A stretch of 64,000 bases of DNA from Chloroherpetonaceae bacterium (lineage in GTDB: Bacteria; Bacteroidota; Chlorobiia; Chlorobiales; Thermochlorobacteraceae). This document shows positions 1 to 64,000 of the stretch, piece after piece (the stretch's first letter is position 1; the number at the start of each line of letters is the position of its first letter). Location of the stretch: the NCBI GenBank assembly GCA_033763895.1, contig JANRJQ010000011.1, forward strand, positions 62,001-126,000, written 5' to 3'. The notes beneath the pieces were generated by a model that worked only from the letters and a program-made list of their open reading frames with translations, was not told the origin of the DNA and did not search any database. The translations under genes and the position numbers were made by a program.

Positions 1-17
1 AGGGCAGTCTCAATTAT

Positions 18-749
18 TTGACTCACCAAACCGTGAAAAAAGTAATTTCAAAAAAGGAATCCAAAGAGTTGAAGGATAAATCGCCAAAAAAATTGGCATT
101 ATCAAACTCAAATGGTCAGCAAAAAAAATCAATTGTAGTTAAAGCAATTAAAGCCAAAGAAATTTCAAAATCGAAACCGCAATCGTCAGAAGGCAAAGTG
201 GTTGCTAAAGCGAAAGTGAACGAATCGCGCTCCAAATCTTCGAAAGAATCGGATAAGAAGGAGTGGATTTTAGCCGGAAAGGTGAAACCGTTGTACTGCG
301 ATATTTGCAACGCACCAACCCCAAGAACTTACGTGGGTGAGTGGAAACCGGCAGAGCATAAAGATCATGAAGTTGAAACAACTGAGGTTCAGGATAAGAA
401 GTACTGGCTAAAGTGTCAAGTCTGTGGGCAAGTTCAGCTTTTTGAAGAATGGAGAATTCAAGTGGACCGCAGTAAAAAGCTTGAAGAATTGAAGCCCGAA
501 GACTGTGTCGCTTATTCCCCTCAAGGGATTTATGTAGTAGGTGATGCAATTTATCACAAAGCGCTTGATAAAATCGGCGTGGTAACTTCAAAGCAAACCA
601 CTGCAAGTGGATCACATACTATTATGGTTCAATTCGAAGGAATAGGACTTAAACAATTTTTAGAAAATGTGCCACGAAGTGGTGGCGCAGCTTCAGATGA
701 CGGTGAAAGCAAAAAACGCCTGAAATTGAAACGAACTTTGAAACGATAA
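18..749 (+). CDS. Lys-rich zinc-ribbon/tudor-like hypothetical protein
   Basis: I do not recognise a named family. The first ~85 residues are very rich in Lys and Ser and probably disordered. They are followed by two CxxC pairs (CDIC near residue 95 and CQVC near 133), which look like a four-cysteine zinc ribbon. The C-terminal part contains a GDAIYHKALDKIGVV segment followed by beta-strands, reminiscent of the tudor-like modules at the C-terminus of UvrD/PcrA and in CarD-type RNA-polymerase-binding proteins. A short Lys/Arg tail ends it. The visible start is TTG at 18 with no clear Shine-Dalgarno, and the frame is open back to the window edge, so the true start may lie outside. It precedes rpsU by 38 bp in the same direction. 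A nucleic-acid-associated role is inference only. Confidence 0.6.
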   Translation: MTHQTVKKVISKKESKELKDKSPKKLALSNSNGQQKKSIVVKAIKAKEISKSKPQSSEGKVVAKAKVNESRSKSSKESDKKEWILAGKVKPLYCDICNAPTPRTYVGEWKPAEHKDHEVETTEVQDKKYWLKCQVCGQVQLFEEWRIQVDRSKKLEELKPEDCVAYSPQGIYVVGDAIYHKALDKIGVVTSKQTTASGSHTIMVQFEGIGLKQFLENVPRSGGAASDDGESKKRLKLKRTLKR

Positions 750-771
750 ATTATTAATATTAAATAGACTC

Positions 772-780
772 GAAAGGAGG
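772..780 (+). promoter_or_regulatory. strong Shine-Dalgarno of rpsU
   Basis: GAAAGGAGG lies 7 nt before a TTG codon. It decides the TTG start of rpsU, since no ATG follows before the conserved S21 core. It is one of the few strong ribosome-binding sites in the window. Confidence 0.8.
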
Positions 781-787
781 TGCTAAC

Positions 788-985
788 TTGGTCGGCGTTC
801 AAATCCTAGATAACGAAACTATCGATAAAATGCTCAAGCGCTTCAAAAAGAAGTACGAGCGTTCCGGAGTTTTGAAAGAATTTCGTAAAAGAACTTATTT
901 CACAAAAGATTCTGTGGAATCTCGCCTCAAGAATTCACGCTCTAAGCGGAGGGCTCAAAGGGCAAATGAAGAAGCAAATTCTTAA
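788..985 (+). CDS. rpsU: 30S ribosomal protein S21
   Basis: Small-subunit ribosomal protein S21, 65 residues, the usual length. The protein is basic throughout. It shows the typical N-terminal strand ([21 protein letters not shown]) followed by a long helix with the [15 protein letters not shown] segment and a basic C-terminal tail (SRSKRRAQR). S21 binds near the 3' end of 16S rRNA and helps early initiation-complex formation. Translation starts at TTG, supported by GAAAGGAGG 7 nt upstream. A clean intrinsic terminator follows within 40 bp, so rpsU ends a transcript that may include the upstream zinc/tudor-like gene. Confidence 0.95.
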
Positions 986-1003
986 GCTCTTTACTTAATG
1001 GTT

Positions 1004-1032
1004 AAAAAGTCCCGCTTCGAACGGGACTTTTT
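1004..1032 (+). terminator. rho-independent terminator after rpsU
   Basis: AAAAAGTCCCG pairs perfectly with CGGGACTTTTT across a 7-nt loop, and further T residues follow. It lies 18 bp after the rpsU stop and ~30 bp before aroA, so aroA probably has its own promoter or depends on read-through. Confidence 0.9.
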
Positions 1033-1062
1033 TTTTACAGATTTCATTCACAACTTCAGAAA

Positions 1063-2394
1063 ATGTCACACCGTTTTGAAGGAGAAATACTTGATCTCCC
1101 TTCCGATAAATCAATTTCCCATCGCTCTGCCCTAATCGCAGCATTGGCAAAAGGTACGACACATATCGAGCGATTTTCGACAGGCTTGGATAATCAAACC
1201 ACTTTAACTGTTTTACAAGAATTGGGACTAACGATTCGAGAATATCGAAATCTCTCAAGCCCCGAAGAGCCTTATTCCATTGAAATCCACTCCGAAGGGC
1301 TTTGGTCCTTTAAGCAGCCAAAAAAATATCTACAATGCAATAACTCCGGCTCAACGATTCGTATGCTCGCCGGAATTCTCTCTGCCCAACCATTTTGTAC
1401 AACGCTTGTCGGCGATGCCTCTTTGATGAAGCGGCCGATGAAACGAATTCAAGGGCCTTTGATGCAAATGGGTGCTCAAATCTCACTCTCTCCCAACGGA
1501 ACAGCACCGGTTCAAGTCTGCGGCACAAAAAATCTCATACCATCAGAATTCAATCTTCCGATTGCCTCTGCACAAGTGAAATCGGCAATTATTTTTGCAG
1601 CACTTCATGCTGAGGGTGAAACACGAATTCAAGAACCACTTCAAACCCGAAATCACACGGAACTGATGTTGGGACTGATTCAAAACCAAATCAATCAAAA
1701 TGATCAAAATGATTCACCCATTGAACCGCCAATAATTTCAATTCAAGGTCCGTTTCAAATTGAAGCGAAGCCATTTAAGATTCCGGCAGATCCTTCTGCT
1801 GCATGTTTTCTTGTTGCATTAGGTTTGCTTGCCACACAAGCTCATATCGCAATTCGTAATGTATGTCTCAATCAAACCCGAACCGGATTTCTAAAAGTGG
1901 TAAAAAGAGGCGGTGCTAATCTGACCTTCGAAAACAAACGGATTGAATCTGGAGAACAGGTTGGTGATATCATTATTTCAAATCAAAAAATCGCCTCTCC
2001 TCTAAGGCTTGAAGACCCTACAGAAGTAGCTAATGTGATTGATGAAATTCCAATGCTTTCAGTTCTCTCAGCATTTTCAACGGGCTCCTTTTTTGTAACG
2101 AATGCAAAAGAATTGCGCGCAAAAGAATGCGATAGAATTTCTGCATTAGTTCAAAATCTTCAAGCGATGGGATTCATTTGTAATGAGTGGCCGGAGGGAT
2201 TCGAGGTCATCAAAAGAGATCGAGAACCAAAAACAAGTGTAGCCATTAATACTTTTCACGACCATAGAATTGCAATGGCGTTTGAAATTATTAAAGTTGC
2301 GAAAAGTGAATTAATTGATTTATCTGAAACGGCCAGCATCCCGGTTTCTTTTCCAAACTTTTTTAATGTCATAAAAAAATTGAAGGTTGCTTAA
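1063..2394 (+). CDS. aroA: 3-phosphoshikimate 1-carboxyvinyltransferase (EPSP synthase)
   Basis: Transfers the enolpyruvyl group of PEP to shikimate-3-phosphate, the sixth step of chorismate synthesis. At 443 residues it is slightly longer than typical AroA. Visible family motifs are DKSISHRSALIAAL (residues 15-28), NSGSTIRML (~94-102), DASLMKRPMKRI (~118-129), SAQVKSA, ELRAKECDRI and DHRIAMAFEI (~400-409). The usual KESDR is KECDR here. The last strand returns to the SFPNFF segment typical of the C-terminus. The ATG start sits just ahead of the conserved first strand, and no strong Shine-Dalgarno is seen. It stands alone between the rpsU terminator and a convergent minus-strand gene. Confidence 0.97.
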   Translation: MSHRFEGEILDLPSDKSISHRSALIAALAKGTTHIERFSTGLDNQTTLTVLQELGLTIREYRNLSSPEEPYSIEIHSEGLWSFKQPKKYLQCNNSGSTIRMLAGILSAQPFCTTLVGDASLMKRPMKRIQGPLMQMGAQISLSPNGTAPVQVCGTKNLIPSEFNLPIASAQVKSAIIFAALHAEGETRIQEPLQTRNHTELMLGLIQNQINQNDQNDSPIEPPIISIQGPFQIEAKPFKIPADPSAACFLVALGLLATQAHIAIRNVCLNQTRTGFLKVVKRGGANLTFENKRIESGEQVGDIIISNQKIASPLRLEDPTEVANVIDEIPMLSVLSAFSTGSFFVTNAKELRAKECDRISALVQNLQAMGFICNEWPEGFEVIKRDREPKTSVAINTFHDHRIAMAFEIIKVAKSELIDLSETASIPVSFPNFFNVIKKLKVA

Positions 2395-2421
2395 CTGATG
2401 TTAGAGCAAACAAAGTAAAAT

Positions 2422-3006
2422 TTAAATCGGAAATTCAAGCAAAGCCCGAGATGCTCCTTTGAGAAGCAAAAAAGAGATTGCATAAATGGTAACAAGGGTA
2501 ATGGAAATCGCTCCTAAAAATCCGGCTTCGCGCTCTTTTGGCGTGTTCATCATAATTGATACCCCAGTTGAGAATAGATAAAGAGAATAAACAAAACCGA
2601 TTGGGATAAATAACCACCCTGCTAAAGTGGCTGGTGAGGTTCCTGAAAAGAAAAGGATTACCCAAATCGGGGTAGAGCCATAAACACTGAGTTTTGTTGC
2701 GCTTAATCGATCCAAAGTAGATCTAAACCTTGGAGAGAGATGATGAATAAAACTGCTTGTGACAAAGAGGGAGAGCATCAAAATCACAAATGCAATCAGG
2801 GTATAAATAACAGCTTTTAAGGAAATTTGATACCTACCGCCATAAAACGCAAGCCGAAAAAAAACGGTCGTAAATATCAATGGAAGGGCGTAATCACGCA
2901 GAAGGTCTTGAGAATCATAAACCGGTTCCTCATGAATTTTTTTCCAAGCCACATTCGACCGAAATAAAATCGTAAAAACTCTGCCAAAAAGCTCTCTTAC
3001 TTTCAT
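2422..3006 (-). CDS. Yip1-family membrane protein
   Basis: A polytopic inner-membrane protein of 194 residues. The cytoplasmic N-terminus (VFTILFRSNVAWKKIHEEP) is followed by about five hydrophobic segments. This arrangement, with a W-K-K-I motif shortly before the first membrane segment, matches bacterial Yip1-domain proteins. Their molecular function is mostly unknown. The gene is convergent with aroA and lies ~85 bp downstream of the UDP-glucose dehydrogenase gene on the same strand, so the two could be cotranscribed. The family call rests on pattern and topology only. Confidence 0.7.
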   Translation of the reverse strand: MKVRELFGRVFTILFRSNVAWKKIHEEPVYDSQDLLRDYALPLIFTTVFFRLAFYGGRYQISLKAVIYTLIAFVILMLSLFVTSSFIHHLSPRFRSTLDRLSATKLSVYGSTPIWVILFFSGTSPATLAGWLFIPIGFVYSLYLFSTGVSIMMNTPKEREAGFLGAISITLVTIYAISFLLLKGASRALLEFPI

Positions 3007-3091
3007 TTCATTCTATTTCAATTTAGAACTCAGTCTAAACCCAGTTACAAGTCTTTGCGATTCATAAAAAGGGGAATTGGGGGATGATGAA

Positions 3092-4408
3092 TTACTGTCT
3101 TCCTACACTTGAATAAATGAATCCCATTGATCTAATTTTTTGAGGATCATAGACATTTCTACCATCAAAAATTACCGGAGCTTTCATCAACGATTTCATT
3201 TTTGAAAAGTCCGGGTTTCTAAATTCATTCCATTCTGTGACAATCACCAATGCATCTGCACCTTCAAGGGCTTCATAGTCGCTCGATGCAAACTGAACCT
3301 TATCGCCATATATCCCTTGGACATGTTTCATCGCTGCTTCCGGGTCGTAAGCAGAAACCTTGGCGCCTCGTTCAAGAAGATGATCGATAATTACCAAAGA
3401 CGGTGCCTCTCGAATATCATCGGTGTTTGGCTTAAAGGCTAATCCCCAAAGTGCAATGTGCTTTCCTTTCAGATTTTCTTTGCCACCAAAATGAAGATCA
3501 AGTTTTGTGACAATTGAGTGCTTCTGTGCATAATTCACATCTTCTACGGCTTTCAGAATTCTAAAGTCATAATGAAACTCTTCAGAGGTTTTAATCAAAG
3601 CTTGAACATCTTTAGGAAAACAGCTTCCTCCGTAACCGATTCCGGCATATAAAAATTGTTTTCCAATTCTTGAATCTGTACCGATTCCTCGGCGAACATG
3701 ATCAACATTAGCGCCGGCGCGTTCGCAAACATTCGCAATTTCATTCATAAACGATATGCGCAATGCTAGCATCGCATTTGCGGCATATTTTGTCATTTCA
3801 GCGCTTCGCTCATCCATCACCAAAATCGGATTGCCTTGGCGGACAAAGGGTTCATACAATTCTCTCATAACCGCAATTGCGCGCTCCGAGGAACTCCCGA
3901 TGACAACCCGCTCAGGTTTTAAAAAGTCATCAACAGCTACCCCTTCTCGTAAAAATTCAGGATTGCTAACCACATCAAATTCTACTTTGGCATGCTCTGA
4001 AAGCGCTTTGTGAACCTTTTCAGCGGTACCAACCGGAACCGTACTTTTATCAACGATGACTTTATAGTCATTCATGATTTTCCCAATATCACGAGCGGCA
4101 GTAAGCACATACTTCAAATCTGCTGAGCCATCTTCACCCGGAGGCGTCGGTAACGCTAAAAAAATGACTTGTGAGGATTCAACGGCCGATTTTAAATCCG
4201 TCGTAAAATGCAAGCGCCCTTCACGAAGATTGCGTTTGAAAATAACTTCAAGACCCGGTTCAAAAATTGTAATGACACCATTCGAAAGCTTTTCAACTTT
4301 CTCTTTCACGACATCAACACAAATAACATTATTTCCGGTTTCGGCAAAACAGGTACCGGCCACTAATCCAACATAACCGGTTCCAATAACAGCAACATTT
4401 AAGCCCAT
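3092..4408 (-). CDS. UDP-glucose 6-dehydrogenase
   Basis: Oxidises UDP-glucose to UDP-glucuronate with two NAD+, feeding polysaccharide and lipid glycosylation. It is full length (438 residues). The N-terminal Rossmann motif GTGYVGLV is at residues 9-16. KSTVPVGT and EFLREGVAVDDFLKPERVVIG follow, and the catalytic cysteine is C263 in GGSCFPKDV. The C-terminal domain carries GLAFKPNTDDIREAPS. Nearby surface-polysaccharide genes (the sugar-phosphate transferase at 52.4 kb) could use the product, though they are not adjacent. The symbol is left blank because ugd, udg and tuaD are used interchangeably. Confidence 0.96.
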   Translation of the reverse strand: MGLNVAVIGTGYVGLVAGTCFAETGNNVICVDVVKEKVEKLSNGVITIFEPGLEVIFKRNLREGRLHFTTDLKSAVESSQVIFLALPTPPGEDGSADLKYVLTAARDIGKIMNDYKVIVDKSTVPVGTAEKVHKALSEHAKVEFDVVSNPEFLREGVAVDDFLKPERVVIGSSSERAIAVMRELYEPFVRQGNPILVMDERSAEMTKYAANAMLALRISFMNEIANVCERAGANVDHVRRGIGTDSRIGKQFLYAGIGYGGSCFPKDVQALIKTSEEFHYDFRILKAVEDVNYAQKHSIVTKLDLHFGGKENLKGKHIALWGLAFKPNTDDIREAPSLVIIDHLLERGAKVSAYDPEAAMKHVQGIYGDKVQFASSDYEALEGADALVIVTEWNEFRNPDFSKMKSLMKAPVIFDGRNVYDPQKIRSMGFIYSSVGRQ

Positions 4409-4809
4409 AAAATGAATTAAATAGTTTGAAAAAACTTACGGGTGAGTTTTAATAAGCCGCAAAGATAAGGAATTCGAGAAACATCAATGCGATATGACTC
4501 ACAAATGAACATGTGCAAATATCCGAGAAAAATTCTCCCTTGGCGCTTGTGAATCGATGAAACGGCATAAAGTGCCGATAAATAAATCAATTGAGCCGAT
4601 ATCAGTTACAAAACGGGAATCAATCCTAAGAAAAAGGAGAAATTTCAGAAATTGGATAGAGTCGATTTAGGGTAAAGGAGGCTTGGTTTTATTTGCAAAA
4701 GAGACGCTTAAAGTCTATTTTTGTGCCCTGTTTTTTTCACGATTCCCGATTTTGGGTGGGGAAGGTTTTTTTCCCGAACAACTGAAGGCTTGATTTTCGG
4801 GATTCAAAT
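4409..4809. other. gene-free intergenic region
   Basis: About 400 bp lie between the divergent UDP-glucose dehydrogenase gene and the tRNA-Thr gene. No convincing coding frame, RNA fold or repeat is seen. It should hold the outward promoters for both sides, but no -35/-10 pair could be placed with confidence. An AAAGGAGG stretch near 4674-4681 sits only 1 nt from a TTG and is not an acceptable start. Confidence 0.6.
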
Positions 4810-4882
4810 GCCACCCTAGCTCAGTTGGTAGAGCAGCTGATTCGTAATCAGCAGGTCGAGGGTTCAAGTCCCTTGGGTGGCT
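4810..4882 (+). tRNA. tRNA-Thr (anticodon CGU)
   Basis: A complete cloverleaf can be drawn. The acceptor GCCACCC pairs with GGGTGGC (4875-4881), and the D arm GCTC/GAGC has an AGTTGGTA loop. The anticodon stem GCTGA/TCAGC holds the loop TTCGTAA, with anticodon CGT at 4843-4845 reading ACG. The T arm has the loop TTCAAGT. The discriminator base is T and CCA is not encoded. It lies 40 bp before atpD. Confidence 0.97.
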
Positions 4883-4913
4883 CAAGTAAAGTTTTGAAAT
4901 TTATTTAAACTGA

Positions 4914-6317
<1,404 letters not shown>

Positions 6318-6353
6318 TATTGGGTAACACATAGACACCAAACGAATCAAAAA

Positions 6354-6620
6354 ATGGCTCAACAGTTGCAACCGTTTCAATTTGAAATTCTCTCACCGTC
6401 AAAAAAAGTTTTCAGCGGTGATGTAATAAGCGTAACAGCCCCCGGTTTCGACGGTTTATTTCAAGTCCTAAAAGATCATGCTCCCTATTTATCTTCTTTA
6501 ACCTCGGGCGAAGTTACCGTCGAATTGACCGATAAAACCAAGCAAAGTTTTTCAATAGACGGCGGTTTCTTTGAAGTCAATGCCAATAAAGCCGTAATTC
6601 TTACGGAAGGCAACGCGTAG
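6354..6620 (+). CDS. atpC: F-type ATP synthase epsilon subunit
   Basis: Epsilon subunit of the F1 rotor stalk, 88 residues. It contains the beta-sandwich domain (FEILSPSKKVFSGDVISVTAPGFDG, LKDHAPYLSSLTSGEV, GGFFEVNANKAVILTEGNA). The C-terminal helical hairpin of longer epsilon subunits is missing: the protein stops right after the last strand, as in other short epsilon forms of Chlorobi and Bacteroidetes. Without that hairpin the usual epsilon-mediated inhibition would be absent or different (inference). It is in an operon with atpD, 36 bp downstream, and followed by the LD-carboxypeptidase gene after 25 bp. Confidence 0.93.
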   Translation: MAQQLQPFQFEILSPSKKVFSGDVISVTAPGFDGLFQVLKDHAPYLSSLTSGEVTVELTDKTKQSFSIDGGFFEVNANKAVILTEGNA

Positions 6621-6645
6621 CTCTTTTTCTCTCTCAGAAGAGTAA

Positions 6646-7593
6646 ATGCCAAATATTAAACCAAAGCGTTTGAAACGCGGGGATGTCATCGGTGTTATCG
6701 CCCCTGCTAGTCCTGTTTCATCGGAAGAAAAAGTAACCCAAGCTGTGAAGTTTCTTGAGCGGCTTGGGTTTTCAGTTAAGTTCGGTGCGAACACACTAAA
6801 AACTTATGGATATTTGGCAGGAACCGATGAAGAGCGCGCAGATGATATCAATTCGATGTTTGCCGATAAAGATGTAAAGGCTATTTTCTGTCTTCGTGGC
6901 GGCTATGGTACACCTCGACTGCTTCAGTTAGTCAACTATCGAGTAATCGCAAAAAATCCAAAAATCCTTGCCGGATTCTCTGATATAACGGCACTCTCTC
7001 TTGCCATTTATACCAAAACCGGACTAATTACATTTTCAGCGCCGATGATAGCTTCTGATATGGCTCATCCGGATGACTACACACAAGAAAATTTCTGGAG
7101 TATGTTAACCGAAAAAGTCGCTGCGCGATGCTTAAGAAACTTTGATGCACATGTACCGCAAGCTGTGATCGCCGGTGAATCAACCGGAAAACTCATTGGT
7201 GGCAATTTCTCTTTAGTTTCAAGCCTTATCGGAACCCCTTTTCTGCCACAACTCAATAACGCGATTTTACTTCTCGAAGATATTGGAGAAGAGCCTTACC
7301 GAATCGATCGAATGTTTTCTCATTTGTATAATGGAGGAATATTCAAAAAACTAAATGGCCTTGCATTAGGTCAGTTTAGTGATAGTGAACCCGATGATGA
7401 TGGGCCAACTCTATCAATGGATGAAGTAATTTCTCATTATGCTAAAATGCTACGAAAAGGGAAACCCGCGATTCAAAATTTATCTTACGGTCATATTCGT
7501 CAGAAATTAACTTTACCTATTGGTGCTAAAGTTTTGATTAAAGCGTATCGAGGAAAAATAAACTTCGAACTCAAAGAGTCTGTGATTCAGTAA
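6646..7593 (+). CDS. LD-carboxypeptidase (S66 family)
   Basis: A serine peptidase of the muramoyltetrapeptide carboxypeptidase (LdcA/MccF) family, which removes the terminal D-Ala from peptidoglycan tetrapeptides during recycling. It has the family length (315 residues). Visible motifs are GDVIGVIAPASPVS near the N-terminus, CLRGGYGTPRLL, and GFSDITAL, which contains the nucleophile Ser. These are followed by GGNFSLVSSLIGTPF, LLLEDIGEEPYRIDRM (Glu of the Ser-Glu-His triad) and SYGHIRQKLTLPIG (His). There is no signal peptide, consistent with a cytoplasmic recycling enzyme. It lies 25 bp after atpC and ends at a bidirectional terminator. Confidence 0.92.
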   Translation: MPNIKPKRLKRGDVIGVIAPASPVSSEEKVTQAVKFLERLGFSVKFGANTLKTYGYLAGTDEERADDINSMFADKDVKAIFCLRGGYGTPRLLQLVNYRVIAKNPKILAGFSDITALSLAIYTKTGLITFSAPMIASDMAHPDDYTQENFWSMLTEKVAARCLRNFDAHVPQAVIAGESTGKLIGGNFSLVSSLIGTPFLPQLNNAILLLEDIGEEPYRIDRMFSHLYNGGIFKKLNGLALGQFSDSEPDDDGPTLSMDEVISHYAKMLRKGKPAIQNLSYGHIRQKLTLPIGAKVLIKAYRGKINFELKESVIQ

Positions 7594-7631
7594 AATTAGA
7601 AATAAATCAAGCCATTGAAATCAAGTAAAAA

Positions 7632-7656
7632 AAAAGCGGCATTAAATGCCGCCTTT
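7632..7656. terminator. bidirectional terminator
   Basis: GCGGCAT pairs perfectly with ATGCCGC across a TAA loop. An A-run lies on the left and CTTTT on the right, so it can stop transcription from both the LD-carboxypeptidase gene and the convergent response-regulator gene. Confidence 0.88.
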
Positions 7657-7675
7657 TATTCGTGACCAAAAACAA

Positions 7676-8371
7676 TTAGACCTTGATCCGATAGCCAACC
7701 CCTTTAATGGTCTCTAAGTTTTCTTGACCAAATTTTCCGAGTCGTTGACGCACTTTGCAAACATGCACATCAACCGTTCGATCGGTAACAAAGATATTTT
7801 CACCCCAAACGCGTCTTAAAAGCATCTCGCGAGAAAATACCTTTCCTTTATTTGTGGCGAGCATCCAAAGAAGTTCAAATTCTTTTCGTGGCATAAAAAC
7901 ATTTTTTCCGCCGAGCGTAATTGTATGGGATTTACGGTCAATTTCAAGTGGTCCGATTTTAACTTCGGTTTCACTTTCTTCAGCTTGAATGGGAAGTGAG
8001 TTATAGCGGCGAATAATGTTGCGAAGTCTTGCACTCACAACCCGTGGGCTTGCTGATTTATGAATGTAATCATCGGCACCGACTTCAAGACTGACTACTT
8101 CATCGGATTCCTCATCTCTACTGGTGAGGATAATAATGGGCATATGCTTTGATTCAGGCATTGACCGAAGTTGACGACACAAATCTAAGCCTGCCTGCTC
8201 GCGGCGCATTAAATCAACGATGAGTGCAGAAGGCTTAATGCCAACTTTATTGATTGCTTCGGATGCACTTTGAACCCAAATGACTTTATAGCCTTCTTTC
8301 TCAAGATTGGTTCTTAAGTGTGAGGCATAAGTCATTTCGTCATCCGCTACTAATATCGTTTTCGCTTGCAT
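7676..8371 (-). CDS. OmpR/PhoB-family response regulator
   Basis: A two-domain transcription factor of 231 residues. The N-terminal receiver has the acidic pocket ADDE (residues 10-13), a phospho-acceptor Asp in LIVDLMRR (~54), the switch Thr/Ser in ILTSRDE and Lys in YIHKSAS. The C-terminal winged helix runs from ~137 to 231, with the PRKEFELLWMLATNKGKVFSREMLLRRVWG and RTVDVHVCKVRQRLG segments and the closing GVGYRIKV typical of the PhoB subgroup. No histidine kinase is adjacent, so the partner is unknown. The gene faces a 660-bp AT-rich region where its promoter should lie. Confidence 0.94.
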   Translation of the reverse strand: MQAKTILVADDEMTYASHLRTNLEKEGYKVIWVQSASEAINKVGIKPSALIVDLMRREQAGLDLCRQLRSMPESKHMPIIILTSRDEESDEVVSLEVGADDYIHKSASPRVVSARLRNIIRRYNSLPIQAEESETEVKIGPLEIDRKSHTITLGGKNVFMPRKEFELLWMLATNKGKVFSREMLLRRVWGENIFVTDRTVDVHVCKVRQRLGKFGQENLETIKGVGYRIKV

Positions 8372-9032
8372 AATCGTTATGTGTTTGTTTGAGTATAAAA
8401 AACGCTTTTTGGGCTTACGCTGTATGTAAACTCGCTATGATGATTAAATCGAACTGCTTGAATTCTCTGATGATATAATGAACCAATCGCGTACCACGCT
8501 GTTTCCTTGCTGACTGGAAGGCTCTTGGCAAAACTCTGCTGTATGGAGAGTTTCGGCACGATTGAACTAATTTGAAATTGATTCAAGAAAATAGAACGAA
8601 CTGAGTCTTTTTTTATCTAACATCAATTTCGATGCAAATATACACATTAACTCAAGATTAACAAACGGTTAAGTGAAGATTTAAGAAGAAAAACAGGTGA
8701 TTTCCTCATTTATCTGGAAATAACGGCAATTTTTACTATTTCAAGCAACGAAGAAGAAAATAAAAAAAATAAATAACAATCTACTCAATATAATATATAT
8801 TTATTAACATGTTAGAAAATTAGAGACTTAACAATTAAAATCAGCCCTTTTGTCATTTGGATTAATTCGCATTCATCATTTTCTTCGGAAGGGAGCGGAA
8901 ATTTAATTTGCAAGAAAAGGGTAAACATATGTGGAAAAAAGTGAGGGTGCGAGCAGAAATTTTGTATTGCTTACAAATATGTAGTGAGGAACTTAAATAA
9001 AAATTAAATTTCAGTTCAAATTCAAAAAAAAT
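8372..9032. other. AT-rich intergenic region
   Basis: About 660 bp lie between divergent genes and become extremely AT-rich between ~8620 and 9030. The only longer frame (minus strand, 8377-8586, TTG start) has no recognisable protein character and was rejected. The region must contain the promoters of the response regulator and of the GlcD-like gene, but no clear -10/-35 pair, operator or hairpin stands out. Confidence 0.6.
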
Positions 9033-10547
9033 ATGATTTTCAAAACAGAGTCAACAGAGATACAATCTTACCTTGAAGATTCAAGTGCCATTTATGATGG
9101 ATACGCTGCCGGAGTTTATTTCCCTGAAAATGAGAATGATTTGGTAGAAATCACTAAAAATTGCGTTAACCGAGCAAAGTCGCGTGAGAAGGTTCGAATT
9201 ACGCTTTCGGGAAATGGTACTGGGACGACAGGGGGCAGAATTCCCTATGGCGATTATGTCATTGCTACAGATAAACTCAATAAAATAATTTCGATAGAGA
9301 AACATCCCGATGGCAGTGGCTCTGCTCGGGTTCAAACAGGGGTATTGCTTTATGATTTTCAAGCGGAAGTTGAAAGGCAAGGAATGATTTATACGCCTGA
9401 CCCTACTGAGCGCTATTGTTTTATTGGCGGTACAATTGCCAATAACTCTTCAGGTGCACGAACTTTCAAGTATGGCGCAACACGGCCATATGTATTGCAA
9501 TTGAAATGCGTATTGCCAACCGGAGAACTTCTCACGATTGAAAGAGGAAAAGTTTTTTCAGATGAACGAGGGGTTATGTCTTTTGAAACTGACAATGGAA
9601 GACAAATTGTATGTCAAGTTCCTCATTATGAAATGCCTAAGACGACAAAGCATGTGGCTGGGTATTTTGTCGAAAAACGGACCGACTTGATTGATCTTAT
9701 CATCGGGTCTGAAGGAACGCTTGGAATTATCGTTGAAGCACAATTGAAATTACTTCCTAAGCCTGATAATCTTTTTAGCGGTTTGATTTACTTCGATTCA
9801 GATCAACACCTTTTAGGCTTTGTTGGACAAGTTGTTGAGGAATCAAGAAAAATTGATGGAGAAAAAAAGGTTGATGCAAGAGCGGTTGAATATTTCGATC
9901 GCAACGCACTAAATTTTCTAAGAAAGAAGTATCCGCAAATTCCTGAGAAAGCTGAAGGCGCAGTTTTTTTTGAACAAGAAACCAATTCAAGTAATGAAAA
10001 TTCTCTTCTTGAGAATTGGTTTTCATTGATGCAAATTCACGAGGCAATGATCGATGAATCTTGGATCGCGATGTCGCCTGATGAACAACAGAAGATAAGA
10101 GATTTTAGGCATGCGCTTCCTGTACTTGTCAATGAGTGGTATGCGAAGTATCGCCAAAGAAAAATCAGTACCGATATGGCAGTGCCCTACGCGAATTTCT
10201 CAAAATTAATGAATGCATATAAAACGGGTTGCGAAAATCAGGGTTTCGATTACATTCTTTTTGGTCACATTGGTGACGCACATCTACACCTCAATATTTT
10301 ACCAAAAAATCAAGAGGAGGCTCTAAAGGCAAAAGAACTCTACAAAACTTTGATCAAATTGACCCTTGAATTGAAAGGAACTATATCTGCTGAGCACGGT
10401 GTAGGAAAGTTAAAATCTGAATTCCTTGTAGATATGTACGGTGAAGAGGGAATTAAAGAAATGGTTGCATTAAAAAAAGCTTTCGACCCCTATTTAATTA
10501 TGAACATTGGGAATTTGATTCCAGAGAGATTTTATTCGTTAGGGTGA
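9033..10547 (+). CDS. FAD-linked oxidase, GlcD/D-lactate dehydrogenase-like
   Basis: A flavoprotein of the VAO/PCMH fold, 504 residues. The N-terminal FAD-binding half contains SGNGTGTTGGRIPYGDYVI, TGVLLYDFQ, and PDPTERYCFIGGTIANNSSGARTFKYGATR, which matches the GlcD pyrophosphate-binding motif. The C-terminal FAD-oxidase_C half ends with FGHIGDAHLHLNILP, GTISAEHGVGKLK and DPYLIMNIGNLIP. The HxGDxHxH and EHGVG motifs hold the metal and substrate ligands of D-2-hydroxyacid dehydrogenases. No C-terminal Fe-S domain is present. D-lactate or glycolate is the likely substrate class, but sequence alone does not settle it. It is followed by hemY after 87 bp. Confidence 0.9.
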   Translation: MIFKTESTEIQSYLEDSSAIYDGYAAGVYFPENENDLVEITKNCVNRAKSREKVRITLSGNGTGTTGGRIPYGDYVIATDKLNKIISIEKHPDGSGSARVQTGVLLYDFQAEVERQGMIYTPDPTERYCFIGGTIANNSSGARTFKYGATRPYVLQLKCVLPTGELLTIERGKVFSDERGVMSFETDNGRQIVCQVPHYEMPKTTKHVAGYFVEKRTDLIDLIIGSEGTLGIIVEAQLKLLPKPDNLFSGLIYFDSDQHLLGFVGQVVEESRKIDGEKKVDARAVEYFDRNALNFLRKKYPQIPEKAEGAVFFEQETNSSNENSLLENWFSLMQIHEAMIDESWIAMSPDEQQKIRDFRHALPVLVNEWYAKYRQRKISTDMAVPYANFSKLMNAYKTGCENQGFDYILFGHIGDAHLHLNILPKNQEEALKAKELYKTLIKLTLELKGTISAEHGVGKLKSEFLVDMYGEEGIKEMVALKKAFDPYLIMNIGNLIPERFYSLG

Positions 10548-10634
10548 CGGGGTTAATACTTTGGAACAGCAGATTTTTCGATAAGGAAAATAAACCGGAA
10601 TGTCTCTATAGACAAAACAGAGAATATCAAAATA

Positions 10635-12023
10635 ATGGAGAACAGGCCAATGACTTTCGGAATTATTGGTGGGGGGATATCGGGACTTACGGCGGCGTAT
10701 CAACTTAAAAGCGCCGGCTTTGAGGTTATACTCTTTGAAAGCTCAGAGCATTTAGGCGGAAAGATTCACACAATAAAGAAAAATAAATACGCGTATGATG
10801 TTGGCCCAAATACGGTTATTGAGAACAACAATGAGTTCGTTGATTTAATTGAACGATTAGGATTAAACAATTCAAAAATAAAAGCTGATGAAAGCGCAGC
10901 AACGCGATTTATTTTATCAAAAGGGAAATTAAAAGCATTACCAACCAATCCACTTTCCTTTCTCTTCGGAAATTTTTTTTCGATTTCTACCAAACTGAAA
11001 ATATTAACTGAACCCTTTAAGAAGCCAGTATCTGAAGAAGAGAGCGTTGCTGGTTTTTTTAAAAGGCGATTTAGCAAAGAACTGGTTGAACTTGTTATCA
11101 ATCCTTTTGTTGCTGGTACTTATGCCTCAAGACCGGAAGAATTAAGTGTTGAGGCAGGTCTTTTCAAGCGTTTGAAAACACTGGAGCGTGAGTATGGAAG
11201 CATCATAAAGGGTTTTATCCAAGATGCAAAAAAGCAAAAGTTTATCGAAAAGAGATACAGTGGCAAAATGATTTCGTTTGATAATGGGATTTACCGAATT
11301 ATCGAACGGCTGGGGGAAGATTTAGGAGACTCTATTCAATTGCATCAAACGGTATCAAAAATTGATCTCCACTCAAAGTATTACACCCTACATTATGGCG
11401 CAGCGGGCAAAAGCAAGCAAATTGATTTAGAGAGTTTAATTATTGCAACACCGGCAAAAGAAGCGGCATCGCTTTTTGGAAAAGAAGTGCATTTAAGAAA
11501 ACTATCACAAACAGCCACAGTTCCCGTTGCACAAGTTTTCTTCTCATTTAATCCAATTGAATTTACACCTCAAAAAGGATTTGGATTTTTAATTCCTGAA
11601 AATGAAAATGCGAAAATATTAGGAGCGGTATTTAACTCTCATGTATTTCCTGAGAGATATTCAAACACAGTTATATCTGTCTTTATTGGAGGCTCACGGC
11701 AGCCGCATTTGGCCTTACTTGCAAAGGATGAGTTAGAAATGTTGGCCTTAACTGAACTTCAAAGAATATTGGGGTTTGCTGCAAAGCCCAAAGAAACTGA
11801 AAGTATTCAATGGAGAGAAGCGATACCACAATACACCGTGGGTTATCGTGAAACCCTACAAGAAGTCGAAAAATTCGAAGAAGACTATCAAGGAATTTAC
11901 TTTTGTGGAAATTGGAAGGGTGCAATTTCAGTTCCTGATGCGATAGCAGAGGCCATCAGAACAGCAAATAAAGCAGTTGCCAAATTCAATTCATCAAGCG
12001 AAAAAAAAGTAATCCACTCATAA
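10635..12023 (+). CDS. hemY: protoporphyrinogen oxidase, HemY (PPOX) type
   Basis: A FAD-dependent oxidase that converts protoporphyrinogen IX to protoporphyrin IX, shared by haem and (bacterio)chlorophyll synthesis. It has 462 residues. The N-terminal dinucleotide motif is GIIGGGISGLTAAYQL, followed by LFESSEHLGGKIHT and DVGPNTVI. The FVAGTYASRPEELSVEAGLFKRLKTLEREYGSI segment is diagnostic for PPOX. The C-terminus carries YFCGNWKGAISVPDAIAEA, the second FAD motif. An alternative ATG at 10650 directly precedes the FGIIGGG strand and has GGAG 9 nt upstream, so it may be the real start. The tail-to-tail position with bchG matches a shared tetrapyrrole theme but not an operon. Confidence 0.92.
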   Translation: MENRPMTFGIIGGGISGLTAAYQLKSAGFEVILFESSEHLGGKIHTIKKNKYAYDVGPNTVIENNNEFVDLIERLGLNNSKIKADESAATRFILSKGKLKALPTNPLSFLFGNFFSISTKLKILTEPFKKPVSEEESVAGFFKRRFSKELVELVINPFVAGTYASRPEELSVEAGLFKRLKTLEREYGSIIKGFIQDAKKQKFIEKRYSGKMISFDNGIYRIIERLGEDLGDSIQLHQTVSKIDLHSKYYTLHYGAAGKSKQIDLESLIIATPAKEAASLFGKEVHLRKLSQTATVPVAQVFFSFNPIEFTPQKGFGFLIPENENAKILGAVFNSHVFPERYSNTVISVFIGGSRQPHLALLAKDELEMLALTELQRILGFAAKPKETESIQWREAIPQYTVGYRETLQEVEKFEEDYQGIYFCGNWKGAISVPDAIAEAIRTANKAVAKFNSSSEKKVIHS

Positions 12024-12026
12024 AAG

Positions 12027-13013
12027 TTAATGTTGAGAAGCAATTGCTAAAGCAGATATAAACATTCCGCCAACAAGAAAATTTTGAGCAATTGCATTAT
12101 ACCACACATCGCGCTCTTTCGGGTTTTCAACGAATTTAATTTGAAGGAAAATTTGAGGTAAAATCATAAAAAAGACCAGCATTGCATGAATAGGAAAGCC
12201 AAGAAATAAAAGATAAAGCGCTGCCATTACCTGTCCTACATTAATTAGAATTGATGCGATAACAGCGGCTTTTTTTTCTCCAAAAACAACGGGCAAAGTC
12301 ATGATCCCAACTCGAATATCTCCTTCAGTCGATTTAAAATCATTTACAGTCATTGTGCCTGTACTGGCAATCGCGTAAAAAAGAGATATCAATATGGAAG
12401 GCAAAGTAATTTCACCTCGATAAGCAACTTCACCCGCGAGCCAAGGAAAAACCAAGTAAGAGAAGGCGACAATGATATTGCCCCACCATAAACGCTTTTT
12501 AAGTTTTATTGGCTCTGCACTGTACAAATGCGCATTGATAATTCCGAGAATCGAGTGAGTGACAACGAACGGATGAATTAGCCAAGCAGCAAAGATGGAA
12601 AGGAGAGACCATACAGCGATAAGTAAAACCGCATTAGTAAGGGAGATATCGCCAGCCGGTAATGGTCGAGTAGGTTCATTAATCTGATCAATGTGCCTAT
12701 CAAAAAAATCATTCAGCATCTGGCAAGTGCCCGTTACTAAGGGTCCGGTAAGTAAAACACCTAACCAAAATTTCCAGTCAGCAAGGTTAACCCAAGTGAA
12801 TAATCCACTTGCAACAGAGCCGCACACAAAACTCCAAATCACTGGAATCCAAGTGATAGGCTTTAGGAATTTAAGCAGCAAAGCAATTGGTTTTTGCTTT
12901 CGACGTTCGGTATCGCCTTTGTCTCTCCGAATACCAGAGGCATCGGACAAGCGGGATTCAAAGGAATTGGAAGAGGATCCCTGAAGGGGGCTGGAATCAT
13001 TTACTTCGGGCAT
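12027..13013 (-). CDS. bchG: (bacterio)chlorophyll synthase, BchG/ChlG family
   Basis: A membrane prenyltransferase of the UbiA superfamily that esterifies (bacterio)chlorophyllide with a polyprenyl diphosphate. The first Mg-diphosphate motif is NDFFDRHIDQINEPTRPLPAGD and the second is NDFKSTEGD. KPITWIPVIWSF, KLKKRLWWGN and AQNFLVGGM are typical of the chlorophyll-synthase branch rather than MenA or UbiA. About eight hydrophobic segments are present. A hydrophilic Ser/Arg-rich N-terminal extension (~45 residues) precedes the first membrane helix. BchG, ChlG and BchK are hard to separate by eye, so the symbol marks the family. It lies 11 bp downstream of nuoH on the same strand and is the best evidence for a phototrophic lineage. 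Confidence 0.88.
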   Translation of the reverse strand: MPEVNDSSPLQGSSSNSFESRLSDASGIRRDKGDTERRKQKPIALLLKFLKPITWIPVIWSFVCGSVASGLFTWVNLADWKFWLGVLLTGPLVTGTCQMLNDFFDRHIDQINEPTRPLPAGDISLTNAVLLIAVWSLLSIFAAWLIHPFVVTHSILGIINAHLYSAEPIKLKKRLWWGNIIVAFSYLVFPWLAGEVAYRGEITLPSILISLFYAIASTGTMTVNDFKSTEGDIRVGIMTLPVVFGEKKAAVIASILINVGQVMAALYLLFLGFPIHAMLVFFMILPQIFLQIKFVENPKERDVWYNAIAQNFLVGGMFISALAIASQH

Positions 13014-13024
13014 TGTCTTACAAA

Positions 13025-14041
13025 TTAATGACTTGTAAGTGAATCATAGATAAGGACAGCCGCAGAAATGAAGAGTAGATTAAATAGTGCAAGTGGAAAA
13101 AGTTTTTTCCAACCTAAATCCATCAATTGATTGTATTTGAATCGTGGGATTGTCCATCGAACCCAAATAAAAACGAAAATCATGAATAAGGTTTTAGTCA
13201 CAAAAGCGGCAGTTTGAAGATACCACGGTGCATCACTCCAAAATGGAACTTGATATCCTCCGAGAAATAAAGTAGAGATGACGGCTGAAGCAACAATCAT
13301 ATTGGCATATTCAGCCAAAAAGAAAAGCGCAAATTTCATTGACGAGTACTCGGTATGGTATCCACCGACAAGTTCTTGCTCTGCTTCGGGTAAATCAAAA
13401 GGTGCGCGGTTAGTTTCCGCAAATGCAGCAACCGTAAAAACAATAAAACCGAGGAAATTGCGGCTGCAATTCCAAAGAAGCGGATTGGCTGTTTGAGACT
13501 CAACGATATCAAGCAATGAAAGCGAATTTGAAAGCACCACCACGCTCACTACGGCAAGCCCCATTGATACCTCGTAACTAATCATTTGTGCAGAAGAGCG
13601 AAGTCCTCCGAGAAGGGAGTACTTCGAATTTGAAGACCATCCTGAAATGGTTATTCCATACACTCCTAAAGAAGTGATGGCAAGGATGTAGAGCATCCCA
13701 ACACCGATATCTGCAATCGAAACGCCTTTTGAAAAAGGAACAACGGCAATGGTTGTTAGGGCAGCAAAAAGCGAAATCATAGGGGCAAGTAAATGAAAAA
13801 AATGATTGGAAGTGGCGGGAACAATATCCTCTTTGAATAGCAACTTCACCACATCTGCAATCGGTTGAAGCAGACCTGCCGGCCCAACACGATTCGGCCC
13901 GATACGGTGTTGAATCAGCGCAGCAATTCGGCGTTCAGCGTAAACGGTATATGCAACCGAGGTAAGCAAAACAAAGAGAACAATTCCTAAAACCATTAAC
14001 CGGTCTAAGAATGTAAGCGTCAAGAAAAATTCATTAATCAT
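13025..14041 (-). CDS. nuoH: NADH-quinone oxidoreductase subunit H
   Basis: Membrane subunit of complex I that lines the quinone site and contacts the first proton channel; 338 residues. The conserved AERRIAALIQHRIGPNRVGPAGLLQPIADVVKLLFKED lies near the N-terminus. TNRAPFDLPEAEQELVGGYHTEYSSMKFALFFLAEY is followed by WVRWTIPRFKYNQLMDLGWKK. About eight membrane helices are expected and visible. No other complex I gene lies on either side: the upstream neighbour is a response regulator (12 bp) and the downstream one is bchG (11 bp), all on the minus strand and tightly packed. Confidence 0.96.
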   Translation of the reverse strand: MINEFFLTLTFLDRLMVLGIVLFVLLTSVAYTVYAERRIAALIQHRIGPNRVGPAGLLQPIADVVKLLFKEDIVPATSNHFFHLLAPMISLFAALTTIAVVPFSKGVSIADIGVGMLYILAITSLGVYGITISGWSSNSKYSLLGGLRSSAQMISYEVSMGLAVVSVVVLSNSLSLLDIVESQTANPLLWNCSRNFLGFIVFTVAAFAETNRAPFDLPEAEQELVGGYHTEYSSMKFALFFLAEYANMIVASAVISTLFLGGYQVPFWSDAPWYLQTAAFVTKTLFMIFVFIWVRWTIPRFKYNQLMDLGWKKLFPLALFNLLFISAAVLIYDSLTSH

Positions 14042-14053
14042 ACTTCAAAAAAA

Positions 14054-14920
14054 TTATCGCTTCGGAAAACGCAAGGGAACAATAGGCGTATCACGATGAA
14101 TTTTATAATGAATAACTGCTGATTCAATCGTGAGCCTCAATGATTCTCTTGGAAAAGGTTTAAGCAAATATCGGTAAATATTTCCTTCATTTATCATTCT
14201 TATTGCAAGAGAGGCATCTTTAGCCGAAGTCATTAAAACAGTGACTACATTTGGGAATGTATTTTTAACTGAAATTAAAAAATCAGAACCATCCATTTCT
14301 CCAGCATTCATATCACTGATTACAACTGCAATTGAATGGGTTTGAAGCCACTGAAAGGCTTCTTCCGGGGATGAGGTAATACGGCAAGTATATTTCGATG
14401 AAAAGAAATCATGATAAGCTCTTAAGTGAGCGGGATTATTATCAATAAAAATAAGTTCAAACTCAGATTTTAGATCTTGATTCAGGGAGGATATTGGAGG
14501 AACTAAAACCGAAGCCGCAGGGATGCTACGATTTGTACTCATCATAGTTCTTTGGCTATAAATAGAACAAGCATATCGAACGGTTTCTCGCAGTTTATCG
14601 GACTGCCAAGGTTTATTGATATATCGGAATATTTCGCCGACATTCACCGATTGAACAACCGCATCCAAATCGGCATATCCTGTCATTAAAATGCGAATCG
14701 TATTTGGAGATAGGTTTTTAACCTCTCTTAGAACTTCAACGCCTGTCATTGAAGGCATACGTTGATCACTGACGATAACCGAAAACGAATGGGTTTTAAG
14801 TTTTGCAATAGCATCTTCACCACGTGTTGCAGTGGATACATCATAATCATCAAAGAGCAATTCAAGCGATTGAAGAATTAATGGTTCGTCATCAAGAAAC
14901 AGAATTTTGTGATCTTTCAT
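14054..14920 (-). CDS. double-receiver response regulator
   Basis: Contains two CheY-like receiver domains in tandem and no output domain (288 residues). Receiver 1 (~5-120) has LDDEP, the phospho-acceptor in VSDQRMPSMTG, MTGYAD and INKPW, which is the RpfG/HD-GYP-type receiver flavour. A Ser/Pro-containing linker leads to receiver 2 (~155-275), with IDNN, ISDMNAGEMDG, MTSAKD and LKPFPRE, so all switch residues are kept. It lies 86 bp downstream of a PAS histidine kinase gene on the same strand and 12 bp upstream of nuoH. It may act as a phosphate sink or a protein-protein output (inference). Confidence 0.9.
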   Translation of the reverse strand: MKDHKILFLDDEPLILQSLELLFDDYDVSTATRGEDAIAKLKTHSFSVIVSDQRMPSMTGVEVLREVKNLSPNTIRILMTGYADLDAVVQSVNVGEIFRYINKPWQSDKLRETVRYACSIYSQRTMMSTNRSIPAASVLVPPISSLNQDLKSEFELIFIDNNPAHLRAYHDFFSSKYTCRITSSPEEAFQWLQTHSIAVVISDMNAGEMDGSDFLISVKNTFPNVVTVLMTSAKDASLAIRMINEGNIYRYLLKPFPRESLRLTIESAVIHYKIHRDTPIVPLRFPKR

Positions 14921-14968
14921 ATACAGACAGTAAAGTGGTGATGATCTAAAAAGTACTGAGAAGGCAAC

Positions 14969-14998
14969 GCCCTATTCAGATTGTATGCTGAACAGGGC
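14969..14998 (-). other. imperfect hairpin between kinase and regulator genes
   Basis: GCCCTaTTCAG pairs with CTGAAcAGGGC around an 8-nt loop, with one mismatch in the stem. No T-run follows on the minus strand, so it is not a standard terminator. It could be an RNA-stability or attenuation element between the kinase and double-receiver genes, or chance. Confidence 0.45.
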
Positions 14999-15006
14999 AT
15001 TTCTCT

Positions 15007-16827
15007 TTACTCGGCAAAAGGAGAATCGAAATCAGAATTTGCTAATGGTTTGATTGATGATGCTGTCGTTTGATTGGCTGAGTTGGCCACAGGAAGTTCA
15101 ATTGTGAATTCCGTGCCTTTACCCGGCGCGCTTTGAACATGAATTGTGCCCTTATGTTTTTCAATAATTTTGAAAACAATGGATAAGCCTAGACCGGTTC
15201 CTTTGCCTACTTCCTTTGTGGTAAAGAAAGGTTCAAAAATCTTTTTAAGGTTTTCGGGTGGAATTCCAACGCCATTATCAGCGATTTTTATTATCACTTT
15301 ATCCGCTTGGTGAGCCGTTTTAATGATGATTCGACCGGATCTTTCATCAACGGCTTGAACAGCATTGGTCACCAAATTGAGAAAAACCTGATTCATTTGA
15401 GCCGGAAAGCACATTACATCAGGGATTGATGAAAAGTGCTTTTCAATGGAAATTCCGCCTTTGAACAAGTGACCCGCAATTTTCAAGGTTGATTCTAACG
15501 AATCATTAATGTTTGTTAGTTTGAAGGTTGCTTCATCTAACCGAGAGAAATTTTTAAGATTGATAATCAAATCTTGAATTCGGTCAATCCCTTCAAGGGT
15601 ACTCTTAAATAGATTTTCTGATTCATTATAAACGCGATTTTTAACTTTTTGGGAGAGCGAATCAATTTGCGAAAGCATCATTGCAACATCACTTGGGCTT
15701 CCATACATAATTTGACCGCGAAGTTTATCATACGCAGCAACCAAATCTTTGACTTCTCTATTTTTAGTTTCTAAAAGATCAACATTATTACGTATAAATC
15801 CGAGTGGTGTATTCATTTCATGAGCTAAGCCGGCAACCATTTGTCCTAAGGATGACATTTTTTCTGCTTGCATCAGTTGAACTTCGGTATTTCGTGCATT
15901 CTCTTTTAGGCTCATCATTTCAGTGATTTCCATTACGAAGGTCACCTTTTTGCGCTTACCGTCCGAACCGACAATCCGTGCTGCATCTGCAAGAATATAG
16001 AGCGGCTTTCCAGTTTTGTGAACGGTTTGCCATTCCCCACGAACTTCTTTATAGCCATCGAGGTACTTTTGATGTAAATCAATCCAAAAATCACGTTTAT
16101 CGGATGGTACAATTTTCGTGAAGGGTTGCCCAATCAATTCCTGAGCGGAATATCCGTAAATATCACTATAAGCTTTGTTGACATATTCAAGAACACAACT
16201 TTCATTTGTGATACAAATTCCAAGAGGCGTTGCATCAATAATGGTTCTGAGTCGAGATTCACTTTGACGAACCGCGTCATCGGCGTTTGCAGAATTTAAA
16301 GAAGGTGCTGAAGGTTGTGCCGTTGGAGCAGAAGTCGCGGGCGACCCACTTCGGCTTGCAAGTTTTTGCAACCATTCATCATAATTCATTGGGGGTGGGG
16401 CAGATGAACCCCCGGAAATTTGCGCGGGTTTGGTACCTTCAGATAAATTTGAGCCTTGACCTAACTGTTGTTGAAATTGATTTAGCGCATTTTGGAAATC
16501 GGACATTAAATAATTGAGCCCACCTGTCGGAAGCTGTCCTACAGATTGAAAGCGCATCATCATATCAATCATTTCCATTTGTTCAACGGCTTTGAGTGCT
16601 TTTTTGAGGGTCTTTTTGAGTTTCTTGAAGTCAGTCATAGTGGTATCAATTGTTTTAATCTTGAAAAGAGGAGCGATATGCTGAGACTCAATTGCGCTAA
16701 AAAGCGTTCGTTTTGATAATCCAGTTATGCTCATTTTTAGATTTCTAATATAAGAAAGGGATATTTTTAAGAAGGTCTTAAATGAAAAAACTTCACGAAT
16801 TAGCATCAACTTACTGACAAATGACAT
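15007..16827 (-). CDS. PAS-domain sensor histidine kinase
   Basis: A soluble sensor kinase. The N-terminal ~190 residues are Gln/Ser/Pro-rich with a Lys-rich helix and match no clear domain. A PAS domain follows ([22 protein letters not shown]... to EITEMM, ~188-305). The dimerisation domain carries the phospho-acceptor His in [16 protein letters not shown], followed by an ATPase domain with the N-box ([10 protein letters not shown]), G1 (DNGVGIPP), F-box (FEPFFTTK) and G2 ([10 protein letters not shown]). The longest frame overlaps the divergent lipoprotein gene by 7 bp, so an internal ATG at 16734 or 16638 is more likely the start. The likely partner is the double-receiver protein downstream. 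Confidence 0.9.
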
Positions 16828-17285
16828 ACAAATTATTTTATCTAATTTTTCTGATTAATGGGTGTGCTTCACCTGCTTCCAACGAAATTACTTCTGAGGT
16901 AAGCGGCATCACTAGAACGGATGCACAAGGGAGGGTTCTGCAACAAGACCCCGACGATTGGAGAATACAGAGAAACTTTAACGGCTTTATCAGTCTAGAC
17001 CCACTTTATCCAAATCCAACTTCAAATGGAATTGTTAGTATAGGGATTCGGTATTCACTTCCTTCTCCTATTCGTTTAGATATTTTATCTACTTCTACTG
17101 CAAATACACCGGTTCTCGTTGGATCATTTAATACGCCAAGTTTTGGGACACAATTTTACACCTTCAATTTGCAATCTTTAAGCGCAACAGGAAATCTTGC
17201 AGAACTCAAGGGAAAGATTTTTAGGCTGCGTTTCTATGATGGAAGCGGGGCGCTAATTACTTATGGGGATGTACAATTTGAATAA
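16821..17285 (+). CDS. small putative lipoprotein
   Basis: A 154-residue protein with a short hydrophobic leader ending in LINGC, a plausible lipobox. The mature part has a YPNPTSNG segment followed by alternating hydrophobic strands. This resembles the start of the Ig-like/FlgD-type or type IX secretion C-terminal domains of Bacteroidota, but here it occupies the middle of the protein and runs to the end. No catalytic motif is seen. It is divergent from the PAS kinase gene and convergent with the YfiM-like gene. Function unknown. Confidence 0.65.
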   Translation: MTYKLFYLIFLINGCASPASNEITSEVSGITRTDAQGRVLQQDPDDWRIQRNFNGFISLDPLYPNPTSNGIVSIGIRYSLPSPIRLDILSTSTANTPVLVGSFNTPSFGTQFYTFNLQSLSATGNLAELKGKIFRLRFYDGSGALITYGDVQFE

Positions 17286-17297
17286 ATGAGTTTCAAT

Positions 17298-17951
17298 TTA
17301 TGGGTGAATTATGGAAAGAATGAGAATCGCAGATAAAATTCCAAGAATATCGGCAAAAAGATCTTTAAGACTAAAAATATTTGTGGGAGATAAATCATCG
17401 GCAATTTCTTTTCCAAAGCCAATCATTAAGGTTGCGCCAGCGGAAGGAAGCATCGCATCGTTATTTGGTAATGATAATGCTGATTTTGCAGAGTAATATC
17501 CCGCAAGCGTCATCAAAAAACTCAAGCCAAAGTGCTTTAATTTATCAGTGCCCAGCCATTGTTCATTTTGTGAAAGGGTAACTTTTAGTGAGCTTATGTT
17601 TGGTTGCCGAAAAATACTTATTACTGAGATTGAATTTGAGTCCAAAGTAGGCGTTGAGGAGATCAGGGGAGACTGTTGTGAAAAATGAAATGAGTGAGTT
17701 GAAGAAGAAGTGAAAACAGGAGTTAAAAATATGTTTAATGAAGAAAATTCACTGTTGGTTTGTTCAATGAAATCATTCGAGGAGCGGTTGTTAGCAAATT
17801 GAATTCGCCATTGACTTGAAAAATCAATTGAATTGTTAATCTTAAAAGTTTGAGATTGAAGAATATGAGGGTAAAAGAATTCACACAAAAAAATCAATTG
17901 AATAAGGGATGGCAAAGTGAAATAAAAAGGGGAAGAGGCGATTTTTTTCAT
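17298..17951 (-). CDS. YfiM/DUF2279-like exported membrane protein
   Basis: A 217-residue protein with an N-terminal hydrophobic signal or anchor (residues ~8-33), a Ser/Asn-rich poorly conserved stretch, and a C-terminal conserved block. The block consists of TDKLKHFGLSFLMTLAGYY, a glycine-rich membrane segment, IGFGKEIADDL and SLKDLFADILGI. The order D-K-x-x-H, G-K-E, D-L-x-A-D-x-x-G is characteristic of YfiM/DUF2279 proteins, whose function is not known. It is 23 bp downstream of the CorC-family gene on the same strand. Confidence 0.65.
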   Translation of the reverse strand: MKKIASSPFYFTLPSLIQLIFLCEFFYPHILQSQTFKINNSIDFSSQWRIQFANNRSSNDFIEQTNSEFSSLNIFLTPVFTSSSTHSFHFSQQSPLISSTPTLDSNSISVISIFRQPNISSLKVTLSQNEQWLGTDKLKHFGLSFLMTLAGYYSAKSALSLPNNDAMLPSAGATLMIGFGKEIADDLSPTNIFSLKDLFADILGILSAILILSIIHP

Positions 17952-17974
17952 TTTTGAAATATCGGCATAAGATG

Positions 17975-19318
17975 TTAAGCCGTTTCGTTGGGGGCATTGT
18001 TTTTTTGGCGCAATAGAATACTAACGATTCTATTTCCTTCTACCTTTTCAATCTCGATTTCATAATTTTGGTAATCAATTTTCGATTTTTCGTCGGGAAT
18101 ATCTTCGGCAAGATGTAAAACAAGTCCTCCTACGGTGGTATAGTCTCCGCTTTGATCCTCCGCTTCTTCAAGAAAAACTGATTTTCCGATCAGTTCATTT
18201 GCTTCTGAGATAGACAGTGATGCATCGAGCCAGAAAGCGCCGTCTGGCATAAGTTTATGTGATGCGGATTGTGAATTTGGGGAAAAGTCACCCTCGCCGA
18301 TGATGGTCAGTATTACATCTTCAAGTGTTAAAAGACCGGCCGTACCGCCATATTCATCAACAACAATTGCCAAGTGCATTCTCCGTTTTTGGAACTCTCG
18401 TAATACATCGTCGAGATGCTGCGTTTCGGGGACAAAAATGGGCTGTCGTGCAATTTTCAACCAATCGTCTTTAGTGAATTTCTTTCTTGAATTCAAAAAC
18501 TTAATGAGATCTTTTGCATACACAACCCCAACGATGTTATCCAAATTGCCATCATATAAGGGAAGGCGAGATCGCTTTTGCTCGATAATGATATCAAGCG
18601 TTTCAGCAAGTGAATCTTCAACACTGATTGCTACGATTTCTGTTCTTGGCGTCATGATTTTACGGACTTGCCTTTCGCGAAAATCGAGCAAGTTTGTTAG
18701 GAGTTCTTTCTCAGTATCTTCAAGGTTTGTTCGTTCAAGGCCAATTTTTGCGATGGTTTCTATATCATCCTCTGAGAGTGTTTTTTCGGCAAGAATCTCA
18801 GCGCCGCGAATTCGAAGTATAAACCCTTCAACAAAAGAGGTGAGAAGTAAAACGGTTTCTGAAAGAGGATAAAATAAGATTTGAAAAAACAAAACGCCTC
18901 GTGCTGAAATCATTGCGAATCGTTCTGAATGCTTAACGGCAACAACTTTTGGGACGATTTCTCCAAAAACTAAAATAATAAAGGTGACTCCTAAGATATC
19001 CGTCAGATATGCGGCTACGGGAGAAAGCGTGTAGTACTGAATCAAGGAATGGGTAAAACTTGCCATTATGACAGAAATACCGACATTAACAAGTGTATTG
19101 CCAATTAAAAGTGTAACCAAAATTCTCTTTGGATTTTGTTGCATATCCAAAAGCATTTCGATTCGGGAGCGATCTTCAGGGGATTCGCGAAGGCGAATTT
19201 TGAGATTTTCTTGGGTGAGCGAAAAAAGGGCAACTTCAGAACCCGAAAAAAACGCTGATAAAACAAGTAGTAAAGGTACCGCCCATAATATCAGCGTGTT
19301 TTGCAGAATAATTTCGAT
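17975..19318 (-). CDS. CNNM/CorC-family transporter-associated protein (DUF21-CBS-CorC_HlyC)
   Basis: A membrane protein of the CNNM/CorC (HlyC) family, linked to Mg/Co transport or membrane integrity. The order is a DUF21 transmembrane domain (~1-195), two CBS domains (MTPRTEIVAI... and ARQPIFVPETQHLDDVLREF... to VDEYGGTAGLLTLEDVILTIIGE), and a C-terminal CorC_HlyC domain (GAFWLDASLSISEANELI). The first ATG (19156) lies inside the DUF21 domain. The frame continues upstream with the conserved FFSGSEVALFSL segment up to a stop at 19331-19333, without any ATG, GTG or TTG. I place the start at ATC (19318-19316), 6 nt after GGAG, giving 447 residues. See findings. Confidence 0.85.
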   Translation of the reverse strand: MEIILQNTLILWAVPLLLVLSAFFSGSEVALFSLTQENLKIRLRESPEDRSRIEMLLDMQQNPKRILVTLLIGNTLVNVGISVIMASFTHSLIQYYTLSPVAAYLTDILGVTFIILVFGEIVPKVVAVKHSERFAMISARGVLFFQILFYPLSETVLLLTSFVEGFILRIRGAEILAEKTLSEDDIETIAKIGLERTNLEDTEKELLTNLLDFRERQVRKIMTPRTEIVAISVEDSLAETLDIIIEQKRSRLPLYDGNLDNIVGVVYAKDLIKFLNSRKKFTKDDWLKIARQPIFVPETQHLDDVLREFQKRRMHLAIVVDEYGGTAGLLTLEDVILTIIGEGDFSPNSQSASHKLMPDGAFWLDASLSISEANELIGKSVFLEEAEDQSGDYTTVGGLVLHLAEDIPDEKSKIDYQNYEIEIEKVEGNRIVSILLRQKNNAPNETA

Positions 19319-19324
19319 GGTTAT

Positions 19325-19328
19325 CTCC
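19325..19328 (-). promoter_or_regulatory. Shine-Dalgarno supporting an AUC start
   Basis: GGAG on the minus strand (19328-19325) with a 6-nt spacer before ATC at 19318. It is the only ribosome-binding-site match in the stretch where the full-length DUF21 protein has to begin. Confidence 0.5.
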
Positions 19329-19397
19329 GTTTAATTAGCCAAATGGAGGCCACGATTCAAAGTGACCTTTTTAGATTTTGGCACAAAAAATAATGCT

Positions 19398-19865
19398 TCA
19401 GAATGGGAGATCATCTTTATCGGGAGCCAGTGGAACATCATCCGGATTAAATTTCGGTTTTGAAGATGATTTTGAAAATCCTTCGTCCGGCGAAGACATT
19501 GATGAGGACTCTCGTTGGCTTGATCCGCCCATACCGCCTAACATTTGCATATCTGTACAAACGATTTCGGTCATGTAGTTCTTTTTTCCGGTCTCTTTAT
19601 CGTCCCACGAGCGGGTTTGAAGTTTACCCTCAATATAAACTTGTTTGCCTTTGGTAAGATATTGCTTACAAATTTCAGCGAGTTTATCCCACACCACAAT
19701 CCGGTGCCACTCAGTTTTTTCAACGGTTTGACCGTTTTTATCCTTGTAACTGTCTCCGGTGGCGATATTGAAATTAACGACAGTTGAGCCACTCGGGGTG
19801 ACTCGTGTTTCAGGATCGGCGCCTAAGCGGCCGATGAGCATTACTTTATTCAGGTCTCGCGCCAT
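19398..19865 (-). CDS. ssb: single-stranded DNA-binding protein
   Basis: A 155-residue SSB. The N-terminal OB fold begins [20 protein letters not shown] and includes [31 protein letters not shown] and [14 protein letters not shown] Ser/Gly-rich linker leads to the acidic protein-docking tip DKDDLPF, the usual C-terminal signature that recruits PriA, RecO and others. It protects single-stranded DNA during replication and repair. It lies upstream of the CorC-family gene on the same strand, with an ~80-bp gap. Confidence 0.97.
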
Positions 19866-20024
19866 AATTGATTTTGAAAGAGGATTAAAAGTGGAAAAAG
19901 ATTAATGTAATTATCAAAAAAAATTAATTGTAACAAATTAAAATAACAATTTGAAGTGCATTCATCCAAATTGACTCGCAGAACTATCTCCTGATTTAAT
20001 CAAAAGGAATAATTGAAGGATGTT

Positions 20025-20771
20025 TTATTTCCCTTCAAAAATACTTTTAACGAAAGCGGTTCTTCGGCGTGCAATTGGAATTTGAGAACCATCCGAAAGT
20101 TTTAGCATCATGTTTCCATTAAACCAAGGAATCAATTCAGAGACGCTATTGATTTGAACAATATGACTCCGATGAACCCTTAAGAAATCGGAGCTTTGAA
20201 GCCGAAGTTCCAATTCGTCCAGTGTAAAGTCTGTTCTAAATTTACCTTCTTTCAAATAGACATAAACCAATTTGTCCTCGGCTTCGATTCGAATGACTTC
20301 CGCAAGATGAATCACCTTTAATTTGGTTCCTACCGAAACACTAAGCCTTGAAAGCGGGGAGTTTTCTCTTGATTTTTTTAATTGTTCAAGTTGAATGGGA
20401 TTTTCTTTCGAGGCGATTTTTTCGAAAACGTGATTTAATGAATCAATGAGTCGCTCTAATCGGACGGGTTTCGTTAAATAATCAATGGCGTGAATCTCAA
20501 AAGCTTTGATTGCGAATTCATCAAAAGCAGTAACAAAAATTACCATTGGAAGGGGCTTGGGAAGCAAGTCTAAAACGTCGAAGCCCGACATTCCGGGCAT
20601 TTGAATGTCAAGAAAAATGAGGTCAGGAGAATGCGCGGCAATAAGTTCAATGGCTTCTGATCCATTTTTTGCCTCTGCAACGACTTGAATCTCGAAATCT
20701 GTTTTCTTTAAGAGCGAGATAAAGCGCTCACGGGCCAAGTGTTCATCGTCAACAATAAGACAGCGAAGCAT
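20025..20771 (-). CDS. LytTR-family response regulator
   Basis: A 248-residue regulator. The receiver domain (1-120) has VDDE, the phospho-acceptor Asp in IFLDIQMPGMSGFDVL, VTAFDEF and LTKPVRLERL. The C-terminal LytTR DNA-binding domain (~140-245) shows VIRIEAEDKLVYVYLKEGKF, FLRVHRSHIVQINSV and GSQIPIARRR, the typical LytTR beta-strand motifs. LytTR proteins bind direct repeats. No LytS-type kinase is in the window. It is divergent from the DUF6588-like outer-membrane gene. Confidence 0.94.
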   Translation of the reverse strand: MLRCLIVDDEHLARERFISLLKKTDFEIQVVAEAKNGSEAIELIAAHSPDLIFLDIQMPGMSGFDVLDLLPKPLPMVIFVTAFDEFAIKAFEIHAIDYLTKPVRLERLIDSLNHVFEKIASKENPIQLEQLKKSRENSPLSRLSVSVGTKLKVIHLAEVIRIEAEDKLVYVYLKEGKFRTDFTLDELELRLQSSDFLRVHRSHIVQINSVSELIPWFNGNMMLKLSDGSQIPIARRRTAFVKSIFEGK

Positions 20772-20898
20772 AAGTTTTGATTTATTGAAGAAGAACTTTC
20801 AGAAAAAGTCAGTTTGGTGTGATGGAATTAAACTTGCTTTATGATAAAAAAGACTACTTTAAATGGTATTGATTGAACATAAATCTAAACCATATATT

Positions 20899-22119
20899 AT
20901 GAGAGAAATCGTTACCAATCGCAAATACTGCACCTTCATTCTATTTTTATTCTTTTTCACAGCCTTGAATTTATCGCTTCATGCACAAGAAGCAAAAACG
21001 ATTGGTGAAGTATTACCTCAATTAAGCAATGATGGCGCAAAGGCATATGCAGGACCGGTTGCAAAAAACCTAGGCGTGAATTTGAACGGAGCTTGGTTCG
21101 ACCGATCGCCACAAGCAAAGTTTTTAGGATTCACTCTTGAAATCGGCGCGGTTGGAATGCTCTCCGACATTCGTGACATCGATCGCCGTTTTTCTGCCGC
21201 GGGTACTTTTCGTTTTGACTCGATTCAAACTGCGACAATTTTAACAGGATCAGGATTAAGTCGGCCCTCAGGGACTGATTTTCAATCTTCTTTTCAAAGA
21301 GAATTTTTTGACTCTGCCTTGGTGAGCATTGCAAGACAAACATTTAACATTGGCTTTTCAGGTGCTACAATTTTTGGTGATAAGAATGATTCCTTGAAAA
21401 TCACTTTATCAGGAAGACCGGTGACCATTTCATATCGCGATCCATTAACCAATCAGAGAAAGGATTCAACCGTTTCACTTGGAGGATCAACTATCCCGCT
21501 TCCTTTTGGCGGTGTTCTTTCACCCAATGATTTACCGTTCAATCGCCTTCCATTAGTTTTACCACAAGTTTCCATTGGAACAATATTAGGAACACAAGTC
21601 ACTGTACGTTATATCCCACAAATCAAAGGGGTAGAAGCATTAGGTAAATATGATATGTTAGGATACGGCTTTCAACATAATCCGGCCGTTTGGCTGACGC
21701 CCTTAGGGGTTAACCTTCCATTTGAAATTTCTGTTGGTTACTTTACTCAAAAAATCACCTTTGAATCAAATTCTGCAGTCACTTCAGGAACGGTGCGCTT
21801 AAAGGCGACATCGACAGCCTACGGAGGAATGATTAGCAAGGCATTTGGAATGACGCTTTTCAATATTGTGCCTTATGTTGGGTATTTAAGAGAAACAGCC
21901 AAGACCGAATTTGGATACGATTTCGAAACTGATGTTCCATTTCAAGCGCAGCCGCTTAAGGTTCCGGTGTTTTTTGAAGTGGATGGAGGAAATACTCAAC
22001 GATGGACTGTGGGACTTAGTATTCGATTTCTATTAATGAGTATTCATGTTGACTATAATTTTGCCAACACCAATTCAATCACAGCAGGAATAATGGCCAA
22101 TTTGAGTTTTGAAAAGTAA
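20899..22119 (+). CDS. outer-membrane protein, DUF6588-like
   Basis: A secreted protein of ~406 residues with a signal peptide (hydrophobic FILFLFFFTALNLSL then HAQ). The mature part consists of alternating beta-strand segments with glycine and aromatic residues, ending in IMANLSFEK, as expected of a beta-barrel. The motif order (EVLPQLSNDGAKAYAGPVAKNLGVNLNGAWF) resembles the DUF6588 family of Bacteroidota/Chlorobiota. I chose the ATG at 20899 because it places the signal peptide at the N-terminus; an upstream ATG at 20863 would add 12 residues. Function unknown. It is 38 bp before the kinase-like gene. Confidence 0.72.
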   Translation: MREIVTNRKYCTFILFLFFFTALNLSLHAQEAKTIGEVLPQLSNDGAKAYAGPVAKNLGVNLNGAWFDRSPQAKFLGFTLEIGAVGMLSDIRDIDRRFSAAGTFRFDSIQTATILTGSGLSRPSGTDFQSSFQREFFDSALVSIARQTFNIGFSGATIFGDKNDSLKITLSGRPVTISYRDPLTNQRKDSTVSLGGSTIPLPFGGVLSPNDLPFNRLPLVLPQVSIGTILGTQVTVRYIPQIKGVEALGKYDMLGYGFQHNPAVWLTPLGVNLPFEISVGYFTQKITFESNSAVTSGTVRLKATSTAYGGMISKAFGMTLFNIVPYVGYLRETAKTEFGYDFETDVPFQAQPLKVPVFFEVDGGNTQRWTVGLSIRFLLMSIHVDYNFANTNSITAGIMANLSFEK

Positions 22120-22157
22120 AAGGACGTGAGACTAGCCGCTTTATAACGAAAAAGACA

Positions 22158-22853
22158 ATGAAGGAAAAAAGACCAAAAAGAAAATTGAATTCAAATGCCG
22201 GAAAGTCTCAACCAAGAGATTGGCTGAAGCCGGCTCTCCGTTCTTCAATTCATGAATTTAATCAAGCCATAACGGCTTTTGGGTTCACGGCTTCAAGTCT
22301 TTCATTGATTGCTCAGCAAGTTGAACATCGGAAAGCAACGGATATAAAACGAGAGCTTTTAGATCTTTCCGTACAAATGAAGGAGGCAGAACTTCGGTAT
22401 AAGCGTTCAGTTCAAGTTCTAGATTACTTTACTTCAAGTGAAATGAGAGCAGAAAGAATCTCATTGCAAAAATCATTTGAAGCGGTATTTGAATTATTTC
22501 AAACTTTTCTAAGAAAGCATAAAGTTCAAGTAACATTCGAATGTAAAAAAGAAATCATTCTTGAATGTCTTCCTGAAAAGATGTATCGGATGTGGGCATT
22601 TTTACTTATTGCGATAACTGAACAATATTTACACCCCACATCGAAAGTGAACACGGCGATTCGAGTTAAGATTGTAACAAAGCAATTCCAGAAAGATGTT
22701 CGTGTCAGTTTGAAATGCAACAGATTTGGAAATTCTTCGGCGATTTTTACTCAAATGATTCAAGAAATTGGAATACTTAGAGACATGAATAAAAAAAATG
22801 AAGTTGTGGTTGATGATGGGCATTGTAAATTGATCATTATTTTTGAAGAATAA
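22158..22853 (+). CDS. histidine-kinase-like protein lacking ATP-binding motifs
   Basis: A 231-residue protein with no membrane segment. Residues ~25-90 look like a dimerisation/phospho-transfer helical hairpin: SSIHEFNQAITAFGF places H32-E33 as in the H-box HExNQ. The region after ~100 follows the layout of a kinase ATPase domain (KSFEAVFELFQTFLRKHKVQVTF, then LPEKMYRMWAFLLIAITE in place of the N-box, then alternating strands ending CKLIIIFEE). The N-box Asn, G1 and G2 glycines are all missing. Such proteins, for example ChpT and Spo0B, act as histidine phosphotransferases. The next genes encode a REC-BTAD regulator (38 bp) and a hybrid kinase. The function is inference. Confidence 0.65.
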   Translation: MKEKRPKRKLNSNAGKSQPRDWLKPALRSSIHEFNQAITAFGFTASSLSLIAQQVEHRKATDIKRELLDLSVQMKEAELRYKRSVQVLDYFTSSEMRAERISLQKSFEAVFELFQTFLRKHKVQVTFECKKEIILECLPEKMYRMWAFLLIAITEQYLHPTSKVNTAIRVKIVTKQFQKDVRVSLKCNRFGNSSAIFTQMIQEIGILRDMNKKNEVVVDDGHCKLIIIFEE

Positions 22854-22891
22854 ACGCTAAATCAAGTCGTAGTTTTTTAATCCACCAGATT

Positions 22892-24166
22892 ATGAAAAGA
22901 CCCTTGTTAAAAAAACCTTCAGCCAAGAAGAATTCTGAAAAGAATTTAGAAAGGGAATCGATGATAGGCATCGAACCCAATGAGCCAAATGGATACCGTG
23001 TGTTAATTGTCGATGATGATCAACTCATTCGGAAAACACTCTCTCAAAATTTGGCGCTTTCTGGGTATATGCCGTCAACAGCCGGAACAGCGAAAGATGC
23101 AATCAAAGAATTCGATCGAAATAAACCGCATATCTCTTTGGTTGACATTAACCTTCCGGACTTAGATGGGTTTAGTTTGTTAAAAACCCTTCGGAAAAAA
23201 AACCCGGAAGCAGAGATCATTTTCATTACAGGTGAGGGTGATATGAATGTGGTTATTGAAGCGCTTCGTGTTGGCGCATCTGATTTTGTACCAAAGCCGC
23301 TATCGATTCACACACTTCTCAATGTTCTTGAAGCGGCAGCACGGCGGGTTGAAACTAATCTGAATAAGAATGGAGAAGACAAGAAGAGGGATTCCAAAAA
23401 GAAAGGATATCTCAACGAATCTCTTCCTATTCACGTGCAGGCTTTTGGCCCTTTGAGAATTATGATAAATGGTCGGGAGATTATTGAACGGGATTGGCAA
23501 AATGCTATGAACGGCGGTGTGATGAAGATATTGCTAATGAATCATAAAAAAGTGGTGACCACAGAGTCGCTCATCGAGTCTTTAAGAAAAGGTGCTTCCT
23601 TCAGAAGTGCCGAAGTAATGGTATTTACAGCGATTTCATTTATCAGGAGATTATTAGAACCCGAGTTGAAGTCAGGGAGAAAATCAAAATATATTATAAG
23701 TCATGAAAATGGCTATGAGCTCAATTTTGGTGAATTCGGAACTGATTATTTTTATGACATTGAGCATTTCGAAAAGCTAATTAAGCAAGCCAGAAATGAA
23801 AAAAATAATGCGTTATTTCAACAAGCAGTAGAAATTTACAGTGATGATTTTTTAGCCAATAATGTAGCCGATGAATGGAGTTCGTTTAACCGCGAAAAAC
23901 TTCGCGACACGGCGCTAACCGCTTTGTCCAATTTAGGTGAATATTCAAAAAAAGCCAGTCAATTTGATGAAGCCGCGCTCTATGCGAGAAAAATGATTTC
24001 CCTTGATGCTTTATTTGAGCCTGCCTACCTTCTCCTAATCGATTCACTTATACTTCAAAACCGCCACACTGAGGCAAAGCGCGTTGTCAAGCAAGCCGAA
24101 GCGGCATTTCAAAAATTGCTTGATGCGCCATTGCCGCCGATTATCGCTTCACGAGTGAAAGGTTAA
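22892..24166 (+). CDS. receiver-BTAD (SARP-like) transcriptional regulator
   Basis: A 424-residue regulator. After a Lys-rich leader comes a receiver domain (~35-155: IVDDDQ, phospho-acceptor D85 in SLVDINLPDLDG, ITGEGD, VPKPL). Then comes a winged-helix DNA-binding domain (HVQAFGPLRIMINGREI to YIISHENGYELNF, ~170-285) and a bacterial transcriptional activation domain made of TPR-like helices (~295-420, FYDIEHFEKLIKQARNEKNN, SSFNREKLRDTALTALSNL, ARKMISLDALFEPAYLLLIDSLI). The architecture joins an NtrC-like receiver to a SARP-type output. It sits between the kinase-like protein and the hybrid kinase and is the likely end point of their phosphate transfer (inference). Confidence 0.88.
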   Translation: MKRPLLKKPSAKKNSEKNLERESMIGIEPNEPNGYRVLIVDDDQLIRKTLSQNLALSGYMPSTAGTAKDAIKEFDRNKPHISLVDINLPDLDGFSLLKTLRKKNPEAEIIFITGEGDMNVVIEALRVGASDFVPKPLSIHTLLNVLEAAARRVETNLNKNGEDKKRDSKKKGYLNESLPIHVQAFGPLRIMINGREIIERDWQNAMNGGVMKILLMNHKKVVTTESLIESLRKGASFRSAEVMVFTAISFIRRLLEPELKSGRKSKYIISHENGYELNFGEFGTDYFYDIEHFEKLIKQARNEKNNALFQQAVEIYSDDFLANNVADEWSSFNREKLRDTALTALSNLGEYSKKASQFDEAALYARKMISLDALFEPAYLLLIDSLILQNRHTEAKRVVKQAEAAFQKLLDAPLPPIIASRVKG

Positions 24167-24299
24167 ATCTGATCAACACTCAAAACTTATTTAAGGCTTA
24201 TCATAAGGTTATTCAAATTGGTGTTTTAATCACTAAAATAAAGCGTTAGTCATCACTGCTGAGATGAATTTTTACTTAAATTTTTGAATACCAATTGCT

Positions 24300-27200
24300 A
24301 TGGAGAATAACCGTGCCAAATTTTATGATCAATGCACGGATGCGATTGCAATCATCAATCGTTCGGGAGTTGTTTTTTGGCATAACTCGGCGTTTGAAAA
24401 GCTTTTTAGCCGAGTCCCCGAATCGAATTTCCAATCCTTCTTATGGTCTTTATTCCCTTCCGATAAACAAACTGAGGCGGAACTGATTATAAAAAAAGCA
24501 CTCACCACAGATTTTGGAAGCCCCATTCATTTTGCTCTTCTCGGAAAAAATGGTTCAAGTATTATCCTTGAAATTTCTTTTCATGATGAGCTTTGGGCAG
24601 GTGAAATGCGACTCCTTGTGCTGATAAAAAACATTACGGAGCAACAAACAAGCCCAAAACGAGAACTCTTACAGGGTGAACTGACGGCACTTAGAGATCA
24701 ATTTCAAAAACTGCTTCATGAACAAAAGAGAATCGAAGAAGATCTGCTTAAATCTCAACAAAGCCTCAAAGAAAGTGAAGAGCTTTTTCGCTCAATAGCA
24801 AAAAATTTTCCGAATGGTGCAATCAATGTACTTGATAAGCAATTCAGGCTTGTATTTACAGATGGCGAAGAATACACCCGTTTCAAAATTGACCCTAAAG
24901 AGTTGATTGGAAAAACCCTTGAAGAGATTTTTGTAGGAAAGGATTTGACCGAAACAAAGGCGGCCTATTCTAAAGTGTTTGAAGGAAGCACCGAGCGATT
25001 TGAATTCAAGAATTTAAATCAATTTTATGAAAATGTGGCGGTGCCACTTAGAAATGAAAAGGGAAAAATTGAGCAAATTTTAACCGTTACGCATAATATT
25101 TCTGAAAAAGTTTTGGCGAAGGAACGGGAGATTGAATCAAGATCACGATTGCAGGCAATTGCAGAGAATCTTCCCGGAATTGCTTTCCAGTTTATCCTTG
25201 AGCCCGACGGCAATTATTATTTCAGCCATCTCAGCCAAAAGTCAAAGGAAGTATTTGGCATTTCGTTGTTTGAAGAGTTCGACTCAGTAAAAAAGATATT
25301 GCGTTTCATTCACCCCAGAGATTTATCTCGGCTTGTGAAGGCATTGAGAAAATCTCAAATGGATTTAAGTCCGATTTATTGGCTTGGCAGAGTCATTCAT
25401 CATCAAGAAGAAGTATGGGTTGAAGCATTTGCTTCTCCACGAAAGCTTGAAAATGGAAATACGGTTTGGGATGGAATTCAATTTAATGTTACAGAAAGAA
25501 TTGAAGCTGAAAATCAAATCAAGCGATCTTCGGAGCAACTGAAATTGGTAATTCAAAATGCGCCGATTGTGCTGTGGTCGGTGAATTTAGAAGGTCGATT
25601 CACGCTCTCCGAAGGTCGGGGTTTGAAAAAGATGGGGTTTAAACCGGGTCAGGTTGTGGGAATTGCGGTTGAATCGCTTTACGGCGAAAATCGCGAGTTT
25701 ATGGAGAATGTAAAGCGCGCACTTGAGGGCGAAACACGCGAGTTTTCAACACTTAATATTATAGGCGGTGAGATTCATGCATACAAACATTATTTGCAGC
25801 CAATTGAAGATTTAAAGGGTAAGCGAGTTGGCTTAATTGCCGTTAGCATTGATGCAGCCGAAGAGCAACGGGCAATTCTAAATGAAGAGCGGCTGCTTGT
25901 GCTTGCGAACAATTTGCCCGGACTCATTTTCCAATCGGAGGATAATCGCGATGGGATTGGCAAACTGACATTTGCAGGAGGACGGTTGCAGGAATTTGGT
26001 TTGATGCAGGATCAGCTTGTTGGTAAAGAAAATATAGAAGAGCTCTTATTTCATCCGGATGACATTGAGGGATTTCGGGAAGTCGCAAAGGAAGGGATGC
26101 GGCAACTAAAGCCTTACCGTTGGGAAGGGCGTGCCGCTATCGGAACCCGTGTTAATTGGGTTGAAATTTTCGCTACACCGCGACAATTTGAAGGCGGGAA
26201 AAATTTTGTTGAAGGATTAATTCTTGATATCTCCGAAAGAAAAAACACCGAAAATAAGCTTAATGAGGTACTTCGAATCGCCAAAATTGGCGCGGTACTT
26301 TTTGACATAAAAAATCAAAGGTTATTCTACACCAATCGTGTTCTTGAATTAATTGGCCTTCAAGAAAAAAAGGGTGGCGGTCTATGGATGAAAGTTGAAA
26401 ATATTGGTCAATATACTCATCCGGAAGATATCAAGATTCTAAAAAGCGGTATTCAGAAGGTATCGGATGCCTACGCACGTAATCAAGAATCCAATGACCC
26501 TTTTGTATTTCGAATTAAACGCGCTGATTCCGGAGAAACCCGATATATCTACGTCTTTAAAACGGAGATATTTTTTGGAGACGATCATCAAGAGTTTCAA
26601 GCGGTTGCCACACTTCAGGATATAACTGAGCGGATTGAACTTGAGACAGAATTGGAGCGAAATCGCGATCGTATCAAAGCCGTCATTGATTGTTCAAATG
26701 ATTACATTTTCTCCATTGCAAAAGACTACACGATTCAGTTACTGAGCAAAAAAGTTATTGAAGAAACCAGAAAAGACCTTGGATTTACTCCGGTAACGGG
26801 AGATAATTTATTTAAGATTATTTCTCCTGAATCCACTTGGAAACCTCTCATTGATAAAGCATTTCAAGGAGAATCTTCAAAAGTAACAACCGCACACTTT
26901 GGTGATTATTACTTTGAAAATATTCTCAATCCAATTTTCGATAAAAACGGCAATGTTGTCGAAGTTGGGCTTTATGCTCGTGACCTCAGTGAATACAAAA
27001 AATTAGAAAACAAGCTGATTGTTTTAAACGAATCGCTAGAAGCTCAAATACAAGAGCGCACGGCGCGCTTACGTGAAAGCGAGCAGTTTTATCGTGCGAT
27101 TGCAGAGAATTACCCTAATGGAGCGATTGGGATATACAATCGAGAATTTCGATTGCTTTTTACCGATGGTATGGAATTCAAACGGTATGGGCTCGATCCA

Positions 27201-29123
27201 AAAGAAATCATTGGAATGCGTATCGATCAGATTTACCTACCTGAATCCCTCAAAATCATAAAAGAGAATTTTGAAAAAGCATTTAAGGGAGAACCCAGAA
27301 ATTTTGATTTAACTGTTTTGGAAAGCAGCTATCACTATCTCATTTCACCCATTCATGAAGAAAATGGCGAAATAGAAAAAGTACTGGTTGTTATGCAAAA
27401 TATTACCGATCGGCTTGAGTCAGAAAAATTACTGAGAGAAAAGGAAGAACGGCATCAAGCCGTGTTGGAACAAACCGGCCAATTGGTCTATGATGCCGAT
27501 TTAACCACAGGTTTAATCAAGTGGAGCGGTGCAATCAAACAGATTACCGGATTTGAGGAAGACGAATACCGGGTTGATCTTAATGAATGGGAAACGCTGA
27601 TTCACCCTGAAGACCAAGAAAAGGTTATTGAAAAGCTGAATCAAACTTTGCAAACCGGAAGCGACTTCAAAGCCGAGTATCGATACAAACGAAAAAACGG
27701 GACTTATTTTTGGGTTGAAGATAATGGTGTTTACCGAAGCGATCGAAGTGGGAAACCGGTGAAGTTGCTTGGTGCAATGAAAGATATCAGTTTTGAAAAG
27801 GAGATTGATTTGGAGCGTAAGCGAATTACAGAGAAGATGCTCGCGGCTCAAAAAATGGAATCATTAGGAACTTTGGCCAGCGGTATCGCTCACGAATTCA
27901 ATAATCTCTTGGCTATCATTGAGCTTGCCAATGAGCAAATGAGAATTTATAAAGATGCCCTTCATATCGATCGAAACAGCAGCACCATTCAAAAAACAGT
28001 GGAACGTGGCGCGCATATTGCGCGTCAATTGCTTGATTTTTCACGCTCGGAGTACAAAGAAAAGGAACCCCTTGAATTCATGAGATTTATCGATGAAATC
28101 TCACACACGCTTCGCCAACTTTTAAAGAAGAATATTCAGGTTGATACCATTCCGCTAAATAATGAAGCGTGGATTGATGCCAATGACAAGCAACTCTATC
28201 AAGTGTTTCTTAATTTAGGAATCAATGCAGGTGATGCAATGCCCAACGGAGGAAAACTTGAGTTCAAATCGGAAATAATTGAGAGTGATAACCTTAAGTA
28301 TCTACGCGTAACGGTGTCTGATACAGGATCAGGGATTTCACCAGAGGTAAAAGCAAGAATCTTCGAACCTTTTTTTACCACAAAAGGGGTTGGTAAAGGG
28401 ACTGGACTTGGGCTCGCGATTGTTCACGGTATTGTAATGAATCACGGGGGATCAATCGAAGTAGAATCAACGATTGGAAAAGGAACAGATTTTATTTTAC
28501 AATTTCCTCTTGTCGAGAATGTGACAAAAAAACACAAGGAAACGGTTGTCGCTTTAGAACCGGGCGGTAATGAAAAAATTCTTATAGTTGAAGATGAGGC
28601 TTATCTGAGAGGAATGCTCTCAAGAATGCTGCGCTCAAAAGGATATGAAATCATTGAAGCGTCGAATGGTCAGGAAGCCATCCAAGTCTATCAAGAAAAT
28701 GAAGATTCCATCGATTTGGTATTAACCGATATGGGCATGCCCACTTTAGATGGTTTCGGACTCTTGATGGAATTGAAGAAAATCAACCCCCAACTTCGGG
28801 CGATTGTGATGACCGGTTATATGGACTTGGAAAAGGAGAATCAATTACTTCAAGAGAAAATTATCATTGTCCCGAAACCCTTTAAATTTGAAGAGGTTTC
28901 TAAGATTATTCGCGAAGTTCTTTCTCGGCCTAGTCTTCATGAAAATGAAACGAAGTCAAGGAGGGCATCAATTGATAAAAAAACAAAAGAAAAAAATCTT
29001 GTCAAAGCCCCATTAAAATCCGCGCAAAAAAAAGAAGAAGTAAAAAAGAATTCAACGGTATCGATTTCTGAAAAAAAATCAGAGAAAGAAAAAAAACCGA
29101 AGCGGGTGATAAAGAAGAAGTAG
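24300..29123 (+). CDS. multi-PAS hybrid sensor histidine kinase
   Basis: A 1607-residue soluble hybrid kinase. I count nine PAS or PAS-like domains: ~5-115, 160-270, 282-402, 410-520, 529-648, 653-780, 788-898, 927-1038 and 1050-1168. A coiled-coil stretch (~900-925) precedes the eighth. The dimerisation domain holds H1198 (SGIAHEFNN). The ATPase domain has N1305/N1309, G1 DTGSG (1341-1345), F-box FEPFFTTK and G2 [11 protein letters not shown] receiver domain (1426-1535) carries D1477 and K1526. A very Lys-rich tail (~1550-1607) ends the protein. No membrane segment or signal peptide is present, so it senses cytoplasmic cues, possibly through haem or flavin in some PAS domains. It is transcribed with the two signalling genes upstream, with a 133-bp gap. 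Confidence 0.95.
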
Positions 29124-29200
29124 GACTCGTTTATTCATCGGATTTCGAAAGTGATTTGGATTGAGCCGGCTTAAGCAACTCGGTTTAGAAATCAATTTTT

Positions 29201-30778
29201 TCAGGAAATGATTTCAGAATCTTCGCGCGGCTCTGCATCAAATTTCTTTCGGAGGCGTGCAACGGGAATGTTCATTTCCTCGCGATATTTCGCAACTGTC
29301 CTCCTTGCCAATTTGTACCCCCTTGAGTTCAGCAAATCGGCAAGCTTATCATCCGAAAGCGGCTTCCCGCTTTCTTCTTTTTCAATAAAATCTTTGATGG
29401 TCTGTTTGATAATCCGATTTGAAATTTCATCGCCGCTTTCTGTTTCAACTGCTGTAGTAAAAAAGCTGCGCAATTCGAATACTCCGAAATCGGTTCTGAC
29501 ATATTTTCCGTTGACGACACGGCTGATGGTTGAGATATCAAGTCCGGTTTCATCAGCAATGTCTTTCAAAATCATTGGACGAAGTTTCGAAGGTCCTTCG
29601 ATAAAAAAATCATGTTGCCTTTTCATGAGGGCTTCTAAAACACGCTGCATCGTATAGCGTCGCATCTCAATTGCGGTAATAAATGCTTTTGCAGAGTCAG
29701 CCTTCTGTTTGACCCAATCCTTTGCTTCCTTTGATTGTGATTTATCGTTTAAGATATCCTTGTATTTAGAAGAAAGTCTTATGGCAGGTAAGGCACGATC
29801 ATTTGTAAATAGCTGTAACGAGGTACCGTCATAATATACTTGAAAGTCAGGCTGAACGTAACCTGTGGTATCTCCGCTTTCAAATGAAGCCGGTTTGGGG
29901 TTTAAGCGCTTGATAAGATCGAGCGCTTTTTTTATTTCTTGTGTCGAAACGGAGAGTGATTGAACAAGTTTTGGATAACGCATGCTAGAAAAATCGTCGT
30001 AATGCTTCTGAAGAATCAGTCGAGCGAGTTCAAGTTCGCTTTCATGTTCCCCGTCATCCTCACCAATTAACCGTTCCAATTGAATGAGAAGACACTCTTG
30101 AAGAGAACGGGCAGCGATTCCGGCGGGCTCTAAACTTTGAAGCTGTTTCAGCACTTTCAAGTATTCCTCTTCGATGATTAAAATCCCCCGGTTAAACAGT
30201 CCCTCCTGAATATCAGTGAATAGGCAACGCAAATAACCGTCATCTTCCAAATTACCGATCATTTCTTTGGCGATTTCCACTTCCTTCTCGCTCAAGTCAA
30301 GAAATGAAATCTGCTCTTCTAGTGAAGCAAAAAAATCTTTCGGCGTTGGTTGTTGAAATTCAAAATCCTCATTTCGTGATGAAGATGAAGTTGGTGGTGA
30401 ATAGGAATCGTCATCAACACCATAATCCGGAATGTCGACCTCACGGTCTTCGGATTGGAGTGCTTTCTCAGTTGGATTAGGGTCTGGTTCATCGCGCTCA
30501 GCAGGCTTTTCCTTTTGTTTCAAATCAAGAGATTCAACTTCTGCATTGATCGTTTCAATAGAAGAAAGGGGTACATCCGGAGAAGGCTCAAGAGTGGGTA
30601 ATGAATTACTTTCCTCATCGGTTTCACTCTCCAATTCAAGCATTGGGTTAATATCAAGCTCTTCTTTCATTCTTGCCTCCAATTGCAAAAGTGGAAGCTG
30701 CAACAGTTTCGTGTAAAGAATCTGTTGCGGTGAAAGCCGAAGCGTTTGTGTTTGCTGTTGACTGAGATTTAGACCCAC
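29201..30778 (-). CDS. rpoN: RNA polymerase sigma-54 factor
   Basis: Sigma-54, 525 residues. Region I is Gln/Leu-rich (SQQQTQTLRLSPQQILYTKLLQLPLLQLE), followed by an unusually long acidic region II (~50-140) full of Glu, Asp, Ser and Pro. The core-binding domain (DFFASLEEQISFLDLSEKE to GDTTGYVQPDF) follows, then the HTH (LKDIADETGLDISTISRVVNGKYV). The RpoN box LARRTVAKYREEMNIPVARLRKK is near the C-terminus. It needs AAA+ activators, none of which is in the window. The gene lies 24 bp downstream of the DUF3109 gene on the same strand. Confidence 0.97.
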   Translation of the reverse strand: MGLNLSQQQTQTLRLSPQQILYTKLLQLPLLQLEARMKEELDINPMLELESETDEESNSLPTLEPSPDVPLSSIETINAEVESLDLKQKEKPAERDEPDPNPTEKALQSEDREVDIPDYGVDDDSYSPPTSSSSRNEDFEFQQPTPKDFFASLEEQISFLDLSEKEVEIAKEMIGNLEDDGYLRCLFTDIQEGLFNRGILIIEEEYLKVLKQLQSLEPAGIAARSLQECLLIQLERLIGEDDGEHESELELARLILQKHYDDFSSMRYPKLVQSLSVSTQEIKKALDLIKRLNPKPASFESGDTTGYVQPDFQVYYDGTSLQLFTNDRALPAIRLSSKYKDILNDKSQSKEAKDWVKQKADSAKAFITAIEMRRYTMQRVLEALMKRQHDFFIEGPSKLRPMILKDIADETGLDISTISRVVNGKYVRTDFGVFELRSFFTTAVETESGDEISNRIIKQTIKDFIEKEESGKPLSDDKLADLLNSRGYKLARRTVAKYREEMNIPVARLRKKFDAEPREDSEIIS

Positions 30779-30802
30779 AGGTTATAAAATCGTTGAGAGT
30801 GA

Positions 30803-31396
30803 TTAAACTTGTTCGATATCGCCGCGATGTCGCTCACAAAAATGAGAAAACGATTGAGCCCAAGCTTCGCCATATTTTCTTTTGAGCGCTGTGAAAAGAA
30901 AATCCGAGAGATATCGATGTTCCAATTCGCCACAGATTCTTCCGCTAGAACATTCTGAAATTTGGACATAAGTAAGATAATCTTGACCAAATTTCTTTTT
31001 AATACGAATTGGAAATAAATGACAAGAGAGGGGCTTTTGAAATGAAGTTTCCCCTCTTAAAAAGGCTTCTTCAAGTTTGCAAGTTGCGATGCCGCTTTCA
31101 TCAATTTGAGCAAAAACACACTCACGGCCTGATACCGCAGTAAGAAATAATTCACCTTGAACCTGTTCAAAAAAGCCATTTGCTTCTATCGTAACTCGGT
31201 TGATGTGAGGTAAAGTGGGAAGAATTTTCGGAAGGATTGATTCAATTTCAGCGATTTCCGATTCCGTTACCGGCGCGCCTAATTCGCCACTGACACAGCA
31301 AGCGCCTTTGCAGTGATTCAAACTGCACTGAAATTTTGAGGTGAGAATTTCAGGGTTAATTAATTTTTCGCCGTATGCAATGAAAGGTTCTAGCAT
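30803..31396 (-). CDS. DUF3109-family cysteine-cluster protein
   Basis: A 197-residue soluble protein. Cysteines are clustered as FQCSLNHCKGACC near residue 24-34, then ECVFA, ATCKLEEAF, LSCHLFPIR, SECSSGRIC and FCERHRGDIEQV. This is the YkgJ/DUF3109 pattern, thought to bind zinc or an iron-sulfur cluster; the biochemical function is unknown. It ends 24 bp before rpoN and starts ~110 bp after the ABC-2 permease gene, all on the minus strand. DUF3109 proteins are widespread in Bacteroidota and Chlorobiota. Confidence 0.85.
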   Translation of the reverse strand: MLEPFIAYGEKLINPEILTSKFQCSLNHCKGACCVSGELGAPVTESEIAEIESILPKILPTLPHINRVTIEANGFFEQVQGELFLTAVSGRECVFAQIDESGIATCKLEEAFLRGETSFQKPLSCHLFPIRIKKKFGQDYLTYVQISECSSGRICGELEHRYLSDFLFTALKRKYGEAWAQSFSHFCERHRGDIEQV

Positions 31397-31505
31397 TGCT
31401 CAAAAGGGATAAAATGATCATTCAAATAATCAACTGTATATAAAGATTACAAGAAATTCAGTATAGGTTATTCAGTTGCAACGAAAAAATTAATCAGAAA
31501 AAGAA

Positions 31506-32417
31506 TTACAAATCGCGCTTTTTGTAGATCATGTAAGTAACAAAAAAGATGAGCACGATAATCCCCCAAGCTAAAAGAAAAGCTTCTGTTGTGCTGGTGT
31601 TGGGTAAAGATTGTGATGCATTATTGATGCTTAATTCCATCATTTTTGCTTGATCTGGGGCGGCTTCTTTCATTTGTTCTAATTGCTCACGGGCTGTTGC
31701 GATTTGTTGGGTTAATTTCTCAGCCTTTTCGGTATCGTATCGAAGCGGTTTTAAGAGGTCTTCAAAAATAGCCGTAGGAAAGTAATTCGTTGCAGGGCGC
31801 AAGGAATCTTTAAGAGCAAGAATCCAACGGAAAACGCCTTCTACACCCAAAAGATACAGCAAACTCACCCCAAGCGCTGCACCAGATGAGCGAATAAGAA
31901 ATGAAAAGAATAAGGCAATAGAACCGTAACCAAGAAGAAAAGTAAAAAAGGCACCAAAGAGGGTCAGGTCTGAAAGTCGAATCATCGAAGTTTCAACCAA
32001 AGCAGAGTCAGTTTTTGTGAAATAACCAAAAAGCAAAACCGGAATGAAGTACAAGAGAAAATAAAGAAAGGCCAAAGCAAAAGTTAAAAGAACCTTTGCA
32101 GAAAAAAACTCTTCTTTTGAAAGTCCATCAATAATATTCTGACGTGCGGTTTTAAAGGTGAATTCCGAGGCGGAAATCAGAATCAATACCGTTGGCAAAA
32201 AGAAAGTGCTGAATACCTTGAAAAAATTATTGATCATCAAGCTCCACCCCTCCGGGAGAGCGAAGGTTGTAGATTCTTCATTTACCCGAACATTGCCGCT
32301 TGTCATCACTAAAAGCACAATAATTGCAAGAAGAAAGAAGACGCCGTTAGTTACCCAAAAGGCAGTTCTACGGGTTGTTTTGATGAGTTCGATTTGGAAT
32401 AGCGTAAGAAAATTCAC
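31506..32417 (-). CDS. ABC-2 type transporter permease
   Basis: A 303-residue membrane protein with about six hydrophobic segments. It begins MNFLTLFQIELIKTTRRTAFWV, the usual amphipathic start of ABC-2 permeases, and contains a large extracytoplasmic loop (~205-270) rich in charged helices (KAEKLTQQIATAREQLEQMKEAAP). No ATP-binding partner gene is adjacent, so its ATPase and substrate are unknown. It lies 18 bp downstream of tgt, presumably in one transcript. Confidence 0.85.
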   Translation of the reverse strand: MNFLTLFQIELIKTTRRTAFWVTNGVFFLLAIIVLLVMTSGNVRVNEESTTFALPEGWSLMINNFFKVFSTFFLPTVLILISASEFTFKTARQNIIDGLSKEEFFSAKVLLTFALAFLYFLLYFIPVLLFGYFTKTDSALVETSMIRLSDLTLFGAFFTFLLGYGSIALFFSFLIRSSGAALGVSLLYLLGVEGVFRWILALKDSLRPATNYFPTAIFEDLLKPLRYDTEKAEKLTQQIATAREQLEQMKEAAPDQAKMMELSINNASQSLPNTSTTEAFLLAWGIIVLIFFVTYMIYKKRDL

Positions 32418-32435
32418 GATTAACTTTTTTGTTGT

Positions 32436-33572
32436 TCAAGAAGATGTTTTTCCGGCAGAAAACCGATCTAAAAATTCATTTTTCCAAGTGGTGAATGTGC
32501 CGTCCAATATTTTTTCGCGAGCAGTTTTTGTCAGCCACAAATAAAATGAAACATTGTGAAGAGAGCAAAGTTGAAGCCCTAAAATTTCCTCCACATTCAA
32601 TAAGTGGCGAATATAAGCCCGCGAAAAATTCTGACATACATAATTTTCAAATCCTTCGTCAATTGGATTAAAGTCGCGAGCGAATTTCGCAGAGCGAAGA
32701 TTGATGGGACCTTCGCGGGTATAAACCCTTCCATTGCGCCCTTCTCTTGTTGGCATTACACAATCGAACATATCAATACCGCGCTCAATTGCCATTAGAA
32801 TGTTTTCAGGAGTTCCAACGCCCATTAAATATCGGGGCTTATGCTTTGGTAAAATGGGGTGCGAGACCTCAATGACTTCATACATTTTTTCTGAGGGCTC
32901 GCCAACAGCCAATCCTCCAATGGCATATCCTTCAAAATCGAGATCGACGAGGGCTTTTGTGCAATCTTTGCGAAGGTCTAAAAAAGTCCCGCCTTGGGTA
33001 ATTGCGAAAAGTGTTTGTGTATGATTGTAATATGGCTCAGTAACTCGAAGGTGATTTTGTGCTCGTTTTGCCCAGCGAATTGTAAGATCTGAGGATTCTT
33101 GGACATACGAGCGCTCGGCATGATGTGGCGGGCATTCATCAAGAACCATCATAATATCGCTGCCAATAATACGCTGAGTATCGATAACATTTTCGGGGGT
33201 GAAAAGATGTTTTGAACCATCAAGATGAGATCGAAACACAACGCCGTTTTCAGAAATTTCGCGGAGCTCTGACAAAGAGAAAACTTGATATCCACCACTA
33301 TCGGTAAGGATTGGAAGCTTCCAATTCATAAATCGGTGAAGCCCACCCGCCTCATTCATGAGTGGCATTCCGGGACGCAAAAAAAGGTGATAGGTGTTGC
33401 CTAAAATAATTTGCGCCCCAATTTCATAAAGTTCACGCTGTTCAATTGCTTTTACGCTTGCACGCGTACCGACAGGCATAAAAATTGGCGTCTCGATTAT
33501 TCCGTGATCAGTTTCAAGTTCACCGACCCGAGCATCAGAATCTATATCGGTTTTGATTAAAGTAAATTTCAA
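32436..33572 (-). CDS. tgt: queuine/preQ1 tRNA-guanine transglycosylase
   Basis: Exchanges guanine-34 of tRNAs with GUN anticodons for preQ1; 378 residues. The TIM-barrel motifs are present: IFMPVGTRASVKAI, GNTYHLFLRPG, LTDSGGYQVFSL (general acid/base Asp), AITQGGTFLDLRKDC, GGLAVGEP, YLMGVGTPENIL and DMFDCVMPTREGRNG (nucleophile Asp). The zinc site near the C-terminus, normally CxCxxC plus a later His, reads FENYVC then HN. Two of the three cysteines are therefore replaced, although an additional Cys occurs three residues before the His. It is otherwise full length and looks active at the catalytic centre. Confidence 0.95.
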   Translation of the reverse strand: MKFTLIKTDIDSDARVGELETDHGIIETPIFMPVGTRASVKAIEQRELYEIGAQIILGNTYHLFLRPGMPLMNEAGGLHRFMNWKLPILTDSGGYQVFSLSELREISENGVVFRSHLDGSKHLFTPENVIDTQRIIGSDIMMVLDECPPHHAERSYVQESSDLTIRWAKRAQNHLRVTEPYYNHTQTLFAITQGGTFLDLRKDCTKALVDLDFEGYAIGGLAVGEPSEKMYEVIEVSHPILPKHKPRYLMGVGTPENILMAIERGIDMFDCVMPTREGRNGRVYTREGPINLRSAKFARDFNPIDEGFENYVCQNFSRAYIRHLLNVEEILGLQLCSLHNVSFYLWLTKTAREKILDGTFTTWKNEFLDRFSAGKTSS

Positions 33573-33607
33573 AGCAATGGTTCACTCGTTAAACAAAAAT
33601 CGAAGAA

Positions 33608-35710
33608 TCAATAAACGAACTTCGCAACGCACTGAATATTAAGTAGATCCTCTTCTCGAATGATGACAGAGCGCGCAGAACCGGATTGCTTTGTATCAAT
33701 GGTGATTATCATTCTCGCATACTTTGTACGCTTCAAGGCTTCAATTTCTTCTGTAAAAAGATTTTGAGAAACCAAACTTTGCACTGAGCCGGTAGATTGC
33801 CCTGTACTCGAATTCACCCCTGCGGCCCTGATTTGCCAAGTAGAATCCGCTCGTGGCAAAACAAATGCACGGGTTTTAGAAACAGTATCAAGATAAACCG
33901 GTTTGTAATCTGTATCCAGAAAAATCATTTTGGTGCTAAAGTTCATCGAAATGCCGTTGGTCAATCGCATCTCTAAGGTTCCTGATTTCAGTGTCCCCAA
34001 ATTCGGATCATTTACAGAAAATGTATCAGCTACCGATACCGTGTCAATTGTAAATGAAAATGGCATTTTCACATCCAATAAAAATGAGACACTGCTCGTA
34101 TCGGTTACGGTTCCAAATGCGCGCGTTGGATTTAACGTCGCCTTTCCACTAACCACAATTGAATCAGGAAGTGAGAGAATAAACGGTGAAATGTTGCTAT
34201 TTGAATTTTGAAAAACATCAGTGACTTGCCCATTTGAAGCGATGGTGTAAGAAAGGGGTTGGTTATTTTTTCGAAGAACCACTTGTTGGTTATTTCTAGC
34301 ATTGTATGTGGTTAAAATTGGATTTGCCAATGCGCCGAAGCCTAGAAAATTTTGAAGGTTCACAACGGCTGTTGGGTTGATGGTCGCACTTGCTTTCAAA
34401 ATTTTTGAAATACCCGAAATGAGTAAGGGGTCAAGGCGAATGTTAAAGTCTAAGGCCTTATTTTGATCTTTATTCCACACCACGCCTGTCAGAGAAGAAA
34501 GCTTCAAGCTATCGGTAATCACCGAAACGCGAAGCGGCATCGATTCCGAGAGATTAACAAAGGAAGTTGCGGCATTGGTTGAAACTTGCGCCGTGTAACG
34601 AATTGCGGTATCACCAATGGTCGTCAGTTTCCAACCAGAGAGACTTGGAGAAAGGATGGATGTGGTTTGGCTGGCTTGTACAGGAATTGCAAGCGTGAAT
34701 GCCGTTTGCTCTTGGGTTAAGCTGGGAATCGTGACCGTTGCGGTTCCACTTATGTTATACGGGTTTGTGATCTGAAGTCGAATTTTTCCGCCTTTAATCT
34801 CTGCTTCACGAACCTTTTCGACATTTCCTGCACTAATTCGAAGTGAATCGGAATCGGTATAAGTAATTGCTTCAGGTAACACTCTTGCGGAACTGAAGGT
34901 CATTGTTGCACCGCGTCTTAAAGTGGTCACAAGTTGCTGTGAGGTCGCGACAGTTACGCCGTTTTGTGTAGGAATCGTTAATGCGGTCATCCGCGCACGA
35001 ATTACACGGCGGAAAAGTCGGTTATTAAGTGAAAAAGTGATTGATCCACTTGAATTCCTATTCAAAGCAGAAAGCGTTCCCGTTGAAAGCAACAAGTTAT
35101 TTTGAAGGCTGTCTCTTAATTCAATTGTAATTGAAGTAAAATTGAGACCCGTGTTGTTTTGAATGTCAAGAATAAGGCTGCCCTCTTTTACACGAACGCT
35201 ATCAATCAAACTGCCAAGATTATACGAGAGATTTGGAGACTGCAAACCGGTAATCGCCGTTGAAACATTTATTCCTGTTCCGGTTGGAATGGTTCTTGAA
35301 GACGCCGATGCAATATCCCCAATCGTAAAAGTGGCTTGCCTTGTAAAAGAAGGAATGGTAAGCCTTGTTCCTAAATTAGTTTCGAAAATATCGGTGAACG
35401 AAATTTTTAGTGAATCTTTTAATGAAAAAAGATTCGTAAACCTTCGTTGATAGTTGTATTCAATGTTTCCTGTCGGTAAAATCGTAAAGGCATCGTCAGA
35501 AAGCTTATCAAGAAGTTCAGACATTGAATAGTTTGCACGGACAAGAGGCACAGTATTCGAAACTTGCCACGAGGGCGAAACCGGTTCTTCAATCAGCCCG
35601 CAACCCAAATAAAAATGGACAGACCCAAACGCTAGAAGCCCAAGAGCGAGCCCTCTGAACCAACCAATTTTTTGAATCATTGAAGTCATCGTTTTTAACA
35701 TCATCATCAT
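33608..35710 (-). CDS. large beta-rich putative lipoprotein
   Basis: I do not recognise a family. The 700-residue product begins with a run of four Met codons, then a hydrophobic segment ending SVHFYLGC, a plausible lipobox. The mature protein is Ser/Thr/Asn/Leu-rich, low in charge and built from many short strands, suggesting stacked beta-sandwich repeats of a cell-surface or periplasmic protein. It starts 9 bp after the DUF5723-like outer-membrane gene and probably is translated with it. A surface complex of the two is possible but unproven. Confidence 0.7.
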   Translation of the reverse strand: MMMMLKTMTSMIQKIGWFRGLALGLLAFGSVHFYLGCGLIEEPVSPSWQVSNTVPLVRANYSMSELLDKLSDDAFTILPTGNIEYNYQRRFTNLFSLKDSLKISFTDIFETNLGTRLTIPSFTRQATFTIGDIASASSRTIPTGTGINVSTAITGLQSPNLSYNLGSLIDSVRVKEGSLILDIQNNTGLNFTSITIELRDSLQNNLLLSTGTLSALNRNSSGSITFSLNNRLFRRVIRARMTALTIPTQNGVTVATSQQLVTTLRRGATMTFSSARVLPEAITYTDSDSLRISAGNVEKVREAEIKGGKIRLQITNPYNISGTATVTIPSLTQEQTAFTLAIPVQASQTTSILSPSLSGWKLTTIGDTAIRYTAQVSTNAATSFVNLSESMPLRVSVITDSLKLSSLTGVVWNKDQNKALDFNIRLDPLLISGISKILKASATINPTAVVNLQNFLGFGALANPILTTYNARNNQQVVLRKNNQPLSYTIASNGQVTDVFQNSNSNISPFILSLPDSIVVSGKATLNPTRAFGTVTDTSSVSFLLDVKMPFSFTIDTVSVADTFSVNDPNLGTLKSGTLEMRLTNGISMNFSTKMIFLDTDYKPVYLDTVSKTRAFVLPRADSTWQIRAAGVNSSTGQSTGSVQSLVSQNLFTEEIEALKRTKYARMIITIDTKQSGSARSVIIREEDLLNIQCVAKFVY

Positions 35711-35719
35711 TTGACTTGC

Positions 35720-37567
35720 TTATTTTTTTTGAGGTTTTGTTGGTGTTCCTGAAGTTTGAGATGTTCCACTCGTTCCTGAACTGTTTTTTTTCGATTTTGA
35801 AGTTGCCTTCTTAGATGTCGTTGCTTTTGATTTCGACGATGGTTGTGGAAGAACTTTCGGTTGCGATTCAACTTTCGGTTCTACGATTGGCGTCGGAGCA
35901 GGCTCAGTTTTCACTTCCGCCTTAGGCACCGGTGTCGGTGGCGGAATTGGTTTTTCAGGAGCAGGGTCAATTTTTGGTGCAGGCTTCGCTACCGGTTTTG
36001 GTGTAGAATTCGAATCAACCTTGATAGTCGGTTTTGGTTGAACAGCAGGAATGGGCGTCATTTCTATCGGAACAAAATCTTCTAAAAGAATAGGTTCTAC
36101 GCGGTCAATTCCTTTGAAGCGAAATGAGACGGCAGCAGAAACAAAACTGGTTCCCGTTAGCGAAACCAGCGAAGGGAAATGCATCGTTGAGACATCTATT
36201 GCGATGCTGCGATCTTCATACCCCGCACCGAGCGAAAGACGAAACCCTAAATCACCTCCTGTTCCAAGACCGGCTCGAATTGGAAATGATTTAAGAGGTC
36301 GATACTCTGCCCCAAAAAGCGCAAGAAAGTGATTTCCATTCCCAAAGTTGTCATTAAAGCCCAAGGATAAATCAAATGAAAGGATAAGGGGGAATCGATT
36401 AAACTTTTCAAAGTCAAACCCAGCACCAATTCTCATTCTTGTTGGCAGGGCAATGCTCGAAGATTGATAGAACCGATTTTGATATTCAGCAATGGCCTTC
36501 AAACTATCGAATTGATTTTCGCGTTCAGTTTCACGCAAAGGGTTTGTAATTCCCACAAATGATATGGTGGTATCGGCATTGCGAACCAAATCTGTTCCGT
36601 CAAACGACACCGAGCCAAGATCAAGGAAAGAAACCCCGAACCGAATTCCGTTTTTAAGGTCAAGTGAGGCACCAATATCTGCCCCAAAACCGCTTCCTAC
36701 CACCTCCGGAAAAAAGCTGAAACCCGCCGTTGAATTATTTAATCCGAAAATGTTATCAAAGAAATTACCAAGCGAATTTCCGCCATTGGTGACCGTTTGA
36801 TAATTAACTTTCGCTGCCAAACTATCGCCAGTAGGAGAGTTATAAATCGAGCTGTTTAATCGGGCGTCGAAATGAGTTAAGGTTTCTACTGCTTTAAGTG
36901 TTAAACCAAAGTAGAGCGTATGCTCAGATTTTTCTCCAATTTTAAGAAAGCGTGAATAGCTCAAAGCGTACTCTCTATTCCACCAGCCCGATAAGGAGGA
37001 ATTATCAAACAGCACCTCGCGACCTAAAAACTTATCATTCCCATTAAGGGCAAAATCGATGATGTCTTCATTCACCTCACCTCGTGCACCCCAATTTTGA
37101 TTGACAAGGAAAGCAACGGCACCAAAATGATCTGAAATATCATAAGCAAAACCAAAACTAACTTTTCCTTGATGTCCAAGTGTGAGGCTTTTATCAATCG
37201 AGTTTAGAATTAAATCTTTGTCCTCGTTAGTCCACACATTTTCATCACCAATAAGACCGCGGGAAGACCTGCCAAAAAGGCGATTAAAGAGTGAGATGGA
37301 AAATGAATTGCTGGTTAAATAGGCGGTGGATGAAGGAAATAAAATGGTGAGTCGCCTATTGAAATCGTCTTTCGCTGAAAGTCTTGACGGGTTAACCTCC
37401 AAGGCTTGAATGCCGGTAAGAACAGCCGAACCACTTGAAAGTGTACCGGTATTGACACCATTAAACGAAGAAATTTGAGAGTAACAAAAGGAATACAGTA
37501 GAAAGTAAAAGCAGCAAAAAAAAAGCGATTTTAGCGATGTTCTCATGAAAATTTTGACATTTATCAT
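35720..37567 (-). CDS. outer-membrane protein, DUF5723-like, with Pro/Lys-rich tail
   Basis: A 615-residue protein with a signal peptide (SLFFCCFYFLLYSFCYSQ). Residues ~40-490 alternate beta-strands in the style of DUF5723/PorV-like barrels, including GIQALEVNPSRLS near the start. The last ~120 residues are a low-complexity Pro/Lys/Ser/Thr tail (PAPKIDPAPEK..., then SKKATSKSKKNSSGTSGT) that probably reaches into the periplasm or binds peptidoglycan. The ATG overlaps the stop of the preceding GT gene (ATGA), suggesting coupling, although an internal ATG at 37546 fits the signal peptide better. Function unknown. Confidence 0.75.
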   Translation of the reverse strand: MINVKIFMRTSLKSLFFCCFYFLLYSFCYSQISSFNGVNTGTLSSGSAVLTGIQALEVNPSRLSAKDDFNRRLTILFPSSTAYLTSNSFSISLFNRLFGRSSRGLIGDENVWTNEDKDLILNSIDKSLTLGHQGKVSFGFAYDISDHFGAVAFLVNQNWGARGEVNEDIIDFALNGNDKFLGREVLFDNSSLSGWWNREYALSYSRFLKIGEKSEHTLYFGLTLKAVETLTHFDARLNSSIYNSPTGDSLAAKVNYQTVTNGGNSLGNFFDNIFGLNNSTAGFSFFPEVVGSGFGADIGASLDLKNGIRFGVSFLDLGSVSFDGTDLVRNADTTISFVGITNPLRETERENQFDSLKAIAEYQNRFYQSSSIALPTRMRIGAGFDFEKFNRFPLILSFDLSLGFNDNFGNGNHFLALFGAEYRPLKSFPIRAGLGTGGDLGFRLSLGAGYEDRSIAIDVSTMHFPSLVSLTGTSFVSAAVSFRFKGIDRVEPILLEDFVPIEMTPIPAVQPKPTIKVDSNSTPKPVAKPAPKIDPAPEKPIPPPTPVPKAEVKTEPAPTPIVEPKVESQPKVLPQPSSKSKATTSKKATSKSKKNSSGTSGTSQTSGTPTKPQKK

Positions 37568-38481
37568 TTGGAGGCTATTTGTGTTGAAGACACAGGAATC
37601 TCATAAAAATACAGAAAAGTATTGGTAGTATCGAATACTAATCCTCCTTTACCCCGTTTACCGATGTATTTTTCAACATACTTACATTCCGTGTTAGTGG
37701 TATGTGAAAGTAGAACCCAAATCTTACCATTTATTTTTTCAAAATAGGGTTTGACTAAATTGGTATCCATTCGGTCTGTCCGGTATCGTCCGGTAAGTAA
37801 AGGCATTAGTTCAAATTCAAGACCACCATAATTGAAATTCGTCTTTTGGTAGAACAAAAAACTGCATTTTGAAAGATATGGTATATACAGTTTTTGGTTT
37901 TTTTGGGAATTTTTTGCTAAGTATTCTAAAGCAGGCTTTATTTCTTCTCTTTGAAAAGGATATTTATTGATTTTCGAACTCCGCTCTAAAATAAAAGGCT
38001 TTGTAAAAAAACGATAAGAAAGAAATAACGGAATAATTAAAATAAGAAAAGCAACATTAGGTAGGAGTTTCTGATGCCTGTTAACTTGAGTTTCCAACCA
38101 CTCAATTGCAAAACCGGAAAACAAGAAAAAAAGTGAAGATGCGTAGAGAACAGTTCTTTGGGCAATTGGAATTTTATCGAAAGCTGATAAAAAGAGATTA
38201 AGAAAAAAGGGAAGGAAAAAAAGGATATAAAGTTTCGTTTGTCCTTTAAGATAAATTTGGAAAATACCAAAAAAGTGAATCCCTAAGAAAATCAAAATAT
38301 TCAGTGCGAAAACGGATGAGAAAAAAACTGTTGTAAGGAAAAAACTCTTCAAATGATATTGAAAAAAGTCGATTGCCTCTGAAAAAGGATAAAAATTTAG
38401 AAAACCATTTCTGTTAGACCAAAAGCTATTCATGAAATCCGTTGAGGGGTGATTCAATGCCTGTAAAAAATAAATAGACAT
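37564..38481 (-). CDS. GT-C glycosyltransferase, C-terminal part (frame-shifted)
   Basis: A 305-residue fragment starting with membrane helices (SIYFLQALNHPSTDF, LTTVFFSSVFALNILIFLGIHF, LYILFFLPFFLNLFL) and ending in a soluble extracytoplasmic domain (KYPFQREEIKPALEYLAKNSQKNQKLYIPYLSK...). This is the second half expected of a GT39/PMT-like GT-C enzyme. Reading its frame upstream of the ATG continues as GAIWLSIL, a natural membrane helix, and joins the preceding ORF if one T is restored in a T7 run. See the split-gene finding. The region is visibly AT-richer than its neighbours. Confidence 0.6.
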   Translation of the reverse strand: MSIYFLQALNHPSTDFMNSFWSNRNGFLNFYPFSEAIDFFQYHLKSFFLTTVFFSSVFALNILIFLGIHFFGIFQIYLKGQTKLYILFFLPFFLNLFLSAFDKIPIAQRTVLYASSLFFLFSGFAIEWLETQVNRHQKLLPNVAFLILIIPLFLSYRFFTKPFILERSSKINKYPFQREEIKPALEYLAKNSQKNQKLYIPYLSKCSFLFYQKTNFNYGGLEFELMPLLTGRYRTDRMDTNLVKPYFEKINGKIWVLLSHTTNTECKYVEKYIGKRGKGGLVFDTTNTFLYFYEIPVSSTQIASK

Positions 38482-39128
38482 TAGAATTGAAAGCCAAATT
38501 GCGCCAAGAAAAAAATGGGTTTCAAATTTTCCCGGCTATCTTCTGAATAATCCTCAACGATTAAATACAAAGTTAAAGTAGGGAGAAAGAGAAATGAACT
38601 ATGGGAAAACAAACAAAAAAACGCGCCATAAAGCCCAAGTGAAAAAAACTTGACTTTCTGAAATCGAAAGGGAAAAAGCACAAGATAAATACCAAGCAAA
38701 ACAAAAAAGACATCGCCTATATATTGCTTAAACTCTGTCGCGAAGTATATGTGTGCATGAGAAAAGGAAAAGAGGGAGAGCGTTGCAATTCGAGTGAATG
38801 GGGTTTCAAATAGGCGTTGAGTTAGGAAAAAAAGAAGAACCAAAGAACTGATAAAAAAAATCAAAGGGAGAAATCTTAATGCCATTTCTGGCTGAGGAAT
38901 AATTCGGAAGAAAAATTTGGATAAAATTAAAAAAAGGGGAGGAGAAACCTGATAATGATCTAAAGGACCAAGAAGCTCAAAGTAAGATTTATCAATAATA
39001 TTAAGTGCTAAATAACCCTCGTCTCCCCAAATGCTGCGATTAAACAAAAACTGATTGATTGCTAACCCTGCTCCAAATAATAGAAGGATGACTCTAATCA
39101 AAAAATCCAGCCGAGCAGTAAACGGCAT
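38481..39128 (-). CDS. GT-C glycosyltransferase, N-terminal part (GT39-like)
   Basis: The first half of a polyprenyl-phosphate-sugar-dependent membrane glycosyltransferase. After the first helix comes FNRSIWGDEGYLALNI, which holds the Asp-Glu pair of the first extracytoplasmic loop in GT39-like enzymes, then DHYQVSPPLFLILSKFFF and FKQYIGDVFFVLLGIYL. About six helices are visible. The ATG at 39128, preceded by GGGG and directly after the superoxide dismutase stop, is preferred over 39155, which overlaps that gene. It ends in FFLAQFGFQF, immediately after a T7 tract where the frame appears to have slipped. Confidence 0.65.
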   Translation of the reverse strand: MPFTARLDFLIRVILLLFGAGLAINQFLFNRSIWGDEGYLALNIIDKSYFELLGPLDHYQVSPPLFLILSKFFFRIIPQPEMALRFLPLIFFISSLVLLFFLTQRLFETPFTRIATLSLFSFSHAHIYFATEFKQYIGDVFFVLLGIYLVLFPFRFQKVKFFSLGLYGAFFCLFSHSSFLFLPTLTLYLIVEDYSEDSRENLKPIFFLAQFGFQF

Positions 39129-39129
39129 T

Positions 39130-39885
39130 TCACCCCAATTTTTTGGTATAATCATACCTTAAGGAAACATTCTCCCAGTTGATAATCTTTTGAATCGCTT
39201 TGACATAATCCGCTCGGCGGTTTTGGTAATTGAGGTAATAGGCATGTTCCCAAACATCAATCACCAATAAGGGAATCGCACCGACTGAAAAAACATCCTG
39301 ATGCTTTTCTACGGTCAATATGGTCAGTTTTTTTGAAAAAGGTTGATAAGCAAGAACCCCCCAGCCGGAACCTTCAACAGCAATCGTGGCTTTTTCAAGC
39401 TGCATCCAAAAGCGTTCATAGCTGCTGAAGTGTTCTGTAATGGATTTGAGAAATGAATCTTTGGGTCGGTTGCTTTCTTGAGGTGTCCGTAGTGTTTCCC
39501 AATAAATCGAGTGTAATACATGACCTGAAACATGAAATGCCAATTCTCGCTCCCAATGTTTTACAAGAGCAAACGCATTTGAATCACGCTCACTTGCTTC
39601 ACGCGCTGCACGAAGGTTATCTTCGGCTATATTGGCACCATCCACATATCCTTTATGATGCTTGCTATGGTGAATTTCTACCGTTTTTCGATCAATAACC
39701 GGCTCTAATGCCTCGTATTTATAAGGTAATCCGGGCAAAATGTATTTCCCATTTGAATCAACTAAGTCACTTTGAAGAAAGAAGGGTTCATAAGTACTTG
39801 CTAACGCACTTGGAATAGTGCCCGAGAACGCAAATGCGACTGCCCCTGCAGCAGACGTTTGTAAAAATGTTCGGCGGTTTGTCAT
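39130..39885 (-). CDS. Tat-exported Mn/Fe superoxide dismutase
   Basis: Converts superoxide to peroxide and oxygen. The N-terminus carries a twin-arginine signal, TNRRTFLQTSAAGAVAFAF, ending near SALA, so the folded, metal-loaded enzyme is exported. The metal ligands are His in VEIHHSKHHKGYV, His in GHVLHSIYW, and Asp and His in IDVWEHAYY. The Gly in VSGHVLHS and the Gln in EKHQDVF follow the Mn-type pattern, but metal preference cannot be fixed from sequence. It is the first gene of the minus-strand run and its stop abuts the start of the GT-C gene. Confidence 0.93.
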   Translation of the reverse strand: MTNRRTFLQTSAAGAVAFAFSGTIPSALASTYEPFFLQSDLVDSNGKYILPGLPYKYEALEPVIDRKTVEIHHSKHHKGYVDGANIAEDNLRAAREASERDSNAFALVKHWERELAFHVSGHVLHSIYWETLRTPQESNRPKDSFLKSITEHFSSYERFWMQLEKATIAVEGSGWGVLAYQPFSKKLTILTVEKHQDVFSVGAIPLLVIDVWEHAYYLNYQNRRADYVKAIQKIINWENVSLRYDYTKKLG

Positions 39886-40007
39886 AGGCTTGTGGCGATT
39901 GGTTTATGAATCTGATTGAAGATAGATGAAATTCGATTAAGTTCAAGTCTTTCAAATGAGGTATAAAATAAATTTAATAGCAATCAATAAACAAATCGTT
40001 CTCCCGA

Positions 40008-42479
40008 ATGAAACGAATCATGAAAACAGCTTTTGTTTATCTCGATCAGCCTTATCTCGAAAAGCCGATTCGCTATCGAATACCAACTCATTTTAACGAG
40101 CTCATTCAAGTCGGTAGTCGGGTACTTGTTCCCTTTGGGAAGGCCGACAAAACATACTTAGGCTTTATCCGAAGTATAGAACACTCTGAGCAAGAAGAAA
40201 CCTCACTTGATGAAATCATCGATGTTTTTGATGATGGCAAATCGGTTTTTTCACCGAGAATGTTTGAACTTTCGGAGTGGATTTCTGCATACTACATCAA
40301 CTCCCCAAGCGAATCCTTAGGGGCTATGCTTCCCGCGGCGCTACGGATTGAACCGAAGGAAACGGTTCGATTGAAAGAATTTACACTAAGCTCGGCCGAT
40401 GAATCTATCGTGAAAACCGAACTAAGAAGAAAAATTGTCTCTGAACTTGAAAAAAATCGGAGCCTTACGATACGCCAACTTGAAAAAAAGACCGGTTCAA
40501 AAAATCTGCGCCGTGCCCTCTCTGAACTTGAGCGAATCGGCGAAATCGAAATCGAAAAAACCCATCTCCAAAAAGGTAAACCTAAAACAAAATCGGCTTA
40601 TCGCATTACCCAGACAAATTCTTCAACACCAACTGAAGTCATGATGGCCGAAGCACTCAAACGATTCAAAAGAAGTAAACAAAAAACGGCAGCCCTTGAG
40701 AAATTGATGTCTCTTGAATTCACCCATTACTTCCCAGAACAGCTCAACTTGAAGTCTGCACTGCTTCGCAGTTTGGTTAAAGACGGCGTACTTGAAGAAA
40801 TCAAGGTTGAGCTTGACCGGGCTTTTCAAGAAGGCTTTTATGAATCCAAAAAAAACTTTGAGCTTTCATCAATTCAGCGCGAGGCGGTAAATCGAATTTC
40901 AAATGCAATCGAAAAAAATGAATTTCGATCCATTCTATTACACGGGGTTACAGGAAGTGGGAAAACTTGGGTTTATATCGAAGCAATAAGGTCTGCGCTT
41001 CGTGAGGGTAAATCTGCCATTATCCTTGTTCCGGAAATTTCACTCACCCCTCAAACTGCCGCGCGATTTCGTGCAGAATTCGGCGACCTTATCCGAGTTT
41101 TACACAGCGCAATGAGCGATGGTGAGAAATATGACGCTTGGGAAAACTTGCGAACCGGTAAGGCAAGCATTGCGCTCGGCCCTCGCTCGGCCATATTCGC
41201 TCCATTGGCAAATTTGGGATTAATCATTGTCGATGAAGAGCACGAGGGGTCATACAAACAAGATAAACCAGCACCGCGATACAACGGCCGCGATGTCGCA
41301 CTTGTTCGAGCTAAACTCGAAAAGGCCGTTTGTGTGCTAGGCTCCGCAACCCCAAGCATCGAATCCTTCTTCAATGCCGAGCAATCGAAGTATCACTATC
41401 AAGAACTTCCCACGCGAGCAGACGGTGCAGAGATGCCGGAACTCAAACTCATTTGGATGCCGCGTGAAAAAAAATTGACGCCGAGCATCTCCGAGACGCT
41501 TTTTAATCAAATTTTTGAGCGGATGAAACGGAATGAGCAAGTCATATTATTTCAAAATAGACGAGGCTTTGTCGGTTCAGTATCCTGCTACGATTGCGGT
41601 CACATTCATACTTGCGATGCTTGCAATGTTCCGCTTGTCTATCATCGAACCCAAAATCAATTGCAATGTCACTATTGCGGTGCGGTGAAACCAATGATTC
41701 GTTCATGCTTGCGTTGCAAATCAGAAAACTTGCTCTATAAAGGAAGCGGAACCGAGAAAATCGAGACTGAACTCGCCTCGCTTTTCCCAAGTGAAAAAAT
41801 TCTTCGGATGGATTTAGACAGCACTTCGAAAAAAGGCTCACACGCAAAAATTTTATCCGATTTTCGCGAAGGGAAATCGCGCTTGCTTTTAGGCACGCAG
41901 ATGGTCGCAAAAGGATTGGATTTTCCGAATGTAACCTTAGTTGGCGTTCTTGCGGCTGATATTGGTTTAGCTTTGCCCGATTTCCGAGCAAGTGAACGGC
42001 TTTATTCACTCCTTACTCAAGTGGCCGGAAGAGCCGGCCGCGCGGAGAAACGTGGTGAAGTGTATTTACAAGTATTTGACTTATACAACCCGGTCTTTAA
42101 ACACTTTTTAGAAAATGACTACAAGAGCTTTTACGAAGCTGAAAAAAAACTTCGATCTGAACTTCGCTATCCACCCTTTTCGAGATTGGTTAAAGTAGAG
42201 TTTTCAGGGCTTGTGGAGCAGCATGTTCGCACCGTTGCCGAGCGATTCAGCTACGACCTTCACGCGCAAAACACCGACCCACGATTCGAATTTCTTGGCC
42301 CCGTTCCCGCGGTTCTTGAAAAACTCAATAATAAATTCCGTTATCAACTTCTTATCAAACAAACAGACGGTGCACGAATTCAAAAAGAGAGTTTTAAAGC
42401 CGTACACCGCATTTATCACGAACGCAACCCGTGGAAAGTCTCCATCGCCATCGATGTCGATGTACAGAGTATGATGTAA
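40008..42479 (+). CDS. priA: primosomal replication-restart helicase PriA
   Basis: A 3'-5' superfamily 2 helicase that reloads the replisome at stalled forks; 823 residues. The N-terminal DNA-binding domain (YRIPTHFNELIQVGSRVLVPFG) is followed by a winged-helix region. The helicase core has Walker A GVTGSGKTWVYIEAI, the DEEH box VDEEHEGSYKQ and GSATPS. The zinc-binding insertion follows (CYDCGHIHTCDACN...LQCHYCG...CLRCKSENL, eight cysteines), then GSGTEKIETEL, GTQMVAKGLDFPNVTLVG and QVAGRAGRAEKRGEV. An ATG at 40020 could be the true start. It is immediately followed by the accessory island. Confidence 0.97.
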   Translation: MKRIMKTAFVYLDQPYLEKPIRYRIPTHFNELIQVGSRVLVPFGKADKTYLGFIRSIEHSEQEETSLDEIIDVFDDGKSVFSPRMFELSEWISAYYINSPSESLGAMLPAALRIEPKETVRLKEFTLSSADESIVKTELRRKIVSELEKNRSLTIRQLEKKTGSKNLRRALSELERIGEIEIEKTHLQKGKPKTKSAYRITQTNSSTPTEVMMAEALKRFKRSKQKTAALEKLMSLEFTHYFPEQLNLKSALLRSLVKDGVLEEIKVELDRAFQEGFYESKKNFELSSIQREAVNRISNAIEKNEFRSILLHGVTGSGKTWVYIEAIRSALREGKSAIILVPEISLTPQTAARFRAEFGDLIRVLHSAMSDGEKYDAWENLRTGKASIALGPRSAIFAPLANLGLIIVDEEHEGSYKQDKPAPRYNGRDVALVRAKLEKAVCVLGSATPSIESFFNAEQSKYHYQELPTRADGAEMPELKLIWMPREKKLTPSISETLFNQIFERMKRNEQVILFQNRRGFVGSVSCYDCGHIHTCDACNVPLVYHRTQNQLQCHYCGAVKPMIRSCLRCKSENLLYKGSGTEKIETELASLFPSEKILRMDLDSTSKKGSHAKILSDFREGKSRLLLGTQMVAKGLDFPNVTLVGVLAADIGLALPDFRASERLYSLLTQVAGRAGRAEKRGEVYLQVFDLYNPVFKHFLENDYKSFYEAEKKLRSELRYPPFSRLVKVEFSGLVEQHVRTVAERFSYDLHAQNTDPRFEFLGPVPAVLEKLNNKFRYQLLIKQTDGARIQKESFKAVHRIYHERNPWKVSIAIDVDVQSMM

Positions 42480-42562
42480 CTTTTTCTTCAGAGAAAGTGA
42501 AATAACAGAGCGAAAGGGTAAATTGAAAAAAGGATAAAAAGCAGATTGAACCAATTGCAAGT

Positions 42563-45500
42563 ATGTCGAAACTCCTCATCCAAACCTATTACAAAAATCT
42601 TGAAAGAGTTCGTCATTTCGGGAAAACCACCAATGAAACCAGTATCCGAAATCATTTTTGGAATCTCCTGAATGGATACGCACAAAAAAGCAATTTCGAA
42701 GTAATTCCAGAAGCCGCATGTTTGGGCACAAAAGGCAAGCAAGTTCGCCCCGACGGCATCCTCAAAAACTCATTCGGAATCGATATCGGTCTTTGGGAAA
42801 GCAAGGACGAGAAGGACGATATCGATGCTGAAATCGAGGTGAAACGGCAAAAAGGCTACCCCTTCTCAAATATTCTCTTCGAAGATTCATCGACGGCGAT
42901 TCTCTTTCAATACCAAGAAGAGGTGATGCGCATTGATATTAGCAATGAAACAAAACTTGATGAATTACTAACGCGATTTATCACCTTCAAAAATGAAACC
43001 ATCGAGCAATTTGAAACCGCGCTTGAAAATTTCAAAGCCGATATTCCCGCAATTGTTGAAGCCCTGCGCGAAAAAATAGAATCAGCACGCCGACATAATG
43101 AACCCTTCCTTAAGGCAGGGCAAGAATTCCTTGTACTTTGTCAAGCAGAAATTAACCCCGATATCACCGAAGCGGATATCCGTGAAATGATGATTCAGCA
43201 CATTCTTACGAGCGATATCTTCAACAAAATTTTTGACGATGCCGATTTCCATCGACATAACAACATCGCCCGTGAACTCGAAAAGCTCATCGAACTCCTT
43301 TTTTCTCGCACTGAACGCAAAAACCTTCTCACGCAAATTGAGCATTATTACGATGCCATCAACGCCGCCGCTGCCGGCATTTCAGATCATCATGAAAAGC
43401 AGAAATTCTTAAAGGTGCTTTATGAGAATTTCTACAAAGTCTATAACCCGAAGGCTGCCGATAAGCTTGGTGTGGTTTACACCCCAAACGAAATTGTGAA
43501 ATTTATGATCGAAAGCACCGACGCGTTGCTCTTTCAACACTTCGGAAAAACTCTCTCAGATCGTGATGTCGAAATTTTAGACCCCGCAACAGGTACAGGG
43601 ACTTTCATTACCGCGCTGATTGACCATATTCCGCTCCGCGATTTAGAGTATAAATACAAGCACGAAATCCACGCCAATGAAGTCGCGATTCTTCCTTATT
43701 ACATCGCCAACCTCAATATCGAATTCACCTACAAACAGCGAACAGGTCGTTACGAAGAATTCAATAATTTATGTTTTGTCGATACGCTCGATAACATTGG
43801 GGCTTTGAGCTATGAAGGAAATAAACAGCAAAATAATTTATTCGCGTTAAGCAGCGAAAACTCAGAGCGGATAAAACGGCAGAACAGTAAAAAGATTTCG
43901 GTAGTGATTGGTAACCCACCCTACAATGCCAATCAATTAAATGAAAATGACAACAATAAGAATCGTGAATACCCCTTTATTGATAAAGAAATTAAAGAGA
44001 CATTTATTAAACAGAGCACAGCACAAAAAACCAAAGTGTACGATATGTACGCAAGGTTTTACCGTTGGGCTATGAATAGGATTACCTCGAAAGGTGTAAT
44101 TGCCTTTATCACGAATCGCAGTTTTATCGATAGCCGAACATTCGATGGGTTTCGGAAATGTGTACAGAACGACTTTGCCGAGTGTTACATCATTGATACA
44201 AAGAGCGATGTTCGAGCTAACCCTAAAATAGCCGGAACAACACATAATGTTTTCGGAATCCAAACCGGCGTGGCCATTATGTTTTTGGTTCGCAAAGACA
44301 AGCAATCCGGCAATTGCAAAATTTATTATGTCGCTTTGGATGACTTCTGGCGAAAAGAAGAAAAATTAGATTGGCTACGCCAAAATAAATTTGAGAAAAT
44401 TCAGTTTGAAACGGTTTCTCCCGATAAAAACGGCAATTGGATAAACCTCGCCGATACCGATTTCGACACGCTCTTGCCTCTTGCCGATAAAAACACCAAA
44501 CTCGCTAAAGAAAAAAAGCAAGAAAAAGCCGTCTTTAAACTCTTTTCGCTTGGCGTGGTAACGAACCGCGACGAATGGGTGTATGATTTTGATGATAAAG
44601 ATCTAGAAAAAAAAGTGAAGTTCTTTTGCGAGTTTTATGAAAAAGAAAAAGCACGTTGGGAGCGCTCCAACAAAAAACTACCACTCAACGACTTTGTGGA
44701 TAGAACAATCAAGTGGACAGAAGAACTTGAAGCGCATCTTGAAAGGGGCTCTGAATTACACTTAGATAAGAAAATGATTCGGGAATCGCTTTACCGCCCA
44801 TTTGTTAAGCAATTCACTTACTACGATAGAATCATCACGCATCGTTTATATCAGAATAACGTGATTTTCCCAATTGGAAGGAGAGAGGATAACAAGGTTA
44901 TTTGTATATCAGGTACAGCAAGTTCAAAACCATTTTCATGTATTGCCTCACAAACATTAAGCGGTCTTGATTTATTAGAAAAAACACAATGTCTTCCTCT
45001 CTATCGTTACACCGAAAGCGGCGAGCGGGTTGATAACATTACGGATTGGGGGTTGGCACAATTTCGGGCGCATTATGAACCCTCTCCCCAGCCCTCTCCC
45101 TCCGGGAGAGGGAGTAAGAGCGGAAGCATTTCAAGTCCTCTCCCTTTGGGAGAGGATTTAGGAGAGGGCAAAAAGAGGAAGTTGCCCGAAAATCTACTCC
45201 AAACAGCAAGAGAACTTCGCAAAAATGCAACCGATGCCGAAAAACTTATGTGGTCGTTGCTAAGGAATCGGCAACTGAATGGATATAAATTTCGCCGACA
45301 GCACCCATTTGGACGTTTTATCCTAGACTTCTACTGTCACGAGTCAAAACTGTGCGTTGAACTCGATGGCGGGCAACATGCCGAGAAAAATCAGGCCGAG
45401 TACGATGCCGCAAGAACTGAAGTGCTGAACCAAAATGGGATTCGAGTGATTCGATTTTGGAATAACGAAGTATTCACGAATACCGAAGGTGTATTGATGA

Positions 45501-46222
45501 ACATAATTGAGCACTTGGAAAAAAGTCCAATTATTACTAGTCCTCTCCTGAGTGAAGATGATTCAAGAAGCGTAAGCAATCCAAGTCCTCTCCCTCTGGG
45601 AGAGGATTTAGGAGAGGGCAAATTCAGGAGTAGCGACAAAGTCTCAAGTGAAATTCCTTCTAAAGAGGATTTAGGAGAGGGCAAAACAATCACCAAAGAA
45701 GCCATCTTTCACTACACCTACGCTGTCTTACATCATCCCGCTTACCGAAAGAAATACGAACTGAACTTAAAGCGCGAGTTTCCGCGCTTGCCATTTTATG
45801 AAGACTTTTGGAAATGGGAGAATTGGGGAAAAACCTTAATGGAACTCCATATAAATTTTGAAACCGCTCCTTCATTTGGCCTTAAACGAATGGAAGTAAA
45901 AAGTGATGATGCTTCCAAAAAGCAAAAGCCCAAATTAAAGGTCGATAAAGAGCGAGGTTGGATCATCATCGATGATGAAACCACCCTAACCGGAGTTCCA
46001 AAAGAAGCGTGGGAGTATAAATTGGGGAATCGCAGCGCGCTTGAATGGATTTGCGACCAATACAAAGAATCAACCCCAAAAGATAAAACCATTGCAGAAA
46101 AATTCAATACCTATCAATTTGCAACGTATAAAGAAAAGGTCATCGATTTGTTGCAGCGTGTTACAACCGTAAGTGTAGAAACAATGAAGATTGTTCAAGG
46201 AATGCCTTCTTCGGCAGAGTAA
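42563..46222 (+). CDS. type ISP/IIG-like restriction-methylation enzyme with inserted DUF559 nuclease
   Basis: A single-chain restriction-methylation protein of 1219 residues. N-terminal PD-(D/E)xK-like nuclease: VRPDGIL (D64) and LWESK (E79-K81). A helical connector (~140-300) follows, then the N6-adenine methyltransferase with motif I DPATGTGTF (~340-348) and motif IV GNPPYNAN (~450), then a target-recognition region. There is no helicase, unlike LlaGI-type ISP enzymes. The expected junction between ITDWGLAQFRAHY and ITKEAIFHYTYAVLHHPAYR is split by ~200 residues (~840-1040). That insert contains a DUF559 endonuclease domain (~874-986, RRQHPFGRFILDF and CVELDGGQH) between repeat-encoded Pro/Gly linkers. 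Whether the enzyme still works is unknown. Confidence 0.88.
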   Translation: MSKLLIQTYYKNLERVRHFGKTTNETSIRNHFWNLLNGYAQKSNFEVIPEAACLGTKGKQVRPDGILKNSFGIDIGLWESKDEKDDIDAEIEVKRQKGYPFSNILFEDSSTAILFQYQEEVMRIDISNETKLDELLTRFITFKNETIEQFETALENFKADIPAIVEALREKIESARRHNEPFLKAGQEFLVLCQAEINPDITEADIREMMIQHILTSDIFNKIFDDADFHRHNNIARELEKLIELLFSRTERKNLLTQIEHYYDAINAAAAGISDHHEKQKFLKVLYENFYKVYNPKAADKLGVVYTPNEIVKFMIESTDALLFQHFGKTLSDRDVEILDPATGTGTFITALIDHIPLRDLEYKYKHEIHANEVAILPYYIANLNIEFTYKQRTGRYEEFNNLCFVDTLDNIGALSYEGNKQQNNLFALSSENSERIKRQNSKKISVVIGNPPYNANQLNENDNNKNREYPFIDKEIKETFIKQSTAQKTKVYDMYARFYRWAMNRITSKGVIAFITNRSFIDSRTFDGFRKCVQNDFAECYIIDTKSDVRANPKIAGTTHNVFGIQTGVAIMFLVRKDKQSGNCKIYYVALDDFWRKEEKLDWLRQNKFEKIQFETVSPDKNGNWINLADTDFDTLLPLADKNTKLAKEKKQEKAVFKLFSLGVVTNRDEWVYDFDDKDLEKKVKFFCEFYEKEKARWERSNKKLPLNDFVDRTIKWTEELEAHLERGSELHLDKKMIRESLYRPFVKQFTYYDRIITHRLYQNNVIFPIGRREDNKVICISGTASSKPFSCIASQTLSGLDLLEKTQCLPLYRYTESGERVDNITDWGLAQFRAHYEPSPQPSPSGRGSKSGSISSPLPLGEDLGEGKKRKLPENLLQTARELRKNATDAEKLMWSLLRNRQLNGYKFRRQHPFGRFILDFYCHESKLCVELDGGQHAEKNQAEYDAARTEVLNQNGIRVIRFWNNEVFTNTEGVLMNIIEHLEKSPIITSPLLSEDDSRSVSNPSPLPLGEDLGEGKFRSSDKVSSEIPSKEDLGEGKTITKEAIFHYTYAVLHHPAYRKKYELNLKREFPRLPFYEDFWKWENWGKTLMELHINFETAPSFGLKRMEVKSDDASKKQKPKLKVDKERGWIIIDDETTLTGVPKEAWEYKLGNRSALEWICDQYKESTPKDKTIAEKFNTYQFATYKEKVIDLLQRVTTVSVETMKIVQGMPSSAE
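45080..45113 (+). repeat. palindromic repeat unit 1
   Basis: Contains the perfect hairpin CCCTCTCCC-TCC-GGGAGAGGG (45092-45112) preceded by CCCTCTCCCCAG. It is in inverted orientation relative to units 2-4 and is translated as PSPQPSPSGRG. Confidence 0.9.
45137..45169 (+). repeat. palindromic repeat unit 2
   Basis: CCTCTCCC-TTT-GGGAGAGG followed by ATTTAGGAGAGGGC; translated as PLPLGEDLGEG. It is nearly identical to unit 3, with one base changed in the loop. Confidence 0.92.
45587..45619 (+). repeat. palindromic repeat unit 3
   Basis: CCTCTCCC-TCT-GGGAGAGG followed by ATTTAGGAGAGGGC, lying just after the DUF559 domain. It encodes the same PLPLGEDLGEG peptide in the same frame as unit 2. Confidence 0.92.
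45665..45682 (+). repeat. partial repeat unit 4 (right end)
   Basis: GAGGATTTAGGAGAGGGC matches the right half of units 2 and 3. Its left half is degenerate (CCTTCTAAA). It forms the right boundary with host coding sequence and encodes EDLGEG. Confidence 0.85.
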
Positions 46223-46250
46223 ATTGCGATAAAAATAAAAGAAATGGCAA

Positions 46251-47291
46251 ATGATTAAAAGTATTTCAGTTAAAGGGTACAAAACTCTTCACGATTGCAA
46301 ACTGACTTTAGGGAAAAGAAATATCCTTATTGGCGGGAATATGAGCGGAAAATCAAATATAATCGAGATACTTCAATTGGTTGGGAAGTATTTTATACAT
46401 CCCACATATATTATGGAAGATGCATCATTAATTGCTAGAAGTACTTCAAGGAATAATTCGGAAATATCAATTCTTCTAGAATCAGAATTTGATAGTATCA
46501 ATACAAGTCTAAACTTGCAATGGGATATTAATTATCAACAAAATAACAAAAATGAACCTGTCAAATTGGAAGCATATCAGTATGATTCTGTTACTAAGGC
46601 TGTAATAAGAGAATTATTTTATGGGTATTTTAAGCCATTATATTCTCCGATTTTATGCTACAAGGATATCCATACAAATTCACAATCCCCAATTCGTCAG
46701 CCACAAAGTGCCGCACCATTTAAATACCTAAATAATGTTGGAAGTAATTTAGCTAACATTTTACTGAAGTATTTTAATGACGATTCCTTTCGAAGTGAAT
46801 TAAAAAAAATCATGAAAGCAGTAAACCCGGATTTTATGAATATTTATGTTGATCAAGTGGTTGGTAACTTTATCAACATTACTTGGAAGGAAAAGAATTT
46901 GGAGAGAGACTTATACGCAAGCGACCTTTCCGATGGCACACTTCGGCTGCTTTGTTTGTGTGCAATTTTACTGCCCAATTCCATTGTTGAGCCTCCAAAA
47001 CTCATTTGTATCGATGAACCTGAATTGGGGTTATATCCAAGAAGAGTATTACCCATTCTTGCAGAAATGATAAAGAATAAGTCGGAAGAAAGCCAAGTCA
47101 TTATCACCACTCATTCACCGGAACTTCTGAATTATTTTGACTTGGAAGATGTGGTAGCTTTAGAAAGGGAAGATGGAAAAACAAAGTTTATTCGCCCGTC
47201 CGATAAAAAAGAACTGGAGCAATTGCTAAAAAGCTATGAGTATTCGTTATCCGATTTATGGCTGACGGGTAAATTTGAAGAAAAAAGTTAA
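46251..47291 (+). CDS. RecF/OLD-like AAA ATPase
   Basis: A 346-residue SMC/ABC-like ATPase. Walker A is GGNMSGKSNIIE (~28-39) right after the opening strand MIKSISVKGYKTL. The signature-like SDGTLRLLCLCAILL lies near 225, Walker B is LICIDEPELGLYPRR (~250), and TTHSPELLNYF is the H-loop. The layout matches the AAA_15/AAA_21 ATPases of OLD, RloA and PARIS-type defence systems, but no TOPRIM domain is fused. The next gene, 20 bp downstream, could supply one. The sequence is clearly AT-richer than the flanking priA and clpC, supporting acquisition by transfer. Function in defence is inference. Confidence 0.85.
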   Translation: MIKSISVKGYKTLHDCKLTLGKRNILIGGNMSGKSNIIEILQLVGKYFIHPTYIMEDASLIARSTSRNNSEISILLESEFDSINTSLNLQWDINYQQNNKNEPVKLEAYQYDSVTKAVIRELFYGYFKPLYSPILCYKDIHTNSQSPIRQPQSAAPFKYLNNVGSNLANILLKYFNDDSFRSELKKIMKAVNPDFMNIYVDQVVGNFINITWKEKNLERDLYASDLSDGTLRLLCLCAILLPNSIVEPPKLICIDEPELGLYPRRVLPILAEMIKNKSEESQVIITTHSPELLNYFDLEDVVALEREDGKTKFIRPSDKKELEQLLKSYEYSLSDLWLTGKFEEKS

Positions 47292-47311
47292 TTTTTTCCA
47301 CCAAACCCTTT

Positions 47312-47866
47312 ATGAAAATTAATCTCCTTTTCGAAGGAATTTCAGATAAAGAATCTTTTGAGGTTCTTTTAAAGGAAGAAATTCAAACTCTGAAAACGAA
47401 AAAATTTGAAGTCAACGCCAACGACTATGGTGGAAGAAAAAGAGGGTTTACGAGAATACTTCCAAAAGAGATAAAATCGTCGTTTGAAGTTTATTCTGCA
47501 GATTATGTATTTGTTCATATTGATTCCGAAGAGGATAGTAAAGAACAAATGAACGAAAACATTGAGAAAATGAAAAGGTCAATACCAGTAGATTTCCATA
47601 ATAGAGTTTTTTGGATAGTGATTCGGAAAAATCTTGAAAGCGTACTCTTGGCAGGCTGTTTAGAAAAGGAGAGAAACTTTGAAGAAATTCAGAAACCAAA
47701 GAAAGCAATAAGGGGAATTTTTGGCATGAAGTTAAAAAAGGGTTATATCGAAACCATTGATGCAAAAGAATATATATCACAAGTGAGTAAGGAAAGAATT
47801 CTAAGCAGAATCTCGGGTGTGAAAGATTTTCAACAAGGGTTGAATCAAATAAGCGAATTCGGTTGA
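47312..47866 (+). CDS. small TOPRIM/DUF4276-like partner protein
   Basis: A 184-residue protein. It starts with a beta-strand and an acidic residue in INLLFEGISDKESFEVLLKEE, similar to the xxxVEGxTE opening of DUF4276/TOPRIM-like proteins. YVFVHIDSEEDSKEQ then provides the expected D-x-E/D acidic cluster after the third strand, and a basic helical C-terminus follows. The family call is tentative. It is 20 bp downstream of the ATPase gene, a pairing like AriA-AriB or RloA-RloB, and ends at a strong terminator. Nuclease activity would be the natural hypothesis but cannot be proven here. Confidence 0.5.
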   Translation: MKINLLFEGISDKESFEVLLKEEIQTLKTKKFEVNANDYGGRKRGFTRILPKEIKSSFEVYSADYVFVHIDSEEDSKEQMNENIEKMKRSIPVDFHNRVFWIVIRKNLESVLLAGCLEKERNFEEIQKPKKAIRGIFGMKLKKGYIETIDAKEYISQVSKERILSRISGVKDFQQGLNQISEFG

Positions 47867-47896
47867 GTGGCACCTTAAATGTTATAACAAAAAAAA

Positions 47897-47919
47897 GCGC
47901 GGATTTCTCCGCGCCTTTT
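47897..47919. terminator. bidirectional terminator between island and clpC
   Basis: GCGCGGA pairs perfectly with TCCGCGC around TTTC. An A-run (47890-47896) lies to the left and CTTTTT to the right. It can terminate both the small partner gene and the convergent clpC gene. Confidence 0.92.
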
Positions 47920-47942
47920 TCATTTTAAGAAGAGTGATTCGG

Positions 47943-50483
47943 TTACTTTTCTTCCACCGGTTCATCGGTTTCTTTCTCACTGTTTTCCTTCGTGACATCC
48001 ACAAACACAAGGTTATCGTTTTTCTTGCTGTATTTGATTTTGATACCGCTGCCTTCTGTGAATTTTCCTTTAAGCAATTCCTCTGCCATTGGATCCTCAA
48101 CATACTTTTGTAACGCCCGACGAAGCGGCCGTGCGCCAAACTGTTGATCATATCCTTTGTTGACAAGGAATTCTTTGGCCGGCTTTGTAATCTCAATCGA
48201 AATTCCCATTTCACGAATACGCTTGAAAAGCTTATCCGCTGTGATATCGATAATGCGGAAGATGTGTTCCTTTTCAAGTTGATGAAACACAACCACATCA
48301 TCAATACGATTTAAGAATTCCGGATTAAAGACGCGCTTTAAGGCATCTTCAATCGTTGATTTCATATTGTCGTAACGGCTCTTTTCATCCGGCTTCGAAA
48401 AGCCCATTCCGGCTCCCATATTCTTAATATCGCGTGCACCGATATTCGAGGTCATAATGATAATCGTATTACGGAAGTCCACCCGTCTTCCCAAACCATC
48501 GGTCAAAATGCCGTCGTCGAGAACCTGCAATAGAATATTAAAGACATCGGGGTGCGCCTTCTCAATTTCATCCAATAGCACCACGCTGTATGGCTTGCGG
48601 CGAACTTTTTCTGTAAGCTGACCACCTTCTTCATACCCAACATAACCGGGCGGTGCGCCGACAAGGCGAGAGACGGAGAACTTTTCCATATACTCACTCA
48701 TATCAATTCGAATCATTGCATCTTCTGAGTCGAAGAGATACCGAGTTAAAGCTTTGGCAAGTTCTGTTTTTCCAACACCGGTTGGTCCTAAGAAGATAAA
48801 AGAACCAATCGGGCGATTCGGATCTTTCAAGCCCGCACGCGTACGCTGAATTGCTCTTGATATTTTCTCAATGGCTTCATCTTGCCCAATAACTTCTGCC
48901 TTTAAGATTTCAGTCATCTTCAAAAGCTTATCCGATTCAGATTGAGCGACCTTCAAAACAGGGATGCCGGTCATCATTGCAACTACGGCCGCGACATTTT
49001 CTTCCGCAACATCATAAATCTTCTCGGAGGTTGATTTTTCCCATTCCTGCTTTGCTTTTTCAAGTGAATCAATTAATCGCTTTTCTTGATCGCGAAGCCG
49101 TGCCGCTTCTTCAAAATTTTGAGACTTAACGACCTGATTCTTTTGTGACTTTATATCCTCAATTCGCCCTTCGAGTTCCAAAATTTCCTTTGGCACATGA
49201 ATATTTGAAAGATGAACTCGTGCACCGGCCTCATCCATTACATCAATGGCTTTATCGGGTAAGTGACGATCGGTGATATAACGGTCGCTCAGTTTCACCG
49301 CCGATTCAATGGCTTCTTTGCTATAACGAACATTGTGGTGAGACTCATACTTTTCTTTAATGTTTTGAAGAATAGCGATGGTGTCCTCAACGCTTGTCGG
49401 CTCGACCATAATCTTTTGGAATCTGCGATCAAGTGCGCCGTCCTTTTCGATATACTGACGGTATTCATCAAGTGTTGTAGCACCAATGCATTGGAGATCG
49501 CCACGAGCAAGTGCAGGCTTAAAGATATTGCTGGCATCAAGAGAACCCGAGGCTCCGCCGGCACCAACAATCGTGTGGAGTTCGTCGATAAAAAGAATCA
49601 CATCTTTTGATTTTTCAAGCTCATTCATTACGGCTTTCATCCGTTCTTCAAATTGGCCACGGTATTTTGTACCGGCAACTAGTGCCGCCAAATCAAGAGC
49701 GACAACGCGTTTGTCATAAAGCACTCGCGAGACTTTTCGTTGAACGATTCGAAGTGCAAGCCCTTCGGCAATAGCGGTTTTACCAACGCCGGGCTCACCG
49801 ATGAGTACCGGATTATTCTTTTTTCTGCGGCTAAGAACTTGAGCGACGCGTTCAATTTCCTTTTCGCGACCAATGATGGGGTCTAACTTATCCTCCATTG
49901 CAAGCTTGGTCAAATCACGCCCGAAATTATCGAGCACCGGTGTCTTTGATTTTTCCATTTTTCGTGCCTCTTGTTGTTGTTGATATTGTCCCCCGCTGCC
50001 TCCTTGCGCGCCGCTTGCAACAGCGGTCGTGAGAGGGCTGCCGGATTTACCGCTCATGATGTTCTCAAGTTCCTCACGCACATTTTCATACATGATTCCG
50101 TGTGCTGAAAGAATTTGTGACGCCACATTTTCTTGATCCTTTAAAAGTGAAAGAAGTAAATGCTCTGTACCGATGATATCAGATTTGCAAATCTTCGCTT
50201 CGATGTAAGTAATTTTTAATACTTTTTCGGCTTGTTTTGTCAATGGAACATTACCCAAAGTAAGTGTTCCGCCTGTTGAGCGAACCGTATCCTCAATTGA
50301 TCGTTTGAGTTTGTAAAGGTCGCAGCCTAAATTTTTCAGAATTCTTACAGCGATACCTTCCCCCTCTCTAATAATCCCTAATAAAAGATGCTCGGTACCA
50401 ATATACTCGTGACCAAGGCGCAAAGCTTCTTCACGGCTATATCGAATAACATCTTGAACCCTATTTGAAAAATTGCCTTCCAT
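47943..50483 (-). CDS. clpC: ATP-dependent Clp protease ATP-binding subunit ClpC
   Basis: A Hsp100 unfoldase of 846 residues that feeds ClpP. The duplicated N-domain ([28 protein letters not shown] and [29 protein letters not shown]) is followed by the first AAA+ module ([16 protein letters not shown]). The UVR-containing middle domain ([22 protein letters not shown]) distinguishes ClpC from ClpA and ClpB. The second AAA+ module contains [27 protein letters not shown] and the arginine-finger region [15 protein letters not shown]. The C-terminus ends in an acidic tail. It is transcribed alone, towards the bidirectional terminator. Confidence 0.97.
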
Positions 50484-50790
50484 AAAGTGTTGTATGATTG
50501 CGGAAAACTTAAAATCTTTAATTATTACTCTGAACGCGGGTTAAAAAAAAGTGTTTGAAATAACATGATAGACTTCTTCAAGGGTGAATTCGATATTATC
50601 AATCGTTGAATTGCCTGAAAAGTAAGACTTCTAATAAAACGGTTCAGATTTTCTTAACGTTTTATGAGTAAATACACGCCCAACAACTTATCGGTCAATT
50701 AATTCTTATAGACTTCATATCGGAATTACCAATAATATACGATAACCAAAAGAATAGGGATTTCCAAAGGAGATTTTTTCAAAGTCAACG
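50484..50790. other. intergenic region upstream of clpC
   Basis: Roughly 300 AT-rich bp between the clpC start and the terminator of the next minus-strand gene. It should hold the clpC promoter. I see no CtsR-like direct repeat, CIRCE element or other operator, and no coding frame. Confidence 0.5.
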
Positions 50791-50816
50791 AAAAAAAGCC
50801 GCCCATAAGGCGGCTT
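50791..50816 (-). terminator. rho-independent terminator
   Basis: AGCCGCC pairs with GGCGGCT around CATAA. On the minus strand the stem is followed by a run of seven T. It lies 25 bp after the stop of the outer-membrane gene at 50841 and ends that minus-strand transcript. Confidence 0.92.
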
Positions 50817-50840
50817 TATCTCTGAGAAAACTGTATTGAC

Positions 50841-52301
50841 TTAGAATGTAAAGTTAAAAGTGACCCTCGGTTCTAAGCGACGAATCGGATCATATCGTAT
50901 TATTGAGCTACCATCGCGTATCGGTTCAAAGGTCCAACTGTAAAACAGTGAAACAAGCAAATATGGCATTGGCATGTAACCAAGTTCCGCTGTGGCGAGG
51001 CTGCGGTCGTCTAGGGTAAAGATTTCGGTTTCAAATCCCAAATCTCTTTTATAATAATCGGCTCTCAACACCACATTCGGAATGGCTTGATCAAGTCTTG
51101 CGGCAAGGTGTAATTGGCCTCCTCGACCAGAATTATAGAGGCGTTGGTAGCTTCCTAATAATCGAATTGTATTTAAGATTGAGCCGCCAAGATCGATATA
51201 AAATCCATCTCCCGGAGAAACAAGGGCGGCAATTTCATTCGCTCTAGTAACCCCAACGCTATCGCCACTTGTGGCTCTAAAACGATCTTGTTCATAAAGC
51301 GCATCGAAATAGGCAAATTGAAATTGATTGCCAATCACACGGTGTTCAAATCGAGAACTGAGTACCAAGACATTAGCAATTGCATTTATCGATACATTAA
51401 CGCCAATAGCAGCGCCGCTTCCATAATTGGCATATTTCACAAAGTCTGCATATAGATCTGATGAAATCATTGGCAATCGAAGTAGGGGCAGGCCAAGGTC
51501 AACGCCATAGGCAATAAAGGAACCGTTGTCCGTTGCTGTAATGAAATTGAAGGGTGTTTGACCGTTAATTTGAGATCGATTAGAAATACCATTGGTGATT
51601 AAATTGGTACGATTTCTGAAGTCTCCCGCAAAAGTTGCCCCAACTTCCAAGTCTTTGATAATCGGAATTGATAATGATGTCAAAGGTCGATAAAATCCTC
51701 GGAATCCGACTAAGCCAAAAGTGCTCACATCATTAATAAAGGATTCGAATCCAAAGTTGCCTAAATCAAGGTCGAATTCAATTCCTATTCTTCTTGCATC
51801 ATAACTTGCATTATTGCGATACATAAAAACGGTTGTTCCGTGCCCTAAGCGAGTGGCGTCTAATTGTCCGACTCGAATATAAAGTGAATCTTGATCCTTT
51901 AGCCCATATCGAACATAGCGGATTATTCGCAAATAGCTTGAAATTCCATCTTCCCAATCCTCGGCACGCAAAGTTCCATCCGTTCCAAATCGAAGATTAA
52001 GGTCAAACCCAATCCCAATCTTTCCTAAGCCAATATCCGGCGACATGTTAAATGTATAGTAAACCTTATCTCCAAAGGTGGTAATTCCAAGCCCTCCAAC
52101 AAATGCTTGAGGATTTGAAACGGCGTTAAACACACCAAATGCATCATACGGAGTCATTGATGAAGTTACTCCTGCTTCGGGTGATGCAGATTGCCCGGGA
52201 GGGGGAAGGGTTTGAGAGTAAACACTTATGGCAAAGAAAAACAAGAGGTGTAGCGAGGTCAGTCGCTTAAATGATTTTTGATTCCGATAAAATTTTGACA
52301 T
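50841..52301 (-). CDS. outer-membrane beta-barrel protein
   Basis: A 486-residue exported protein of unknown family. The N-terminal signal (LTSLHLLFFFAISVYS) ends just before QTLPPPGQSAS. The mature part is a continuous series of amphipathic strands with aromatic girdles (GDKVYYTFNMSPDIGLGKIGIGFDLNLRFG, LYIRVGQLDATRLGHGTTVFMY) and ends in a terminal aromatic residue (RLEPRVTFNFTF), the Omp signature for BAM recognition. It looks like a porin-type barrel of the kind annotated as hypothetical in Chlorobiota. A terminator follows directly. Confidence 0.75.
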   Translation of the reverse strand: MSKFYRNQKSFKRLTSLHLLFFFAISVYSQTLPPPGQSASPEAGVTSSMTPYDAFGVFNAVSNPQAFVGGLGITTFGDKVYYTFNMSPDIGLGKIGIGFDLNLRFGTDGTLRAEDWEDGISSYLRIIRYVRYGLKDQDSLYIRVGQLDATRLGHGTTVFMYRNNASYDARRIGIEFDLDLGNFGFESFINDVSTFGLVGFRGFYRPLTSLSIPIIKDLEVGATFAGDFRNRTNLITNGISNRSQINGQTPFNFITATDNGSFIAYGVDLGLPLLRLPMISSDLYADFVKYANYGSGAAIGVNVSINAIANVLVLSSRFEHRVIGNQFQFAYFDALYEQDRFRATSGDSVGVTRANEIAALVSPGDGFYIDLGGSILNTIRLLGSYQRLYNSGRGGQLHLAARLDQAIPNVVLRADYYKRDLGFETEIFTLDDRSLATAELGYMPMPYLLVSLFYSWTFEPIRDGSSIIRYDPIRRLEPRVTFNFTF

Positions 52302-52421
52302 AACGATGGTTTAGTATTTAAATGAAATGCTGAGTGAATGATGTGATTCTGAAACTCTGAAAGTTACACGTTCAATGGTGTGCCACAAATTCATTTTTAC
52401 GAGCGGGTGATACGATTCACA

Positions 52422-54008
52422 CTATTGGCCTCTTCCCGTAACAACCACATATACGGTGGCTAAGATAATTTTTACATCCATTTTTAGGCTCATATTTTCA
52501 AGGTAATAAAGGTCATACTTCATCCGTTCAAGCATTTCCTCGACGGTTTCGGCATAACCATATTTTACCTGTCCCCAACTTGTTATTCCCGGTTTCACTC
52601 TGTGAAGCCGCCGATACTGAGGGGCAACCTTCGTGATTTGTTCTATGAAATGTGGTCGTTCAGGCCTTGGACCAACAAGCGACATATCTCCTTTTAATAC
52701 ATTCCAAAATTGAGGGAATTCGTCAATTCGGTACTTTCGCAGCTGTTTGCCAAGTGGTGTAATTCGTGGGTCATCTTTTGTGGTCAATTTTGGCCCATCC
52801 TTCTCAGCATCGGCACGCATCGTTCGAAACTTATAGATATAAAATTCTTTTCCGTGAAGGCCAATTCGGATTTGTTTATAAAAAGTAGAAGCTTTTGTGT
52901 CGAATCGAACAAGGAGTGAAATAATCAACCAAATTGGACTTCCGCAAATCAAAACAAGTAAAGACACAAGGATATCCGAAAGTCTTTTTAGATTTTCAGA
53001 AAGTGGAGATAAAAGCGGTGGTGTTAAATCCAAAAGGGGTGTCCCGTAAATTTGGGTGGTTTTCACAACCCCTGCCACCACATCATACATATCGGGCAGA
53101 ACTTTAATACCAAGATTTTTCCCTTCACATTTGCCGATAATTTTTACCAAGTCGTGATGGGAAGCAGTTTCGGCCGCGATTAAGACTTCTTTGATTCTTT
53201 CTTTTGAGACAAGAGAGTCAAGGTCGTCGATGGTTCCTAAGATGTTCAATTCGCCCTTTAGGGTTGAAAGCGAATCATTTAAGGGATGAATTTTTTGGGG
53301 TAAGGCTTGGGTCGGGATACGATTTTCGTCAGCTTGAAGTAAAACAGAATCTGAGGTTTCATATACAAAACCTCGAATGTCCACCCCTAAGGCAGGATGT
53401 CGAACAATATCGGCAGCGAGCTTCCTTGCCCGATTTCCGGTTCCGATAATTACACCGTAGCGCCTCCGTGACCCTTTCACCAATCTGCGGCGACGAATTG
53501 TTCGATCAACCACCCGTCCTATTGGGAGAAGTAAACAGAGAAGCGCCCAATAAATTAATGATCCAATCCGTTGAGAATAAGGGCGAACGATGCCGGAGGG
53601 TTCTTCAATTAAGACATCATCAGCAAAGATGAGAATAAAAATGAAAATTGAACCAACTGTAATCGCTTGAATGACAGTAACAATTTCTTCATATCGTGAG
53701 CCGAATTGCCAAGTGCGGTATAAACCAAATAGCCAAAATAATCCAAGCCAAAAAATGGTCATCGCAATCATTGGGAGTGCATACATTGTAGCTTGTTCGC
53801 TGAAAGCAATGTGTGGAATTTGCTCGCGGAAAAACTTGTAGACTAAAAATGCGATGTTAATAAAAAGGACATCCAAAAGGAGAATTAAAAAACGCTCGTT
53901 GAGGATTTCTCGCTTATCTTGCTTTGTTTTTAACTCGAATTCTTCCTCAAAACCCTTTAACGGATGACTTGGGAGAGGCATTGGTGCCTTATTGAGTTGA
54001 ACAGACAT
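52422..54008 (-). CDS. polyprenyl-phosphate sugar-1-phosphate transferase (exopolysaccharide)
   Basis: Initiates exopolysaccharide or O-antigen synthesis by moving a sugar-1-phosphate onto undecaprenyl phosphate; 528 residues. Four N-terminal membrane helices and a CoA-binding-like domain (GVIIGTGNRARKLAADI) precede a fifth helix. The catalytic bacterial-transferase domain at the C-terminus has YKQIRIGLHGKEFYIYKFRTMRADAE, DPRITPLGKQLRKYRIDEFPQFWNVLKGDMSLVGPRPERP and KPGITSWGQVKYGYA, all WcaJ/WbaP hallmarks. No other polysaccharide genes are adjacent. UDP-glucose dehydrogenase at 3.1 kb could supply a uronic precursor. Confidence 0.95.
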   Translation of the reverse strand: MSVQLNKAPMPLPSHPLKGFEEEFELKTKQDKREILNERFLILLLDVLFINIAFLVYKFFREQIPHIAFSEQATMYALPMIAMTIFWLGLFWLFGLYRTWQFGSRYEEIVTVIQAITVGSIFIFILIFADDVLIEEPSGIVRPYSQRIGSLIYWALLCLLLPIGRVVDRTIRRRRLVKGSRRRYGVIIGTGNRARKLAADIVRHPALGVDIRGFVYETSDSVLLQADENRIPTQALPQKIHPLNDSLSTLKGELNILGTIDDLDSLVSKERIKEVLIAAETASHHDLVKIIGKCEGKNLGIKVLPDMYDVVAGVVKTTQIYGTPLLDLTPPLLSPLSENLKRLSDILVSLLVLICGSPIWLIISLLVRFDTKASTFYKQIRIGLHGKEFYIYKFRTMRADAEKDGPKLTTKDDPRITPLGKQLRKYRIDEFPQFWNVLKGDMSLVGPRPERPHFIEQITKVAPQYRRLHRVKPGITSWGQVKYGYAETVEEMLERMKYDLYYLENMSLKMDVKIILATVYVVVTGRGQ

Positions 54009-54116
54009 ATCGGTTTAGCGAGAGTGATGAGCGTTTGCAGTGAAATTTCAATGTTTCTTTATTCGGCAAAATACCACCTTTTTTCAATTCAATGGGTAGA
54101 AGGGTCGTAACCCTAA

Positions 54117-54145
54117 TTGACGAAATCGAAAGGTTAATTTAAGAT
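54117..54145 (+). promoter_or_regulatory. candidate sigma-70 promoter of pgi
   Basis: TTGACG (54117-54122), a 17-bp spacer and TAAGAT (54140-54145) lie ~75 bp upstream of the pgi start in the divergent intergenic region. This is a reasonable -35/-10 pair, but Chlorobiota promoter rules are not well known, so it is tentative. Confidence 0.35.
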
Positions 54146-54207
54146 ATAACGCAAGTATTTATTAACATTTTCTAAAACGCGATTTGGCTAAATTAAACCC
54201 TAATTAA

Positions 54208-55896
<1,689 letters not shown>

Positions 55897-55975
55897 TAAA
55901 AAAATTATTCTTTTTGAACTTCTCTCGTTTAAGTCATTATGAATACGATGATTTAACGAATTCCAATAGACTGAA

Positions 55976-56494
55976 ATGATGGATCAGAAATCACAAGTGC
56001 AGCTAATCAAGTTACTTGAAGAGGAAAGCAAAATGACCGAAAGAGTGCTTTCAGTCTTAAAGGATACAGTGTTGCCCGTACAAATATCCAACAATACTCG
56101 GCCAATTGGTCAACTTGCTTGGCATATTGTTTATACAGTTGGCGAAATGCTTTCGAAAACTGGCTTGAAGGTTGAGGGCTATACGGAAACCCTCCCAAGT
56201 GAAATTCCGGTAGGGACAACGGTAAGTGAGCTTCTGACACTTTATAAACAATTTATCAACTCAGCGATTATCTCGTTGAAAGATTCTTTTCCCGATGAAA
56301 AGCTTTTTGAATCGATAAATTTGTACGGTGAAGATTGGACAAGGGCCTATGCGATTGAAGCGATGGTAAGGCATGAGATTCATCATCGCGCTCAGTTGAT
56401 TTTCTTACTTCGAGCAGTTGGATTTAAAGTGCCCGGTCTCTATGGGCCGGCGCAAGAAGAGTGGCAAGAAATGGGACTACCGATTCCTAAATGA
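55976..56494 (+). CDS. DinB-family putative metal-dependent protein
   Basis: A 172-residue four-helix-bundle protein. The DinB metal-binding histidines are visible as LAWHIVYTVGEM (first His) and VRHEIHHRAQLIFLLRAVG (HxxxH pair), plus the closing GLYGPAQEEWQEMGLPIPK. Members include thiol S-transferases and detoxifying enzymes of the BstA/YfiT group. The substrate is unknown. It lies 80 bp after pgi and 25 bp before the DUF1801 gene. Confidence 0.82.
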   Translation: MMDQKSQVQLIKLLEEESKMTERVLSVLKDTVLPVQISNNTRPIGQLAWHIVYTVGEMLSKTGLKVEGYTETLPSEIPVGTTVSELLTLYKQFINSAIISLKDSFPDEKLFESINLYGEDWTRAYAIEAMVRHEIHHRAQLIFLLRAVGFKVPGLYGPAQEEWQEMGLPIPK

Positions 56495-56518
56495 TTTTAA
56501 CGAAAATGACGAAGATTT

Positions 56519-57043
56519 ATGAATGAAATGATTGCGCGATTGACAAGTAAGCGAAAAAAAAAGGAACCTGCCCCTAAAAAAGGGGTCACGCGAAACTTAG
56601 CCTCACAAATGGGAAATGAGCCCTTGGAATTTAAACCGATTCAAGGTGCAAAAACTGTTGAAGATTACTTAATGGCTTTAGAGCCTTATCCTGAAATCAA
56701 AAAGACCGTTGAATCACTCATCGAACTTATTCGAAAGGCGGTTCCAGATGCCCAAGAAGGAATTAAATTCAGAATACCGTTTTACTCCCATCACGGATTT
56801 TTGGTTTATATCAATCCGCAAAAAAACCGCATTGCCTTGGGGTTTTGTCAAGGTCAAAAATTGCAGCATCCAATGGTTATAGGAGAAGGGCGACTTTCGC
56901 GACACATTTTTTTCAACTTTGGTGAAAAGCCAAAAAGCGGGGTGTATGAGGCAATCATCCAAGCCGCATTAATTAACGAAGAAAATGCAAGAATAAAGGC
57001 GCTTTCAAAATCTACGCGGCGAAAAAACGCAGCCAAAGTTTGA
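56519..57043 (+). CDS. DUF1801 domain protein
   Basis: A 174-residue cytoplasmic protein. A Lys-rich N-terminal stretch is followed by the DUF1801 (YdhG-like) fold: TVEDYLMALEPYPEIKKTVESLIELIRKAVPDAQEGIKFRIPFYSHHGFLVYINPQKNRIALGF (~42-107) and IFFNFGEKPKSGVYEAIIQAAL. These iron-transport-frataxin-like domains have no established activity. It is flanked closely by the DinB and glycosyltransferase genes (25 and 18 bp), suggesting one operon. Confidence 0.8.
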   Translation: MNEMIARLTSKRKKKEPAPKKGVTRNLASQMGNEPLEFKPIQGAKTVEDYLMALEPYPEIKKTVESLIELIRKAVPDAQEGIKFRIPFYSHHGFLVYINPQKNRIALGFCQGQKLQHPMVIGEGRLSRHIFFNFGEKPKSGVYEAIIQAALINEENARIKALSKSTRRKNAAKV

Positions 57044-57061
57044 ATGTTTGAAAGGAAATAA

Positions 57062-58246
57062 ATGGCAATTCCTGTTCTTTTTTTTCCTCAAGTTCTTGTT
57101 GGAGCTTCATTGCTCGTTTTTTTGGGAATCGTTTTTTACAATTTGGGTCATCTCAAATTTCTGAAAGCGAATCCAAATGAAAGTCAAATTTCCCCTTCAT
57201 CTTTAACCACCTTTCCAAAAGTTTCCATATTAATCCCCGCCCGAAATGAAGAAGCCGTTATTGAAAATTGTATCCGTTCGCTCGCCACGCTTGACTATCC
57301 GAATTTCGAGATCATTGCCCTAAATGACCATTCTTCTGACAAAACCGGCGCGATTCTTGACTCTTTGAGCCGAGAAGTGAATAACCTCACGGTGATTAAC
57401 GGACTAAGGCTTCCCGAAGGATGGATGGGAAAATGTTGGGCATGTCATCAATTATTCATAAAATCCTCCGGCGAATTGCTACTTTTCACCGATGCCGATA
57501 CCATTCATCACCCGCACTCTCTGAAACGTGCTGTCACGACTTTATTCGAAGAAAAGGCTGATATGCTTACGGCCATTCCTTTTCAAATCATGAATTCGTT
57601 TTGGGAAAAGCAAGGGGTTCCATTGATTCATTTGCTGATTATGGCATTCTTGCCTCTCGCTCAAATTTGGCGGTCAAAAAATGAAGCTTTTGCCTTTGCT
57701 TGTGGTCAGTACCTATTATTTACCCGAATAGCTTACGAAAGGTCCGGCGGTCATGAATCCGTGAAAAATGCGCTTGTTGAAGATGTTTGGCTTGTCAAAC
57801 AAGTAAAACGAAGCGGCGGAAAGCCAATGGTATTTAATGGAATTGATGCGGTTTCATGCAGGATGTATGACTCATTTGAGGGTGTTTGGAAAGGGTTTTC
57901 AAAAAATTTATTTGCCGGAGTCGGTTATAATACCTTAGGAATGATTGCTATACTTAGTCTTTTTGCAGTTATTTTTTTAAGCCCGATTGTTACACTCATT
58001 GCATTGAGCATTGCAAACCCCTTTCCAAGCCAACTGGAGTTCATCCCTCCCGTATTAAACATCATAATTGCTTTATTAATAAGAACCTTGATTGCGTGGC
58101 GATTTCAACTTCCGGTTATCTCGCAAACAATTTATCCCATTTCAATTATGCTTTTTATTGGAATAGGATTCAATTCAATCCGATGGATCAAATTTGGCAG
58201 CGGAGCAGAGTGGAAAGGTAGAACTTATAATTTTTCAAAAAATTGA
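57062..58246 (+). CDS. family 2 membrane glycosyltransferase (CruC/HpnB-like group)
   Basis: A 394-residue protein with an N-terminal membrane helix, a GT-A catalytic domain and two or three C-terminal helices. The nucleotide-sugar motifs are VSILIPARNEEAVIENCIRSL (~50-70), ALNDHSSDKTGAIL, LPEGWMGKCWACHQL, LLLFTDADTIHHP (DxD) and EDVWLVKQVKRSGG. The W-x-G-K-C-W-A-C run is typical of the branch that contains hopanoid HpnB-like and carotenoid glucosyltransferases such as CruC of green sulfur bacteria. A carotenoid substrate is plausible in a phototroph but cannot be decided here. Confidence 0.82.
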   Translation: MAIPVLFFPQVLVGASLLVFLGIVFYNLGHLKFLKANPNESQISPSSLTTFPKVSILIPARNEEAVIENCIRSLATLDYPNFEIIALNDHSSDKTGAILDSLSREVNNLTVINGLRLPEGWMGKCWACHQLFIKSSGELLLFTDADTIHHPHSLKRAVTTLFEEKADMLTAIPFQIMNSFWEKQGVPLIHLLIMAFLPLAQIWRSKNEAFAFACGQYLLFTRIAYERSGGHESVKNALVEDVWLVKQVKRSGGKPMVFNGIDAVSCRMYDSFEGVWKGFSKNLFAGVGYNTLGMIAILSLFAVIFLSPIVTLIALSIANPFPSQLEFIPPVLNIIIALLIRTLIAWRFQLPVISQTIYPISIMLFIGIGFNSIRWIKFGSGAEWKGRTYNFSKN

Positions 58247-58260
58247 ATTATCATTATCAC

Positions 58261-58992
58261 ATGAAAAATACTCGCGAAGCCCGTGCCCTTTATTTAAATC
58301 ACATTTACTTTTTTTTCATGTGGTTTCTTTTCACAAGCGGGAAATGTTTCGCTCAATTTGAAGGTGAAATCATGATGTCTTTCAATACCGCCACTAACAT
58401 CCCAAATGCATCGAAAGGCAATTTGAAATTGATTTTATCAAAGCAGGGGGTAAGAATCGAAAGCGAAATGAACGCTGAACTTCAAACAGGAGAAAAAAGA
58501 ATCATTCGATCGGTTGTTCTTTCTGCAGCTTCAAACCCAAAAACACTTATTGTACTCGACGCCGACCAAAAACAATATTTCGAGTTGGATATGGGATCGA
58601 TGGAAGAACAAATGGAAGCGATTACAGGAAATCAAGATCCTGAAGACATTGAAGCCAAAAAACTTGGAAAGGAAAAAATTGGGAATTACGAGACTGAGCA
58701 TCTTGAAATCACTAACAAAAATTCCGGACAGGTCACCGAAATGTGGATAGCACCAAAACTTATGTCTTATGATACTTTTTTGAAAACGCAATTGGGGATC
58801 ATAAGAGTACAAATGGGAGGTTTTGGAAAGGCAATTCAAAAATTAGGCATTGATGGCTTTCCGATTAAAATCAAGAATGCTGCCTTAACATTGGAAGTTA
58901 CCGCGATAAAGAAAGGAAAAGTATCCAAAGAAAAGTTTTCTATTCCAAAAGGATACAAGCAAAGTGAAGCGAATCCTCCGGTTCAAAATTAA
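58261..58992 (+). CDS. exported DUF4412-like protein
   Basis: A 243-residue secreted protein. The signal peptide contains HIYFFFMWFLFTSGKCFA, and cleavage is expected before QFEGE. The mature part is a string of beta-strands with FEGEIMMSFNTATN and a YFELDMGSMEEQM stretch; the alternating pattern resembles DUF4412/LolA-like folds. The ATG at 58261 fits the signal peptide. A TTG 18 nt upstream overlaps the previous gene's stop and is less likely. Function unknown; periplasmic lipid or metal binding is only a guess from the fold type. Confidence 0.7.
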   Translation: MKNTREARALYLNHIYFFFMWFLFTSGKCFAQFEGEIMMSFNTATNIPNASKGNLKLILSKQGVRIESEMNAELQTGEKRIIRSVVLSAASNPKTLIVLDADQKQYFELDMGSMEEQMEAITGNQDPEDIEAKKLGKEKIGNYETEHLEITNKNSGQVTEMWIAPKLMSYDTFLKTQLGIIRVQMGGFGKAIQKLGIDGFPIKIKNAALTLEVTAIKKGKVSKEKFSIPKGYKQSEANPPVQN

Positions 58993-59129
58993 AGATGATA
59001 TTTCAAGCCGCGTGAGGAGAGGCACTTTGGGTGACGGAAAGTTTGTTAGATAAACCCAAATGCGTATCTTGCAAGACGATTCACCTCATCATTTAGTTTT
59101 GAAGCAAACACAAGTAACAGAAAACCGTT

Positions 59130-60116
59130 ATGTCCGGGAACAAATACTATTTCTACTCTGAAGAAGAGTGTCGATATATTGAAGTTCGGCGAAATTATGC
59201 TTCGCTCTTTGGGAAAGCAGCCGTCGTATTGATTCTTTCTGCTGCTTTGGCCGGTGGATTTATCAAATTTTATGGTGGAAAATATTTCGCTGATGCAAAA
59301 CAAAAGCAGTTGGAGGCTGAAATCGTTCGCCTTACAGATCGTCTGAATATGGTTAGTCAAAGTTTGGCACAAATCAGTGAAACCGGAAATAAATTAAGAA
59401 ACGCAGTTAATCTTCCACTACAATCGGTTGAGGAAATTGCTTTTGGTCGAGGCGGAAACCGGAGACATTGGCAAACCGAAAGCACCGAGCTTGCAATGCT
59501 GAATGAATCCTCAAATCAACTTGCTCAATTAGAGCTTCAAATCAAAGAGCAAACGGATAATATCTCTGAAATTTTGGAAAAATATGAGCAGAATAAGCGG
59601 TTTTTTGCATGTCTTCCAGCGATTCGTCCGGTAGCAGGTGATAAAACCAGCGACTTCGGAATGCGACTTCACCCCATTTACAGAATTATGAAATTTCATA
59701 GCGGGCAAGATTTTAGTGCACCACTTGGAACCGATGTTTATGCAACCGGCGATGGAATTGTAGAAACCTCGGGTTTTATGGATGGTTATGGTATGGTAGT
59801 GATCATTAACCACGGATTTGGTTATAAAACCGTCTATGCACATCTTTCAAAAACGCTTGTGAAGGAGGGCACTTCGGTTCAACGTGGCCTACGAATCGGG
59901 CTGTCGGGCAATAGCGGCATTTCAGAATCTCCTCATCTTCATTATGAGGTGATTAAAAACGGAAACAAAGTCAATCCCTCGCAATTCTTTTTCGATGATA
60001 TGACTCCGGCTGCTTACAACACAGCCTTGAAAACCACGCTTTTGTCAGGAATTCCTGAAGAAAACGCCGATGTTCAGAATCCGACTCCTTTGGATGGAAG
60101 TAACATTGGTCACTAA
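59130..60116 (+). CDS. M23-family peptidoglycan endopeptidase
   Basis: A membrane-anchored periplasmic LytM/MepM-like hydrolase of 328 residues. A single helix (~28-45) anchors it and a coiled coil (~55-160) follows. The catalytic domain (~180-300) contains FGMRLHPIYRIMKFHSGQDF (the zinc His and Asp), YGMVVIINHGFGYKTVYAHLS and SPHLHYEV (HxH). All four zinc and catalytic residues are present, so the enzyme should be active rather than an EnvC/NlpD-type activator. Confidence 0.93.
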   Translation: MSGNKYYFYSEEECRYIEVRRNYASLFGKAAVVLILSAALAGGFIKFYGGKYFADAKQKQLEAEIVRLTDRLNMVSQSLAQISETGNKLRNAVNLPLQSVEEIAFGRGGNRRHWQTESTELAMLNESSNQLAQLELQIKEQTDNISEILEKYEQNKRFFACLPAIRPVAGDKTSDFGMRLHPIYRIMKFHSGQDFSAPLGTDVYATGDGIVETSGFMDGYGMVVIINHGFGYKTVYAHLSKTLVKEGTSVQRGLRIGLSGNSGISESPHLHYEVIKNGNKVNPSQFFFDDMTPAAYNTALKTTLLSGIPEENADVQNPTPLDGSNIGH

Positions 60117-60351
60117 CCAAATGACCGCTCGAATTAAGTAAGCCCCCAGTTACTTTTATGATAATTCATTCGAGAAAAGGAAACCCAAAAAATTTTTGTT
60201 TTTTACTTGTGAATTTGAACCCCAAGCACTACTTTCGCGTAAATTTTTGAAGTTTCCTTGAAATCAATTTGTGGTCAAATTGGTTTTGTCACTTTTAGGA
60301 AGATTAAACTTCAAGTCATTTCTTTAAACCCAAGTGAATCTTTACGAGAAT

Positions 60352-60579
60352 ATGTATTGGAATTTAGACTTAGCAAGATATTTGGTTGACGCACCTTGGC
60401 CGGCAACAAAAGATGAATTGATTGATTACGCCGAGCGCATTGGTGCTCCAAATGAAGTGATCAATAATCTTCAAGAACTTTCAAGCGAAGAGCCCTTTGA
60501 AAGTATTGAAGAAGTTTGGCCTGATTACCCGACAAATGAAGACTTCTATTATAACGACGACGACTCGGACAATTACTAA
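60352..60579 (+). CDS. DUF2795 protein
   Basis: A 75-residue acidic protein: YWNLDLARYLVDAPWPATKDELIDYAERIGAPNEVINNLQEL, then a very acidic tail. This matches the DUF2795 family seen across Bacteroidota and Chlorobiota, of unknown function. I prefer ATG at 60352 because family members begin with MYW; a GTG at 60334 would add six residues. It stands alone with ~235 bp of featureless AT-rich sequence upstream and precedes the Omp85 gene. Confidence 0.85.
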   Translation: MYWNLDLARYLVDAPWPATKDELIDYAERIGAPNEVINNLQELSSEEPFESIEEVWPDYPTNEDFYYNDDDSDNY

Positions 60580-60614
60580 TTGCTCTTTGGTTTCATTTTG
60601 ACTTATTCATCTCG

Positions 60615-63008
60615 ATGGTCTTTTGCCTTGCCTTTCCGTATTGGCTTTTAGTCAAGAAAAAAAGGCATGATAATTTTCCCCCTCATTTCCCAAGCCCGGT
60701 TCGTGTATTGTTCATTGTTTTTTTATTGAATATTTTTCTTCTCTTCACCAATTGGGTAAAACCAATCGTAGCTCAAGAGACGCCTCACGATACGATACAA
60801 CACCCCACCATAACGAGATATATCAAAACCCCCACAAAATCAAAAAGTTCAGACCCAAAAGCCGTGTACATAAGCGATTTAAAGATCGTTGGAAATAAAG
60901 CTTTTACTTTGGAAACATTGAGTAGCGAGCTTCAAACAAAAGAGAACACTGCTTATTTAGGATTCTTCAAGTTATGGCGAGATGTCAATAACATCATGAA
61001 ACTTATTTTTCCGGATTCCAGCGGGGCTCAAAGTTGGGCCCTTGAAACATTCGGCGAAGTACCAAGAACTTTAGACCGAAGTGCTTTTGAACTTGATCTC
61101 GTTAGATTAAAAGAACTCTATAACAATCTTGGTTATCCCTCAGCAAGAATCAAACCAATCTTAAATTTTAGTTCCGATTCCACCGAGGTGAAAGTCGTCA
61201 TTGAAATTGACGAAGGAGCACCCTTAATTATCAAGGAAATCTATCATGAAGGAACAGAACAACTTGAATTGGGGCTTCGAAATGAGCTAAGGTCGCAATC
61301 GTTGCTAAAAAATGGAATGGTTTACTCTGCAAAAGAAATCGTCAGAGAGCGAAATCGTATCGTATCTTTTTTTCAAAAGAATGGATATATCGAATTCACC
61401 CCCGATTCAATACGGGTGGTGAATTATGTTTCAAGAGCAGCGTCTAATTGTGAATTATACTTTAAGATTAACTTGACCGAGCGACTGAAGGCGGGTTATA
61501 CCAATGTGGTGATAACAAACCCAGACGAAAGTGAAGGGGATCTTATCGTAACAGAATATGATACCCTTCAAGGTGTCGCATTTAAGTTCATAGGAGATAA
61601 AGTGGTTTCGCCCCTATTGGTCGAAAGAAACATCAGTTTCAAACCCAATGATATCGCCTCTGTTGATTCGCGAAATGAAACCTTAAGAAGAATAGGTGCA
61701 GCTTCAATTTTTGAAAACCTTAACTTCAGAAGCGACTCTTCTTATAACGGTTATCTTTATTCAACAATTGAATTAATACTTGCCCCAAGGCATCAATTCT
61801 CTTTTAAGCCGCAATTGGATAGTCGAAATGAAGTACCAAATCTCTCACTTACTTCAAGCTATGTCAATCGAAATTTATTTGAAGGAGCAGAGTCATTTAA
61901 GGCTGAAATTGCGGGCGGGTTGCAATTGACCATTCCTCAGCAAACTCAAGGCCAAAATGTTTTCGGAGACATCATTTATAACTTCGACGGTCGACTCGAA
62001 TTTGGTGTGCCCTATTTTTACAATGCACAAAATCGACTTCTCTCATCATTGCAATACAGCATTCAACAGCTACAAAATTTTAGGTTTGAATTTGCGCGAT
62101 TTCGGATTAGAGGAAATATTTATCCGAACAACTTCCAACAAATTACGCTTGATATGGTGGATGTCGAGTTCGTTGAACGAAGCACCGGAGTCATTGCGAC
62201 TGATTCGACCTTTATTATCGTCACCAATGCACTTACGCTTGCCAATCGAATAGAATTTCTTTTTTCAAATCTCGATGAATTGGATCGAGTGTTAGATGTG
62301 AAGCTTTTTACTTCAGTCGAACTTGCAGGATTAATTCCTTATGCGCTAGATGTGCTTGTAGAAAAGAACGCCAATGATGAGCTTGAAAAGCCGCTTGCGC
62401 GATTATTTGGCATTCAATACAACCAATTCGCGAGGCTGAATGCACAAGTAAGCCTTTCTAAGAATATTTTAGGTGAAAGTGCTACTGCAGTTAAGTTTGC
62501 CATTGGCTATCTTGTTCCTTACTTACGAAGTTTAAATGATTCAACTCAAACACCACCTGAACGGCAATTTATTGGGGGCGGTCCGAACGGGCTGCGCGGC
62601 TGGCCGTTTGCTGGTATTGGCCCCGGTGGAACATCTGTATTTACAGATCCTTTAAAGGCCGGTCGAGGAGATATTCGATTTGAGGCCAGTTTGGAGCAGC
62701 GGTTAAACTTTTTCTCTCTCTTCGGGTTTCCCGCAGGCTTAGTTCTTTTTGGGGATATTGGCAATGTCTGGAGTCGTGAAGGGGAAAACTCTCTATCGCT
62801 TGAAAACTTTGTTACTCAAATGGGGTGGGATGTGGGGATTGGAATCAGAATATATACACCAATTGGGCCGATCAGGTTTGATTTTGCTTATCGCGTGTAC
62901 GACCCTACCCAGCCTGAAGGGCAACGGTGGCAAATCAGTCAATGGCAATTGGGATTTACAGGAGCAAACGGCGTATCGTTTAACTTCGGTATCGGTGAAG
63001 TTTTCTAA
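60615..63008 (+). CDS. Omp85-family outer-membrane protein (BamA/TamA-like)
   Basis: A 797-residue barrel protein with N-terminal POTRA domains. After a signal or anchor region (residues ~30-50) come POTRA repeats, for example VYISDLKIVGNKAFTLETLSSEL and IIKEIYHEGTEQLELGLRNELR (~85-400). The 16-strand barrel contains the conserved GGPNGLRGWPFAGIGPGG loop-6 motif ((V/L)RG(W/F/Y)), then LVLFGDIGNVW and GIRIYTPIGPIRFDFAYRVYD, and ends in GIGEVF. Fewer POTRA domains than BamA and the surface-antigen-like C-terminus leave BamA and TamA paralogues both possible. It is 3-4 bp from the rpe region. Confidence 0.9.
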   Translation: MVFCLAFPYWLLVKKKRHDNFPPHFPSPVRVLFIVFLLNIFLLFTNWVKPIVAQETPHDTIQHPTITRYIKTPTKSKSSDPKAVYISDLKIVGNKAFTLETLSSELQTKENTAYLGFFKLWRDVNNIMKLIFPDSSGAQSWALETFGEVPRTLDRSAFELDLVRLKELYNNLGYPSARIKPILNFSSDSTEVKVVIEIDEGAPLIIKEIYHEGTEQLELGLRNELRSQSLLKNGMVYSAKEIVRERNRIVSFFQKNGYIEFTPDSIRVVNYVSRAASNCELYFKINLTERLKAGYTNVVITNPDESEGDLIVTEYDTLQGVAFKFIGDKVVSPLLVERNISFKPNDIASVDSRNETLRRIGAASIFENLNFRSDSSYNGYLYSTIELILAPRHQFSFKPQLDSRNEVPNLSLTSSYVNRNLFEGAESFKAEIAGGLQLTIPQQTQGQNVFGDIIYNFDGRLEFGVPYFYNAQNRLLSSLQYSIQQLQNFRFEFARFRIRGNIYPNNFQQITLDMVDVEFVERSTGVIATDSTFIIVTNALTLANRIEFLFSNLDELDRVLDVKLFTSVELAGLIPYALDVLVEKNANDELEKPLARLFGIQYNQFARLNAQVSLSKNILGESATAVKFAIGYLVPYLRSLNDSTQTPPERQFIGGGPNGLRGWPFAGIGPGGTSVFTDPLKAGRGDIRFEASLEQRLNFFSLFGFPAGLVLFGDIGNVWSREGENSLSLENFVTQMGWDVGIGIRIYTPIGPIRFDFAYRVYDPTQPEGQRWQISQWQLGFTGANGVSFNFGIGEVF

Positions 63009-63017
63009 TAATTGAAT

Positions 63018-63665
63018 ATGAAAAGAAATATTGTTGCGCCATCAATACTGGCAGCGGACTTCACCAAATTGGGTGAAGAAATTAAACTGGTCGAAAACGC
63101 CGGGGTGGAGTGGATTCATGCCGATGTGATGGATGGGCACTTTGTGCCAAATATTTCATTTGGTCCTTTTATTATTGAATCGGTTCGAAGGGCAACAAAT
63201 CTTACCATCGATACACACTTGATGATTGAAAATCCTGATCAATATATCAAAGCCTTTATTGATGCCGGTTCAAATCATATTACCGTTCATCAAGAAGAAG
63301 TCAAACACCTACACCGCACAATTGAACTCATTCATTCACTGGGCGCGAAAGCGGGGGTTTCACTTAATCCTGCAACTCCGGTTGCAACACTTGAAGAAAT
63401 TCTTCCAATGATTGACTTGGTGCTGATTATGTCGGTTAATCCCGGGTTTGGCGGACAATCGTTTATTGAATCTTCGTATGAAAAAGTCAAGAAACTCAAT
63501 CAATTAAAAATGGAATTGAACCCCGAGCTCATCATTGCAATCGATGGAGGTATCAGTGAAAAAAATGCTTCAAAAGTTCGGGAAGCCGGTGCAGAGGCAC
63601 TTATCGCAGGTTCAGCAGTATTTAAATCTAAAGACCCAATTGAAGCGGTAAAAAAATTGCGATAA
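63018..63665 (+). CDS. rpe: ribulose-phosphate 3-epimerase
   Basis: Interconverts ribulose-5-phosphate and xylulose-5-phosphate in the pentose phosphate pathway and Calvin cycle; 215 residues. Motifs are VAPSILAADFTKLGEEI, the metal-binding WIHADVMDGHFVPNISFG and DTHLMIENPDQYI, then ITVHQEE, LIMSVNPGFGGQSFIESS, IAIDGGISEKNASKVREAGAEALIAGSAVF. The ATG at 63018 is preferred to a TTG at 63012. It follows the Omp85 gene by 9 bp. Confidence 0.97.
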   Translation: MKRNIVAPSILAADFTKLGEEIKLVENAGVEWIHADVMDGHFVPNISFGPFIIESVRRATNLTIDTHLMIENPDQYIKAFIDAGSNHITVHQEEVKHLHRTIELIHSLGAKAGVSLNPATPVATLEEILPMIDLVLIMSVNPGFGGQSFIESSYEKVKKLNQLKMELNPELIIAIDGGISEKNASKVREAGAEALIAGSAVFKSKDPIEAVKKLR

Positions 63666-63672
63666 GAAAATC

Positions 63673-64000
63673 ATGATTTCATCTATTAAAGGGATTATCG
63701 AAGAAAAATCGCAAAATGAAGTTGTCATAAATATTGGTGCTCTTTCGCTTCAGTTGCAGATTTCTCAAACAACTTTTCAGTCTTTGCCTGAAGTTGGAGA
63801 AACTGCAAAGTTAGTGACTTATCTTCATGTCAGGGAAGACGCCTTGATTTTATTTGGATTCTCAGGTGACGAAGAGCGCGCCCTATTTAAGTTGCTTTTA
63901 AGTGTTTCAGGCGTTGGACCAAAAATGGCGCAAACCATTCTTTCCGGATTAAATCCGATTGAACTTCGAGAAAGTATCATCTCAGCGAATACGCATCGAT
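63673..64000 (+). CDS. ruvA: Holliday junction helicase subunit RuvA (partial, 3' end missing)
   Basis: The first ~109 codons are visible; the gene runs off the window. The N-terminal OB fold (ISSIKGIIEEKSQNEVVINIGALSLQLQIS, VTYLHVREDALILFGFSGDEERALFKLLLSVSGVGPKMAQTIL) includes the acidic-pin and helix-hairpin-helix regions typical of RuvA, with the SGVGPKMA HhH motif complete. RuvA binds four-way junctions and loads the RuvB motor. It starts 7 bp after rpe. Confidence 0.95.
   Translation, partial: MISSIKGIIEEKSQNEVVINIGALSLQLQISQTTFQSLPEVGETAKLVTYLHVREDALILFGFSGDEERALFKLLLSVSGVGPKMAQTILSGLNPIELRESIISANTHR

Follow-up and report, generated by a model that had tools for sequence, protein, structure and literature searches.

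A DUF559 nuclease cassette with BoxC/PIT/TM-type repeat ends, inserted in frame in a DrdV-like restriction-methylation gene, as a likely homing-like mobile element

BoxC/PIT/TM repeats were already known from Escherichia coli in the 1990s, and since 2015 they have been known from more than 260 genomes. The 2015 study reports finding no adjacent mobility gene and does not settle how the repeats spread (PMC4666352). In the RAYT/REP systems (REPtrons and REPINs), a single enzyme gene, coding for a Y1 HUH transposase, lies between inverted hairpin repeats, and many gene-less inverted pairs occur per genome; the REP repeats carry a GTAG/CGTC tag (PMC3733652). In-frame palindromes in unrelated protein genes are known as Rickettsia palindromic elements (RPE) and as intragenic REPs (PMC3733652). 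The EDxHD (Vsr-like) homing endonucleases, whose type enzyme is I-Bth0305I, are sporadic, track their insertion sites and move horizontally, and one paper has already placed a DUF559 gene in this family (PMC9403480). The ShiLan insertion (PMC11855218) is homing-like and interrupts a phage DNA methylase in frame without being spliced. In the open-access literature searched, subscription papers being outside its scope, no report tying DUF559 to palindromes or triplex repeats was found.

The window analysed here, a 64,000-nt stretch of a Chloroherpetonaceae genome, carries at 42563..46222 (+ strand) a gene for a DrdV-like single-chain type IIG/IIL restriction-methylation enzyme, as indicated by its ORF, Pfam, PDB and PADLOC. 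The ORF codes for 1219 aa. Its blocks ITDWGLAQFRAHY and ITKEAIFHYTY are separated by 204 residues (45077..45688, + strand), that is, by a cassette of 612 nt, a multiple of three, standing in place of a loop of about 4 residues in the empty site. The cassette interrupts the Type_ISP_C specificity domain at about profile position 180. The closest structure is that of DrdV (PDB 7LO5, E=0), which is uninterrupted at residues 840/842, and the host without its insert, of about 1015 aa, has the size of DrdV. PADLOC calls the host type IIG. Pfam finds the coupler, methylase and ISP_C domains but no helicase domain, so the test for a type ISP enzyme is not met; only coupler, methylase and specificity domains are common with classical type ISP.

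The cassette contains three complete hairpins (45092-45113, 45137-45155 and 45587-45605). The left terminal unit (45080..45113, - strand) is inverted with respect to the others and consists of the third block CCTCTCCC (45080-45088, 5' of the hairpin), a spacer of 3-4 nt and the hairpin CCCTCTCCC-TCC-GGGAGAGGG. In the remaining units, all on the + strand, the third block is 3'. The second unit (45137..45168) is composed of the hairpin CCTCTCCC-TTT-GGGAGAGG, ATTTA and the mirror third block GGAGAGGG (45161-45168), and the right terminal unit (45587..45618) of the hairpin CCTCTCCC-TCT-GGGAGAGG, ATTTA and GGAGAGGG (45611-45618). A fourth unit (45663..45682) is only a remnant, which keeps a portion of the G-rich arm together with ATTTA and the third block (45674-45681) but is devoid of the C-rich arm. 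The exact pattern CCTCTCCC-N2-10-GGGAGAGG occurs solely at these three hairpin sites in the whole 3.55-Mb genome and the reversed-pattern control gives 0 sites, which indicates that the cassette repeats are not due to chance. Over 143 units the third block mirrors a hairpin arm (z 11.5), with at least 6/7 matches in 106 of them; a direct-repeat model of this block fitted more poorly (z 7.4) and was discarded. The window units thus meet the three-block criterion of the BoxC/PIT/TM motif, namely consecutive purine/pyrimidine blocks of which the third is a mirror. Their sequence has the anatomy of intrastrand triplexes; only hairpin folding was computed and triplex formation is inferred.

An earlier note, made from sequence alone, had described a repeat-framed DUF559 cassette that keeps the host frame without any stop. 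This is shown to hold, the host ORF being open throughout, cassette included, and so is the inversion of one unit, which is the first. The claim of four palindromic units holds only in part (three and a remnant), the type ISP-like host has to be corrected to one nearest to DrdV, and the identity of the repeats with the known BoxC/PIT/TM triplex motif had been missed.

The nuclease domain (PF04480; 45194..45517, + strand; aa 878-985) is matched with E 1.4e-39 and scores 134.8 bits, well above the cut-off of 20.6. The invariant residues of the family (E, DF, ExDGxxH, D and R) are intact, so that family membership is met. The predicted structure of the nuclease (pLDDT 83) matches 3HRL first and then I-Bth0305I (3R3P; E 5.5e-4, probability 1.00, TM 0.81 by target). 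The criterion of the EDxHD/I-Bth0305I homing-endonuclease fold, which is also that of Vsr, is therefore met by a predicted model, and cleavage of the uninvaded allele, with copying of the cassette by recombination, is only inferred, indirectly, from the recG cassette being younger than its flanks. Omega is mostly 0.07-0.2, and 48 in-gene DUF559 copies all keep the catalytic residues; purifying selection acts on the nuclease. A peptide scan of viral contigs detected no relative of the window DUF559.

Comparison with the described systems reveals both likenesses and differences. The cassette shares the fold and behaviour of EDxHD homing endonucleases; however, it has neither intron nor intein, stays unspliced and in frame, bears its own triplex-hairpin ends, has repeat-only derivatives and shows no co-conversion. 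Pfam finds no splicing domain in it, so the intein test is not met, and its ends are repeat-encoded linkers modelled with low confidence. The repeats resemble those of E. coli in the succession of C-arm, loop, G-arm, 3-5 nt and mirror third block, in TTA or CCG second loops and in their inverted pairs. Nevertheless, the E. coli repeats were described as intergenic and without a mobility gene, whereas here they form the ends of an element encoding a nuclease and also occur inside genes. With RAYT/REP systems the element shares a single enzyme gene between inverted hairpin repeats and the abundant gene-less pairs, but its gene codes for a nuclease of the PD-(D/E)XK fold and a triplex third block takes the place of the REP tag. 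Since DUF559 stands alone between the window repeats, without a Y1 HUH transposase, the REPtron test is not met; nor is that of a classical transposon, there being no transposase in the cassette. RPE and intragenic REPs are unrelated in sequence and encode no nuclease, while the cassette carries a whole nuclease domain in frame. In ShiLan the HNH endonuclease, of another nuclease family, is out of the host frame; the insertion has been reported chiefly from phages, with relatives in some prokaryotes, and no triplex-repeat ends are reported in its abstract.

Most of about 78 host homologues have no insert at this loop, which provides the uninterrupted site that had been sought. DUF559 is present at the same point of the loop in three homologues (L003, L066 and L143). 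The earlier note had proposed that finding this block at an identical position in distant genera, as an ancestral domain, would refute mobility; such a shared position does occur, and it probably reflects repeated insertion rather than an ancestral domain, because the L003 and L066 nucleases form separate lineages, their cassettes each have their own repeats and the homologues in between are empty. The window cassette groups with neither of them, its placement being unresolved. Inserts consisting only of repeats are found at the same type IIG/ISP loop (L055, L042, L050 and others), and in the window's gene family palindrome-only hosts had DUF559 elsewhere in the genome in 5/5 cases tested.

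In Bacteroidota, in-frame DUF559 cassettes with like ends interrupt leuS, metH, recG, valS, icmF, hsdR, hsdM, hemF and helicase genes. Many of the hosts are thus housekeeping genes and not only defence genes, a point that the earlier note had missed. In recG and metH one exact site is empty, filled or occupied by a repeat-only scar across related genomes. Across 120 genomes of one genus, with G103 and G198 of other genera added, the recG site is filled in 6, a scar or repeat-only in 4 and empty in nearly all others; the metH site is filled in 6, repeat-only in 2 and empty in about 58 of 78. Between species the recG cassette is 99.1% identical, as against 93-94% for the recG flanks, with 2/151 third-position differences versus 63/366 (p 2e-8) and sharp edges; therefore, the cassette moves horizontally. 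Filled recG genes are scattered over the host tree, forcing at least 4 changes, and nuclease clades track the insertion site, apart from a nested jump to a gene for an M23 peptidase. These states, the site-tracking lineages and horizontal movement at one site are thus shown. The empty/filled comparison at recG reveals no target-site duplication, which the earlier note had suggested looking for; instead, the cassette stands in place of 6 nt that the empty site has. The cassette edges also lack co-conversion tracts. Their sharpness without the expected tract speaks against homing by a simple double-strand break.

A rival explanation is an ancient domain insertion, vertically inherited and frequently lost, whose nuclease serves the host protein. 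It is favoured by the clades that track the site, by purifying selection and by the existence of deletion scars. Against it, the recG cassette is younger than its flanks, the filled taxa are scattered, standalone copies are flanked by the same repeats, and the unrelated hosts (a tRNA synthetase, methionine synthase, helicases, hemF) have no common function that a nuclease would serve. This explanation appears very improbable; the nuclease clades, the scatter of filled recG genes and the age of the cassette leave it unsupported.

The same kind of repeats is found at both ends of other DUF559 genes, a check that the earlier note had proposed, and repeat-only derivatives exist as well. Hairpins are present at 35/39 standalone genes and on both sides within 150 nt at 21/39, compared with 1/2902 control anchors; the figures for Gammaproteobacteria are 27/29 and 16/29. 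Third-block orientation varies among standalone copies (23 outer, 31 inner), which weighs against the reading preferred below. Nuclease and repeats are linked across phyla, even though the genome-level correlation was not corrected for phylogeny and 16/66 genomes with excess repeats have no strong DUF559 match. In Azospirillum plasmids the gene is on all seven related replicons and no empty site was seen. In one genome (G275), a lone DUF559 gene lies inside an inverted repeat pair that recurs at least 20 times without a gene, with identical ends and the same polarity.

Alternatively, BoxC/PIT hairpins could spread by other means and serve as landing pads, DUF559 entering existing repeats by cutting or repeat recombination and riding rather than driving. 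The repeat-only inserts at the type IIG/ISP loop, the persistence of repeats in genomes without DUF559 and the attraction of recombination to fragile repeats would favour this view. However, the window genome has the exact hairpin solely in this cassette, with no copies elsewhere, at recG and metH most sites are simply empty and hold no repeats, and the G275 polarity and identical ends fit an element and its derivatives, which makes landing pads unlikely. A third possibility is that a RAYT/Y1 or other transposase moves the repeats, with DUF559 as a passenger. Some Y1_Tnp gene is present in 19/23 repeat-rich genomes and the repeat pairs look REPIN-like. Yet hairpins adjoin Y1 genes on both sides in 0/8 cases and on one side in 1/8, the repeat-rich G365 has DUF559 and no Y1, the Y1 matches in G275 and G219 are weak, and the in-gene cassettes examined have no second domain beside DUF559. 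There is very little to recommend this passenger role, and RAYT as the driver is unsupported by Y1 genes without adjoining hairpins and by G365.

The preferred reading, which is likely, is that the cassette is a selfish, homing-like and REPtron-like mobile element in which a DUF559 (EDxHD/Vsr-fold) nuclease lies between BoxC/PIT/TM-type triplex-hairpin units; the checks thus support the mobile, homing- or RAYT/REP-like unit first suggested. The element would enter gene loops in frame and, because nothing in the cassette can splice it out, the host protein would contain the nuclease as an additional domain, tethered by disordered linkers that the repeats encode. The nuclease may cut the uninvaded target site, or nick its own hairpin ends, and repair would then copy the cassette in. 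Repeat-only REPIN-like derivatives might be spread in trans, or be left behind as scars in the reading frame once the nuclease is lost. Both the cutting and the repair route are inferred, no cutting or mobilisation having been observed.

A bolder reading, for which the case is evenly balanced, is that DUF559 (YcjD) and BoxC/PIT/TM constitute one class of mobile elements across bacterial phyla, moved by the nuclease at triplex-forming ends, generating REPIN-like families in trans and entering essential genes as unspliced in-frame domains. If true, this kind of element has not yet been described. The present results make the DUF559 nuclease, encoded in E. coli by ycjD, a named candidate engine for the spread of BoxC/PIT/TM. 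They also indicate that a nuclease can persist unspliced inside essential proteins. Selfish DNA rarely takes such a route, which supplies tRNA synthetases, methionine synthase and helicases with large natural domain insertions and would account for odd DUF559 fusions and proline-rich PSP..GRG/LGEG peptides in such bacterial proteins. In E. coli, ycjD is a DUF559 gene that adjoins a BoxC/PIT/TM repeat, with the motif on one side only. A strain-level empty site was not found, since the ycjD-less strains examined have an efflux operon there. Strains without ycjD retain the repeats, which, like the one-sided motif, speaks against the preferred reading. The median number of places at which the repeat next to ycjD recurs in an E. 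coli genome is 19.

The gene that holds the cassette (42563-46222, forward strand) is open for 1219 codons and its product, minus 204 middle residues, is a single-chain restriction-methylation enzyme of type IIG/IIL that resembles DrdV. The phmmer alignment of 7LO5 (DrdV) with this protein covers residues 1-840 and then resumes from 842. PADLOC also assigns the host to type IIG, and Pfam detects in it an ISP coupler, a methylase and a Type_ISP_C specificity domain, with no helicase domain found. The insert (45077-45688, 612 nt) lies inside the specificity domain and encodes an intact DUF559 domain (45194-45517), framed by three complete hairpin units, the first of them inverted, and one remnant. 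The exact hairpin pattern is restricted to these three sites in the whole 3.55-Mb genome. In an AlphaFold2 model the DUF559 domain is folded (model residues 856-967), and the repeat-encoded stretches 821-854 and 970-1019 have pLDDT values <50. The second DUF559 copy of this genome (L002, G000:C2:11906-12223) is standalone; one side of it shows a palindrome, CCCTCTCC-TTGCAA-GGAGAGGG, within a larger inverted repeat (CCTCACCCTG...CAGGGTGAGG). The host gene is followed downstream by genes for an AAA_21 ATPase (46251-47291), whose best match in PADLOC is HEC-01A, and for a small protein (47312-47866) that matches HEC-01B weakly; the two might form a two-gene defence system adjoining the restriction gene.

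In most of about 78 homologues of the host, the loop at precisely this insertion point is short and empty. DUF559 occupies the same point in a Prolixibacteraceae locus (L003), a gammaproteobacterial locus (L066) and another ISP_C protein (L143); in the nuclease tree L003 and L066 stand apart, and the row of the window is unresolved, joined to neither. Five further loci (L042, L050, L051, L055 and L006) carry repeat-like inserts without nuclease in this loop, all five genomes have a DUF559 gene elsewhere, and the L050 insert repeat matches the one adjoining the DUF559 gene of that same genome. In L066 (8525-8945), about 10 tandem PSPAGGG-encoding units, every one in frame, precede the nuclease, an array produced by local amplification of the repeat. 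A different repeat, encoding IPAQAGIQ...LDSRLRGNDG peptides, fills the loop in L048, which belongs to a Nitrosomonadaceae genome that has no DUF559, from which it seems probable that the loop is open to other repeat families too.

DUF559 was present in 221 of the 394 genomes of the phylum surveyed, often within ORFs of 800-1480 aa. The 40 such loci that were read are in-frame cassettes with ends mostly of the CCCTCTCC type. The hosts identified by NCBIfam/Pfam are leuS (two sites), metH, recG, icmF, hsdR, hsdM, Eco57I-type IIG, UvrD-like helicases, hemF and an M23 peptidase, to which valS (L220) and hsdS (L087, L298, L301) are added by sequence. The counts come from species-level genomes, many assembled from metagenomes, but several of the filled genes are located in single-contig genomes (for instance G103, G198 and G029). 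Filled, empty and scar states coexist. A recG query matched 120 of 121 genomes of one genus: six are filled, all at the identical codon junction, four have short in-frame remnants, with a clear repeat unit in one of these (L192), and most are uninterrupted. The same codon is also filled in G289, of this genus, and in G103 and G198, two species that belong to other genera. For metH, one family comprises six filled genes, about 58 empty ones and two whose insert is repeat-only or a remnant.

Between three congeneric species, identity is 98.9-99.3% in the recG cassette and 92.4-95.6% in the flanking recG, and the shift at the cassette edges is sharp. Third-position differences are 2/151 in the cassette versus 63/366 in the flanks (p = 2e-8) and 2/151 versus 76/366 (p = 2e-10). 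Filled taxa are scattered in the recG tree, forcing at least four changes, while the nucleases of these taxa fall into a single clade (support 100/94). Therefore, the recG cassette has been transferred between species at a fixed site; the mobility proposed in the earlier note is supported. Nuclease clades track the insertion site, and the peptidase insertion is nested within the metH clade, so that jumps to new sites occur too; the DUF559 tree rests on 108 columns and its deep branches are weak. Where pairwise omega of the nuclease could be measured, it is mostly 0.07-0.2, and the catalytic residues of the family are invariant across 48 in-gene copies: selection maintains a working nuclease.

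The unit consists of a C-rich arm, a loop and a G-rich arm, followed after 3-5 nt by a third block, which fits better as a mirror of the arm (z 11.5) than as a direct copy (z 7.4). By sequence it is the intrastrand-triplex motif named BoxC, PIT or TM, triplex formation itself being inferred. Second loops of TTA and CCG, and inverted pairs, were described for that motif in 2015 and are both present here; that study did not find a mobility gene near the motif (PMC4666352). The ycjD gene of E. coli belongs to DUF559, and its adjoining repeat is present in 5377 of 5426 E. coli genomes (median of 19 places per genome). YcjD had been tied to Vsr within the PD-(D/E)XK nucleases already in 2005 (PMC1189080). 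The sapF-fabI region contains ycjD and a BoxC repeat in K-12-like strains (L331), and an efflux operon in place of ycjD in two other strains examined (L332, L333).

The linkage of hairpins to DUF559 is not confined to cassettes. Of the 39 standalone DUF559 genes, 35 have GC-rich perfect hairpins no more than 150 nt away and 21 have them on both sides, versus both sides of 1/2902 random anchors in the same loci; hairpin density is 5.2 per kb close to the gene and 0.1-0.2 per kb past 600 nt. A gammaproteobacterial sample behaves likewise (27/29 near, 16/29 on both sides; 6.6 versus 0.23 per kb), and none of eight Y1 transposase genes in repeat-rich genomes had hairpins on both sides. Hairpin excess was seen in 50/158 genomes with a strong DUF559 match versus 16/236 without (p = 1e-10, uncorrected for phylogeny). 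G275 has a single DUF559 gene, and one hairpin occurs 95 times in this genome. These copies form at least 21 inverted pairs, all of the same polarity; the DUF559 gene lies inside one such pair, whose terminal sequence is that of the others, an element-and-derivative layout like that of RAYT/REPINs. It is thus likely that the repeats belong to the nuclease, as the earlier note had supposed. In the phylum survey, G058, G073 and G001 have many CC(Y4)CC..GG(R4)GG hairpins but lack both DUF559 and Y1 transposase; loss of the nuclease or a different driver is conceivable there.

The proposed agent would be a selfish nuclease, homing-like and equipped with triplex-hairpin ends, that may also spread repeat-only derivatives. 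Its anatomy, the states of its sites, its horizontal movement, the selection on it and its linkage to the repeats are shown by the data, whereas its cutting event and repair route are inferred. Neither co-conversion nor target-site duplications were found, so plain homing and plain transposition both remain unestablished. The closest solved fold to the DUF559 domain is 3HRL, a Neisseria DUF559-like protein, followed by the homing endonuclease I-Bth0305I, with which the domain of the window shares its fold, and Vsr is a weaker match.
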